Shown: positions 1 to 42,770 of the stretch, piece after piece | Layout: each line of letters begins with the position of its first letter | Position numbering within the stretch: the stretch's first letter is position 1 | From: a virus | IMG/VR virus record: IMGVR_UViG_3300017987_000156 | Span: 1 to 42,770 of that record | DNA length: 42,770 nt | Reading direction: 5' to 3' (one strand) | Translations under genes and position numbers: made by a program | The notes under the pieces: generated by a model | What the model was told of the DNA's origin: nothing | Databases searched by the model: none | Seen by the model: only the letters and a program-made list of their open reading frames with translations

Positions 1-534
1 CGAGGCCTGGACATCCTTCTCGTTGTTCTCCATTGCCGCTGCGGCGGGATCGAATTGCGGGCGCGTCGAGAAGTAATCGCGCACCCCAGCAGCTCGGCCC
101 GCCGTCTGCCGGCCGGGATCGAAGTGGTCTTGAGGTTGGGACAACTTCTTGCGTCGCTCCTCAATGTCCGGCGCGATTACATCGCCGCCGCCGTACGAGG
201 AAGCACCCCAGTTCTGTTTAGCGACGCTCGCCTCGCGACCAAGCTGAGTCAGCGCCGCGAGTTTCGGGTCGGCTGAGAGCTTCACGGTCGTATCGATCAT
301 GGCCTGAGGTACGCCCGCCTGTTGCGCTACGGATACGTAGGCCTGGCGCCACTGATCGGAGCCGGGATCGCCGTACTGGGCGGCCGTCTCCATCGCGGCC
401 TTGTGACCCGTGAGGATCGCGGCCTGCTCGTCTCGCCGCATCCGCGCAGTATGGGCCTCTCGCTCTCGTCGTGCACCTCCTATGGGGGGCAGCACCGCTT
501 CTGCTACATCGCCGAAAAACTGCGCAACGCTCAT
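1..534 (-). CDS. Virion-associated protein, C-terminus cut by window edge
   Basis: The reading frame begins at the ATG at 534 (MSVAQFFGDVAEAVLPP) and stays open for 178 codons to the left edge, so the C-terminus is missing. A GGAG lies about 10 bases upstream of the start. The visible part is a charged, mostly helical protein with many Arg, Gln and Ala residues and no signal peptide or membrane segment. It is the last visible gene of the virion operon, 14 bases after the preceding gene. By position in podovirus genomes it could be an internal or ejection protein, but that is inference from order only; I do not recognise a family. Confidence 0.75.
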   Translation of the reverse strand, partial: MSVAQFFGDVAEAVLPPIGGARREREAHTARMRRDEQAAILTGHKAAMETAAQYGDPGSDQWRQAYVSVAQQAGVPQAMIDTTVKLSADPKLAALTQLGREASVAKQNWGASSYGGGDVIAPDIEERRKKLSQPQDHFDPGRQTAGRAAGVRDYFSTRPQFDPAAAAMENNEKDVQAS

Positions 535-548
535 GTCCTATCTCTCCA

Positions 549-1394
549 CTACTGTCCGAAGCCAACATTGAACGAACTGCCTGAGCCCTTGCTGTAGCTC
601 ATCGTCTGACCGATCAGGCTCAGCAGGATCGCCAGGTTGGTCGGGTCGGTGATCTGGTTCTCTTCGGCGTACTGGGTAATGGCCGCCTGAATCTCGGCCT
701 GTTCCTGCGTCTGGCCCTGCTGGCCGATCCCGAACAGGTCGTTGAGTCCGCCGATCTGGGCGGCCGCGATGCTCAGGTTGTTCATCGTCTCCTGGGCCGG
801 CTGCTGGCCGTACTGCATAGCCGAACCGAGGGTGTTGAGCGTGCGGTCCGCCTTGCTCTCGGCCAGGGCCTGGTTCGATTGCAGGACGTCCCAGTCCAGA
901 TCGCCCTTGGCTTCGCTGAGGTAGCGGGCGGTGTCCGATGCGGCCGATTCGCGGGCCTTGGCCCGGCCGGAGCCGAAGAAGTTGCCGCCGGCGAAACCCT
1001 CGTCGATGCTCGGCAGCACATCGTTCTTCAGGGCGTACATCGTCGGGTCGTAGAGACTCGTCTTGAAGTAATGTTCGGTCTGCTCCGGTGTGATCTGTTT
1101 GCCGCCGACATCACCGGCCAGCAAGTCCTTGACCGCAGTCCCCGTTTCCTGGGACAGGGGCGTTCCGGCCTTCTGAGGTGTGCCGAACATGTCCAGAAAG
1201 TTCGGCGCCGAGTCCAGAACCCCCTGCTGGACGCCCGTCAGGTCGGCGACGCGATCGCCTTGATAGACGTTCTGGTTCTGGCCCAGCGTGGGCAGATAAA
1301 CGTCCAAGGCGTCCAGCAAGGCTTCCTTTTGTTGGGGCAGGTAGCTGGTGCTCTTCGATGACGATTTAGAGCTTCCGAATCCAAGCAGTGCCAT
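549..1394 (-). CDS. Probable podovirus virion/tail protein
   Basis: This is a 281-residue protein starting with a short hydrophobic patch and a Ser/Lys-rich stretch (MALLGFGSSKSSSKSTSYLP). A segment around YQGDRVADLTGVQQGVLD follows. Podovirus genomes often carry a protein with this style of N-terminus (small hydrophobic start, Ser-rich linker, then a Y.G..VA.L...Q..LD motif) next to tail genes. The middle is Ala/Gln-rich and probably helical. It ends 14 bases before the next virion gene. Assignment as a virion component rests on operon position and this motif similarity; the exact role (tail needle, ejection or structural) is not determined. Confidence 0.7.
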   Translation of the reverse strand: MALLGFGSSKSSSKSTSYLPQQKEALLDALDVYLPTLGQNQNVYQGDRVADLTGVQQGVLDSAPNFLDMFGTPQKAGTPLSQETGTAVKDLLAGDVGGKQITPEQTEHYFKTSLYDPTMYALKNDVLPSIDEGFAGGNFFGSGRAKARESAASDTARYLSEAKGDLDWDVLQSNQALAESKADRTLNTLGSAMQYGQQPAQETMNNLSIAAAQIGGLNDLFGIGQQGQTQEQAEIQAAITQYAEENQITDPTNLAILLSLIGQTMSYSKGSGSSFNVGFGQ

Positions 1395-1406
1395 GATGGG
1401 TCTCCT

Positions 1407-1562
1407 TTACGCGTCCGCCTTCTCGTCGTGCAGGCGCTCAATCTCGCGGTGGATGTCACGCAAGTGCTCTTGCAGATACAGCGCCATCTGCCGGGCATAC
1501 TCGGCGGGGTCGCCGTTGAATTCCGGGCCGGGTCGCGGTTCCGGTATCTCCTTCGTGCTCAT
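1407..1562 (-). CDS. Small charged helical protein, 51 aa
   Basis: The likely start is the ATG at 1562 (MSTKEIPEPRPG), which overlaps the TGA of the upstream gene in an ATGA junction and so supports coupled translation. The product is a Pro-rich N-terminus followed by a single strongly charged helix (QMALYLQEHLRDIHREIERL), probably a coiled coil. A longer in-frame reading extends upstream inside the previous gene and is less likely. Small coiled-coil proteins in this position are often virion assembly factors or minor structural proteins, but no family is recognised. Confidence 0.6.
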   Translation of the reverse strand: MSTKEIPEPRPGPEFNGDPAEYARQMALYLQEHLRDIHREIERLHDEKADA

Positions 1563-3268
1563 AATGGCGCCCCCACAGGTGGGTTGATGACCATCTTCTT
1601 GACGACCAGACTGCTGCCGGCGTAGTTGGCGATCCGGAACTGGATCTGATCGCTGGTGACGTTCAACTCGAACCCGTAGCTCTGGTAGGCATCCGTCAGG
1701 GTTGTGGGCGAGAACGCCACCCACCCTTCATCGTTGGTCTCGAACGAATCGATTCGATAGCTGACCCGCATGGCCGAACCTTTGGCCACGAGGTAGAGCA
1801 TCGACCACCACTTCTCGACTCCGGGCGCACCGAAATCGAAGACCTTGCTGTTCGAGACGGCGACGATATTGGTCCCGTCATCGGCGGTCAGCGTCTCGTC
1901 CACCTGGTAGACGTAGCCGCTGTCGTCCGCGACCATCAACCCGTCGTCGGTCAGGACGGTGTCAATCAACTGATCCCACGTGGTGCCGGCGGCGATCGCC
2001 TGGGTGTACGTCTTGGCCTCATTGATATCCTGCTGCCAGGTTTTGCCGGTGACATAACTCTGTCCGCCCATCAGTGCGGCGGCCACGATGCCGTGCGATG
2101 CGTCGTACAGATGCTCGAAATCGCGAATCGTCCAGGAACCGTCGATGGCGTCAACCCCGTACGCCCGCGTCGGATACGCATAGCCAGGCCGCACGACAAA
2201 AATCCAGATCATGCGACCGTTGGCGTCCACGCTCATACGGCAGCGGTTCAGCTTGGCTGGGTCGATGTCCTCCTGGAGCGACTCGAAGACCTGCTTGCCG
2301 ATCGGGTCCATCGTCGTGCCCCCGGTATACCGGTACAGCTGATAGTCGCTGCCGACCAGATAGTGTGCGTTCTTCCAGGGGACGATCAACGGGGCGGCCA
2401 ACAGACCCAAATTCGGGATCTGCAGTCTTGCCATGAGCGCCGGATCGGAGTTGACGTGGTAGAGGTACCAGATTGAATTGTCCTGATAGACGATCAGTTG
2501 CGAGGCCCCCAGCGCAGCGCACCAGAGGTTTTGGCCGCCGGTGTCCATCAGTGCGACGTATCCCGCCCCGGTATCGGTGATCGTAAAGGCCGTACCGCTG
2601 GCGGCCGTCTCCACCTTCCCCGGCTTGCCCCACAGAACGGTCTGAGGGTTTTGAATGAACTCGTCGCTCGCCGCGTTCCAGGTCTTCGGGTTCAGGAGGA
2701 TAACATGATTGAAGAACGTGTTGACCTGGGCGGCGTAATGGGCGGTCGGGGTCGCGGGGTCGGCATCCGTCTCATGGTAGCCGTCCGCGCCCGCCAGTTC
2801 GTGGAAGGTGTCCTCGAACTTGCCCGCCCATCGGTAGATCGGACTCTCCCCGCCGTCGCAGGCCAGCAGATGGTAATAGCACGCCGTCCCGTCCTCGGTG
2901 ATCGCGTCGGTGTGGGGAATGCCCACGAACGAGGGGATGCTGTCGGGCCCGGCGTTCAGCCCAGACGAAGGGCTGATATCGGCCCAATCGTCGGCTAGAG
3001 AGTCCCACCGCCACAACTTGCGGCGCGTCATGGCGACGACGTGGTCTGTCGGATTGCGCGACTGCTCCTGGTAATGGCACAGGCCGAGCAAGGCGGTATC
3101 CAGAGGCAGGCCGGAGGCGGCGAATTTGGCGAAGCCGGGGGCCGTCTTCATGGCGCCCCGCGTGAACAGCATGTTCCGCGCGAACGCCATCTGCCCATCG
3201 GCGATCTCGCTGGCCGGGTCGTAGGTGTTGAGGCCTCGACCTAAATTGTTGATCGTCAGCCCACTCAT
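1559..3268 (-). CDS. Large virion protein, tail/DNA-stabilisation type
   Basis: This is a 569-residue protein opening with INNLGRGLNTYDPASEIADG and then FARNMLF. That is the N-terminal signature (…GLNT….DG…..N) common in podovirus tail or packaged-DNA stabilisation proteins of the P22 gp10 kind. The body alternates short strands with Trp/Gly turns (for example KLWRWDSLADDWADISP and SIWYLYHVNSD), which suggests a beta-propeller or similar all-beta fold. It sits two genes after the head-tail adaptor, where such proteins are encoded, and ends in an ATGA overlap with the next gene. The gp10-like role is inferred from order and the N-terminal motif; another tail-tube-like role is possible. Confidence 0.65.
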   Translation of the reverse strand: MSGLTINNLGRGLNTYDPASEIADGQMAFARNMLFTRGAMKTAPGFAKFAASGLPLDTALLGLCHYQEQSRNPTDHVVAMTRRKLWRWDSLADDWADISPSSGLNAGPDSIPSFVGIPHTDAITEDGTACYYHLLACDGGESPIYRWAGKFEDTFHELAGADGYHETDADPATPTAHYAAQVNTFFNHVILLNPKTWNAASDEFIQNPQTVLWGKPGKVETAASGTAFTITDTGAGYVALMDTGGQNLWCAALGASQLIVYQDNSIWYLYHVNSDPALMARLQIPNLGLLAAPLIVPWKNAHYLVGSDYQLYRYTGGTTMDPIGKQVFESLQEDIDPAKLNRCRMSVDANGRMIWIFVVRPGYAYPTRAYGVDAIDGSWTIRDFEHLYDASHGIVAAALMGGQSYVTGKTWQQDINEAKTYTQAIAAGTTWDQLIDTVLTDDGLMVADDSGYVYQVDETLTADDGTNIVAVSNSKVFDFGAPGVEKWWSMLYLVAKGSAMRVSYRIDSFETNDEGWVAFSPTTLTDAYQSYGFELNVTSDQIQFRIANYAGSSLVVKKMVINPPVGAPL

Positions 3269-3269
3269 G

Positions 3270-4295
3270 CTATTTCAGGAACCCAACGAGTTTGAGAGTA
3301 ATCGTAGCGTTGTTGTTGGCCCCGATCCGGATGATACCGCTGGAGTCGGTCATACACACCACGTAGCCGACCTTGGCGGAGGTGCCGAGATACGCGAACG
3401 AGGCACCTAGCGAGCTTCCGCCGTAGTGGTTGTCGAACGTGCCGCTGCCGTACCCCTTCGGTTTAGCTGCAAAGTACACGCCTTTCGATGCCTGGACCTC
3501 CAAATAGACCAGTGCCACGGCACTGCCGATTTGGCCCGAGAGGTCCAGATCGGTCCATGTATCAGGCGTCAGCGCCGCATTGTGGACCACCGTGCCGTTC
3601 GCCTGGCACCGCGCCGCATCACCGGCGTCGACGTAGGCTTTGACTGACTGCTGAGTCGGAACGTGGTCGGCGCTGTCCGACGCCATATCGTCTTCGTCGA
3701 CAATGACTGCGGCGACGGCGGCGTCGGCGTAGGTGTTCGCGTCAGTCACGGCGGCGTCGACGTAGGCCTTGACAGACTGCTGGCTGGGTACCTGCGTGTC
3801 GGAATCGGACGTCATATCGTCCTCGTCGAGCATTCCGGCCATCGGCTTTTCCGTCCCGTCGGCGCCCTTGAAGTACAGTTCGTTGCCCTTCATGTAGAGC
3901 CCGCGATCGGGCTCGTTGCCGGCCGTGTAGAGGGCCAGGGCCAGTTCGCCGGCGGGCGTCCACGTATTGGGACTGCCAATGGCTGTCAGGCTCTTGATGA
4001 CATTGTTTGTGGTATCGATCCAGATGCGCCCGAGGTCGGCGGACGTCAGCGCCGTCGAGCCGTCCGGGCGAGTTGTTGGCGCCGTGTCTTGGATCCAGGC
4101 TACTGCCGAGCCCTGCTTGTGCTCACCGCCAGCGGTCGAACCGGCGGGCGTGGTGTGCTCCTTCTGCAGGCGCAGCCGCAGGCCCATCCGCAGGTCGCGG
4201 ATCTCCAAGGCGCCGTTGCCGTGTGCGTCACTCAGCGCCGGAGCGTCTTCGTCCCAGGCGGTTCCGGTCGGTGGTGGTCCGATGTCGTTGGCCAT
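3270..4295 (-). CDS. Fibre-like virion protein with internal repeats
   Basis: This is a 341-residue protein. After an N-terminal region containing IWIDTTNN it carries two copies of a roughly 40-residue unit built around DEDDMxSDSxxxVPxQQSVKAYVDA, about residues 155-235. This unit occurs widely in phage tail fibres and appendages. A C-terminal beta-rich domain of about 100 residues follows (from ANGTVVHNAALTPDTW to TLKLVGFLK) and could be the receptor-contacting or trimerising part. It lies 9 bases after the adaptor gene and 1 base before the next gene. Role inferred: tail fibre or side appendage. Confidence 0.65.
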   Translation of the reverse strand: MANDIGPPPTGTAWDEDAPALSDAHGNGALEIRDLRMGLRLRLQKEHTTPAGSTAGGEHKQGSAVAWIQDTAPTTRPDGSTALTSADLGRIWIDTTNNVIKSLTAIGSPNTWTPAGELALALYTAGNEPDRGLYMKGNELYFKGADGTEKPMAGMLDEDDMTSDSDTQVPSQQSVKAYVDAAVTDANTYADAAVAAVIVDEDDMASDSADHVPTQQSVKAYVDAGDAARCQANGTVVHNAALTPDTWTDLDLSGQIGSAVALVYLEVQASKGVYFAAKPKGYGSGTFDNHYGGSSLGASFAYLGTSAKVGYVVCMTDSSGIIRIGANNNATITLKLVGFLK

Positions 4296-4304
4296 GTCTC
4301 ACTC

Positions 4305-5645
4305 CTATTCCACGTCCTCGTAGAGGATGTAACTGGACCGGTCCTCGGCGTTCTGTTCGGTCTCCAGGTCGCAGTGGGACTCATACTCGACGAGCCAGCC
4401 GTCCCATTCGCTCTCTTTGGCCTCCGCAGCGACCAGGAGGGTCTGTTGGCCTTTGGCGATCGCCCGCAACGCCTTGGCCTGGGCCCAGAGGATCAGGCCG
4501 TCGTCGGCGTCATCGAGGTCACAGGTCTGCGTACTGGACGTCGAGGTGAACCGCGCCGGCTTCTTGGTGTAATCGAAACGGATATCGAGCCCGTTGTAGT
4601 TCGAGGAGAACGGGCAGGAGAACCGGATCGTGCCCCCGTCGCGCGTCCAGTAGGTCGGCAGTCCCTCCGAGACCGATTCCGGGGCCGGGTACCGGTCGTT
4701 GAACCATGGTTTCGGCCGGAACGTGATCTGGTGCGTTTCGGTCCCATTGAGCACCCAGATCGCGTGCGAATGCCAGAGATTGCTAATGCTCGTCAGGTCC
4801 AGTTCGTAGTCGCCGGTCGCCACATCGTAGGTCGTCGTGTCCCGGACCTGAAGCTCCAGGGCCTGGGGCACGCGCTCGGCGATCTTTCGCATGGCCTCGT
4901 TCAGGGCGTCCAGAATGATCTCCGAGATCGGCATGGTGCTGGAGGTGTCGTGTCGACCGACCAGATGGAGGATCCGGGTGATCAACTCGGCGCACGTCTT
5001 CTTCTCGCCACTCGAGGTGGGGGTCAGCGCCGTAGCGATATCCAGCGTGAACGCGACCGTACCCGATACCGGCTGGATCGTTGCGTCGGCGAAGCTGTAG
5101 TTGTTGTGCCCACAGAAGACGTAGTAGGTCTCGTCCAGAGACAGATAGAATTCGACCTGGCCGCTGGCGTCGGTCGTGCGCGGATAGCCGAGCTGGGTCG
5201 TCGAATCGTTCTGGTCGCTCACCCAGACCGAGATACCAGGGGCCGGTGTGCCCCCGGTAGTCCGGACCGTCACAGACACGAGGGTCTGGCCCGGACCCTG
5301 CATCAGATCGAAGGTGCTCAGCCACTGGGTGCCCGTCCATCGGCCATGCACTTCGGAGATAGGCGCATCGTCGTCCGAGGGCGAGGCCCCCGACTGGATG
5401 TAGAAGATGATCGTATAATCGCCAACCGGAACCCCGGTCGGCATATCGGCGGTCCACAGGGAGCCGCCCTGCGACGTTACCGCGAAGTCGTAATCGTCGG
5501 CATCCCGACCCAACGTCCCCCAGGTCTCGAAGGTTGGTGTGACGGCGTCGATGTACCAGACCTTGCCCGTCGACGGCTGGCGCAGGGCCGCCCAGAGCGT
5601 CGGGGAATCGTAGTTCGAGTAGGTCAGATGGATTTCACGACTCAT
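4305..5645 (-). CDS. Head-tail adaptor-like protein with N-terminal beta domains
   Basis: The 446 residues form two parts. Residues 1 to about 215 are beta-rich and include an Ig/carboxypeptidase-regulatory-like segment (LVSVTVRTTGGTPAPGISVW, then TDASGQVEFYLSLDETYYV). From about residue 215 (CAELITRILHLVGRHD, ILDALNEAMRKIAERVPQ) the sequence looks like the helical connector/adaptor proteins that sit under the portal in podoviruses, followed by beta segments typical of that family. The combined length is greater than a stand-alone adaptor. It lies between the glycosyltransferase gene and the fibre gene. Adaptor function is inferred from this similarity; the N-terminal domains may decorate the virion or bind sugars. 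Confidence 0.6.
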   Translation of the reverse strand: MSREIHLTYSNYDSPTLWAALRQPSTGKVWYIDAVTPTFETWGTLGRDADDYDFAVTSQGGSLWTADMPTGVPVGDYTIIFYIQSGASPSDDDAPISEVHGRWTGTQWLSTFDLMQGPGQTLVSVTVRTTGGTPAPGISVWVSDQNDSTTQLGYPRTTDASGQVEFYLSLDETYYVFCGHNNYSFADATIQPVSGTVAFTLDIATALTPTSSGEKKTCAELITRILHLVGRHDTSSTMPISEIILDALNEAMRKIAERVPQALELQVRDTTTYDVATGDYELDLTSISNLWHSHAIWVLNGTETHQITFRPKPWFNDRYPAPESVSEGLPTYWTRDGGTIRFSCPFSSNYNGLDIRFDYTKKPARFTSTSSTQTCDLDDADDGLILWAQAKALRAIAKGQQTLLVAAEAKESEWDGWLVEYESHCDLETEQNAEDRSSYILYEDVE

Positions 5646-5654
5646 GAGCTACGG

Positions 5655-6923
5655 CTAGGCCACCGCCGCCTCCTGTGCGATGATCTTGCGGACCGTCAGG
5701 GCGCAGAACGGACAGACGCCCCACTGGGATTCATGGTGCAGGCCGAACATGTTCTTGCACGACGGACAGATCATCCGCACGTGGTCGGGGCCGGGCTCGG
5801 CGGTCGTGTCCTGACGCTGGTAACGCGGCTCGCGCGGCCATTGGTCGGGTATCTGGGGCTTCTTGCGACCCTTGCGCAGGACCCGAGAGATCGCCTCAGC
5901 CGCTCGGTGGCACGCGCTGCCGTCCAGGGGTCCGTAAAGATGGTCTTCCAGCCAAGTGAGTTTGTCGGTGTCGATATTGCTGCGGCCCCAAACCAGTCGG
6001 CCGAGCGCCTCAGACAGCTCACCGTAGTCGTTGACCTGGGGACACGCATTGGCGAGGATGGGATCGGGATTGCAGTTCGCGAAGTTCAGGGACGGCACGC
6101 CCAGCAAATGGGCCTCGATCGCCATGGTCGAGCCGGCATGGACCACGACATCGCTCGCGGCAATGGCCTGGCCGCTGGGATAGTCGTACGGCAGGATCTG
6201 GACGGTCTTGCCGAACGCCTCCTGGTACGCCCGGGTCGACTCGCCGGGCCGGACCTTCAGGGCGAAGTCGTACTTGTGGCTCTTGGTGGCGACGAGGTTC
6301 TTGATCGTCGCGATCCAGAGCGCCCTCAGTTCCGCATGCCGCGCGTACAACCGGCGCTGCAGTGGATTGCCTTCGGGCAGTCCGCATTCAGTGTAGTCCG
6401 GATGATCGTCGGCGGCACTGAAGGCGGTAGCGAACAGAACGCGCCGTTTGCCCGGCCGGGCCTGTCGCTCGTACTGCGTGCAGACGTCGAGGGTGAACGG
6501 GCCACAGGCAACCAGTTTCCTGGCCTCCATGCGCCCGCGTTCGGCCAGGATGTCGGCAAACTCCTGGCCCCAGACCAACTCCAGATCGATATGCTCGGCG
6601 TAGTCGTAATCACCTACGACGACACGCTGACGGTCCTCGTCCATCTGTTCGAGCGCCACCCGGCCGGCGCCCGCTTCCCCACGGCGAACGATCGTCACCA
6701 CGCCCCACTCCTTGATCTGGCGTGCGAAGTTCAGTTTGTGATCGGACCCGATCATCGGCAGGACCACCGCGTCGGGCTTCTCGACCGTCACCGCATCGGA
6801 CCCGGCCAAGACGAAGTTGCGGACCATGACCTCATGGCCCATATCGCGCAGACATTGGGCCAGTCGCTCGTCGACAGGCTTGTCCCGCTGCTCGGTCAGT
6901 GTCAGGATCAGGATCTTACTCAT
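5655..6923 (-). CDS. GT-B-like glycosyltransferase with C-terminal zinc ribbon
   Basis: This is a 422-residue protein resembling surface-carbohydrate biosynthesis proteins. The N-terminus is Rossmann-like (MSKILILTLTEQRDKPVDE). The C-terminal half has the nucleotide-sugar binding pattern of GT-B enzymes (IAASDVVVHAGSTMAIEAHL, then GVPSLNF). A separate zinc ribbon closes the protein (CPSCKNMF … CPFC, about residues 390-410). It overlaps the upstream methyltransferase gene by 8 bases, so the two are probably made together. Being inside the virion operon, it may glycosylate virion proteins, or host surface sugars or phage DNA late in infection; the acceptor cannot be told from sequence. The zinc ribbon fusion is unusual. 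Confidence 0.7.
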   Translation of the reverse strand: MSKILILTLTEQRDKPVDERLAQCLRDMGHEVMVRNFVLAGSDAVTVEKPDAVVLPMIGSDHKLNFARQIKEWGVVTIVRRGEAGAGRVALEQMDEDRQRVVVGDYDYAEHIDLELVWGQEFADILAERGRMEARKLVACGPFTLDVCTQYERQARPGKRRVLFATAFSAADDHPDYTECGLPEGNPLQRRLYARHAELRALWIATIKNLVATKSHKYDFALKVRPGESTRAYQEAFGKTVQILPYDYPSGQAIAASDVVVHAGSTMAIEAHLLGVPSLNFANCNPDPILANACPQVNDYGELSEALGRLVWGRSNIDTDKLTWLEDHLYGPLDGSACHRAAEAISRVLRKGRKKPQIPDQWPREPRYQRQDTTAEPGPDHVRMICPSCKNMFGLHHESQWGVCPFCALTVRKIIAQEAAVA

Positions 6924-7527
6924 TGGGGGTGTTCCCTAAAAAGAGGTAGACGGGAGAAGGACGGTCTTCGTAGCGTTCGAAGACCTCGCACAGCCAACTG
7001 CGGCCGGGCATGTGGTTCAGTAGCTTGTTGAGCCACCAGCCGGGACTCTTGACCGTTGGATGGATGGGCGGATTGCCGTAGCCGGCAATGCTCAAGACGA
7101 ACGCCTGGGCGGACTGCCCGATGTTCGCCAGGGCGCTATCGACCTTGTCCTCGGGGATATGTTCGAGTACGTCGAAACACAGCGTCACGTCGAAACCATC
7201 GGGGAGAGGCTGTTCGGTGATCTGGCAGGCCTGGAAGGTGTACCCGGCTCGGTCGTAGGGCCCTGGCACCAGGTCAACCCCGACAACCGATTTGCCCAGC
7301 CGGGCGAGATTCCCACACAGCAGCCCGTTCCCGCACCCGACCTCCAGGACCGTATGACACTCTGCGATCATGCCAATCCACCTGTCGGAACAGGCGAGCC
7401 CCTGATTGTGGGTCTGGTAGCCCATATCCGCATTGTGGAGTGTGCGGTACATCGACACGTCCGGCGGATCAGGGAGAACGGGAGCGCCCGGTGCAGGCGC
7501 TCCCGTGATTCGAGTCTGAGCGGACAT
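6916..7527 (-). CDS. Class I SAM-dependent methyltransferase
   Basis: This is a 203-residue protein with the SAM-binding motif I (VLEVGCGNGLLCGNLARLG), an acidic motif II (VVGVDLVPG) and motif IV-like FDVTLCFDVLEHIPEDKVD. Together these define a small-molecule or sugar-type class I methyltransferase rather than a DNA methylase: there is no NPPY or PC motif. The first 30 residues are Pro/Ala-rich and probably disordered. It overlaps the glycosyltransferase gene by 8 bases, suggesting a paired modification function (for example methylation of a transferred sugar). It sits between the decoration-like genes and the glycosyltransferase. Confidence 0.8.
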   Translation of the reverse strand: MSAQTRITGAPAPGAPVLPDPPDVSMYRTLHNADMGYQTHNQGLACSDRWIGMIAECHTVLEVGCGNGLLCGNLARLGKSVVGVDLVPGPYDRAGYTFQACQITEQPLPDGFDVTLCFDVLEHIPEDKVDSALANIGQSAQAFVLSIAGYGNPPIHPTVKSPGWWLNKLLNHMPGRSWLCEVFERYEDRPSPVYLFLGNTPNE

Positions 7528-7543
7528 AATGTCCTTTCGGGTT

Positions 7544-7828
7544 TTACGTCCCCCACAGGACGTAGGTCACTGTGGGAGTCGTATCGTTGATGGTCCCCTT
7601 GGTCGTGAACGTGACCTGCCCGCCGCTGCAGACCCCAAGGGTCGGTACGGCTAGCAGGCCGTCGCTGCGGACGGCGAAGCCGCCCTTGATGCGGTGCAGC
7701 TTGCTGGCGATCGTAAAGGTCGCGCCGTCCACGTCGGCCGAAGCCAGCGTCACAACGCCCTCTTCCTTGATCGTCCCGGCCGTCCCGGGCGTGGGACCGA
7801 ACTGGGTTTCGCAATTGAAACGCGCCAC
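7544..7828 (-). CDS. Small beta-rich virion protein, possible head decoration
   Basis: This is a 94-residue Gly/Thr/Val-rich protein (MARFNCETQFGPTPGTAGTI … TVTYVLWGT) with alternating strand-like segments and no charged coiled coil. It sits immediately after the capsid gene and another small beta-rich gene, in the place usual for decoration or head-completion proteins. A GGAGG lies shortly before the ATG. No specific family recognised. Confidence 0.65.
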   Translation of the reverse strand: MARFNCETQFGPTPGTAGTIKEEGVVTLASADVDGATFTIASKLHRIKGGFAVRSDGLLAVPTLGVCSGGQVTFTTKGTINDTTPTVTYVLWGT

Positions 7829-7843
7829 GGGTCACCTCCTTCT

Positions 7844-8434
7844 TTAGCTGGTGGTGTCCACGGCGAAGGCGGTTCCGCAGGGCAGGATCATCGCCCCCGC
7901 ATCGTTCTGAGCGACCACCCCAAACTTGCAGACGCTGGCGCTGTCGACCATCGTCAGCACCGCGCCGGCGGTGACACTGCCGTCGCTCGGGTGAATGCCG
8001 TCCAGTCCCGCGATCGTATCGACCGGGCAGACGCCGCCGCACCAGAACCAGGCGTAGAGGCCGTCCGTCAGGGTCGCCACGGCCACCGCGGCCAGGCCGC
8101 CGCCCTTGAGCGCCTCCCCGCCGTCGTTGGTCACTACGTAATGCTTGCCGGCGGCCGCCGCCTCGGTGGTGTCCGGGGCGCACAGGCTCTTGATCGCAGC
8201 GGCAGCAGCGGTGCCCTTCTCGTACTTGAGCAGGATGAACGTGGCGTACCCGCCGTTGGTCTCCTGGTAGAGGCGCACCTTGGTCCCGACCGGGCACGGC
8301 GCGTCCGTAGTCGCCCCCGCCCCGTGCGCCGTCGCGTACGTCTCGGTCAGGTCCACGGGCGGCGAGATCATGGGGTGCGCGTCAGGCCAACGGTCCCAAA
8401 GAATGAATTTTCCGTCGTCCATTCCGACAGTCAT
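7844..8434 (-). CDS. Probable capsid decoration protein
   Basis: This is a 196-residue Ala/Gly/Thr/Val-rich protein with several Cys residues (for example DAPCPVGTKVRLYQE, WCGGVCPVD). It lies about 50 bases after the major capsid gene. Composition and position match phage head-decoration or cement proteins that are made in near-capsid amounts. A Shine-Dalgarno GGAG precedes the ATG at 8434. Family not recognised; role inferred from position. Confidence 0.65.
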   Translation of the reverse strand: MTVGMDDGKFILWDRWPDAHPMISPPVDLTETYATAHGAGATTDAPCPVGTKVRLYQETNGGYATFILLKYEKGTAAAAAIKSLCAPDTTEAAAAGKHYVVTNDGGEALKGGGLAAVAVATLTDGLYAWFWCGGVCPVDTIAGLDGIHPSDGSVTAGAVLTMVDSASVCKFGVVAQNDAGAMILPCGTAFAVDTTS

Positions 8435-8482
8435 TGCACTATCTCCTTACATACGGTTGTTGTTGGTTCACACACTGCCCAC

Positions 8483-9526
8483 TTAGGCCACAACGTTGGG
8501 CAGGTAGATGCTCCGGTTCGGGTGCTTGCAGATCAGGTTGCCGCTGAACTTGATGCGGGCCAGTTTGAAGTCCGCACCGTTGGCGATCTGCGACTGATCG
8601 AAGAAGGGGAGCATCTTGAAGTTGGCCTTCGGGTGGACCAGGAAGTGCCAGTCGGGGATGTTGAGCCCGTAGAGCCGGCGCTCCATCGCTCCGGCCGTCC
8701 CGGCCGTCTGGCCCATGACGGTGTTGTACTTGCTCTTGAGGAACGGCTCCTTCACGATGCGGCAGCCGTCGACCTCGATCTCCTCGATGCCCCACTTCAT
8801 CAGGCCGCGCGGATCCACCTTCTTCGGCAGCGACCGCGCCTCGGCCTCAGCCAGGATCGCCAGCCAGAGCGTGCCGCCCATGACCCAGACGAACTCCTTG
8901 TCCGTCTCCAGGTCGGTCAGCGGCTCCTGCCACTGGCGCAGGCGCGTCAGGCTGATCGCGTACTCCTGGGCGTAGCTGGAGGGAGTGAACTGGTTGTCCG
9001 CCGGCTGCCACCAGTCACGGACGTTCGAGGCATTGGTCCGGGCCAGCGTGCCGTAGGTGCTGTCGGGGACCAGGGCGGAGTTGAGGCCCTGGACCTGCTT
9101 GGCCGTATCGGTGGCCGCACCGAAGATGAGCTTGCGCAGGTGCAGCCGCGTGCCCTCCTGGGCCTTCTTGACCTTGAACTTCGCCAGGTTGTGCAACTGG
9201 GTGCGGTCCTCGGTCTCGTAGGCGTTCTCCAGGTCCTCCTCGAAGTCGAGGGTGATCGGCAGTTGGAAATGCTTGCGCCGGAAGTAGGCCGTGTCGGTCA
9301 CTTCCTTGGTGCCGTGCGTCAGTTGCTCGTTGACCCCGTAGTCCTGAGCGAGATCCTCGACCGTGTCGGTGTCCATCTCGAAGAAGTAGCGCTTGCCGCC
9401 TTTGAACTTGCGGTTCTGACGCTCGAGAATCAAATCGAGTACCGGGGTCTTCCGCATGATTTCGACTTCCATCGACGCGTCGTGCATGTCGCGCGTCAGG
9501 TTGTCGAGGTCCTGATGGAATCCCAT
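8483..9526 (-). CDS. Major capsid protein (HK97-fold type)
   Basis: This is a 347-residue protein following the scaffold gene by 43 bases, with a good GGAG ribosome site. Features typical of phage major capsid proteins include the opening helix (MGFHQDLDNLTRDMHDASME), an elongated charged arm (ERQNRKFKGGKRYFFEMDTD), a YFRRKHFQLPITLDFEEDLE spine-like region, and a C-terminal beta section (DWHFLVHPKANFKMLPFFD, ending CKHPNRSIYLPN). Length, order (portal, scaffold, capsid) and composition all support the call. It would form the icosahedral shell by assembling around the scaffold product. Confidence 0.8.
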   Translation of the reverse strand: MGFHQDLDNLTRDMHDASMEVEIMRKTPVLDLILERQNRKFKGGKRYFFEMDTDTVEDLAQDYGVNEQLTHGTKEVTDTAYFRRKHFQLPITLDFEEDLENAYETEDRTQLHNLAKFKVKKAQEGTRLHLRKLIFGAATDTAKQVQGLNSALVPDSTYGTLARTNASNVRDWWQPADNQFTPSSYAQEYAISLTRLRQWQEPLTDLETDKEFVWVMGGTLWLAILAEAEARSLPKKVDPRGLMKWGIEEIEVDGCRIVKEPFLKSKYNTVMGQTAGTAGAMERRLYGLNIPDWHFLVHPKANFKMLPFFDQSQIANGADFKLARIKFSGNLICKHPNRSIYLPNVVA

Positions 9527-9569
9527 GATGTGTCTCCTTTGTCACTTGACGCCGGCACCCTTCGCAGGG

Positions 9570-10349
9570 CTACGGCGCCGTCGCTGTCTCGAACTGAGCA
9601 GCGACATCGTCCAACGATCCTGGTTTGATCTGGACGTCTCCGTAGGACGGGCGAACGCCGCCGCCTCCGGTGTCGGTGGTGACCTTCTTGGTGGACTCAG
9701 CGTCCTTCTTCTTCGCCTTGGCGGCTTCCTCCTTGGCCTCGGCGAAACACTCGTCGAGCCGCAGGGTCGCGTCGGCGGGATCAGAGGGCGGGCCTTCGAG
9801 TTTCACCTTCTCCTGGAACAGCTCGGTGGCCCGATTGCGCAGGCCGTCGCCGTACTTCTTCTCCAGGCGGGTGCAGACGCGGTTGTAGGTCTTCGCCTTC
9901 GCGTCCTCGGCTTGGCGCTGCTGGCGTTCGGACTCCGTTTCCTCGGCCGTCTGTTCCGCGCGGGAACGGACGGACGCCAGTTCGCTTTTGAGGTCGCGGA
10001 CCATGCCGCCAATCTGCTTGAGCGCGGTTCCATAGTCTTCCAGGCTCGCGTTCTCAGGGTCGAAGTCGCCCAACAAAGATTCGACCTCATCAGAGGCCCC
10101 TTTGGCCGCCTTGAGTTCGTCGATCTGTTTGGCGAGCTGCTCGGCGCTGGCCTTCTGTTCGGCCAACTTCTGTTGGAGCTGCTCTTGCTCGACCTTGGTC
10201 TTGCGCAGATTCGCCTCCGCCTGGTCGGCGCGCTGACGTTCCTTATCGAAGTCCTGTTCGGCCTTCTTGGCATCGTTCAGGGCGTCGTCGACGTTGGCCT
10301 CGTCGGTCTGCTGTTCGGTGATCTCGTTCAGGTCATCCATCTTGTCCAT
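9570..10349 (-). CDS. Capsid scaffolding protein
   Basis: This is a 259-residue, very acidic, Gln/Glu/Lys-rich protein. A long coiled coil runs from about residue 25 to 170 (for example KKAEQDFDKERQRADQAEAN and KVEQEQLQQKLAEQ), followed by a basic region near residues 215-230 (AKEEAAKAKKKDAEST) and a short C-terminal tail. This composition, and the place directly before the major capsid gene, are diagnostic of podovirus scaffolds, which are removed when DNA is packaged. The start ATG at 10349 has AAAGGA about 9 bases upstream. It follows a 270-base non-coding gap with two terminators, so capsid genes probably start a new transcript. Confidence 0.85.
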   Translation of the reverse strand: MDKMDDLNEITEQQTDEANVDDALNDAKKAEQDFDKERQRADQAEANLRKTKVEQEQLQQKLAEQKASAEQLAKQIDELKAAKGASDEVESLLGDFDPENASLEDYGTALKQIGGMVRDLKSELASVRSRAEQTAEETESERQQRQAEDAKAKTYNRVCTRLEKKYGDGLRNRATELFQEKVKLEGPPSDPADATLRLDECFAEAKEEAAKAKKKDAESTKKVTTDTGGGGVRPSYGDVQIKPGSLDDVAAQFETATAP

Positions 10350-10443
10350 CGTCCAAATCCTTTCCGTTTTGAGCGCGTGTCTCGGTCCGGTGCTGCTTAT
10401 TCCGAAGCTGGCCCTTTAGCGCATGTCTGTTTGGCTGCTCCGG

Positions 10444-10467
10444 GATCAAACGGCCCACGGTGGGCCG
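10444..10467 (-). terminator. Hairpin terminator candidate upstream of scaffold gene
   Basis: Read on the minus strand, a GC-rich hairpin (CGGCCC, loop ACCGT, GGGCCG) is followed by TTTG. It lies between the stronger terminator at 10523-10572 and the scaffold start. It could be a second, weaker terminator or an attenuator controlling capsid expression. The 10350-10616 gap holds these two hairpins and no credible gene; I do not see a clear promoter by eye, though one is expected here. Confidence 0.45.
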
Positions 10468-10522
10468 GGATATGTCACGGGATCGGAAAGGGATTCAGGC
10501 GGGGGTACTCTGGAGTGAGCGC

Positions 10523-10572
10523 AAAGAAAAAGCCCGGCCCCTTCCGATCGTGCGTCGGAAAAGTACCGGGCT
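10523..10572 (-). terminator. Rho-independent terminator ending the packaging operon
   Basis: On the minus strand, AGCCCGG … CCGGGCT encloses a second perfect stem (TTCCGA/TCGGAA) and is followed directly by TTTTTCTTT. This is the clearest intrinsic terminator in the window. It lies about 45 bases after the stop of the last small gene of the terminase-portal transcript, separating packaging genes from scaffold and capsid genes. Confidence 0.8.
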
Positions 10573-10616
10573 GTCTTTCAAGTGTTCCGGTGGGTCTATT
10601 GCATTGTCAATACTGC

Positions 10617-10784
10617 TCAGTCGGTATTCTTGCTGAACTTCAGGCTCTTGTCAAGTCGATCAATGCCAGTCGGCTTGCCTTTATTGACGTGTACCTCAAA
10701 CGAGCCTTGGCGGATACTCAGTTTCCGCGCCAACTGCCCGGCCAGATCGTTAACTTCCTGTTTTCGTTCGGGGCTCAGAATCAT
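10617..10784 (-). CDS. Small basic protein, 55 aa
   Basis: The start is taken at the ATG of 10784 (MILSPERKQEVNDLAGQL), which forms a TAATG junction with the upstream stop. An alternative ATG at 10814 (METVEERPTVM) would overlap the upstream gene by 31 bases and has an AAGG nearby. The product is helical at the N-terminus and Lys-rich at the end (KGKPTGIDRLDKSLKF). No family recognised. It is the last gene before the terminator at 10523-10572. Confidence 0.55.
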   Translation of the reverse strand: MILSPERKQEVNDLAGQLARKLSIRQGSFEVHVNKGKPTGIDRLDKSLKFSKNTD

Positions 10785-11158
10785 TACCGTTGGTCTTTCT
10801 TCCACCGTTTCCATGCCGCCTTCAGGTCGTCGTAGCAATCGGCCAGGAAGGCCCCGGCCCTGGCGCATATCTCCGAGTGCTGGGCGTGCGTCTGCACGAT
10901 CAGTCGGGCCGTCATGTCCTGCGAGTAGTCCACGAACGGCGAGTACTGACAGCCCAGACGGACCCCGACAAACTCAGTAGCCTCATGCAAGGCTACTTCG
11001 AAGATATCCGACCAGTCGTCATGGTCGGCGCCGATTTCCATGCGGGTCATCTTCTTCTCGTGCCCGCGCCCCCGACACGAACCGCCCGTCCCAGGCCGAA
11101 GCCACAGCTTGACCGGTTCGCCGCCCAGATCGTATGTACCCACGATGACGGGTTTCAT
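10784..11158 (-). CDS. Phage protein with HEAxE motif, possible metal site
   Basis: This is a 124-residue protein with an N-terminal beta section (MKPVIVGTYDLGGEPVKLWL) and the helix DIFEVALHEATEFVGVRL. The LHEA-E pattern resembles small phage proteins that look like reduced metalloproteases, but the usual HExxH second histidine is replaced (HEATE), so activity is doubtful. The tail is a Lys/Trp-rich helix. It is coupled on both sides: ATGA with the upstream 60-aa gene and TAATG with the next. Function unknown. Confidence 0.65.
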   Translation of the reverse strand: MKPVIVGTYDLGGEPVKLWLRPGTGGSCRGRGHEKKMTRMEIGADHDDWSDIFEVALHEATEFVGVRLGCQYSPFVDYSQDMTARLIVQTHAQHSEICARAGAFLADCYDDLKAAWKRWKKDQR

Positions 11159-11337
11159 TCGTTCTCACCCTTGACAGTCGCCACCGCCTTCGAAGCGGCC
11201 TCCTTCTTCTTCTCCAGCACCTTGGTCGCCGCCTTCAATCGCGTCTTGTCCTTCTTAATCTCCATCGCGCGGATCAGAGTCTCAGCGTCGGATTCGGCCT
11301 GCCACTCCTTCTCTTGGGCAGTTATGCCTTTGGCCAT
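11155..11337 (-). CDS. Small charged helical protein, 60 aa
   Basis: This is a 60-residue, Lys/Glu/Ala-rich, probably fully helical protein (MAKGITAQEKEWQAESDAET … TRLKAATKVLEKKKEAASK). Its TGA overlaps the next ATG (ATGA). There is a GGACC-type purine patch upstream but no perfect Shine-Dalgarno. No family recognised; possibly a small assembly or DNA-binding protein. Confidence 0.6.
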   Translation of the reverse strand: MAKGITAQEKEWQAESDAETLIRAMEIKKDKTRLKAATKVLEKKKEAASKAVATVKGENE

Positions 11338-11411
11338 ATCAGGTCCTTTCGTCTTCTACGAAGCAATTTCTATGTCCATACCAGCGTAGTCGCGTTCGGC
11401 AGATATTTCTC

Positions 11412-11750
11412 CTATTCGGTGGGCGGCCACCAGCTCTGGGCTATTTCGTCGCCGTTACAGGCCCTGCGATACGAGGTCCTGTCCTTCGCCGGCGGGTCGG
11501 GAATACCAGAAGTGTCAGTAAGGGGGCCACGCCAAGACAGTGTCTCCAGGTGCTTACGCAGTTCACGATGGCTGGCGGCGACAAGGTCCTCTACGGCCGC
11601 GAACAGGTCTAGGTCTATGTTCTGCATTTGGGTAGAGGTGCCAGTAACAGGTGCTGGCGTCTCGGTCACAGCAGGCAGAGTCCCCACACCCACGCAGGCC
11701 GCTACGCCGCCAATGCAGCCTCGCAAGAATGTTCGTCTGGTAATGCTCAT
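11412..11750 (-). CDS. Exported protein with twin-arginine signal
   Basis: This is a 112-residue protein starting MSITRRTFLRGCIGGVAACV. The T-R-R-x-F-L-R pattern followed by a hydrophobic stretch is a canonical twin-arginine (Tat) signal; a Cys after GGVAA could act as a lipobox-like site, though the fit is imperfect. The mature part is short, polar and low in recognisable structure. It overlaps the upstream gene by 4 bases (ATGA). A Tat-exported product inside a phage morphogenesis operon is uncommon; a role in lysis, envelope modification or superinfection exclusion is possible but unproven. Confidence 0.65.
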   Translation of the reverse strand: MSITRRTFLRGCIGGVAACVGVGTLPAVTETPAPVTGTSTQMQNIDLDLFAAVEDLVAASHRELRKHLETLSWRGPLTDTSGIPDPPAKDRTSYRRACNGDEIAQSWWPPTE

Positions 11751-12271
11751 CTATCTGCCTCCCGGTCCGCAGCCTCATTGCCCCACGCGAGGCCGCCATC
11801 TGTATCGACCTGAAGATAAACCTCTGCGTCGTCCCCATCATGGAGCATCAGCAACTCATATGCTTCGTCATCGGATGCGTACTGGACTTCCGACCAGCGA
11901 GACATGCAACGCGTCTCTTTACGGCCACAGAGCGAGCAGCGGCGTGTCTCCTGTTGGCTGAGGTTCTCCATGGCATAGAGCCAGGGAACCGTCTCCCAGT
12001 GGTGTCCGACCACCGCGCAGACAGAGCCTTCGTTGATCAGGGCACGTATGGCGTTCGGGTCGGCTCGCACGATATCCATTGCAGCCTGGACAGTAAGACA
12101 AGGCTCGGACGCCAAGGCCTCTACCTCGCACCTGCTCCAGGTGATCTGGGCAGCCGCACCGGAGAACATATCGCTCCGGTTGTAGATCAACTCGCCCCGA
12201 GCCGCCAGAGATGCCATACCGGCGACGAGCAACGCGGTCACCACAACGATCCACTCACACGTGTGTCTCAT
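11747..12271 (-). CDS. Exported or membrane-anchored protein with Cys motifs
   Basis: This is a 174-residue protein with an N-terminal hydrophobic segment (CEWIVVVTALLVAGMASLAA, about residues 5-24) followed by ARG-E, so a cleavable signal or membrane anchor. The periplasmic part holds CSLCGRKETRC, a potential metal or disulphide site, then a very acidic C-terminus. It is coupled by ATGA to the Tat-signal gene, suggesting both act at the envelope. No family recognised. Confidence 0.65.
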   Translation of the reverse strand: MRHTCEWIVVVTALLVAGMASLAARGELIYNRSDMFSGAAAQITWSRCEVEALASEPCLTVQAAMDIVRADPNAIRALINEGSVCAVVGHHWETVPWLYAMENLSQQETRRCSLCGRKETRCMSRWSEVQYASDDEAYELLMLHDGDDAEVYLQVDTDGGLAWGNEAADREADR

Positions 12272-12284
12272 TCGTTCTCTCCTT

Positions 12285-12539
12285 TCATGCGGCCCCCTTC
12301 TGTAGTCCGTGCCAAAGGAGGTTCATCCATGCCCTCCGTTGCTTGAGAATGTGAGTTGCCATGCGGGCGAATCTGGTCGTGGTCATCCGTGCCAACGCAC
12401 TGCCTCTACACACGTGGAGAATCTGGATTGACCTGCAATGGTCGCACTTGAGTCCTATGTAGGGCGGGAGAAACAGTCCCCCGTCAGAGAAGGTCACCCT
12501 TCGGGATGCGTGTCTGCACTTGTGGCTATTACAGTTCAT
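12285..12539 (-). CDS. Small basic Cys/His-rich protein
   Basis: This is an 84-residue protein beginning MNCNSHKCRHASRR, with LKCDHCRSIQILHVC further on. These Cys/His pairs could form a zinc ribbon. The C-terminal half is basic and aromatic. Its ATG overlaps the portal stop in an ATGA junction, the main support for it being real, since composition alone is only moderately protein-like. Function unknown. Confidence 0.5.
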   Translation of the reverse strand: MNCNSHKCRHASRRVTFSDGGLFLPPYIGLKCDHCRSIQILHVCRGSALARMTTTRFARMATHILKQRRAWMNLLWHGLQKGAA

Positions 12540-14614
12540 GCGGCCCCCTGTCTACCCATCTGCCCCACCTGGGCCAGGAGCGCCAGTGCCTCTTGTGATA
12601 TCTGCTGTTGGGCCTGCGCCGTTGCCGCCGCGATGGCTTCTGCGTTCGGGGGCTGGCCTTCGGCTCCGTGGCCTGCCTGCTGGATCTGCGCCGCCAGTTG
12701 TTGGGCCTTCTGGGCCAGGGCCATGAACTGCTTGAACAGCTTCAACTGCTCGTGCCGCGCGAGAATCCGGTCGCGGTTGGCGATGTTCAGCTTGCGCAAC
12801 ACCTCTTCGAGCATCGGGTTCAGGTTGGGATCCGCGCAGAGCTTGTAGGCGGCCAGGTAGTCGTTCTTGACCCGTTCCTCATCGAACGGAAGCGTCGTAC
12901 CCGACTCGATCTCCAGGTCAACCTCGACCCGCTTCATCTCCTGGGTCATCTTCCCGGGCTCGGTATCCCCGTTCCAGCCGATGATACGGATGCGCCGGTC
13001 CTCGTCGTAGTGTTCCTGGGCGATCTCCAGTTGGCTGCGGGCCGTGCCTTCGACCCATCGCTCGTAGAAGACGCTGCGCAGATAGACGAGGTCGTTGGCG
13101 TTGGTGTCGAGGCGGGCGGCCTCGGTGGCGCTCATGCCGCTGCTGGACGCCTTGCCCTGGGCCACCGCGTGCATGAACTGCTGGGTCTCGACGTCCCGGG
13201 TCAGGAACTGGACGAGCGACCAGACGTTCGGGTCCAGTTGGTCGCCGGCCAGGTTCTTGATCTTGTCGAGCTTGCCCTTGTTGACCACGATCATCTCGCC
13301 GGCCTTGTCGTGCAGGATTCGGGCCCGACCGCACTTGTCCTTGGCAATAGTGCCCAGTTCGATGACCTTTTGGGGGTTCGAAGTCATCTTGACGTGCTGG
13401 AGGATGTAGGCCATGGTCACGTTGAGCATGTCCTGGCTCGACCGGCTCATCTCCACCGCGTTGGTCCCCTGCCACATGTGGGGCAGGATGTGGTAAGGGA
13501 GCACATTGAAGGGCCAGCGGCTGCGCGTGTAGACCTGCTCTTCGATCTCCGGATTGACGACCACACCGCCGACCCGGATGACCATGCGGCCGCGTGGGAA
13601 GTGAGGTTTGTCGTACTCTGACTTGAGCACCTGCGGCCATTCGTCTTTGCCGACCGGCTCCTTCGTCTCCATCCAGCGATAGAGAGCGTCCGGGTCTTGC
13701 GGGTCGATGTAGACGACACCCTCGTCAACCAAGCGTTTAGCCGGCGCCGCGTCCTGGAGCTGGATGTGCTCGACGGACGGGTCGCGGAAGTACGTCTCCC
13801 GGACCCATACCGTACGCTGCCTGACCGCCGCCTCGTCGCCGGCGGCGCTGACCGTGTTGCCCTCATTGGCCGCATGCTGACCGAGGATCAACGACACGAA
13901 CCGATTGAGGAACCCGCGTCGGCGCCTGGCGGCCCGCTGGTTCTTGTAGACCGGCCCACTGGGGCCCGGGCGCGCATCGCTGTACTCATACTCGGCCAGG
14001 TCGTCTGGCTCGGCCGCCTTCTCCTCGATCTGCTTGGCATACTTCGGCCATTGGGCCTGGGCCCACTCTAAGGACACCTTGCGCACCGTCCCCATGCACT
14101 CGGCGTCCCTGATCCGATCGGCCCTGGGATCGGCCCAGAAGCCACAGGGATGGATCAGCCGGTGTCCGACCTCGCCCTGCCAACCCTGGGCCTGATCGCT
14201 CCATTCGAACTTCGGAATCCAATAGCTCTTGCCCACCCCGTAGCCGTAGATGGCGCTATCGAGCTGGGCCATAATGCCATCGGTCCGCATGTCCAGGACC
14301 TTCTGCCAGATGTACTGCGCCAGACCCTGCCACTGGTCGGCCCATTCGGCTTCCGATTGGTCCCACGCCCGACAGATGATCTTGGGATGGTTCTTGGCCT
14401 GTTTGGCGATGCTCTGCATGATCAGCGGATAGATCATGTTGACAACGATGTAGTCCCAATCGGGATTGCGTCGCACGCCCTTGAGCTGCTCGCCCCAAAC
14501 GTAAGCGGTCGCATCGCGCCAGAGGTCGGCCCACTGCTTGGTGACCGCCATCCCGGCGCCCTCGATCTCGTCGAGGTACTCAATCAGTCCGTCGCCTTCG
14601 AGCATCTTCGCCAT
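12536..14614 (-). CDS. Portal protein
   Basis: The start is taken at the ATG at 14614 (MAKMLEGDGLIEYLDEI) with AAGG upstream; an in-frame start at 14647 would overlap the previous gene. The 692-residue product matches podovirus portal proteins in length and features: an N-terminal helical part (ADLWRDATAYVWGEQ, NPDWDYIVVNMIYPLIMQSI), the GYGVGKSYWIPKFEWSD crown/wing region, a stem region, and a Gln/Ala-rich C-terminal coiled coil (LAQKAQQLAAQIQQAGHG), the usual barrel. It forms the ring through which DNA enters the head. It follows terminase with a few small genes between. Confidence 0.85.
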   Translation of the reverse strand: MAKMLEGDGLIEYLDEIEGAGMAVTKQWADLWRDATAYVWGEQLKGVRRNPDWDYIVVNMIYPLIMQSIAKQAKNHPKIICRAWDQSEAEWADQWQGLAQYIWQKVLDMRTDGIMAQLDSAIYGYGVGKSYWIPKFEWSDQAQGWQGEVGHRLIHPCGFWADPRADRIRDAECMGTVRKVSLEWAQAQWPKYAKQIEEKAAEPDDLAEYEYSDARPGPSGPVYKNQRAARRRRGFLNRFVSLILGQHAANEGNTVSAAGDEAAVRQRTVWVRETYFRDPSVEHIQLQDAAPAKRLVDEGVVYIDPQDPDALYRWMETKEPVGKDEWPQVLKSEYDKPHFPRGRMVIRVGGVVVNPEIEEQVYTRSRWPFNVLPYHILPHMWQGTNAVEMSRSSQDMLNVTMAYILQHVKMTSNPQKVIELGTIAKDKCGRARILHDKAGEMIVVNKGKLDKIKNLAGDQLDPNVWSLVQFLTRDVETQQFMHAVAQGKASSSGMSATEAARLDTNANDLVYLRSVFYERWVEGTARSQLEIAQEHYDEDRRIRIIGWNGDTEPGKMTQEMKRVEVDLEIESGTTLPFDEERVKNDYLAAYKLCADPNLNPMLEEVLRKLNIANRDRILARHEQLKLFKQFMALAQKAQQLAAQIQQAGHGAEGQPPNAEAIAAATAQAQQQISQEALALLAQVGQMGRQGAA

Positions 14615-14624
14615 GTTCGATACC

Positions 14625-15173
14625 TTACGCCGCACCCATACCGTCAAGTCCCATCACGCCGCTGACGATCGCCGAGAGCTTGGTCATCTGTGTTCCGGCC
14701 CCACCGTCCAGGTCGATCTCGCAGTACAAATCCAGGATCCCCTCGCGCGGGACACGCAACAGGGCAATCCGGTTGTTTGCACTGTCCAGGATCGTCGGAC
14801 TGAAGGCGGCCGCCAGTCCTCCGGTTACGGTGATCGTATCGACCCACAGGCCTGAGTCCGCTTCCTTGGTGATCGGATGCTTGGTGACCGCCTGCGTTCC
14901 GAGCGTCAGCGCACCAGCCGCCAGCAGCAGGATCGGCCCGTTCATCTTCCGCCGTATGAACAGCTTATAGGCCGCTGTGAAATCGGCGGTGTTCTCGCCG
15001 AAGAACGCGACCAGCAGTCGCCCGGCGTCGCCCAGCCTTTCCTGGCCGCCATCGGGGCCCAGACTGATCGGCCCAGCAGCCGGCCAGGAATCGTAGTCGA
15101 AGGTCGTCAACGCGGTGTCGTCGCTGCTCACGGCGCTGCGCAGGTTGTACCAGGGCATCTCGAATTGCTTCAT
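14625..15173 (-). CDS. Beta-rich virion-type protein of unknown family
   Basis: This is a 182-residue protein with strand-like segments (ISLGPDGGQ, GPILLLAAGALTLG, DTITVTGGLAAAFSP, GILDLYCEIDLDGGAG). It resembles compact virion accessory proteins (head fibre or decoration). It ends 10 bases before the portal start and is coupled by ATGA to the small membrane protein upstream. No specific similarity recognised. Confidence 0.65.
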   Translation of the reverse strand: MKQFEMPWYNLRSAVSSDDTALTTFDYDSWPAAGPISLGPDGGQERLGDAGRLLVAFFGENTADFTAAYKLFIRRKMNGPILLLAAGALTLGTQAVTKHPITKEADSGLWVDTITVTGGLAAAFSPTILDSANNRIALLRVPREGILDLYCEIDLDGGAGTQMTKLSAIVSGVMGLDGMGAA

Positions 15174-15400
15174 GTCAATCGCTCCAAATCCGGATCGTCG
15201 TCCTCTTCGTCGTCTTCCTGGGCAACCGCCTGCCTGTCCCGGCGGTCCAGCATCTCGAACTCGCCCGGCGCCTGATCGACCCTGTTGGGCAATGGCTCCT
15301 GCCGACCAATACGGTAGCCCAGTCGCACGCCCAACAGGGTCGCGACCGTCCCGCCGATCAGGCTGGCGACAGCGACAATAGCCCAGATCGCATCGCTCAT
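15170..15400 (-). CDS. Small single-pass membrane protein
   Basis: This is a 76-residue protein. An N-terminal transmembrane helix (IWAIVAVASLIGGTVATLLG, about residues 5-24) is followed by a charged tail with an acidic run (EDDEEDDDPDLE). Size and topology fit a small holin or a DUF-type membrane anchor, but the position in the packaging operon gives no direct proof. Coupled by 4-base overlaps on both sides. Confidence 0.65.
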   Translation of the reverse strand: MSDAIWAIVAVASLIGGTVATLLGVRLGYRIGRQEPLPNRVDQAPGEFEMLDRRDRQAVAQEDDEEDDDPDLERLT

Positions 15401-15591
15401 AACGCCACCTCGTCAGGCTGCGGTTCAGGGTTCACCGCCGCCACCGACGCCTTGAACGGCGCCATCGCCCACAGGCACTCATTCGTGACGCAACGCACGA
15501 TGTTCGCCGGGTGTCCAGGGACAGGCCGCATGCTCATCGTGCAGATGGGGCAGGCCGGGCCGCATTCATTCTCGGCCAGGACCGTCTCCAT
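15397..15591 (-). CDS. Small zinc-ribbon-like protein
   Basis: The start ATG at 15591 (METVLAENECGPACPICTMS) has GGGGAG just upstream. An in-frame start at 15663 would overlap the previous gene by nearly 100 bases. The 64-residue product has CxxxCPIC followed by CVTNEC, a pattern suited to one zinc ion. It overlaps the next gene by 4 bases. Function unknown. Confidence 0.55.
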   Translation of the reverse strand: METVLAENECGPACPICTMSMRPVPGHPANIVRCVTNECLWAMAPFKASVAAVNPEPQPDEVAL

Positions 15592-15865
15592 CGGCTCCCC
15601 GCCCGTCAGCTTCACCGCCGCCCTGCTCGCCGGTCTTAGGATTATCAGTCTGCTGTGTCCCATTCTTGGCCTTCTTTCGGGTCTTCTTGGCCTTCTTCGC
15701 GGGTTGTGTCGCTTGCCCTTCAGGCGGGCTTTGATCTTCGCCCGTCGCTTGCTCAGGCGCAGTGTTCTCGGTCGCCTCTGTCTTGGGCACCCAAGCCCCC
15801 GCCTCCTCGTCCCACACCAGACCGCTCTGTGCCTTCCGGTCGATCACCTTCTGTCTCGGCGTCAT
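15566..15865 (-). CDS. Low-complexity Lys/Pro/Gly-rich protein
   Basis: This is a 99-residue protein with a short ordered start (MTPRQKVIDRKAQSGLVWDE) and then a disordered, highly charged stretch with a basic block (PAKKAKKTRKKAKNG), ending Gly/Asp-rich. The basic block could bind nucleic acid. Its first third overlaps the preceding gene in another frame for 113 bases. A GGG-rich site precedes the start. No family recognised. Confidence 0.5.
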   Translation of the reverse strand: MTPRQKVIDRKAQSGLVWDEEAGAWVPKTEATENTAPEQATGEDQSPPEGQATQPAKKAKKTRKKAKNGTQQTDNPKTGEQGGGEADGRGADGDGPGRE

Positions 15866-16067
15866 TGCCCTGCCTTTCTGGATTCTCTATGACCGCAAGC
15901 GTTACCGCTGGCGGCCGATATCGCACCTGTCGACCCGGACAGGCGTCGTTGAAGCACTGCAAATACACGCCGTCGTCCTTGCATGCCTGCATCTCCAGCA
16001 TAAACAGGCAGTGCGGACACTTGACCTGGCCGATCAGTGTGGTTTTGATGGTCTTGGCGTCACTCAC
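15753..16067 (-). CDS. Zinc-ribbon protein downstream of terminase
   Basis: This is a 104-residue protein with VKCPHCLFMLEMQACKDDGV and CFNDACPG, a four-cysteine zinc ribbon in residues 17-45. After about residue 65 the sequence becomes Gly/Asp/Arg-rich and overlaps the next gene out of frame, so the tail may be functionally unimportant. Its ATG overlaps the terminase stop (ATGA). Confidence 0.55.
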   Translation of the reverse strand: MSDAKTIKTTLIGQVKCPHCLFMLEMQACKDDGVYLQCFNDACPGRQVRYRPPAVTLAVIENPERQGNDAETEGDRPEGTERSGVGRGGGGLGAQDRGDREHCA

Positions 16068-17995
16068 AGTCCAAAATCCTCAATCGCCTCGTCATAATCG
16101 TCGTCCTCGATATCACGATCGTAGCCTCCGGCCACTTGGGCGGTGTGGAGGTCGTCGTCCGGTCGGTCGGTGGTATCGGTCTGGTCGATATCGCCACTCA
16201 TCGGACCGCTGGTGATATGCACCTGCAGCAACCCGGCCAGCATCATCACACCGTCATCGTGGCAGCCGGCCTGGGCCTGCCACTTGCCGTTGTGGTTGAT
16301 GAACGTCCTCAGCTCGTTGATCAGGCCCACATCCCGAATCACGGGCACGTTCTCGCCCAGACACTTGCGCAGGAATACGAGTGAGGGCTTGCGGTTCAGA
16401 CTGGTCATCCGGAAGCCCAGCCGGCTCGTGTCCCGTTCGGCGTCCTCGTCCTCACCGGCCTGGCGGATGTAGATGTTGGGGTACTCGTCTCGCTTCAACT
16501 CGTTCAGGACCGCCAGGCCGCAACTGTTGATCTCCGGGCTGGTGATCGCCTCCCGGTAGAACCGGCCGGCCAGCGCCATCTGGACGCCGTATTCGGCGGT
16601 ATCGCAGCGGCCGTGGAAGGTGCCGACCAACTCATTCTTGCGGCGACTCATTAGGCCGGCGTAGTGGTAGTCGGGATCCCCGCCGCCCTTGGCCGTCTCG
16701 GCGAACAGGCCTTCGCACACGTCTCCGTACAGGATGTACTCCTCATTCGGTTCCGGCCAGCGCCAGATCTGCCAGCAGTCGAGCCCGCGGGCGGTCTGCT
16801 GGGGCTTGATCCGCCCGTTCGACCGTACGAACAGAACCCGCGTCATCGGATCGCAGCACAGCTGCTCGTGCCGATCGAGCACCGCCTGGGAGAAAATGTT
16901 GTACCCTGTGGCGACGAACGCCTCGCGGTCGGTCGCCGGGTATTCCTGATGGAAGGTCCGCAGGTCCATGCCGCACTCGTCTCGTATCGTGACCCGACGC
17001 CAGTACAGTTGGCCGTCAGTCAGATGCACGCCCATCGCCGCCAGTTGGTCCCGACAATCGACCTCGCAGTACGGTTCGTCCCGAATCAGGACCAGCCGAC
17101 CGTCCCGGCCTTTGAGGTGCTCCGGCACGGGCAACGTGTATTCGTGGTGGGTGTACCAGGGCAGAAACAGCGGCGTGTAGCCGCTCCAGTCGTCTGGGTG
17201 CTTGGTGCGCCGCTCCTTCGCCTCCCAATACCGATCGTGGAATGCACCGCCGACCCCATTGGCCGTACTCTCGAGCACGACCTCTGTCTCGGCCAGTTTC
17301 GGCACCTCCTGGAGCAGGCCGAGCAATTGGCTTTCCGCATCGCGCCAGAATGCCACCTCGGTACAGTGGGCGTACTGGGTGGTCCCGCCCCGGCCCAAGA
17401 CGTCCTTGCCCGCCGTCTGGCACAGGATCCCCGACCGATGCGGCCGGTCGTACTCGATCTCCTTGCGGTTGGATCGCTTGGTTGGCCGCCGGACATCGTC
17501 CGGGAGTTCCTCCTGGAACGTCCGGCACATGCGGAAGACCTTGTCGGTCGAGTCCGAATCAGCCGAAACCACCACACCATGGACATTCTGCCGCCGGTTG
17601 ATGCGTTCGAAGTATCGCGCCTCGACTGCCGTGGAAATGCCCCTCTGACGCGCCTTGAGCACGCTCAATCGGACGGGAAGGCCCCGCTTGATCTGTTCCT
17701 GGCACAGATGGTGGAGGTTATGTTGCGCCCGGTTGGGCGTGTATCGCACCATCCGCGAATGCTTGTCGACGATCTGCAAGTTGCGGAACTGCCAGCCTAG
17801 CCGGTGCCTGGCCGTAATGTCCGCCATCTTGGAGTCCGCTACCGCCACCATCTCAGCAACCCAGTCGCTTTCGGATCTTGTTCGGGACGCCCACGAATGT
17901 GATACCACCCTGGCGCCGCGTCGCCGCCTGATACGTCGATTCAGGGACCGATGCCGACCGGGCCCCTCTGCGTTCGGCCCTGAAGGCCCTTGCAA
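16064..17995 (-). CDS. terL: Terminase large subunit (packaging ATPase-nuclease)
   Basis: The frame gives up to 643 residues. The ATPase domain has the terminase-type Walker A (KARQRGIST, about residues 114-122) and a following STA…R helix. Further on are the segments QYAHCTEVAFW and ESTANGVGG. The C-terminal RNase H-like nuclease shows the acidic motifs YGDVCEG and CHDDGVMML. It pumps DNA into the prohead through the portal and cuts it. The start is uncertain: the longest form begins with TTG at 17995, 12 bases after the small-subunit stop, and its first 45 residues are Arg/Ser-rich; an internal GTG or ATG (MVAVADSKMADI) is possible. Confidence 0.9.
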   Translation of the reverse strand: MQGPSGPNAEGPGRHRSLNRRIRRRRGARVVSHSWASRTRSESDWVAEMVAVADSKMADITARHRLGWQFRNLQIVDKHSRMVRYTPNRAQHNLHHLCQEQIKRGLPVRLSVLKARQRGISTAVEARYFERINRRQNVHGVVVSADSDSTDKVFRMCRTFQEELPDDVRRPTKRSNRKEIEYDRPHRSGILCQTAGKDVLGRGGTTQYAHCTEVAFWRDAESQLLGLLQEVPKLAETEVVLESTANGVGGAFHDRYWEAKERRTKHPDDWSGYTPLFLPWYTHHEYTLPVPEHLKGRDGRLVLIRDEPYCEVDCRDQLAAMGVHLTDGQLYWRRVTIRDECGMDLRTFHQEYPATDREAFVATGYNIFSQAVLDRHEQLCCDPMTRVLFVRSNGRIKPQQTARGLDCWQIWRWPEPNEEYILYGDVCEGLFAETAKGGGDPDYHYAGLMSRRKNELVGTFHGRCDTAEYGVQMALAGRFYREAITSPEINSCGLAVLNELKRDEYPNIYIRQAGEDEDAERDTSRLGFRMTSLNRKPSLVFLRKCLGENVPVIRDVGLINELRTFINHNGKWQAQAGCHDDGVMMLAGLLQVHITSGPMSGDIDQTDTTDRPDDDLHTAQVAGGYDRDIEDDDYDEAIEDFGL

Positions 17996-18006
17996 CCGCC
18001 TGTAGA

Positions 18007-18558
18007 CTACTCAGTAGCACTATCCGCACCCCCTTCTGCTCGCGCCGCCTCGTGCTCGGCCCAGAACGCCGCCATCTCTTCCTCGGTCGGCTCCCGACCG
18101 GTCTTGATCTCGCCGGTGTGCTCGATCTGCTGCTTGTCCCGCATATCTGTCATGTTGACCGCGACAAACTTGAACGTGACCGGCGGAATCAAGCCCTCCA
18201 GCCCGTTCTGGATCAGGAAATCCTTCCGCAGTTCCTGCGCGTACGTAAAGGCCTGTGAAAACTCAGGTTGAAACGATGAGTGCTCCTTGTTGAGCCAGTC
18301 GTAGAGCGTCCGCCAACTCACCCCTATCGTCTTGGCAAAGCCCGTCAAGGTCGGCAGTTTGTTCTGCATCCGCTTCGTGTCAATCCAGGATACCTTCCCG
18401 TCCTTGTAGTGCTTGATCTCGACGTCCTCGTACGGCTCTACATCGAAGAACGCAATCAACGCATCACAGTACTCAGGCTTGTAGTTGGTCGGCCTCCCTC
18501 CCAGGTCCTTACCCTCTGCGAGTCTCTTTGCTGACTGGGGGTTGGTGGGGTCGGCCAT
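18007..18558 (-). CDS. terS: Terminase small subunit
   Basis: The start is the ATG at 18558 (MADPTNPQSAKRLAEGKDL) with GGGAG 8 bases upstream. The 183-residue protein begins with a GGRPTNYKPEY segment, has a helix-turn-helix-like region (TLTGFAKTIGVSWRTLYDWL) and then a central helical part (FLIQNGLEGLIPPVTFKFVA) typical of phage DNA-packaging small subunits. It would recognise the pac/cos site and load the large subunit, which starts 12 bases later. The acidic C-terminus probably contacts the large subunit. Confidence 0.8.
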   Translation of the reverse strand: MADPTNPQSAKRLAEGKDLGGRPTNYKPEYCDALIAFFDVEPYEDVEIKHYKDGKVSWIDTKRMQNKLPTLTGFAKTIGVSWRTLYDWLNKEHSSFQPEFSQAFTYAQELRKDFLIQNGLEGLIPPVTFKFVAVNMTDMRDKQQIEHTGEIKTGREPTEEEMAAFWAEHEAARAEGGADSATE

Positions 18559-18653
18559 TACTTGTCTCCCTGGATGATGAGGTCGATGTCCTCGAAGTTT
18601 CTCACCCGCCTGCACCGGTCTACAAATGTCTCTGGGTGACTCTGCCGCCCCAT
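18558..18653 (-). CDS. Tiny ORF coupled to terminase small subunit
   Basis: A 31-codon frame starts at the ATG of 18653 (MGRQSHPETFVDRCRRVRNF) and ends in a TAATG junction with the terminase start. A GGAG lies about 10 bases upstream. It may be a leader peptide that sets terminase translation. Composition is charged and plausible, but length alone is not convincing. Confidence 0.4.
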   Translation of the reverse strand: MGRQSHPETFVDRCRRVRNFEDIDLIIQGDK

Positions 18654-18788
18654 GTATCACAAGCTCCAGTGTCGCAACCAAATGCGTCCGGATGGCCCTA
18701 CGCCATCGTATCCGCCCTCCATTCTGGGGTGTGATGACGTTCTGAGGCCAGGGGTTTGTTGCGGGATCTCTGATATGAGGCGCACAAT

Positions 18789-18805
18789 GTTGACTAATAG
18801 TCAAC
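18789..18805. promoter_or_regulatory. Perfect 17-bp palindrome, operator candidate
   Basis: GTTGACTA-A-TAGTCAAC is a perfect inverted repeat with 8-bp half sites. It lies about 230 bases upstream of the terminase small gene and just past a terminator-like hairpin, where the virion operon promoter should be. It contains TTGACT, which could double as a -35 element on the minus strand, though no convincing -10 is seen at the right distance. It could bind a dimeric HTH regulator, such as one encoded in the window. Confidence 0.55.
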
Positions 18806-18830
18806 TATTTGCGTTGCGGGCGCATGAGAA

Positions 18831-18853
18831 GGGCCAGTCACTTGGACCGGCCC
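18831..18853 (-). terminator. Hairpin terminator candidate before the virion operon
   Basis: On the minus strand, GGGCCGGTC pairs with GACTGGCCC around a 5-base loop and is followed by TTCTC. It separates the block of small genes from the terminase operon. The T-tract is weak. The 18654-18873 stretch otherwise holds only the palindrome at 18789-18805 and no convincing gene. Confidence 0.5.
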
Positions 18854-18873
18854 CCTGATTGCTCTGTGCGTGT

Positions 18874-19197
18874 TCAGTGTATCGCCTGGTGGTACTTCCT
18901 GACGTCTCGCTGTACGATCTCTGACGCGAAGTCCAGCCATTTACGGCCGTGTTTTGCGATACATCGGCGCCTCGGTCAACTCACTTGAGCGGATTCGTCG
19001 ATTTTCTTTCCGACCACGTGAAATCGCTTCCCGCATGTATTGCACCGGCGGTATTGGATGTGATCGCCATATGCCCCCATGCGTGTCGTGTCTTGCGATC
19101 CACACACCTCGCCGGTCTTCTCGTCCACGTTCGTGCAGCGCGGCGCGTTGGCTCCATCGCGCCGGCTGTAGAAGAAATACTTCTGTCTCTCACTCAT
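18874..19197 (-). CDS. Zinc-ribbon protein with in-frame TGA and open extension
   Basis: The ATG at 19197 (MSERQKYFFYSRRDGANAPR) opens a 73-codon frame ending in TGA at 18976-18978. It contains C-x(9)-C … CNTCGKRF, a zinc ribbon like those of small phage or transcription-factor-type proteins. The same frame continues after the TGA for 33 more codons, including CIAKHGRKWLDFASEIVQRD, to a second TGA at 18874. The extension has a plausible helical composition but no ATG of its own. Either the protein ends at 18976 and the rest is chance, or the TGA is a mutation or is read through. Confidence 0.55.
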
Positions 19198-19213
19198 GTG
19201 CGTCCTTGCCTGG

Positions 19214-19375
19214 TTATGTCGTCTCGGCTGCCCTGAGTGCGCCACGGCGCTTACGCCGCTCGCGATACACAGTCTGGGCGGCGACGTCGTTGGCGTGTGC
19301 CACTTCCTTGACCGACCTACCCTTGTCGAGCATCGCCAGGATGCGGTTGCCCTTGGCGTCGTCAACTGTGTCCAT
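19214..19375 (-). CDS. Small HTH DNA-binding protein
   Basis: The start is the ATG at 19375 (MDTVDDAKGNRILAMLDKGR), 2 bases after the upstream stop. The 53-residue product is essentially a resolvase/Hin-type helix-turn-helix (RILAMLDKGRSVKEVAHAND, then VAAQTVYRERRKR). It could be a local regulator or a terminase-like DNA-recognition domain standing alone. The basic C-terminus supports DNA contact. Confidence 0.6.
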   Translation of the reverse strand: MDTVDDAKGNRILAMLDKGRSVKEVAHANDVAAQTVYRERRKRRGALRAAETT

Positions 19376-19377
19376 CT

Positions 19378-19965
19378 TCAGTCTCCAATCAGGTTGAGCG
19401 CCAGCAGGCAGACGATGATTTGCCGGAGGGGCGTGGCGTTGTATGCAAACCATTTGATGTCGGCTCCATAGCGGTTTGTTTTAAAACCAGGCATGCCTAC
19501 CATCTCCCATACCAGCCATGTAGCGTGCAGCGGCCAAGTTTTCAGCCTTTCCAGTAATCGTCTCGCTACCACCTCCACAGGGTCAGTGATTGGGGGTGGG
19601 ACGGGGCAGGGCTTTTTGCCGCTGATGTCGTTCGACCATTCGCCTTTACACCTACTGCACCGCGTATCGTCCGGGTTACGCTCTTTACAGAAATGGTCCC
19701 AATCGAATGCGTGCTTCCACGGCCCTTTCTCACCAAGCCCCTTCCACACAACCGCGCGGAACTCGTCCAGCTCGCAGAGTTCGGCCCAGGATAGCTTGAG
19801 CAGGTCTTTAGCTGATAGCGGTCGGGCTCGGTGCTGTGGCGGCTTCGGATTGCCCGACGTTCCGGGGCAATTGCACACCGGGTCTTCGTTGTGCTGCGTC
19901 ATACATTCCCCACATCTCTCGCAGACTTCGGCTCCGCACGCTGCGCATGTCTTGGCTGATGGCAT
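19378..19965 (-). CDS. Cys-rich protein of unknown function
   Basis: The start ATG at 19965 (MPSAKTCAACGAEVCERCGE) forms a TGATG junction with the previous stop and has AAAGG upstream. The 195-residue protein has an N-terminal cluster CAAC…CERCGEC…CNC that should bind one or two zinc ions. A second cluster follows (FCKERNPDDTRCSRCKGEW), then a hydrophobic, Trp-rich C-terminus (PLHATWLVWEMVGMPGFK, RQIIVCLLALNL) that may associate with the membrane. No family recognised. Confidence 0.6.
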   Translation of the reverse strand: MPSAKTCAACGAEVCERCGECMTQHNEDPVCNCPGTSGNPKPPQHRARPLSAKDLLKLSWAELCELDEFRAVVWKGLGEKGPWKHAFDWDHFCKERNPDDTRCSRCKGEWSNDISGKKPCPVPPPITDPVEVVARRLLERLKTWPLHATWLVWEMVGMPGFKTNRYGADIKWFAYNATPLRQIIVCLLALNLIGD

Positions 19966-20108
19966 CACTTCACCTTTCCCAGTACATTCCGTTTCCACGC
20001 GGGCCATGAATTCACGATCTCTGTCGCTCGATCAAGATGACGCTGAAATCTGTAGTGCTGCCAGCATCTTCGTGCGATCTGGTGGAGGGTTGGTCGGGCT
20101 GTTAGCAT
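19965..20108 (-). CDS. Small basic helical protein, 47 aa
   Basis: The ATG at 20108 (MLTARPTLHQIARRCWQHYR) lies 1 base after the upstream TGA. The 47-residue product is basic and aromatic (FQRHLDRATEIVNSWPAWKR). Coupling to both neighbours supports expression. Function unknown. Confidence 0.5.
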   Translation of the reverse strand: MLTARPTLHQIARRCWQHYRFQRHLDRATEIVNSWPAWKRNVLGKVK

Positions 20109-20109
20109 G

Positions 20110-20352
20110 TCAGTCTCCCTCGTCTCCTTTCGCCTCAACCTCGTCATACTCCCCACCACTGGCAATGCGACTTTGTGACATACTTCGCAAGTAATCGCTG
20201 TCCGCGTGTTTCGCTTCGTCGCTCATATTCCTATCTCCGCCCACAGCCTCTCCTTTCGTCCAGCGACTCCCTCGGTATCGCGTCGCCTTGCAGCCCAAGC
20301 AGGTCGTCATGCCGTAGGCAGAATGCGTGCGTTCGTGTTGACATTCGCTCAT
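20110..20352 (-). CDS. Small Cys/His protein with acidic tail
   Basis: The ATG at 20352 (MSECQHERTHSAYGMTTCLG) overlaps the upstream TGA (ATGA). The 80-residue product has C-x-H-x3-H … CLGC, likely a zinc site, and a Ser/Asp/Glu-rich tail. Function unknown. Confidence 0.5.
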   Translation of the reverse strand: MSECQHERTHSAYGMTTCLGCKATRYRGSRWTKGEAVGGDRNMSDEAKHADSDYLRSMSQSRIASGGEYDEVEAKGDEGD

Positions 20353-20474
20353 GACTTCTCCTTCTCGAAATACCCCTTCACCTCTTGCAGTAACCTGTCG
20401 CAAGCCTCCCACTGATAGATGGTTGCCCAGCCCATCACGAGGAACCCACAGGCAAATCCTGCTATGAAGTCCAT
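20349..20474 (-). CDS. Small membrane protein, 41 aa
   Basis: This 41-codon gene starts at the ATG of 20474, which overlaps the upstream TAA (TAATG), and ends in ATGA with the next gene. The product MDFIAGFACGFLVMGWATIY… has one short hydrophobic segment and an amphipathic Lys/Glu-rich tail. Tight coupling on both sides is the main evidence that it is translated. Confidence 0.55.
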   Translation of the reverse strand: MDFIAGFACGFLVMGWATIYQWEACDRLLQEVKGYFEKEKS

Positions 20475-20890
20475 TATGCGTCCTCCAAATCAACGCCTTC
20501 GAGTCCATAGCAGAAGCGGCATATGCGATGTGTTTGGCAGACGTCCCGCTCCCATTCGTACTTGTGCCAGCCGATGTGACACCGTAAGGCCCATCGGAGG
20601 CGACAATGCGACCATGTCCCGTAACCGAGCCCGACCAACCCCTTCGCTCTGAGCCACATCACTAGCGGCACACGCCCCTCGAACCACTCCATGCTGTGGT
20701 CGGTCAGGTCAAACCACGCATCGAAACAGTAGGAGCATTCCCACCACTCCTCACCACATGACGTCTGTGACATGTGGCCACCTGCTCCATTGCACATCGG
20801 GCACTTGAAGAACGCTCGCCTAGCAACAATGAGCCAAAGGCGAGGACGCCACGAACAGAGTTCGTCCCATAGAGAATTCACACAGAACAT
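20474..20890 (-). CDS. Cys-rich zinc-binding protein
   Basis: The start ATG at 20890 (MFCVNSLWDELCSWRPRLWL) overlaps the stop of the upstream frame (TAATG). The 138-residue protein contains KCPMCNGAGG … CSYCFDAWFD, a ribbon of the kind seen in DnaJ-like or transcription-factor zinc domains. A further C/H cluster follows (CQTHRICRFCYG). Trp and basic residues are abundant. No family recognised. Confidence 0.6.
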   Translation of the reverse strand: MFCVNSLWDELCSWRPRLWLIVARRAFFKCPMCNGAGGHMSQTSCGEEWWECSYCFDAWFDLTDHSMEWFEGRVPLVMWLRAKGLVGLGYGTWSHCRLRWALRCHIGWHKYEWERDVCQTHRICRFCYGLEGVDLEDA

Positions 20891-21162
20891 TATGCGTCCT
20901 CCCCAACGGGCACGATGTACTTCCCGAACCTGTCGTTGTCCAGCATGGCCACGCACGATCGTGCAAGCCGCGCAATGCCGTCGCTATTGTCTTTCGCCTC
21001 AAAGTATCAGCGTAGGGTCGCTCGGAATTCCATATACTCCAGCGCAGCCTTGTCTCCAGCCTCGCCATCAACTCCCACCACAGTTCCGCGAATCGCTGTT
21101 GGACAGAGCAGAGTCGCCCGGTCCGCCATGCTGTTTCGCATCATTTCCGCTTCGTCGCTCAT
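20890..21162 (-). pseudogene. Small gene interrupted by an in-frame TGA
   Basis: The ATG at 21162 has an ideal AAGGAG ribosome site and begins MSDEAEMMRNSMADRATLLC. After 51 codons (…EYMEFRATLR) the frame meets TGA at 21007-21009. It then continues open for 38 codons (YFEAKDNSDGIARLARSCVA … FGKYIVPVGEDA) and ends in a TAATG junction with the next gene. The continuous composition and the coupling at the far end suggest a 90-codon gene with a nonsense codon. Possible explanations are a real mutation, programmed readthrough, or a sequencing error. An internal ATG (MLDNDRFGK) could restart the last 18 codons. Confidence 0.6.
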
Positions 21163-21386
21163 GGCGTCTCCTTCATCACTGGTATTCTGTTTACGCATGT
21201 GCTGCCCTTCCTCGGTGTCTCGGCAAAATGCGGCGTCATCTCGTGACCTGATTTGCGGCACATCCATCGCAGACAAGTCTCTCGATATGGGCATTGCCCA
21301 TCGTCACACCGGCAGTAGTCGTAGGGCAGGTGGTGTTTCGTCTGTGACAGGTTCTCGGGACTATCTGGGTATGCTGCATTGTTCAT
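21159..21386 (-). CDS. Small Cys-rich protein
   Basis: The ATG at 21386 (MNNAAYPDSPENLSQTKHHL) overlaps the upstream TAA (TAATG); its stop overlaps the next ATG (ATGA). The 75-residue product has CRCDDGQCPYRETCLRWMC, a dense cysteine cluster likely to bind zinc. Function unknown. Confidence 0.55.
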   Translation of the reverse strand: MNNAAYPDSPENLSQTKHHLPYDYCRCDDGQCPYRETCLRWMCRKSGHEMTPHFAETPRKGSTCVNRIPVMKETP

Positions 21387-21568
21387 TACCAACTCCTTTC
21401 TTGGCACTCTCGCCGCATCTGCTCGAAGCATTCGTCGCATTGCTCTGCGCCGCAATAGAGACCGTTGCCCCAGTGAGGCCTGCTTGGTTTCCCGCATAAA
21501 CATTGACCGTCTATGTCTATCATCGCCGTGACAACTTTCTCATAAAAGCTGGGCTTTTCACAACTCAT
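21386..21568 (-). CDS. Small zinc-finger-like protein, 60 aa
   Basis: The ATG at 21568 (MSCEKPSFYEKVVTAMIDID) follows a GGAGGAC site and overlaps the upstream gene end. The 60-residue protein contains CLCGKP…GLYCG…CDECFEQM, a four-to-five Cys zinc-finger arrangement. Coupled by TAATG to the next gene. Confidence 0.55.
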   Translation of the reverse strand: MSCEKPSFYEKVVTAMIDIDGQCLCGKPSRPHWGNGLYCGAEQCDECFEQMRRECQERSW

Positions 21569-21764
21569 GTCCTCCTCTCACAAAGGCCCGGCCTCCAGGG
21601 AGCCGGGCCATGAAACATGGGTAAGCCGTTGGAAAACATCCACGCTTGGATTGGTTTATACGGCTCGCAGATTGTGACGCGCCCTGGCGCGCCTGCTCGG
21701 CTACCATCTCTTCATGCGTCACCTCCTTCCGAGTAAGGGTTTCGGATGTTTGTCTTGTTCCCAT
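21558..21764 (-). CDS. Small hypothetical protein overlapping a hairpin
   Basis: The ATG at 21764 forms a TGATG junction with the Dam gene stop. The 68-residue frame begins MGTRQTSETLTRKEVTHEEM; its C-terminal third is encoded by a terminator-like hairpin (21582-21609) and looks less protein-like. The N-terminal half is probably genuine; the tail may be incidental. Confidence 0.4.
   Translation of the reverse strand: MGTRQTSETLTRKEVTHEEMVAEQARQGASQSASRINQSKRGCFPTAYPCFMARLPGGRAFVRGGHEL
21582..21609 (-). terminator. GC-rich hairpin, possible terminator after replication genes
   Basis: On the minus strand, GGCCCGGC pairs perfectly with GCCGGGCC around a 9-base loop, followed by TTTG. It lies within the end of the 68-aa frame and before the small-gene block. 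It may attenuate transcription between replication genes and the block downstream. Confidence 0.5.
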
Positions 21765-22255
21765 CACCTCTCCTCCACAACAGAGCCCGTGAGACGCGAC
21801 GCTCTTAAGGTGTCTGCGTTGCGGCACCCGTAGGCGATCAGCACCGACGGCCCGCCGGCGTTTGTTTTGCCTCGTGACCCATCCGGCCGATGGAAGTACA
21901 ACCGTCCGTGCAAGAACATCAACGCGTCGGCGCGGCCCCAAACCCAATCGCGAAACATCTGCGTTTCAGTTCGAGCAAAGACGAGGGCAATCCCGTTGCC
22001 GTGCCTCGCCAACCGTTCCAGCCAAAGACTGGTCGCCCTCCCGTACGGCGGGTTCAGCCACACTCTGCCGAACCAGTTCTTGCCAAGTCCATTGTCCCGC
22101 CACGTCCACATCGTTCGCGCAGTCGGCCAAGGCTGAGGGGCGCAGGCGCACGGGTCCAGGTCGAACTCGCCGAGGTCGGCAAGGATCTCTAGCGGCGTAA
22201 TCCAATCAGTGGATCTGCCTTCATTGGGTTTCGTGTGGCCTCCGATCCCGACCAT
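21764..22255 (-). CDS. dam: Phage-type DNA N6-adenine methyltransferase
   Basis: The start is the ATG at 22255 (MVGIGGHTKPNEGRSTDWIT), in a TGATG overlap with the upstream stop. The 163-residue protein has the STDWITPLEIL opening, FDLDPCACAPQPWPTA and the catalytic VWLNPPYG motif typical of the compact phage Dam family. It adds a methyl group to adenine N6, usually to protect phage DNA from restriction. It sits just after the DnaB helicase, where newly replicated DNA could be modified. Confidence 0.85.
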   Translation of the reverse strand: MVGIGGHTKPNEGRSTDWITPLEILADLGEFDLDPCACAPQPWPTARTMWTWRDNGLGKNWFGRVWLNPPYGRATSLWLERLARHGNGIALVFARTETQMFRDWVWGRADALMFLHGRLYFHRPDGSRGKTNAGGPSVLIAYGCRNADTLRASRLTGSVVEER

Positions 22256-22440
22256 CACACATCCCCTCCAATCGCAGGGTCGGATGTCACAACATCGCCA
22301 TACGCCACCTCGCCGGCCTCGATGCGTTTGCACGTGATTGTGCGATCGTCGGGAGTTGCCTCTGGAAATTCCTCTGGTTTGAATTCTCTCGGCCCTTCGC
22401 CTGTGACGATCGGCTCTCGCATTCGCTCGGCAGCGATCAT
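22255..22440 (-). CDS. Small acidic protein between dnaB and dam
   Basis: The ATG at 22440 (MIAAERMREPIVTGEGPREF) overlaps the DnaB stop (ATGA); the stop overlaps the dam start (TGATG). The 61-residue product is acidic and Pro-rich with no recognised domain. Confidence 0.55.
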   Translation of the reverse strand: MIAAERMREPIVTGEGPREFKPEEFPEATPDDRTITCKRIEAGEVAYGDVVTSDPAIGGDV

Positions 22441-23798
22441 GCCCACATCTCCGTCTGCGACAGGTTATCGAAACGCGTGAACTTCTCGGCAAACGCCAGA
22501 TTCACCGTGCCGGTCGGCCCGTTGCGTTGCTTGGCCACGATGACCTCCGCCGTATTCGTCGGCTCCCAGTTGACGTCGTCCCGGTGGTAGTAGTCCTCCC
22601 GGTGCAGCAGCATGATGACGTCCGCGTCGTTTTCGAGCGACCCTGACTCGCGCAGGTCGCTCATGCGCGGCCGGTGGTTCTCCCGGTTCTCCACCTGGCG
22701 ATTGAGTTGACTCAACGCGATGATGGGCACACCCAGCTCCCGCGCCAGATTCTTGATGTGGCGCGATATTGCGGCGATCTCCTGCTGGCGGCTCTCCGTC
22801 TTGCCGGCAACGTGCATCAACTGGAGGTAGTCGACGACCACAAGCTTGAGATCGTGCATGTGCTTCCAACGCCGGCACTTCGACCGCAGGTGCATGGGCG
22901 TCACCGCTGCCGACTCGTCGATCCACAGCGGTACATCGTGGTACTCCCCCGCCGCGACCACCAAGGCCTGGTACTCGCTTGCGTCCAAGTGCTGGGCGTT
23001 GCGAATCTTCGTCGAATCCAGTCGCGCCCGGCCGCATATCGCCCGCTGCATGAGTTGCGTCTTGTCCATCTCCAGCGACATCACCAGCGTCGGGGCCTTC
23101 TCGATCAGGGCGGCGTGCTCGGCGATGTTCATGGCAAGAGCGCTCTTCCCGCTACTCGGCCTACCCGCCACGATGACCATCTGCCCGGCCTCCAGGCCGC
23201 CCAGCATCTGGTCCAGCTCGAAGAACCCGGTTCCGATGCCCCCTTTGCCGCCCTCGCACCGCTTCTTGATCGCTGCGAACGCCCGGGCGACAAGGTCGCC
23301 CACCGGCTCGGCGTCTCCTTCCTGACCGCGGTCGACCATCCGGAAGATGCGCCGTTCCGCTTCCTCGAGCAGCGGCGCCACGTCCTCCAGGTCGCCGTAG
23401 GCCTTGTCGCCCAGTTCGGTGCAGATCTGGATGAGCTGCCGCTGCCGAGAGACCGCCAGCACGCGCCGGGCGTAGTACAACGCGTTCTGCGCCGTTGGCA
23501 CGGATTCCACCACCTTCTGCAGGTACTCGGTGCCGCCAATGGTTCCCAGTTCTCCCGTCCCCTCCAGTCGCTGCCGTACCGTCAGGCCGTCGAGGTTCTC
23601 ACCGATCTCGCAGCCGTAGTCGGCCATGATGGCCCGCCAGATGACTTGGTGCTCCGCGAAAGCGAAATCTCGCTCACCCAGTAGGTCTATCACACTGCCA
23701 ATGCAGCGCGGGTTGATAATCATGCTGCCCAGTACGGCGGCCTCACTGCTGCCCGCCTGGGGCAGCGACCGTAGCGGCGGTTGCTGGTCGTTGCTCAT
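22437..23798 (-). CDS. dnaB: Replicative DNA helicase (DnaB family)
   Basis: This 453-residue protein has the two DnaB domains. The N-terminal helical domain (from SSEAAVLGSMIINPRCIGSV) and linker are followed by the RecA-like ATPase with GIGTGFFELDQMLGGLEAGQ, Walker A GRPSSGKS (residues 212-219), Walker B VVDYLQL (about 321-327) and the terminal SLENDADVIMLLHRE motif. It unwinds DNA as a hexamer at the phage fork. It overlaps the presumed loader gene by 4 bases. All key ATPase residues are visible, so it should be active. Confidence 0.95.
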   Translation of the reverse strand: MSNDQQPPLRSLPQAGSSEAAVLGSMIINPRCIGSVIDLLGERDFAFAEHQVIWRAIMADYGCEIGENLDGLTVRQRLEGTGELGTIGGTEYLQKVVESVPTAQNALYYARRVLAVSRQRQLIQICTELGDKAYGDLEDVAPLLEEAERRIFRMVDRGQEGDAEPVGDLVARAFAAIKKRCEGGKGGIGTGFFELDQMLGGLEAGQMVIVAGRPSSGKSALAMNIAEHAALIEKAPTLVMSLEMDKTQLMQRAICGRARLDSTKIRNAQHLDASEYQALVVAAGEYHDVPLWIDESAAVTPMHLRSKCRRWKHMHDLKLVVVDYLQLMHVAGKTESRQQEIAAISRHIKNLARELGVPIIALSQLNRQVENRENHRPRMSDLRESGSLENDADVIMLLHREDYYHRDDVNWEPTNTAEVIVAKQRNGPTGTVNLAFAEKFTRFDNLSQTEMWA

Positions 23799-24739
23799 GG
23801 GTTGCTCCTGTCCAAAGTGGGAAATCGCTTCTTCAGGGCCCCGACAAAGTACGCCTTTGGCCTGGTGCCCTTCGCTTGCGCCTCCGTGACGAGCGCCCGG
23901 ATCTGACCGGCGATCTCGTCAATCCGGGCCGGGTCAGATAGCATTTCGGAGGCGGCAATAGTCTTCAGGTTCTGCTCGATTCCAGCGTCGTGGCCGAACG
24001 CCGTGCGGACTGCCTTCCGGGCCGATTGCCACGTATCGGCGGAGGGTTGATCTGGTGTTTCCGGTTGGCTCTCGTGGGGACCGTCCGGCGAAACGGGGGG
24101 ACCGCTGGGCGACGGGGGGACGGGCACCGGCCTTGGCGTTGGATCGTCCGAGTTGGGATCGGGCCGATCGGGGGGACGCTGGGGGGACGCTGGTGCCGTT
24201 GGCCGCTGGGCGGTTTGCTCGTCAGATGTGTCCCGGTGAGAACGCAGGGGACCGGGGGGGGGCACCGAAGCCCCGCGAGCGGGGCGCTCCGAACCGGCCT
24301 GTTCAGAAATGTCTTTGCCTTCTGGTTGAGTTTGGTTGAGTTCGGTTCGGTTCGGTTCGGTTGGGCGGAAAGTTTCCGAAAGTTCGGAATCAGTCTCTAC
24401 CCAACCAATCTTCACCAGTACGTTAATGCCGTTCTCAACTTGACTTACAGGCGCCTGGATGGCGTAGGCTATGTCTGCAATGTCTCCAAGCTGATTTCTT
24501 TCGTCCCTCGACGCATTTCCAGCAATTTCGAGCAACTTGCAGAACAAGCCGAACACTTGTAGGGCTTCGTCTTGCCCGGCCGCTTCAGCGAGCCGCCGAT
24601 AGCCTACACCTAATGAACGACCATTGGCCTTGAGCTTGATGTACCGAAAGGGGCCTTTGAACTTGGGCTTCCCGGGAGCCCAGTCCCGGCCCTTGGTGTC
24701 GACCTCATAACGTTCATCCCATTCAACGATGCGGTACAT
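23795..24739 (-). CDS. Probable replication initiator/helicase loader
   Basis: This is a 314-residue protein in three parts. An N-terminal region resembles phage replisome-organiser winged helices (GPFRYIKLKANGRSLGVGYR, with YAIQAPVSQVENGINVLVKI as a recognition helix pair). A long Pro/Ser/Arg linker follows (about residues 140-230). A helical C-terminal domain closes it (AGIEQNLKTIAASEM, then AYFVGALKKRFP). This plan matches phage proteins that bind the origin and hand over DnaB, whose gene overlaps by 4 bases. The linker is encoded partly by 5-bp repeats (see 24323-24363). Loader function is inferred from context. Confidence 0.65.
   Translation of the reverse strand: MYRIVEWDERYEVDTKGRDWAPGKPKFKGPFRYIKLKANGRSLGVGYRRLAEAAGQDEALQVFGLFCKLLEIAGNASRDERNQLGDIADIAYAIQAPVSQVENGINVLVKIGWVETDSELSETFRPTEPNRTELNQTQPEGKDISEQAGSERPARGASVPPPGPLRSHRDTSDEQTAQRPTAPASPQRPPDRPDPNSDDPTPRPVPVPPSPSGPPVSPDGPHESQPETPDQPSADTWQSARKAVRTAFGHDAGIEQNLKTIAASEMLSDPARIDEIAGQIRALVTEAQAKGTRPKAYFVGALKKRFPTLDRSNP
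24323..24363. repeat. Short pentanucleotide repeats in loader gene
   Basis: On the plus strand, two copies of GGTTGAGTT(T/C) are followed by about four perfect copies of GGTTC. Because the unit is 5 bp inside coding sequence, gain or loss of one unit would shift the frame of the Pro-rich linker and remove the C-terminal domain. Confidence 0.75.
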
Positions 24740-24911
24740 GTCTGCTTTCTTACCTCTCTCGATCCTTCAGTTATCTTGCCGGCTGCCCAGGAAGACGCTT
24801 GTGCGCCTCCCCGGAATGTGATAGTGCAATTGCGTTTGTCTAACCGGTGATCAGTAGTTGACGTTTTCGGCGTAATCGCGGTCCATTGATGGTCTCTCTT
24901 TACTCGATCTG

Positions 24912-25358
24912 CTAGTGGGCCTGAAGGGCAAGCACTTCCTCGATATCCTCCGGCGCCGGCTCTCGGATCTGTACGTGGATGCCGGGCGTGTCCCCGTAGA
25001 TGCAGTCCACTATGCCTCGAACGATGAGGCGGTCGTCCTTCCAGAAGATGCTGTTCAGAGCGTCGCCAACGAATTTGCCGACATTGTCCCAATCGGGGGT
25101 CGACGAGTGCCAGATCGGGGCGCTTTCCTTGAGCGTGTCCGCATGACGGCCCGTGCGGTAGTGACTCTTCGGTCTGGGAAACACGCAGATCAGACGCAGA
25201 CAGACCGGCCCTGAGAAGGGCTCGTCCGGGCGACACTGCATGGCTTTGGCGAGGAAGTCCTTCTTGTCGGAGGCGCTGGGGTCGTAGTGATGGCCGCTCT
25301 TGGTAGAGCGATGGCGCATCTGGCCCTTCGGATTGCCGGGAACAAAGAACGAGATCAT
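24912..25358 (-). CDS. rusA: Holliday junction resolvase RusA
   Basis: This is a 148-residue protein with the RusA opening (ISFFVPGNPKGQMRHRS) and the catalytic region STPDWDNVGKFVGDALNSI then FWKDDRLI. Asp89, Asp91 and Asp108, with Lys95, match the acidic residues and lysine that coordinate metal in RusA. It would resolve branched intermediates during phage recombination or before packaging. The 24740-24911 gap downstream shows no convincing gene. Confidence 0.9.
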   Translation of the reverse strand: MISFFVPGNPKGQMRHRSTKSGHHYDPSASDKKDFLAKAMQCRPDEPFSGPVCLRLICVFPRPKSHYRTGRHADTLKESAPIWHSSTPDWDNVGKFVGDALNSIFWKDDRLIVRGIVDCIYGDTPGIHVQIREPAPEDIEEVLALQAH

Positions 25359-25361
25359 GGT

Positions 25362-26039
25362 TTACGCCTTTCTGTGCACTGGTTCAGTCAGGGACCGCTC
25401 GATGGGCCATCCAAGTTTGAATATCCTGGCCTGGACAATGACCGGAGGGAGCCCCATCTTCCTGGCCCACTGAGAAACCGTCAGTGTTTCACCTCGGAAG
25501 GTGATGTGCCTGTTTGTACGCTTGTTGGCCCCCTGTTGCAGGCGGGTAGCCCATCGGCAATTGAATGGACAGTACGGGCCGTTGTTGTCAATGCGGTCGA
25601 TGGACATCTTGGGCGGACACTCTCCCATGTCGGCGAGGAACACCGCGAAGGAGTCGCGCCACGCTGGGCATATTGTGATCCCACGACCGCCATAGTGTGC
25701 ATAGTTGCTGTCGTTCGGGTTCTCGCAGCGCTGCTTCATCCCAGCCCAGCTTTCATACGTCGCGCTCCTGCTCTTACGTCGGGAGTGTCCATGCGTATGC
25801 GCTCGGCGAATAGACTCTCGCCTCAGACAACCACAGCTTCGAGTGTGCCCACTCTTGAGATCCCGTTGACTCACGACTGTGTCCGCGCCGCACTCGCACC
25901 GACACGCCCAACGCCTAGCAGTGGCGTTACTAGGATACCGTCGCTTGGGTGACTCAGATACAACCGTCAGTCGACCGAAAACCTGTCCTGTTAGGTCTTC
26001 GCGATATGTACGTCTTGCTGTCGCCTGGGCATCTGTCAT
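25362..26039 (-). CDS. HNH-endonuclease-like phage protein
   Basis: This is a 225-residue protein. The N-terminal domain carries CRCECGADTVVSQRDLKSG…SCGCLRRE, a Cys-rich DNA-contact module often found in phage homing-type nucleases. The centre has the conserved NPNDSNYAHYGGRGITICPA, FLADMGECPPKMSIDRIDNN and CRWAT segments of the HNH-like family. A C-terminal helix-turn-helix-like piece (TVSQWARKMGLPPVIVQARI) may bind DNA. It lies 3 bases before rusA. It may be a free-standing homing endonuclease or a packaging-associated nuclease. Confidence 0.75.
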   Translation of the reverse strand: MTDAQATARRTYREDLTGQVFGRLTVVSESPKRRYPSNATARRWACRCECGADTVVSQRDLKSGHTRSCGCLRRESIRRAHTHGHSRRKSRSATYESWAGMKQRCENPNDSNYAHYGGRGITICPAWRDSFAVFLADMGECPPKMSIDRIDNNGPYCPFNCRWATRLQQGANKRTNRHITFRGETLTVSQWARKMGLPPVIVQARIFKLGWPIERSLTEPVHRKA

Positions 26040-26054
26040 CGCGCCGTCCGCCCT

Positions 26055-26252
26055 TCACAGTTTGAGCCCAAGTGAGCGTAGATACTTTTTGGTCTTGCGT
26101 AGTTTAAGCCTGCTGGCCTTCTTCTTCGTCGCCTCCAGCGGGCGATTCAGCGCCGCCGCCACCTCGGCCGTCGACTGATTGCGGAACTTCTTCTTGAGTG
26201 TCCTGACCTCGTCAGGGGTCCAATCCCCTCTCTTGAGTGCCTTCTTTGCCAT
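26055..26252 (-). CDS. Small basic SANT/Myb-like DNA-binding protein
   Basis: This is a 65-residue, Lys-rich protein (MAKKALKRGDWTPDEVRTLK). The W-T-x-D-E-x3-L-K-K-F start, followed by STAEVAAALNRPLEATKKKA, is a SANT/Myb-type three-helix motif. Likely a small nucleic-acid-binding regulator. It precedes the HNH-like gene by 15 bases. Confidence 0.6.
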   Translation of the reverse strand: MAKKALKRGDWTPDEVRTLKKKFRNQSTAEVAAALNRPLEATKKKASRLKLRKTKKYLRSLGLKL

Positions 26253-26309
26253 AACGGTTCTCCTTTCTGATCTGTTGGACTCACCTTTTTGCGCACGCGC
26301 GCAATATGG

Positions 26310-26624
26310 TCATCGAATGATTCCTAAGCGTTCCGCTTCGTCCGCCACCCGCTCTATGGGCCTTTTCGGCGGCAGAACCGTGACGATCTCCTTGCGGCGG
26401 GTGTCGTAGCAGACCGGGAAGACTCCTTGGCTCGTGGTCACACGCCACTTCGTGACCCGAGCGCTCGTGCGGCCCAGGAACTCCGCTTTCGCCGACTGGA
26501 TCTGCTCGACCATCTCGCGCCGGAGCTTGCGAGACAGCGGGATACCGTATCTCTCGATCATCCGACGCGCGGCGTGGATGCCCATCGACTGCCTGCGATT
26601 GCGAACGGTGCGGCGTCTGCCCAT
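26310..26624 (-). CDS. Small conserved-type phage protein (RelE-like fold possible)
   Basis: This is a 104-residue basic protein with HAARRMIERYGIPLSRKLRR and later VTTSQGVFPVCYDTRRKEIV. The combination of an H-A-x-R-R-x-x-E-R-Y-G helix with a beta sheet ending in TVLPPK resembles small phage or host proteins with a RelE-like outline. The start overlaps the upstream stop (TAATG). Function unknown. Confidence 0.6.
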   Translation of the reverse strand: MGRRRTVRNRRQSMGIHAARRMIERYGIPLSRKLRREMVEQIQSAKAEFLGRTSARVTKWRVTTSQGVFPVCYDTRRKEIVTVLPPKRPIERVADEAERLGIIR

Positions 26625-26878
26625 TACGTTTCGCCCCCCGTCTCTGCGCCGAGCACGTTACGCAGCTGTGCAAGCTTTCCTTCGGAGGTTCGCCACTTGG
26701 CGTAGATCTCCGATGTGTTCTGACGATGTTGGGCCAGCCGCTTCTCGTGGGACGCGCGGGCAGCCTTGAGTTGGCGAACCATGGCCTTGCGATACCGTCG
26801 CTCGTCCACCCAGAAGGCACCGAAGACAACTGCCGCCAGGGCGGACGCGACTGTTGCACCGATCAGTATGTCAGTCAT
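26624..26878 (-). CDS. Membrane-anchored coiled-coil protein, Rz-like outline
   Basis: The start is the ATG at 26878 (MTDILIGATVASALAAVVFG), in an ATGA overlap with the previous stop. One N-terminal transmembrane helix is followed by a Lys/Arg/Gln-rich coiled coil (RYRKAMVRQLKAARASHEKR … AQHRQNTSEIYAKWR). This outline resembles phage spanin-type inner-membrane proteins, but there is no nearby lysis cassette and similarity is only general. Length 84 residues. Confidence 0.6.
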   Translation of the reverse strand: MTDILIGATVASALAAVVFGAFWVDERRYRKAMVRQLKAARASHEKRLAQHRQNTSEIYAKWRTSEGKLAQLRNVLGAETGGET

Positions 26879-27180
26879 GAGCGTTCTCCTCTTGGCGGCC
26901 GGCTGTTCACAATCCCCCGCACCCATCTGCGGGCGATGCGGGATGCGCCGAGGTCGGTGAAGGGCTTGCTTCTCGCTATTCGCAACTCGCGACAGCGGCC
27001 CATCCAGACGAACTCTACATAGAGCTGATACCGTGGCGTCATGCGTTCCTCCCGCCAGGTCTCGATGCGTATGAGTCCATGCCGGGTGCGGGCTGTGCCG
27101 ACGCGAATCGTACGCTTGCCCACCCAGTACCACATCGTCGCCTCGTAGACGGCCCAGTTTCCTTCTGTTCTGCGTGTCAT
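26875..27180 (-). CDS. Small basic protein of unknown function
   Basis: The ATG at 27180 (MTRRTEGNWAVYEATMWYWV) has GAGGAA upstream; an ATG-less longer start at 27198 is less likely. The 102-residue product is Arg/Trp-rich and beta-like in the first half. Coupled by ATGA to the membrane protein. No family recognised. Confidence 0.55.
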   Translation of the reverse strand: MTRRTEGNWAVYEATMWYWVGKRTIRVGTARTRHGLIRIETWREERMTPRYQLYVEFVWMGRCRELRIARSKPFTDLGASRIARRWVRGIVNSRPPRGERS

Positions 27181-27191
27181 GATATTCCTCG

Positions 27192-27437
27192 TTAGCACAT
27201 AATCTGAATGTCGAGATTCGCCTGCGCGGCCAAGGCCTTGAGCACGTCTTCGGCTGTAACCTCTTCCGAGAGGCGGACGGAGGGGTTGGGTGCCCCCAAC
27301 ACCACCGTTCCGTTCGTCCAGTTGAAGCGTATTGTGGCGCGGCCGAGGTAGGGAAAGTCGTCACCCTCTTCTCTCCCTTGGTTGTCTGCCGCCCGCAGCA
27401 GTTCGTCGGCGTTCTCTAGGATGGCTATCTTGTACAT
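27192..27437 (-). CDS. Small hypothetical protein
   Basis: The ATG at 27437 (MYKIAILENADELLRAADNQ) has a GGGAG site. The 81-residue product is mixed alpha/beta, including YLGRATIRFNWTNGTVVLGA and a C-terminal helix (TAEDVLKALAAQANLDIQ). The reading overlaps the upstream gene by 13 bases. Unknown function. Confidence 0.55.
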   Translation of the reverse strand: MYKIAILENADELLRAADNQGREEGDDFPYLGRATIRFNWTNGTVVLGAPNPSVRLSEEVTAEDVLKALAAQANLDIQIMC

Positions 27438-27613
27438 GGTCTCTCCCATTCGTCGGGTGGATCGATCGTCATGGTCTGTCCGCAGCACTTGGGCCAACCG
27501 GACCGCAGGCGGTCAGCGGAGTCCACCTTCTCCGTGCGCCCGCACGTCCGGCACCAGACCTGGCCGCGCTGCAGCTTCGGCTGGGACCTGGCTAGAGTTT
27601 CGTGTATTGCCAT
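27425..27613 (-). CDS. Small zinc-ribbon protein
   Basis: The ATG at 27613 (MAIHETLARSQPKLQRGQVW) has AGGAG 5 bases upstream. The 62-residue product contains CRTCGRTEKVD…KCCGQ, a zinc ribbon. It overlaps the preceding gene out of frame by about 100 bases. Confidence 0.55.
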   Translation of the reverse strand: MAIHETLARSQPKLQRGQVWCRTCGRTEKVDSADRLRSGWPKCCGQTMTIDPPDEWERPCTR

Positions 27614-28178
27614 GTCTCTCCTGCTTTCTGATGATCTCGGCCACATGCCCGCTGTAGAACGATGCCCAGACAATCGCCTTGCCCTGTATGCGCCCGGCGT
27701 GTTTGCGGGGCCGGCCGTTCGCGTCCCGGCAGCAGTACTTGCGAGCGAATCGCCGCTTCCACGTGTCGATGCTGATGTCCCATCCGTAGAGCGTGCGATT
27801 GCCTAGCGGAAAGAGGTCCATGAGTCTATCCATCAATCGGGCATCTCTTTCCAGGTACTTCCCGTACGAGTAGTCCCGGCCGATCAGGTAGACCCACCAT
27901 CCGTAATAGGCGAACCCAGCGACGCCGGGGCAATGGAACACCCAGACGTAAATGGGCCGGATCTCAGTGCCGGCGACGCAGCGCCTGCGCTCCAGTTGTC
28001 GCCGTTGCCGCGCGCGCTTCTGGCGACCCACCTCCGCCCACGTCACGGTACGCCATCGTCCGTGCTCGTCTTTCGTCGCCCGCGCAACGTCGGGTCCGAA
28101 CTGCGAAGCCAGTATGTCGAACGGCCCGCGCTCGGCCGCCCTCTCGCGCGTTCGGGGTCGTGTCCATATAACGGTCAC
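27513..28178 (-). CDS. Hypothetical basic protein, GTG start
   Basis: Translation probably begins at the GTG of 28178 (VTVIWTRPRTRERAAER), because it overlaps the upstream TGA in a GTGA junction. The 221-residue product is Arg/Tyr/Trp-rich (PIYVWVFHCPGVAGFAYYGW, LMDRLMDLFPLGNRTLYGWD). The last 35 residues lie in the overlap with the zinc-ribbon gene and look less protein-like. No family recognised. Confidence 0.5.
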   Translation of the reverse strand: MTVIWTRPRTRERAAERGPFDILASQFGPDVARATKDEHGRWRTVTWAEVGRQKRARQRRQLERRRCVAGTEIRPIYVWVFHCPGVAGFAYYGWWVYLIGRDYSYGKYLERDARLMDRLMDLFPLGNRTLYGWDISIDTWKRRFARKYCCRDANGRPRKHAGRIQGKAIVWASFYSGHVAEIIRKQERHGNTRNSSQVPAEAAARPGLVPDVRAHGEGGLR

Positions 28179-28501
28179 TTCTGCGACTCCTTCCTTCCCC
28201 ACTCATCGCACCAGCCGGTGGGGTCGACTTGCCTCTCCACCCATTCACGACAGCAAAGATGGAGACGCCACGATGAACTGTGGATGCATGACGCGCAATT
28301 CGCACACCGCTGCTCGCACTCTTCCGGCACGTGGTCAGCTACACCCCCACATCGGGGACACTTGGGCTTGCGCACCAATCGCCACGCCTTCTTGGCCCCG
28401 CCCACGACGCACGCCTTGACAATGCTCCCGAGCAGGCCGGCGAGCGCGAAGGGGATCTTCCACTTCTTGTCTGGGCCTTGGAATCCTATCGGTCCGGTCA
28501 T
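28175..28501 (-). CDS. Cys-rich zinc-binding protein
   Basis: The ATG at 28501 overlaps the CsrA-like gene stop (ATGA). The 108-residue protein has a hydrophobic helix near residues 16-33 (IPFALAGLLGSIVKACVV) and then KPKCPRCGGVADHVPEECEQ, CANCASC and further Cys residues, probably two zinc sites. It may sit at the membrane. Function unknown. Confidence 0.6.
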   Translation of the reverse strand: MTGPIGFQGPDKKWKIPFALAGLLGSIVKACVVGGAKKAWRLVRKPKCPRCGGVADHVPEECEQRCANCASCIHSSSWRLHLCCREWVERQVDPTGWCDEWGRKESQK

Positions 28502-28668
28502 CGCTTCGCCCCTTCCTGGGTCGGTTTGCGGTCGATCTGCGCCTCCTTCGGCGCCGTGATGACCACTCGCGTCTTCGCGATCGCCCTGCGCACATGAATG
28601 CGTATCCGGTCGTCGATGACGATATCCTCGCGCCGGGAGGGGCAGACTACTAATCGAGTGTCTACCAT
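28498..28668 (-). CDS. csrA: CsrA-like RNA-binding translational regulator
   Basis: This is a 56-residue protein starting at the ATG of 28668 with a very strong GAGGAGG site. The sequence (MVDTRLVVCPSRREDIVIDD, RIRIHVRRAIAKTRVVITAP, KEAQIDRK) follows the CsrA plan. It has a first strand, the x-I-x-I-x-D-D turn, a strand-turn-strand around R-V-x-I-x-A-P-K-E, and the basic I-D-R-K end where CsrA has V-H-R-E-E. Known CsrA proteins bind GGA loops over ribosome sites. The N-terminus (L-T-R in CsrA) and Gly of GE/GD are altered, so specificity may differ. It is coupled by ATGA to the next gene. A phage-borne copy could redirect host or phage translation. Confidence 0.7.
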   Translation of the reverse strand: MVDTRLVVCPSRREDIVIDDRIRIHVRRAIAKTRVVITAPKEAQIDRKPTQEGAKR

Positions 28669-28677
28669 GGTGCCTCC

Positions 28678-28992
28678 TCAGCAGTTGAGTGCCCCGCGTA
28701 CGACAATCACCAAGGCGTCGTCCAGCTTGCCGTCGTGCGTGTACGCCCGGACCGCCATTGTCTCAGCCAATTCACGCAACGCTTCGCTTGTTTCACGGGG
28801 GCGAATCTTTGGATCGACGATTCCCTGGAGTAGAGCCACGCCAGCGTCGTCGGCCTTGTTGCCCGTCAACGCCGCGCGTCGCTCCAGGTCTTCCAGTTCG
28901 TCAACCAAGGCTTCACCGAGTTTCGGCCCGATCTTCTTGGCCGCCCACATAATCGCCTTGCCGCCTATCCATTCGCGTATTCTTCCGAACAT
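28678..28992 (-). CDS. Hypothetical helical protein
   Basis: This is a 104-residue protein (MFGRIREWIGGKAIMWAAKK) with an amphipathic N-terminal helix and an otherwise helical body (LGEALVDELEDLERRAALTG, SEALRELAETMAVRAY). The N-terminus might touch membranes. It ends 9 bases before the csrA-like start and precedes it in the operon. Family not recognised. Confidence 0.6.
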   Translation of the reverse strand: MFGRIREWIGGKAIMWAAKKIGPKLGEALVDELEDLERRAALTGNKADDAGVALLQGIVDPKIRPRETSEALRELAETMAVRAYTHDGKLDDALVIVVRGALNC

Positions 28993-29102
28993 ACTCCAAG
29001 ACTCCTTTCCTTATCTGAGTGGAGTGGCCGTTACTGCTCTGGCGGGGCAACCGTGTGAAAGCCCGCATCGTCACAGAGGGTCACGGCCACTTGAAGCGAA
29101 CG

Positions 29103-29630
29103 CTATCTGCTAGCCTTGGGCTTGAAGCGAATGCATGGGCCGGTGACGACCACGTACCGGTCATGGTCCTCCCGGAACGTCTGCCACGCCTGCTGGTACT
29201 CGGTCGCCCAGTCGAACCAGTGTCGCGGCGCATCGTTGAGTGTGGTCTTACTGCCCACCAGCCACCCGGCTTCCAGTTGCCCATCCTGAAACTCCCAGCC
29301 CCCGTAGAGCCCGGCATAGACCACCCCCTCCGGGAGCGTCCAGTCTCCATTGATCCAGTTGGCGATGACGTCCGCCGTTAGGGCGTTGTACATCCCATAG
29401 ACTCTCAGGTCAGTAGCGACGTCGCCTTCAGAGGCCAGCGCCTTGTCGTAGCGTGGTGCAATGTAGGCCTCGAACGCGTCCCAGATCGCCCCCAAGCGAA
29501 ATTCCGCAACGTTGTCCCCCGCCATGATGCCGATCGTCCATTCGATCTCAGGCGCATTGGGCTCTTCCTCGGCGAAGCTCGTCACCGTCATCGCGGCGAC
29601 CATCATCAGTACTGCGATCCATCGTTTCAT
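29103..29630 (-). CDS. Secreted protein with signal peptide
   Basis: This is a 175-residue protein with a typical Sec signal (MKRWIAVLMMVAAMTVTSFA, cleavage probably after SFA-E). The mature part is Trp/Tyr/Gly-rich with alternating strands (GMYNALTADVIANWINGDWT, VVYAGLYGGWEFQDGQLEAG), compatible with a small periplasmic or outer-membrane barrel-like protein. A secreted early phage protein could act in superinfection exclusion or as a lysogenic-conversion factor; this is inference. Confidence 0.65.
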   Translation of the reverse strand: MKRWIAVLMMVAAMTVTSFAEEEPNAPEIEWTIGIMAGDNVAEFRLGAIWDAFEAYIAPRYDKALASEGDVATDLRVYGMYNALTADVIANWINGDWTLPEGVVYAGLYGGWEFQDGQLEAGWLVGSKTTLNDAPRHWFDWATEYQQAWQTFREDHDRYVVVTGPCIRFKPKASR

Positions 29631-29645
29631 GCTCTTGTCTCCTTA

Positions 29646-29921
29646 CTACTCGGTGATTGCTTTTTCGACGACCAACGTCCACATGTCGTCGATATCGTGA
29701 TCGTTCCAGTCTGAGCACAACCCGCTTGCTCTCATCGCGTTCCGCACCTGCATCCCCTCGCGGAAGTGGACCGGATGCGGTATGGGCCGATTGGCCTTGC
29801 GCCCGAACGTGGGACTCACTGACCCCGCCCACCGCCTGTAACGCCGGAACAAGGCGACGCCGCGCGGCCCAAGCCACTCGCGGATGTGCTCTACCAGTTC
29901 GTGTGAAGGTTCCCGGCGCAT
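29646..29921 (-). CDS. Small hypothetical protein
   Basis: The ATG at 29921 (MRREPSHELVEHIREWLGPR) starts 5 bases after the Tad2-like gene. The 91-residue product is Arg-rich with a C-terminal acidic helix (CSDWNDHDIDDMWTLVVEKA). Unknown function. Confidence 0.55.
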   Translation of the reverse strand: MRREPSHELVEHIREWLGPRGVALFRRYRRWAGSVSPTFGRKANRPIPHPVHFREGMQVRNAMRASGLCSDWNDHDIDDMWTLVVEKAITE

Positions 29922-29926
29922 CGGTC

Positions 29927-30406
29927 CTACTCCACGATGAACCAGTCGTCGCTGAGCATGTCGGCCTGGCTGGCGACCCAGCCCGGCTGCCACTGCTTCT
30001 TGGCGTTGTACAGAGCAAAGTAGGCCTGGCAGTCCAACGGGACATCGGGACCGATGAGCCTCGCTGTGCGGTCGTTGACCTTCCGACCGGGCTCTTGGGA
30101 GTTGAACGGAGGCAGGTGCATCGGCGACATGTAGACCGCGAACATGTCCGCTCCGTTCCACCCAGCCCGGGCGATCTTGTGTCCCTGCTTTGCCGCCTCG
30201 ATCGCGAAGCCGAACGGCATACCCGTCGTTGGGCGGTTATGCTTCTCGAACGTCTCCTTCGGGCACCAACTCTGATAGCCCTCCTCGTACTTCACGAGGT
30301 AGCCGTGATCTTCGACGTTGCCATCGATGGGACGCCCCAAGTACTCTTGGGCAGCAGCCAACGTCATGGGCTCGCCGTCTACAATCTTGACTCCGATGAA
30401 TCTCAT
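29927..30406 (-). CDS. Tad2-like (DUF2829) anti-defence protein with N-terminal extension
   Basis: This is a 159-residue protein. Residues from about 63 on match DUF2829: MPFGFAIEAAKQGHKIARAG, WNGADMFAVYMSP, then YFALYNAKKQWQPGWVASQA and DMLSDDWFIVE. DUF2829 is the family of Tad2, a phage protein that binds and sequesters Thoeris signalling nucleotides. Residues 1-60 form a separate small domain (GYLVKYEEGYQSWCPKETFE) often found before DUF2829 in phages. All core motifs are present, so ligand binding is plausible; which signal it binds is not known. It lies between unknown small genes, 58 bases after the preceding one. Confidence 0.8.
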   Translation of the reverse strand: MRFIGVKIVDGEPMTLAAAQEYLGRPIDGNVEDHGYLVKYEEGYQSWCPKETFEKHNRPTTGMPFGFAIEAAKQGHKIARAGWNGADMFAVYMSPMHLPPFNSQEPGRKVNDRTARLIGPDVPLDCQAYFALYNAKKQWQPGWVASQADMLSDDWFIVE

Positions 30407-30463
30407 AGCTTCGTGACTCCTTTCAATATCTGCTCTCGTTCACCGCCTGGACGTCCGGGCGGT

Positions 30464-30889
30464 CTATAGCACTCCGTCAGCACAGTCTTGCGTCTGGTCC
30501 GTCTGGGCCGACTCTGTCTCAACATCCTCGGCCAGGCGATCGAAGCACTTGTCACACAGCGGCACGCCTTCGCTATCTGTCTTGGTGGCCGTGCGCCCGC
30601 AGCCCTCGCAGTAGTCCTGGGCCTCAGGCCCCGGCAACTCCCACTGTTGAACGGGTTGAGGTCGGTTCTGCTGTGCGACCGCCCTGACGATCGACTCGGT
30701 CGTGGGCGTCATGCAGTAGACACTGGAGACGTTGTAGAATTGGGTCGCCGGCGGCTCGCTGGGGATGTCGATGCGCAGCATGCCCTGTCCGGCGATCTCC
30801 ACCTCACGCACGTAACCGGCCAAACGCCGGTGCCCCATCAGTTCCAGAATCACCCACTGGGCAAACGGCTCTCTTCCTTGTCCTTCCAT
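30464..30889 (-). CDS. Phage protein with C-terminal zinc finger
   Basis: This is a 141-residue protein. The N-terminal beta domain (EPFAQWVILELMGHRRLAGY, then IAGQGMLRIDIPSEPPATQF and YNVSSVYCMTP) resembles a conserved phage protein that often lies near recombination genes. A Pro/Gln linker leads to CEGCGRTATKTDSEGVPLCD-KC, a zinc finger. The tail is acidic. Function not known. Confidence 0.65.
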   Translation of the reverse strand: MEGQGREPFAQWVILELMGHRRLAGYVREVEIAGQGMLRIDIPSEPPATQFYNVSSVYCMTPTTESIVRAVAQQNRPQPVQQWELPGPEAQDYCEGCGRTATKTDSEGVPLCDKCFDRLAEDVETESAQTDQTQDCADGVL

Positions 30890-30909
30890 GGTTCTCCTTT
30901 CGATTTCTG

Positions 30910-32511
30910 CTATCCAACGTCCGCTCGCGCCGCTTCGCGAAGCCGTACGTTCGCCTTAACCAGCGCCGCCGCGATCGGCGGACACACACTGTTCCCTATC
31001 TTCGCCACCTGGCAGGACTTCGTGCCGGTCAAGTGGTATGTGTCCGGGAAGCCTTGGGCGCGGGCCAGTTCTCTTGGGGTCAGCATCCGCAGGCCGATAT
31101 CCGCGATCTGGTAGTCATGGCCTGCGACTGTCACCAGGCCCAATCGGTGCTTGGCGGTGATAGTGTGCGCCGGTTCCCGACACGACTGCCCAACAGCCGT
31201 ATTGAAGTACTTCAGGAGAAAGGCACGCACCTCGCCGATGTGCTGGCCGCCTCCGGTGACGGTCGGCATCGGCTGGCGCGGGTCGCTGCCCGTCGTCGTG
31301 CCGTAGAATTTCGTTAAGTAGGAGGTCACCAGGGCGTCGTGATTCTGCGCTGATGCGGTGGGGGATGGCGTGTCGACCGATGATCCGACGGACTGACCGT
31401 AGTACCGGGTCATATGGGCCGCAACGAGCCCGAATCGGTTGAAAGTATCCTGAGTTCGCAGTGGATCGCGCAGGTTTTGGCCCCGTGCCTCTTGCCCCTT
31501 GGCTCCGTGGTAGTTGATCAGGTACGGGGCAACCAGAGCCTTCTCGCCCCGATGCGCCGTCGTGATCGTACGTAGCGGCTCTTCCGCCTTTTCGAGTCTG
31601 CCGCCATGAGTGAGGTTGTAGAGATACGGCGTCACCAACCCCATCGCATGACCGGCTCCAGCGGGACGCTTGACGTAGCTTCCGGCCGTAATCGTATGCA
31701 TGGGCTCGTGAATCGTCTGCCCGGTCGCGCCCTGGCGGAACTTGATGATGAACGGGTCGCCGCTCTCGATGACAAACTTGCGAATCCCCCGGGCGATCCG
31801 CGCCAGCGTCTTCTCAGCCAGAGGCCGTCGAACGCCCCAGGCCTTGGCCTCTTCTTTCGTCAGGAAGATGGAGGGGCACGGTAGCGACCAATCGATGCAT
31901 TCAGCGGCCGTGTGGTATGGCAGCTTTCCTTCCCAGTGCGTCGGCTCCGGCCACACGATCGGCCGGCCGTCGCAGCGAGCAATCACAAACAGCCGCTTGC
32001 GGATCGTCGGCGCGCCATAGTCGCAGGCCCGCAGGTCTTTGCTCTCCAGTTCATAGCCCAGGGCACGGAGTTGTTCGCACCAGAGCTTGAATGTCTCGCC
32101 CTTGCGCCGCTTGTCCGGAACAGAGTCCTTCGTGAGAGGCCCCCACATCCTAAACTCAGGGACGTTCTCCAGGATGATGACCCTGGGCCGCACCGCCTTG
32201 GCCCAACGCACGACCACCCAGGCCAGCGAACGGATGTTCTTCTTCACCGGTTTGCCGCCTTTGGCGCGGGAGAAGTGCGTGCAATCGGGGGACGCCCACA
32301 ACAGTCCCACCGGTCGCCCGGCTGTCGCTTGAGCCGGGTCCACGTTGTAGATATCGGCGCACTCGTGGCGGGTGCGTGGATGGTTCATCCAGTGCATGGC
32401 CATCGCATCCTGGTCGTGATTGACCGCCAGGTCCACCGGCACTCCCAATGCTTGCGTGATCCCCAGCGACGCTCCGCCGCCGCCGGCGAACATGTCTACG
32501 ATCATCTCCAC
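30910..32511 (-). CDS. dcm: DNA (cytosine-5) methyltransferase
   Basis: This is a 533-residue protein with the C5-methylase motifs in order. Motif I is DMFAGGGGASLG (residues 6-17), motif IV ASPDCTHFS (catalytic Cys77, with the less common SPDC form), and motif VI ILENVPEF (about 113-120). The region around residues 235-430 contains several AHT-ITA/MHTIT-type repeats of a large target-recognition segment, and the C-terminus carries LTPRELARAQGFPDTYHLTG (motifs IX-X). The start is a GTG overlapping the upstream TAG, with an alternative ATG 6 bases in. It likely protects phage DNA from host restriction. Confidence 0.9.
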   Translation of the reverse strand: MEMIVDMFAGGGGASLGITQALGVPVDLAVNHDQDAMAMHWMNHPRTRHECADIYNVDPAQATAGRPVGLLWASPDCTHFSRAKGGKPVKKNIRSLAWVVVRWAKAVRPRVIILENVPEFRMWGPLTKDSVPDKRRKGETFKLWCEQLRALGYELESKDLRACDYGAPTIRKRLFVIARCDGRPIVWPEPTHWEGKLPYHTAAECIDWSLPCPSIFLTKEEAKAWGVRRPLAEKTLARIARGIRKFVIESGDPFIIKFRQGATGQTIHEPMHTITAGSYVKRPAGAGHAMGLVTPYLYNLTHGGRLEKAEEPLRTITTAHRGEKALVAPYLINYHGAKGQEARGQNLRDPLRTQDTFNRFGLVAAHMTRYYGQSVGSSVDTPSPTASAQNHDALVTSYLTKFYGTTTGSDPRQPMPTVTGGGQHIGEVRAFLLKYFNTAVGQSCREPAHTITAKHRLGLVTVAGHDYQIADIGLRMLTPRELARAQGFPDTYHLTGTKSCQVAKIGNSVCPPIAAALVKANVRLREAARADVG

Positions 32512-33350
32512 TATGCTGTCTCCCTAGGAAACTCCCGAACCCGCAGGTCTCGGGGAAACTTCGTAATGTCCTTGACGACCTTGCCGTTGAGGTCGACTTG
32601 CTTGACGAAGACGGGGATGTTGGCCGCTTGGCCCTGCTGGACGATCGAGCGGAGCCAGTTGAGTTGGCATCGGCGACGCCCGGGCCCGGACTCACAGCCG
32701 ACGATAATCCACCCTAACAGGCCCCGAAGATCTTCGTGGTTCGGCGCCAATCCTAGATGGAACTTAAGATCGACGGGCCCGAGCAGCGGCTCGAACGAGG
32801 CGAAGCGCAACACCGGATCAATCTCATACAAGTCGCGAAGTCGCCTGTCGGCCCACTCCTGGTTCTCGCAGGTCGCGCCCATCCAGATGTTCGGGGCGTT
32901 GACGATCGGGCACGGCAGGCCGTCGTGCTCGTCCGCGTCGGCGATACAACTGCGGTAGTATTCCAGGGCCCGATCGGGGCGCTTGGTCAGGACCTGGAAG
33001 GTTGTGTTCGGATGGCTGATCATCTCGGAGTAGACCTCGTCGAGGAATTGAAAGGGCACCTTCTCGTGGAACAAGTCCCCCATCGAGCAAACGAAACACA
33101 TCCCCGATTTCGGGATGTTGTCCCAATGGCGCTGCGTGCAGACGGCCACTTCGCCATTCCATCGGCCGTCGTAATAGTTGATGACGTCCAGGTAATTGGG
33201 CTGCCCCATTCCCGCGAGTCGCTGCGCCATCCGCTCGGCGTAGCAGTTCTGGCAGCCGGGCGAGACCTTCGAACACCCAACAATCGGGTTCCACGTTTGG
33301 TTACTCCACTCTATCCTTGTCTTTGACACGTTGGGTCTCCTTGGTTTCAC
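32511..33350 (-). CDS. Phage Gp37/Gp68 family protein (DUF5131)
   Basis: This is a 279-residue protein with the family's defining start KTRIEWSNQTWNPIVGCSKV, SPGCQNCYAERMA, and later CFVCSMGDLFHEKVP, FQVLTKRPDRALEYY, WIIVGCESGPGRR and IPVFVKQVDL. The CxxxSPGCxxCYA cluster is reminiscent of radical-SAM Fe-S sites, but the activity of this widespread phage family is unknown. The ATG overlaps the upstream stop (ATGA). Located between the ASCH-like and cytosine methylase genes, so a link to nucleic-acid modification is possible. Confidence 0.8.
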   Translation of the reverse strand: MKPRRPNVSKTRIEWSNQTWNPIVGCSKVSPGCQNCYAERMAQRLAGMGQPNYLDVINYYDGRWNGEVAVCTQRHWDNIPKSGMCFVCSMGDLFHEKVPFQFLDEVYSEMISHPNTTFQVLTKRPDRALEYYRSCIADADEHDGLPCPIVNAPNIWMGATCENQEWADRRLRDLYEIDPVLRFASFEPLLGPVDLKFHLGLAPNHEDLRGLLGWIIVGCESGPGRRRCQLNWLRSIVQQGQAANIPVFVKQVDLNGKVVKDITKFPRDLRVREFPRETA

Positions 33351-34249
33351 CTCTCCGTTCGCTCGAACTCATAGACGGCGATCCAGGGATTGCCGACGAC
33401 GTACCACGGTTTGCCTCGATGCTCCCGGGTCTCACGAACCGACTCCCACGGGTAGGAGACAAAACACGCCTCTTTGGCCCAGGTGTACGGGTTGTGCGTG
33501 CTCGGCTTCGGTTTGGAATTCAGCGAGTCCCAGAGGTAGGCGAATATCTCGCGATTACCTGCGGTCCGCGTGTCGGCTACGGGCGTGCCGTATCGCTCGT
33601 ATATCTCTTCCCTTCGCTGGTTCCACGCATCATCATGCACCTTGCGAATAATGGCGTCCGTCTCGATGCCTTCGGCCTCAGCGTCCGCTTCGCTGATATC
33701 CTGCACGTGCTCGACGCGCACACCCTTGACCCGGCGACGGATGCGGGCCGCCCACTTGGGCATGTGGATCGCGGGTATGCACCGCTCAGTCAGGTTGTCG
33801 TCTGAATCAACATATTCCTGGATGCCATCTGTTGCGGGGTAGCCGACCGCGTACCCTTCGCCCGTGTTCCAATCCGCGTCCCAGTATCCTACGCCCTCTG
33901 CATACAAGGGCTGAATCTTCTCCCGCACCCACAATTCGTCCTCGTTTCGGTACGGCAGGCAGTACCCCAACTGCCCATCGGCCGAACACGGACCCCAGCC
34001 GATGACTACCGGCTCGCCCCGCCGCATCACGAACTCGCCGTTCACCATCTTGTGGATGTCGCCGAAGTGGTCCGGGCTCCACCATCCCGGCGGCTGGGGC
34101 TTGAGGTGGCACCTTCTCGTCTGCGTCTTGCGAAACTCCGTAGACCCACACCGCTCGCACGGGAACGGAACGGACATCTCGCCGCACTTGGCGCACGTGA
34201 TGGTCGCTCGGACCATGGGCGTGCTGAATAGGATCGGCTTCTCACTCAT
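33347..34249 (-). CDS. ASCH-like phage protein with inserted zinc ribbon
   Basis: The start is the ATG at 34249 (MSEKPILFSTPMVRATITCA) with GAGGAA upstream. The 300-residue protein follows a common phage family in which FSTPMVRAILxGRKTQTRR leads into an ASCH/PUA-like fold (KPQPPGWW, LWVREKIQP, VEHVQDISEADAEAEGI, FAYLWDSLN, YTWAKEACFVSYPWE). Here the hairpin between MVRATI and KTQTRR is replaced by CAKCGEMSVPFPCERC, a four-cysteine zinc ribbon. ASCH proteins bind RNA or modified nucleosides; function in phages is not established. Confidence 0.7.
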   Translation of the reverse strand: MSEKPILFSTPMVRATITCAKCGEMSVPFPCERCGSTEFRKTQTRRCHLKPQPPGWWSPDHFGDIHKMVNGEFVMRRGEPVVIGWGPCSADGQLGYCLPYRNEDELWVREKIQPLYAEGVGYWDADWNTGEGYAVGYPATDGIQEYVDSDDNLTERCIPAIHMPKWAARIRRRVKGVRVEHVQDISEADAEAEGIETDAIIRKVHDDAWNQRREEIYERYGTPVADTRTAGNREIFAYLWDSLNSKPKPSTHNPYTWAKEACFVSYPWESVRETREHRGKPWYVVGNPWIAVYEFERTER

Positions 34250-34508
34250 CGTGTTCCTCAATCATCTCAACCGCTGTCGCCAGGATCATGGCAGTCATCA
34301 TTCCGTTGCCGTGGGGTTCTCTCTCGGCTATCTCTTTCAGGCAGCGATGGGTAGCCTCCATCACTGTGAGATCGTGGCACTCCATCACCCCCTCGATGAC
34401 CTTGCGGGTCCTTGCCACTCGGGCCTTATACACTTCGCCCAGAAGCTGCTTCATCAGCTTCCGGCCCTCGTACATCTTGGCCGCGATCTCGATTGCCTGT
34501 TCACTCAT
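34242..34508 (-). CDS. Small helical protein
   Basis: The ATG at 34508 (MSEQAIEIAAKMYEGRKLMK) is 7 bases after AGGA; an ATG at 34514 is too close to it. The 88-residue product is helical (VIEGVMECHDLTVMEATHRC). It overlaps the next gene by 8 bases and follows a strong terminator, so it may begin a new transcript. Function unknown. Confidence 0.55.
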   Translation of the reverse strand: MSEQAIEIAAKMYEGRKLMKQLLGEVYKARVARTRKVIEGVMECHDLTVMEATHRCLKEIAEREPHGNGMMTAMILATAVEMIEEHDE

Positions 34509-34520
34509 ACTCATGTCCTG

Positions 34521-34547
34521 AAAACGGGGCCGGGCTGGCCGGCCCCG
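34521..34547 (-). terminator. Rho-independent terminator after the ACP operon
   Basis: On the minus strand, a 9-bp GC stem (CGGGGCCGG/CCGGCCCCG) with a 5-base loop is followed by TTTTC. It separates the Rrf2-ACP gene and its small partner from the genes that follow. Confidence 0.75.
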
Positions 34548-34574
34548 CGACCTGTGCTGTATTGCACCAAAACC

Positions 34575-34787
34575 TCAGTTGTCTTGTTGGGTGTGCTCTG
34601 CCCCGGGCGGCGCTCGGCATCTGGGTCGGGTGCCCGGTCCTGTCGTTTGCGAACAGTCGTTTGGGGGCCGTCTTGGCGCTCGCCAGTACTGCCCATGCCA
34701 GCCATCGGCATCACGGCACAGTAACAGCCCCAGGGCGATGAACGCCCGGTGCCAATTTGAAGCTGTCCCGGCGCGGCATCTACTCAT
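34575..34787 (-). CDS. Small ORF coupled to Rrf2-ACP gene
   Basis: The ATG at 34787 (MSRCRAGTASNWHRAFIALG) overlaps the ACP stop (ATGA). The 70-residue frame has a short hydrophobic stretch (AFIALGLLLC) and a Pro/Arg/Thr-rich tail. Coupling supports translation, but the tail's composition is only weakly protein-like. Just before the terminator at 34521. Confidence 0.4.
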   Translation of the reverse strand: MSRCRAGTASNWHRAFIALGLLLCRDADGWHGQYWRAPRRPPNDCSQTTGPGTRPRCRAPPGAEHTQQDN

Positions 34788-35419
34788 GACTTGATCCTCT
34801 CCACCAGATCGATCAGTTCGCCCAGCGTCTTGACCTTCTCGGCGTCTTGGTCCTGGATGGCGATATCGAACGCCTCTTCGCACTTCATCAGGACCTCCAC
34901 GGCGTCGAGTGAGTCGGCGCGGAAGGCGTCGTACAGATCGTCATTGCGGTCAAGCTCCTCCAGGTCCGCGCCGGTGGTGTCGAATTGGTCAGCGAGGATC
35001 TCGAGTATCTTATCTTCAGTCGTCACGGCGTCACCTCCTGGGCCGAGAAGGCTGTCGAGTAGGGTCAGATCAACGATGCACCAGCCCAAGATCTCCCGGG
35101 TGGTTTTGACTAGCGCCTCCTTGAGTACAGCGACCTCGTTCGAGTCGCCCGGGGTCAACGGAAACACGTCCCCGTCTACCGAGCGAAGCACATCGATGAC
35201 CTGGATCTGATCCGCCGGCCGGGCCAGCAGGTAGCCGCCCTTCGAACCGCGGATCGCACGAACCAGACCGGCCTTCTTCAAGTCGGACACGATGACATCG
35301 GCGTACTTGGCGCTGATGCCCGCCCCTTCGGCCAGCTTGGCCAGGGAAAGGTGTCCCTGGGCGCCGTGCAGCTTCACCAGTAGATCGATCGCGTGGGTTA
35401 CTCGGGTGGGTAGTTGCAT
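34784..35419 (-). CDS. Rrf2-type HTH regulator fused to acyl carrier protein
   Basis: This is a 211-residue protein with two domains in one frame. Residues 1 to about 125 match Rrf2 regulators: LPTRVTHAIDLLVKLHGAQG, the winged helix LSLAKLAEGAGISAKYADVI, VRAIRGSKGGYLLARPADQI and a dimer helix. The Cys triad that holds Fe-S clusters in IscR-type members is absent (only Cys114 near the usual region). Residues 132-211 are a full acyl carrier protein: KILEILADQFDTT, FRADSLDAVEVLMKCEEAFD, then IQDQDAEKVKTLGELIDLVE, with Ser170 as the phosphopantetheine site. ACP carries acyl groups in lipid or related synthesis. The fusion suggests a regulator sensing or carrying acyl groups, or a bicistronic arrangement with an internal start (see 35024-35039). 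Confidence 0.9.
   Translation of the reverse strand: MQLPTRVTHAIDLLVKLHGAQGHLSLAKLAEGAGISAKYADVIVSDLKKAGLVRAIRGSKGGYLLARPADQIQVIDVLRSVDGDVFPLTPGDSNEVAVLKEALVKTTREILGWCIVDLTLLDSLLGPGGDAVTTEDKILEILADQFDTTGADLEELDRNDDLYDAFRADSLDAVEVLMKCEEAFDIAIQDQDAEKVKTLGELIDLVERIKS
35024..35039 (-). promoter_or_regulatory. Internal ribosome site and GTG start for free ACP
   Basis: Inside the Rrf2-ACP gene, AGGAGG (35039-35034, minus strand) lies 7 bases before an in-frame GTG at 35026-35024. Translation from it would give an 80-residue stand-alone ACP (VTTEDKILEILADQFDTTGA…). This is one of the strongest Shine-Dalgarno sites in the region and falls exactly at the domain boundary. Confidence 0.65.
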
Positions 35420-35445
35420 GATCTATCTCCTTCCTGAGTGAGGAC

Positions 35446-36327
35446 CTAAGAGAACAGTTCGTCCCGGTGCTCTGACGTGTCGTGATTGGTCAAGAGAACT
35501 TCGATCGCTTTCGTCTTGTTCTCGCCCCGCTTGTTCTGATGGGACATCGCCTTGGCGACCGTCTTGTAGTGCTTGGTCCAGGTCGGGTACAGTTCGTCCA
35601 GTCTGTCGTGTTGGTAGTAGCTCAATACAACCCGAGTCTCTTTGAACCGGCCCAGCAGCTCCGCCAGTCGTTCGTGGTCCTCGTCAGTGAAGTCGTGCAG
35701 GTACTTGGCGCTCTTCTCGAAGTAGGGCGGATCGCAGTAGATGGCCGTCCCGGCCTTGTCCTCGATCTTCTCGCCCACCTCGAAGACATCGCGGCGCAGG
35801 ACCGTGACGTTCAGCAGGCGTTGATGCCACCATGGGATACTCTCGATAACGCCCTTCCACCGCTTGGCCGCGTGGCCGCCGTTGGACGTGTATCGAACAC
35901 AGAAGCCGGAGTTGTAACAGGCTGTGCCAGCCGCACCGTTGCGGCCCTGCCAGGAGCACAGGAGGTAGTCGTACGCCCGGTCAAGGTCGGGTCCGTCCAA
36001 CTCGACCTGGCGGGCCTCCACGAGTCGGTTTCTGGCCTCTTGATGCAACTGATCGGACATCAGCGTCCGTGCCGTCCTGGCGTAGAGTTTCAAGGCCAGT
36101 TCTTCGACCTGCAGGACCTTCGCGAGGTTGGTCACGTCGGCGTGCAGATCTACGACGGTTTCCATCACGCACGGCTTCTTCGCAAACGTCACAGCCATTG
36201 AACCGCAAAACAGCTCCCAATACACTCGGTGCAGGCCCAGCAACGTGATCGCCACCGGGGCCAGGTTGCGCTTGCTCCCCAACCAGGGCGCCGCCGCTTT
36301 GTTCTTCATCCCGGAATCCGTTCCCAT
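35446..36327 (-). CDS. dam: D12-class DNA N6-adenine methyltransferase
   Basis: The start is taken at the ATG of 36327 (MGTDSGMKNKAAAPWLGSKR); a second ATG is 18 bases further. The 293-residue protein has the D12 motifs: PWLGSKRNLAPVAI (SAM site), VYWELFCGSMAVTFAK, and the catalytic AIYCDPPYFEKSAKYLHDFT, followed by VVLSYY. It differs in family from the dam near dnaB, so the phage carries two unrelated adenine methylases. Likely role: protection from restriction. It starts about 75 bases after the preceding gene, past an inverted repeat. Confidence 0.9.
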   Translation of the reverse strand: MGTDSGMKNKAAAPWLGSKRNLAPVAITLLGLHRVYWELFCGSMAVTFAKKPCVMETVVDLHADVTNLAKVLQVEELALKLYARTARTLMSDQLHQEARNRLVEARQVELDGPDLDRAYDYLLCSWQGRNGAAGTACYNSGFCVRYTSNGGHAAKRWKGVIESIPWWHQRLLNVTVLRRDVFEVGEKIEDKAGTAIYCDPPYFEKSAKYLHDFTDEDHERLAELLGRFKETRVVLSYYQHDRLDELYPTWTKHYKTVAKAMSHQNKRGENKTKAIEVLLTNHDTSEHRDELFS

Positions 36328-36353
36328 TGCTCGTCCTGAACTCCTTTCTCCCA

Positions 36354-36381
36354 GGGGCGGCCGCCCTGTCACGGCCGCCCC
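36354..36381. repeat. Perfect 9-bp inverted repeat upstream of D12 methylase
   Basis: GGGGCGGCC and GGCCGCCCC flank a 10-base loop. No T-tract follows on either strand, so it is more likely an attenuator, RNA-stability hairpin or protein site than a classical terminator. Confidence 0.55.
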
Positions 36382-36400
36382 GGAAATAGGGTGATGGGGG

Positions 36401-37585
36401 TTAGGCCGCCGATTGAGCTGGTGTCAGTTCGCCAAGGCAGGAACACTTGCCGCTCTCAGGCCAGTGGTCGTACGGTTTGCTGCAACGACGGCAGATGTAT
36501 GCCGTAGGAGATTCCTTAGCCAACGCAGCGTCCAGGGCGGCGTCGTCGTCCATCGGCCCACCGACCTGGCTGGTCGCATCGGCCAATTGGCCATGCACTT
36601 CCTTGGCCTTCTTGAGTGTCACATGCACGGCCTTGTCGGACAATTGGGCTATTGACTTGCCGGGTATAACCCTCTGGTCGCGGCCAGGGAACGTGCTGAG
36701 CTTGATGCAGATCCCGTCCGGCGTATCCCCGCTGTCGGATCGCACCAGTGCAAAGGTCTTGTAGTCCTCCGATGCCGCTGTCATGCCCGCGTTGGCGATA
36801 TCGACGCAGAGACGCATCAGCTCTTCCCTTGCGTCGCCCGGCTGTCGGGGTGCGGTCTGGGCCTGCGTCCCGTTCTGGTCCGACCGGCGCCTGGGCTGTT
36901 GGACTGTCGGCTGTGCCCCGTTCCCGTTGGTGGTGCTGCGGGTCTTGTCGGTAGAGGCCAGATCATCGTCGTCGATGTCCTGGGTAAAGATGTCACTGGC
37001 AGCCGTCGCCGTCAGGGTTGCATCGACGTTCGCCCTCTTCTTGGCCATCTTGAGCACGGTATTGTAGTAGTCGGCCGGGTTGTCATGTTCGATGCGCTCG
37101 GAGATCGTCCACGCGTTGTTCTTCTTGCGGGGATGAAACTGCGGACCACCCAATATCTTCGGGTCTCGCGTTTCCCAATAGTCCTGGGGCACCGGCCGGC
37201 CGGTGTCTTCGCTGCGGAACCGATACTTGGCTTCCATCGTCGAACAACTGCCCACGCCCGAGCCGACGAACGCACCTGTGTTGATGTTGCACAGATCGCA
37301 CGTGACGATGTACTCGCGGTGCCCACCTTCGAAGTCCAGTCGTTCGATCGCAAAGCGCGGGGCCAGTCGAAACGTAAACGCCAACTTCTCAGCCCCCGGC
37401 TTGAGTAGACTGGGTTTGTCGCCGCAGCCGGGGATCTGGCCGTAGTGTTCACCGGCCTTCATGACATGCTTCATGACCTGCTGAACCTTTGCCACCTGGC
37501 TCAGTACCGTCTTTACACTCATCTCGTCGGATTGCTGCTGAATAGCGCTCGATTCTTGCGTTTGCGGTGCTAGTTCCGTGTTCAT
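36401..37585 (-). CDS. Conserved phage protein, probable recombination-associated
   Basis: This is a 394-residue protein of a family common in phages and prophages. It has VMKHVMKAGEHYGQIPGCGD, KPSLLKPGAEKLAFTFRLAP, REYIVTCDLCNINTGAFVGS, GVGSCSTMEAKYRFR, YYNTVLKMAKKRANVDATLT and ATAASDIFTQD. A Gln/Pro/Ser linker is followed by a charged C-terminal domain and a final CRRCSKPYDHW…CSC zinc ribbon. The family is usually encoded beside single-strand annealing or exonuclease genes; here a coiled-coil protein and a RecB-like nuclease are adjacent. Role in recombination or DNA handling is inferred only from context. Confidence 0.65.
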   Translation of the reverse strand: MNTELAPQTQESSAIQQQSDEMSVKTVLSQVAKVQQVMKHVMKAGEHYGQIPGCGDKPSLLKPGAEKLAFTFRLAPRFAIERLDFEGGHREYIVTCDLCNINTGAFVGSGVGSCSTMEAKYRFRSEDTGRPVPQDYWETRDPKILGGPQFHPRKKNNAWTISERIEHDNPADYYNTVLKMAKKRANVDATLTATAASDIFTQDIDDDDLASTDKTRSTTNGNGAQPTVQQPRRRSDQNGTQAQTAPRQPGDAREELMRLCVDIANAGMTAASEDYKTFALVRSDSGDTPDGICIKLSTFPGRDQRVIPGKSIAQLSDKAVHVTLKKAKEVHGQLADATSQVGGPMDDDAALDAALAKESPTAYICRRCSKPYDHWPESGKCSCLGELTPAQSAA

Positions 37586-38295
37586 ATCGCTCTCCTTGTG
37601 GCCGTATTGACGGCCACGCTCGTCTCAGTGACGGCCTTGCAGCCGGGGATATTGAAGGTCTGACGCATGGCCCGCGCCATGCCATTGAGGGCCACCATGT
37701 TCGGCTGCACCAGTTCAGTTGAAGCCTGTCCGTTGGCCACGGCCCGACATAGGGCCTTGATGTCCACGACCTCCGCCTTCCATCGCTTCTGCGTAGAGAC
37801 GCCAGTGGCCTTCGCATAGACGGGCTTGGCGACGATCGCTGGTCGCACGACAGGAGTTGTGAGGATCTCGTCGACCGTCTCTTCGGTCGCTCCGTTCTCT
37901 TCAGCCTCCTGAGCCAGGGCCAGTCGAGCTTCTTCGTCCGCCTTGTGTTGGGCCTCCTCCAGTTGCCTCTGTTTCTCCTGCTGTAGCCGCTCCTGTTCGC
38001 GGTCCCAGTTGCCGATAGCAGTCTTGATGATCTGCTCGGCCTGTGCGATCGGGTCGAGCAGCTTCTTCTCGGCCGCCACGGCAGCCTTGTGGGCCTTGTG
38101 CGCGGCGTCTTTGATCGGCTTGTGATGGGCCTGGATCTCCTTGCGCAGACCCACGATGTCGCCCAGGAACGACGCGGCTGTGTTGTACGTCTCCTGGTCG
38201 GTGATTGTGATAGCCTTGGCCCGATCCGGCCACGCCAGGGCGACTTGTTCCATCTGTTCGACCTCCGTTGTCTCTACGGGTGCGTTAGCTTCCAT
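37582..38295 (-). CDS. Coiled-coil protein of the recombination block
   Basis: This is a 237-residue protein. The middle, about residues 50-150, is a long Lys/Glu/Gln/Ala coiled coil (GLRKEIQAHHKPIKDAAHKA … REQERLQQEKQRQLEEAQ). A C-terminal globular part follows (VDIKALCRAVANGQASTELV, then LNGMARAMRQTFNIPGCKAV). It closely resembles phage proteins found beside RecT/exonuclease systems, and is coupled by ATGA to the next gene. Likely a structural partner in DNA recombination; mechanism unknown. Confidence 0.65.
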   Translation of the reverse strand: MEANAPVETTEVEQMEQVALAWPDRAKAITITDQETYNTAASFLGDIVGLRKEIQAHHKPIKDAAHKAHKAAVAAEKKLLDPIAQAEQIIKTAIGNWDREQERLQQEKQRQLEEAQHKADEEARLALAQEAEENGATEETVDEILTTPVVRPAIVAKPVYAKATGVSTQKRWKAEVVDIKALCRAVANGQASTELVQPNMVALNGMARAMRQTFNIPGCKAVTETSVAVNTATRRAI

Positions 38296-38836
38296 AATGC
38301 GTCCTCCACTCAGTAACGGTTAATGCGGCGTTGAAGACGCCCAGGTCGCGCGCGAACTCCTCACGGGGAAACTCCCGGACCTGATACGTCGCGTCCTTCT
38401 TCAGGTACAACCCGAACCGGCGATACGAGTAGGGATCGGGCAACATGTTGACGTATGCAGCCGTCTGGATCGCGTGCCACGGGAAATGACAGCCGCTCTT
38501 GATGTCCCACAACTGCCTGGGCCGGGCCTGCAGAATGCGGTCGGGCGTGCCCCGATAGCGGCCCAGCGGGTCCTGCTGCGGGCACTCGATCCACTCCCAC
38601 TGAACGGCCCCGTGATCAGCCTGAAACTTGCAGTACGCCTCAAGGTAGGGCGCAATGACCGGATCGACCGACGCCTCATCCAGATCGCCCTCGTCGTGGT
38701 AGTGACAGGCGGCATGCACGGCCGTGCCCCGATCGCGTACGGCCTGCGTGAACCACCGCGTGTCGACAATCCCCGCATCCTTGAGGACCTCGGTGACGCG
38801 CGGCAGGTTGGTGTTGACGGTTCCTTCGGGGGTCAT
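38285..38836 (-). CDS. PD-(D/E)XK nuclease (RecB/Cas4-like)
   Basis: This is a 183-residue protein with the exonuclease core. It has a metal-site region (RYRGTPDRILQARPRQLWDI-KSG) giving G-x-x-D … D-I-K, and the following AIQTAAYVNML motif where RecB-type enzymes have Q-x-x-x-Y. Upstream is RGTAVHAACHYHDEGDLDE, matching the G-x-x-x-H helix. This combination marks Cas4/RecB-like phage nucleases that prepare ends for annealing. It overlaps the next gene by 11 bases and precedes the annealing-type genes, suggesting a recombination module. Confidence 0.8.
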   Translation of the reverse strand: MTPEGTVNTNLPRVTEVLKDAGIVDTRWFTQAVRDRGTAVHAACHYHDEGDLDEASVDPVIAPYLEAYCKFQADHGAVQWEWIECPQQDPLGRYRGTPDRILQARPRQLWDIKSGCHFPWHAIQTAAYVNMLPDPYSYRRFGLYLKKDATYQVREFPREEFARDLGVFNAALTVTEWRTHYGS

Positions 38837-38922
38837 TCGGCCACCTCCTGGCCGTAGCCGTCGAACATCGTTGGCATCCAGAGGGCCTTGAATCCGGCCC
38901 AGATTGCGGTTAGGAGTCGCAT
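38833..38922 (-). CDS. Tiny ORF, 29 aa, strong ribosome site
   Basis: A 29-codon frame starts at the ATG of 38922 with a perfect GGAGG 7 bases upstream. The product MRLLTAIWAGFKALWMPTMF… is hydrophobic and ends in an ATGA overlap with the nuclease start. Probably a small membrane-associated peptide or a translational leader for the nuclease. Confidence 0.5.
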   Translation of the reverse strand: MRLLTAIWAGFKALWMPTMFDGYGQEVAE

Positions 38923-39101
38923 GGGGTTACCTCCAAGGGCGTATTCGCCGCGCCCAGGGCGGGCTCACGTGGTCCCTCTTCAAGTTCCTCCTGCCCGCCA
39001 CACCTGACCAGTTGCGCCCGGAGAATGGCCTCGCCCTCGCACAGCAGGCAGTGTTGCACCATCGTTCCGCCGTTGATAACGTTGGCGATGTGCTGGTACA
39101 T
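38910..39101 (-). CDS. Small Cys-containing protein
   Basis: The ATG at 39101 (MYQHIANVINGGTMVQHCLL) forms a TGATG junction with the upstream stop. The 63-residue product has C-x2-C…C (HCLLCEGEAILRAQLVRCGG), possibly a zinc site. It overlaps the following tiny ORF by 13 bases. Function unknown. Confidence 0.5.
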   Translation of the reverse strand: MYQHIANVINGGTMVQHCLLCEGEAILRAQLVRCGGQEELEEGPREPALGAANTPLEVTPCDS

Positions 39102-39415
39102 CAGGAGGCCTCCTCTAAGGCCGCGTCGGATAACTTGGCCTCTACGGCCTCGCAGTATCCCGCCTGCCGGGTCCGCCCCGTCAACTCCACGACCCCCGCC
39201 TCCACCAGGGCCTCGGGAATGCCCTCGTTCTCTGACCAGCCCTTGAGCCAGACGCACCCTTCGTCGGCTGGAATCTCGAGATTGACCGTCGCCACGTACA
39301 GCCGTTCGCTTGTCGTGGGGTCGTCGCCGATGATCGCGGCCCCGCCGTCCTGATAGCAGGGAAAGCTCAGCGCAACCCGGCCCTTGGTGTACTTCGTAGT
39401 CACGTCGATCAGCAT
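39101..39415 (-). CDS. Small conserved-type phage protein
   Basis: This is a 104-residue protein (MLIDVTTKYTKGRVALSFPC) with the segment LYVATVNLEIPADEGCVWLK-GWSENEGI and VELTGRTRQAGYCEAVE. That pattern is common among small phage and mobile-element proteins of unknown function. The start overlaps the upstream stop by one base and its own stop is in a TGATG junction. Confidence 0.6.
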   Translation of the reverse strand: MLIDVTTKYTKGRVALSFPCYQDGGAAIIGDDPTTSERLYVATVNLEIPADEGCVWLKGWSENEGIPEALVEAGVVELTGRTRQAGYCEAVEAKLSDAALEEAS

Positions 39416-39822
39416 CAGCCCACCTTTCTCTGCTCTGTTACGTCGGGGAGTAGGCGGTCCACTGTGACGTCAAGGACGCAGTCCCTCGCTCCGTCGTCCT
39501 GCTGTGGCTCGACCGGGAAGGCGTCCAGGATCGCCCGGTACTTGCGCCGCCATCGTTCGCGGGCGACCTCGGGGTCTCGTTTCCGGTACGCCGCCTCGCC
39601 CATCATCGCGTCACGGACTATCATCGCCCGGACTTCATAACAGAGGTAGCAGAACTCCTGCTTGTTCGCAGGCACGAGACTCGGGTAGATCCTCTCCACA
39701 TGCTCGTCGATAGGGTCCCGGCGCGTGGCAATGCAGGATTTGTGAACTCTTTTTTGACAGAACTCGCAGGCCGCTGTCTCCTGGCCTTCAATAATGTCCT
39801 CGTTGCATGTTGGGCATGTCAT
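39415..39822 (-). CDS. Treble-clef/PHD-like zinc-finger protein
   Basis: This is a 135-residue protein beginning MTCPTCNEDIIEGQETAACE. The Cys/His order (CPTC … CEFCQKRVHKSC … CYLC) is like a RING/PHD or double zinc-ribbon domain, able to bind two zinc ions. A basic region (KRDPEVARERWRRKYR) follows. A GAGGTG ribosome site precedes the ATG at 39822. It is the first gene after the tRNA-Ser-like gene and hairpins, so it may head the early operon. Confidence 0.65.
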   Translation of the reverse strand: MTCPTCNEDIIEGQETAACEFCQKRVHKSCIATRRDPIDEHVERIYPSLVPANKQEFCYLCYEVRAMIVRDAMMGEAAYRKRDPEVARERWRRKYRAILDAFPVEPQQDDGARDCVLDVTVDRLLPDVTEQRKVG

Positions 39823-39841
39823 ATTTCACCTCGCTCAATCA

Positions 39842-39857
39842 GACCGGTCGCCCGGTC
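39842..39857. promoter_or_regulatory. Perfect 6-bp inverted repeat upstream of early operon
   Basis: GACCGG-TCGC-CCGGTC lies about 20-35 bases before the start of the first early gene, just outside its ribosome site. It could be an operator or an RNA hairpin controlling the operon. Confidence 0.5.
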
Positions 39858-39882
39858 GGTTACATCAGAGGGAACACGAGGT

Positions 39883-39926
39883 CGCTCAAATGGGGTGACT
39901 GGCGTACGACCAGCCACCCCTGAGCG
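39883..39926. repeat. Long imperfect hairpin between tRNA-Ser and early genes
   Basis: CGCTCA … TGAGCG encloses a longer stem (GGGGTGACTGG with CCAGCCACCCC, one mismatch) around a short loop. It gives a stable stem of about 17 bp with a small internal loop. There is no T-tract. It probably ends or processes the tRNA transcript, or shapes the early leader. Confidence 0.6.
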
Positions 39927-39972
39927 AAGGTGTAAAGGTGCGATTCGGATCTCCGTAGCACAGATACGCGGG

Positions 39973-40086
39973 GAGCCCCAACGGGATTTGAACCCGGCAA
40001 CGGATCTGGCCCACCAGACCAGGACGGTTGCCTACGTGACCTCCAGCTTTCCAGACTGGCGCTCTACCTTGCTGAGCTATGGGGCA
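39973..40086 (-). tRNA. tRNA-Ser(GGA)-like gene with enlarged variable region
   Basis: Read on the minus strand: acceptor GCCCCA pairs with TGGGGC (first pair T·T), D-arm TAGCTCAGCAAGGTAGAGC, anticodon stem CCAGT/GCTGG with loop CTGGAAA, giving anticodon GGA (Ser), and T-loop TTCAAAT with a CGGG/CCCG stem. The variable region is about 45 nt, far longer than usual, and itself contains two paired segments (GGCAAC/GTTGCC and TCTGG/CCAGA). CCA is not encoded. Likely a phage tRNA-Ser, though the insertion could impair function. Confidence 0.65.
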
Positions 40087-40142
40087 ATCCCTACAACCTT
40101 TCGGAGGCCGTGTTCGGTACACCGTAATCGCGGTTGGTGACA

Positions 40143-40399
40143 AAGGTCGGTTCCCATCCATGGAGGGAGATGTTCCCCGACCTTCGGAGGAGTTGATCAA
40201 GATAAAGGGGAGTCGGCTGTTAAAAAGGGCCTATCGACCGTAAACGTCCATTGGACGATTTACAGTGGTTGGTTTCCGAACTCCCCTGAACGACCAGGAA
40301 TAACCGTACAGGCGACTGCCTACCAACGGGATATCACCGCCTTCCGGCAGTCGCCTTGTACAGCCCCTCTCCGGCCCGACGTCTAGGCCTACGGAGAGG
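40143..40399. ncRNA. Series of strong hairpins, possible structured RNA or attachment region
   Basis: Between the integrase stop and the tRNA gene lie four consecutive inverted repeats. A, 40143-40150 with 40177-40184 (AAGGTCGG/CCGACCTT), contains an inner TCCC/GGGA. B, 40207-40216 with 40276-40286 (GGGGAGTCGG/CCGAACTCCCC), encloses GTAAACGTCC/GGACGATTTAC. C, 40306-40320 with 40346-40361, has about 15 bp with one bulge. D, 40366-40373 with 40392-40399 (CCTCTCCG/CGGAGAGG), contains an inner GGCC/GGCC. No convincing reading frame is present. This density is not explained by termination, since no T-tracts follow; it may be a non-coding RNA or the integrase's attachment site. Confidence 0.5.
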
Positions 40400-40410
40400 C
40401 AATCGCACAT

Positions 40411-41925
40411 TTAGAGTGTGCCGTTACGGGAATGACGTCGCCCCGCACATATCTCCAGAATGGCCGCCCGATCCTCGTCAGAGAGGTCCGGCCATGCTTC
40501 GATCAGGGAGCCCAGTTCGGGGTGATTTGCAGTGATTTGCAGCACCTTGCGTGCATCGACTGCGCCGCATTTTGCGCCGCCACCCTCAGCAATCAGCGTT
40601 TTGGATAGCGCCAGTGGGGGGTGTTCGTGAGCCTCCGCCTCCATTAGAGTATCCTGCAAATCGCTGCAATCCGCTGTATCTGGCTGCAAATCGCCCTTTT
40701 CGACCCCGCCAGACGATGTCACGTGCGCCACATTGCGCCGCTTTGCGTGACTTTGCTGCGCCGGATTCTGCGCCGCGTGCGTGACATGCGCCGCATTTTG
40801 CGCCGCCTGTTCCAGTCGGTGGTTGTCTCGAATAGCCTTCGCGAAGGCCTCGTCGGGGACCTGGAGATAATGGCGTTCTGCGATCCGCGCCGTGTTACCG
40901 ATCCAGGTGGTCGCGACATGTAATGGGTACTCCGCGGCCAGCTCGGTCTCCCGGCTGGCTCGGAGGTTTTGAAACAGCCGCGGCCAGGGCTGGAGGCCCG
41001 CCCTCTTGAGGATTCGCAGCAGCTGCGTCCTGAGGTTTGCGTTGGCGTCACGATACCGGGTAATCACATACGGTATCCCCGGCTCCGCCAGCTCAAACAC
41101 TTCTTCGAGATACGGCCGTACCTCTGGGAAGATCGGAATCACTCTCGATTCCCGCCCTTCGTGGTGCTCGGTCTTCGGGCTCCTGACCGTCATCCGGGCT
41201 GAGTCCCAGGCAATATCATCCCAGGTTAACTCCAGTGGCTCGCTGGGCGTCCTGAGCCCGCCGTAACGGGCCAGGGCGAACAGGAGCCGCCACTGGGCGT
41301 CCGGGCAGTGCTCCAGGACCTTCTCGGCCTCTTCGCGGGCGACGAAGTACTGGCGTGCCTTGTTGGCGACCGATTTGGAGTCCAGATCAGCAAAGGGGTT
41401 CTCCGGTATGAGCTTCCGCTTGACCGCGACATTAAAGAACGCCTTGGCGTTGGCCGTCCGCTTGCCGACCGTCGCAGGGCTGAGCTTGGATTCGACCAGA
41501 TAGGCCCGCCAGGCCTGGGCGTCTCGTTCGCTGATACTCCGTAAGGGCTTGTCGGCCCCGAAGAACTCTCGGAGCGTCCTGCGGGTGTGAGAATAGACGA
41601 GCTGGCTGTTCGGCTTCAGATCCGTGCGGCTCTTGAGGTACTCCTCAATGAAGGCGTCCAGTGTCGCATTGGTCCGTTTCTCCACCAGTCCCACGGCCGC
41701 CAACTTATCGTAGAGCCCACCGTCAAGACCTTTGAGCCATTGAAGCGTGTCCGCCTCAATCACGCCCATCGCGCCATTGGCCGCCAGGACAAGCTGCTCG
41801 ACCCTGAACTTGATCGATTCGGCCTGTCGTCGGCTGCACTTGCCCAGGCGGAGGGTCTTACGCTTACCCTCCGCTCGGAACTGAATCCTCTTCCTGCCGT
41901 TGGTGTCGTTCACGAGACTCGCCAT
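40411..41925 (-). CDS. int: Tyrosine-type site-specific integrase
   Basis: The start is taken at the ATG of 41925 (MASLVNDTNGRKRIQFRAEG) because it matches planctomycete integrases; a longer frame starts at 41949. The 504-residue protein has an N-terminal arm-type DNA-binding part (KRKTLRLGKCSRRQAE), a core-binding domain (TNATLDAFIEEYLKSRTDLK) and the catalytic domain. Catalytic residues: Arg225 (YGGLRTPSE), Lys251 (RSPKTEH), Arg322 (FQNLRASRETEL) and Tyr353 (AERHYLQV). The usual HxxR is NLR and the second His is Asn, as is common in that family. A Gln/Ala/His-rich and then acidic C-terminal extension of about 140 residues is present. It integrates and, with the excisionase, excises the phage. 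Confidence 0.9.
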   Translation of the reverse strand: MASLVNDTNGRKRIQFRAEGKRKTLRLGKCSRRQAESIKFRVEQLVLAANGAMGVIEADTLQWLKGLDGGLYDKLAAVGLVEKRTNATLDAFIEEYLKSRTDLKPNSQLVYSHTRRTLREFFGADKPLRSISERDAQAWRAYLVESKLSPATVGKRTANAKAFFNVAVKRKLIPENPFADLDSKSVANKARQYFVAREEAEKVLEHCPDAQWRLLFALARYGGLRTPSEPLELTWDDIAWDSARMTVRSPKTEHHEGRESRVIPIFPEVRPYLEEVFELAEPGIPYVITRYRDANANLRTQLLRILKRAGLQPWPRLFQNLRASRETELAAEYPLHVATTWIGNTARIAERHYLQVPDEAFAKAIRDNHRLEQAAQNAAHVTHAAQNPAQQSHAKRRNVAHVTSSGGVEKGDLQPDTADCSDLQDTLMEAEAHEHPPLALSKTLIAEGGGAKCGAVDARKVLQITANHPELGSLIEAWPDLSDEDRAAILEICAGRRHSRNGTL

Positions 41926-42145
41926 CCATCGCCCCTTTCCATGCTGCATCCATGAGCCACTTGCGCAAAGAGTCTACCGGATACATCAGGATACCGCCAA
42001 CCTTCAAATGTGGCACGATCCCCTGAGTGGTCCAATCAGACAGCTTGCGCTCGCTGATACTCAAGGCCTTCGCCGCTTCCGGGGCCCGCAATGACAAACA
42101 TGGCACAGAGGGCCCGGAAGGCTTCTTTGGCTCTATACCAATCAT
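41864..42145 (-). CDS. xis: MerR/excisionase-like HTH protein
   Basis: This is a 93-residue protein starting with a GGAGG site at the ATG of 42145. The core LSLRAPEAAKALSISERKLS, DWTTQGIVPHLKVGGILMYP, VDSLRKWLMDAA is the winged-HTH of excisionases/MerR-like DNA-binding proteins. The stop lies 62 bases inside the integrase gene, so the two are co-transcribed. It likely controls integration direction and may repress. Confidence 0.75.
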   Translation of the reverse strand: MIGIEPKKPSGPSVPCLSLRAPEAAKALSISERKLSDWTTQGIVPHLKVGGILMYPVDSLRKWLMDAAWKGAMDGESRERHQRQEEDSVPSGG

Positions 42146-42162
42146 AGATAACCTCCGTTCAA

Positions 42163-42185
42163 GCCCGGCGCGGTGTGCGCCGGGC
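42163..42185. terminator. Strong hairpin between tRNA-like sequence and excisionase
   Basis: GCCCGGCGC pairs perfectly with GCGCCGGGC around a 5-base loop. On the plus strand it is followed by AGTCTTTC and on the minus strand by TTGAAC, so it can terminate weakly in either direction; a role in ending the tRNA-like transcript fits best. Confidence 0.5.
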
Positions 42186-42242
42186 AGTCTTTCACCATTT
42201 CCTCGTGTTCACTCTGCAGTTGTCAAAGATCACTGTTTCAAA

Positions 42243-42388
42243 GGGGATGGTGGGATTTGCACCCACACGTGCCACACAGTCGCGGGAGATAATTCCCACG
42301 GCGCTCGTGCCTCAATTGCGTGCCCGCCACCCTGTGTGATGCACAGCCGAGCTTGACCGCGTCTAACTAGTATTTCCGCCACATCCCC
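42243..42388 (-). tRNA. tRNA-like sequence next to integrase, long insertion
   Basis: On the minus strand the ends form a perfect 7-bp acceptor (GGGGATG/CATCCCC) and a 5-bp T-stem (GTGGG/CCCAC) with loop TGCAAAT. T-loop position 55 is G instead of the usual T. A D-arm like those of Leu tRNAs follows the acceptor (TGGCGG…TTAGACGC). The span is 146 nt, about 60 more than a class II tRNA, and I cannot assign the anticodon; extra paired segments include CTGTG/CACAG and CGTGGGA/TCTCCCGCG. It may be a degenerate or intron-bearing tRNA, or an attachment-site remnant: its 3' end faces the excisionase and integrase. Confidence 0.5.
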
Positions 42389-42429
42389 ATGTTGTCTGGC
42401 CCGCTGGGGGCCTAAAGAGCTATACCCGC

Positions 42430-42770
42430 CTATGCGGGGTTTCCTACGTAGCACTGAACCTTCTTGCTGCTGCGGTCGATTAGGACAGCTCGCTTCGATT
42501 TGAGGATTGCATCCGACAGACTGTTGTATGTCGTCACGGTCCCGTTGCCCCAGACCTTGTTCACGGTCCCGTTGTCCCGGACCTCGTTCACGGTCCCGTT
42601 GCCCCAGACCTCGTTCACGGTCCCGTTGCCCCAGACCTCGTTCACGGTCCCGTTGTCCCGGACCCTGTTCACGGTCCCGTTGTCCCGGACCTCGTTCACG
42701 GTCCCGTTGTCCCGGACCTCGTTCACGGTCCCGTTGCCCCAGACCTCGTTCACGGTCCCGTTGCCCCAGA
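42430..42770 (-). CDS. Tandem-repeat protein, N-terminus beyond the window
   Basis: The frame is open from the right edge to the stop at 42430. It consists of 9-residue repeats in two versions (NGTVNEVWG and NGTVNEVRD). A 35-residue unique C-terminus follows, beginning TTYNSLSDAILKSKRAVLID. Such short Gly/Asn/Val repeats suggest a beta-solenoid or fibre. The gene may belong to the host side of the integration site or be a phage gene; the start lies outside the window. Confidence 0.65.
   Translation of the reverse strand, partial: WGNGTVNEVWGNGTVNEVRDNGTVNEVRDNGTVNRVRDNGTVNEVWGNGTVNEVWGNGTVNEVRDNGTVNKVWGNGTVTTYNSLSDAILKSKRAVLIDRSSKKVQCYVGNPA
42537..42770. repeat. 27-bp tandem repeats
   Basis: At least 8.5 copies of a 27-bp unit based on TTCACGGTCCCGTTG[T/C]CCC (plus strand) fill the end of the window. 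Copies differ mainly at the two positions that give TGGGGC or CGGGAC codons in the minus-strand gene. The array continues beyond the edge. Confidence 0.9.

Follow-up and report, generated by a model that had tools for sequence, protein, structure and literature searches.

An unusual phage gene that joins an Rrf2-type regulator and an acyl carrier protein in one reading frame

Does a single phage reading frame that encodes both a winged-helix regulator and an acyl carrier protein (ACP) specify one protein with a joint task, or do two neighbouring genes simply run into each other? The question arises from a 42,770-nt stretch of viral DNA (IMG/VR virus record IMGVR_UViG_3300017987_000156, positions 1 to 42,770; hereafter the window), in which an ORF beginning with the ATG at 35419 continues for 211 codons with zero internal stops (Table 1). 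The gene is real and unusual, fusing two kinds of protein that phages are already known to encode. We consider it probable, if not strongly so, that it consists of two complete neighbouring phage genes without an intervening stop, and that it gives rise to dual products, an Rrf2-ACP protein and a free ACP.

Table 1. Features of the Rrf2-ACP locus, in positions of the window
Feature	Position	Strand	Remarks
Fused ORF, Rrf2 winged-helix regulator plus acyl carrier protein	34784..35419	minus	211 aa
Rrf2 module, residues 1-126	35042..35419	minus	without Cys triad; C-terminus ...TLLDSLLG
ACP module, 80 aa from GTG132 plus stop	34784..35026	minus	Ser170 = phosphopantetheine site
Shine-Dalgarno region of the Rrf2-ACP start	35420..35439	minus	GGAAGGAGATAGATC-ATG, -8.8 kcal/mol
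Internal Shine-Dalgarno AGGAGGTGA, spacer CGCC and in-frame GTG (codon 132)	35024..35039	minus	likely free-ACP start
DNA methyltransferase, same-strand upstream neighbour	35446..36372	minus	PHROG 56; DPPY motif in sequence

A sequence-only reading of the window had claimed that a complete Rrf2 regulator and a complete ACP share this frame, and domain searches bore this out: residues 5-94 match Pfam PF02082 (Rrf2; E 1e-19, 71.5 bits versus a cut-off of 30) and residues 137-206 match PF00550 (PP-binding; E 5.7e-9, 36.6 bits versus a cut-off of 20.8), both within the uninterrupted ORF. The fused protein also matched PHROG 24072 (Rrf2-like, E 2e-10), and the Rrf2 half narrowly missed NCBIfam TIGR00738 (70.0 versus 73.3) and scored below the cut-off of the IscR equivalog (56.7 versus 207.55, NCBIfam). 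With the Rrf2 family it shares the winged-helix fold, the GGYxLAR wing motif, the long helix and the TL-xx-L C-terminal helix, but unlike family members, including CymR and PHROG 24072, it runs on in frame into an ACP. IscR-type members use a Cys triad for sensing, and the family also includes CymR and others that lack the Fe-S triad. As had been noted from the sequence, the phage protein has no such triad: the stretch from its wing to the long helix contains no Cys, and C114 is the only one in its Rrf2 part. The structure prediction proposed in the same reading yielded an AF2 model of the Rrf2 module (alignment of four sequences) with a mean pLDDT of 72.8, ~72-91 in the wHTH core and only 42-57 in the C-terminal helices, which Foldseek matched to the folds of IscR (4cic) and CymR (2y75) at E ~5e-7.

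The ACP half matched PHROG 5934 (phage ACP) at residues 133-209 (E 5.3e-15), is 26-49% identical to viral ACPs and stays below the cut-offs of the housekeeping AcpP equivalogs in NCBIfam (TIGR00517, 47.5 versus 70.45; NF002148, 51.8 versus 71). The modifiable Ser170 that had been pointed out is indeed present within ADSLD (D169-S170-L171). Across the 22 viral ACPs aligned with it, the residues D169 and S170 never vary, and helix II (DSLDAVEVLMKCEEAFDI) is conserved as well. In a model of the fused protein the ACP part was confident (pLDDT 88-98), with helix II beginning at S170, and confidence was low for the Rrf2 part and for how the domains are placed relative to each other, so that no contact between Rrf2 and ACP can be claimed. 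The ADSLD serine and the four-helix ACP are common to this protein and to phage ACPs (PHROG 5934, with Cronobacter phage GAP32 and Vibrio phage helene 12B3; Erythrobacter phage R6L), but whereas known phage ACPs are nearly all stand-alone genes, this one lies in frame behind a regulator. Erythrobacter phage R6L carries an ACP, and published phage ACPs have no assigned role (PMC5463345); some prophages encode acpP together with fabF and fabG (PMC8224337).

The two modules are joined by a linker of ~5 residues, and the coding strand at the joint reads CTT CTC GGC CCA GGA GGT GAC GCC GTG ACG ACT GAA. Within it, AGGAGGTGA at 35039-35031, a near-perfect match to the anti-Shine-Dalgarno (anti-SD), lies 4 nt upstream of the in-frame GTG132 at 35026-35024, which coincides with the usual start point of ACPs in the ACP comparison. 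The anti-SD pairing at GTG132 (-11.6 kcal/mol) ranks second among 439 internal ATG, GTG or TTG codons of 25 phage ORFs, is stronger than that at the Rrf2 start and, set against the starts of the 25 ORFs compared, ties with the best and exceeds the other 24. The 64-kb genome contains AGGAGGTGA three times, every copy on the coding strand. Of the two copies outside the joint, one marks the beginning of a 94-aa ORF (7828) and one (21715) precedes an ATG with a mere four-codon frame. An SD-like stretch of -10.0 also accompanies the ATG at codon 178, inside the ACP, where it is almost surely accidental; since 7 of the 439 internal start-like codons reach -10, SD strength by itself is no proof of use. 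The RNA at the joint showed no special structure (folding z 1.0), and its predicted fold has part of the internal SD base-paired. Judged by these sequence features, GTG132 is the likely start of a free ACP. Because both modules are complete and the ACP retains its own start signals, the simplest reading of the locus is a pair of adjacent genes whose intervening stop has been lost, with the start of the second gene retained. Elsewhere in viruses, Rrf2s and, with few exceptions, ACPs are encoded by genes of their own; two phage Rrf2s (L084 and L046) stop at TLASLL and KLSDLML, respectively, where the fused protein reads on LLG-PGGDA-V.

A base-level error or a one-base polymorphism at the joint, with genes that are in fact separate and an Rrf2 stop that overlaps the ACP start or its SD, would account for the same frame. 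Such an error is conceivable because both alternative frames stop at the joint, at the TGA within AGGAGGTGA and at the TGA overlapping the GTG (GTGA), so that a single-base indel would produce the usual phage gene overlap; moreover, other viral Rrf2s terminate here or nearby. However, these out-of-frame stops are weak evidence, because a TGA in the SD and a GTGA are inherent to SD and start, the longest homopolymer at the joint does not exceed 3, and the GC3 values of the Rrf2 and ACP halves are alike and normal for the phage. In addition, the same sequence occurs in a second contig (UViG_3300029267_001596), which contains the identical fused ORF and the entire window. We therefore regard an error or polymorphism as very unlikely, and the concern, voiced in the sequence-only reading, that a frameshift or misassembly had joined two genes is eased by the agreement of two contigs in frame and kept alive by the stops in both other frames. 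The second contig is 64,283 bases long and its ends overlap by 44 bases; the phage genome, of ~64.2 kb, thus seems to be circular or terminally redundant. The two contigs differ at 11 positions, all inside a 27-bp terminal tandem repeat (window 42534-42770, where the contig ends; 8.8 copies), and are identical elsewhere; as the differences are confined to the repeat, the contigs may stem from the same population or share reads, and the second contig is support for the sequence, though not independent evolutionary evidence.

On the favoured reading of two neighbouring genes, a Cys-triad-free Rrf2 regulator and a type II ACP would be accessory genes arranged head to tail in one frame. As no in-frame stop separates them, translation begun at the Rrf2 ATG should always yield the fusion, and free ACP would come in addition. 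The 211-aa Rrf2-ACP made from the ATG at 35419 would be a dimeric DNA-binding regulator with one ACP at each C-terminus, and ribosomes initiating internally at AGGAGGTGA-CGCC-GTG (35039-35024) would produce a free ACP of 80 aa. AcpS gave no match among the phage's own genes; the host AcpS would charge Ser170 in the fusion and in the free ACP alike. The Rrf2 part would then do the regulating, the carrying or binding would fall to the ACP, most of it free, and the ACP tail on Rrf2 would be tolerated or just mildly used.

From the genes recognised in it (terminase, portal, major head protein, DnaB, RusA, exonuclease-like, integrase), this is a tailed phage and probably a temperate one. Rrf2-ACP belongs to a minus-strand run of integrase, exonuclease-like genes, an unknown gene (PHROG 10048) and the DNA methyltransferase, which continues past Rrf2-ACP with unknown genes, DUF5131 and a second DNA methyltransferase. 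Because the stop of the upstream methyltransferase lies 26 bp before Rrf2-ACP, the two are probably co-transcribed; sigma-70 promoter-like sites were absent from window 33000-42700. Elsewhere on the minus strand, a Tad2-like domain (Thoeris anti-defence family) was found at 29927-30406 (PF11195, E 4.8e-21), and an Rfam tRNA match of 41.9 bits that ARAGORN missed lies at 39973-40086, near the integrase and possibly att-related, with a 44-nt insertion at the place of the variable arm and an anticodon loop that suggests GGA (Ser). Beyond the window, the same phage encodes a 3033-aa ORF (L005:9211-18312, minus strand) in which a weak methyltransferase-like stretch alone was recognised. A palindrome near 18789 had been put forward as a target of the regulator. 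This perfect dyad (TTGACTA-A-TAGTCAA, 18790-18804) lies at the 5' end of the ORF listed for the terminase small subunit. Since it occurs just once in the window, there is no reason to link it with Rrf2-ACP, and we dropped it as a candidate operator.

How widespread is this joining? A search among phages for the combined architecture, again proposed from the sequence, detected the fusion in no other record searched: no tblastn match covered at least 80% of the fused protein in the phage and plasmid collections, the matches being Rrf2-only or ACP-only. In IMG/VR, a scan for viral ACPs found 51 loci including that of the present phage, with none of the others fused to Rrf2, and a scan for viral Rrf2s found 24, the present phage and 23 others, most of which lack the Cys triad and span 99-181 residues from stop to stop (L106 and L107 resemble ordinary IscR); a scan with a different Rrf2 alignment gave one weak extra locus. 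The earlier statement that this is no standard phage regulator therefore stands for the fusion, seen nowhere else searched, but not for its Rrf2 half, since Rrf2 in 23 other viral contigs, and PHROG 24072, make a phage Rrf2 not unprecedented. An ACP in the same record was absent from the 23 other Rrf2 loci except for one phage (L046/G411), whose ACP and Rrf2 genes are separate and 2.3 kb apart (UViG_3300037587_000428: ACP 4001-4228, Cys-free Rrf2 6536-6877; by eye, the genes between and beside them resemble a lysis cassette). Because the L046 Rrf2 belonged to the query alignment of the Rrf2 scan, its return is circular and was not counted as enrichment, and co-occurrence in one further phage record is an anecdote without a usable base rate.

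Rrf2 matches in the phage collection came for the most part from faecal scaffolds without annotation or from contigs that include host genes, such as an iscR-iscS-iscU operon. In a search of 396 genomes of one non-planctomycete phylum, 155 genomes had matches at E 1e-9 or better and none of the matches listed covered both domains; no connection of the phage to planctomycetes came to light; an exact-peptide scan of the genome collection gave one weak match, to Rrf2 alone. Searches for close relatives of the phage, whether with TerL, with the adjacent methyltransferase or with the entire fused protein, returned the second contig alone, and the nine distant loci matched by the protein at 36401-37585 were all without Rrf2 or ACP. 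The open-access literature yielded nothing relevant on an Rrf2-ACP fusion. By these homology searches, the fusion appears rare within the collections searched, at limited sensitivity. The searches made found no diverged relatives of the fused gene, and hence neither selection acting on the joint nor the loss of a stop can be dated.

The sequence-only reading had further suggested that the acyl-carrying domain may be the sensor, that is, that an ACP arm in its apo, holo or acylated form alters DNA binding by the Rrf2 dimer and so couples phage transcription to the fatty-acid state of the host. Consistent with this proposal, a complete DNA-binding module and a complete ACP share one chain, from which the Cys triad, the sensing element of IscR-type members, is missing. 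ACP assistance to a DNA-binding protein also has a precedent in Tn7, where ACP and L29 work with TnsD, a target-site DNA-binding protein, in target selection (PMC11406308); there, however, a separate, unfused host ACP serves another DNA-binding protein. Likewise, a phage polypeptide of 463 aa (L043:3653-5041, UViG_3300046457_000084) combines an N-terminal HTH with a mid-chain ACP (PF00550, 6.5e-14) and a C-terminal part like the RIIB lysis inhibitor (PHROG 3803, 5e-54), but its HTH is of another type and its ACP is embedded in a RIIB-like protein, as an inserted domain, rather than joined tail-on. A further viral ORF of 413 aa (L039:9-1247, UViG_3300031251_000102) has its ACP set within a protein in which nothing else was recognised. 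By contrast, triad-free viral Rrf2s are common without any ACP, so that a missing triad is no sign of sensing by an ACP; the linker is short, the arrangement is conserved in no relative, and no lipid-metabolism genes were noticed among the scanned phage ORFs. The proposal also overlooks the strong internal start, which would also yield unfused ACP and which makes neighbours with a lost stop plus a free ACP the simpler reading. We therefore judge an ACP sensor unlikely, and a combined scheme, in which the acylation state of the ACP arm sets DNA binding by the regulator and free ACP competes for charging or partners, quite unlikely.

Bacterial ACP is known to partner with SpoT, MukB and IscS. 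The ACP arm might accordingly dock onto a host ACP partner (SpoT or a fatty-acid enzyme) and localise the regulator or the partner, with no lipid sensing involved. The conserved helix II and the existence of protein partners of bacterial ACP, TnsD among them (PMC11406308), fit such docking, but the objections raised against an ACP sensor apply equally, and it is the account to which we give the least credence.

What is new, then, is the in-frame joining of Rrf2 and ACP, both halves being already known as phage protein types. Phage ACPs and small phage Rrf2s both recur without a known role, and this locus joins the two puzzles; as it resides in a phage without a recognisable AcpS, it offers a testable case for the role of a phage ACP and for its possible cooperation with a regulator. 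Should the ACP arm prove to be a sensor, it would constitute a new phage route to read host lipid metabolism, and DNA binding set by acylation would provide a direct input of lipid state into a phage decision.
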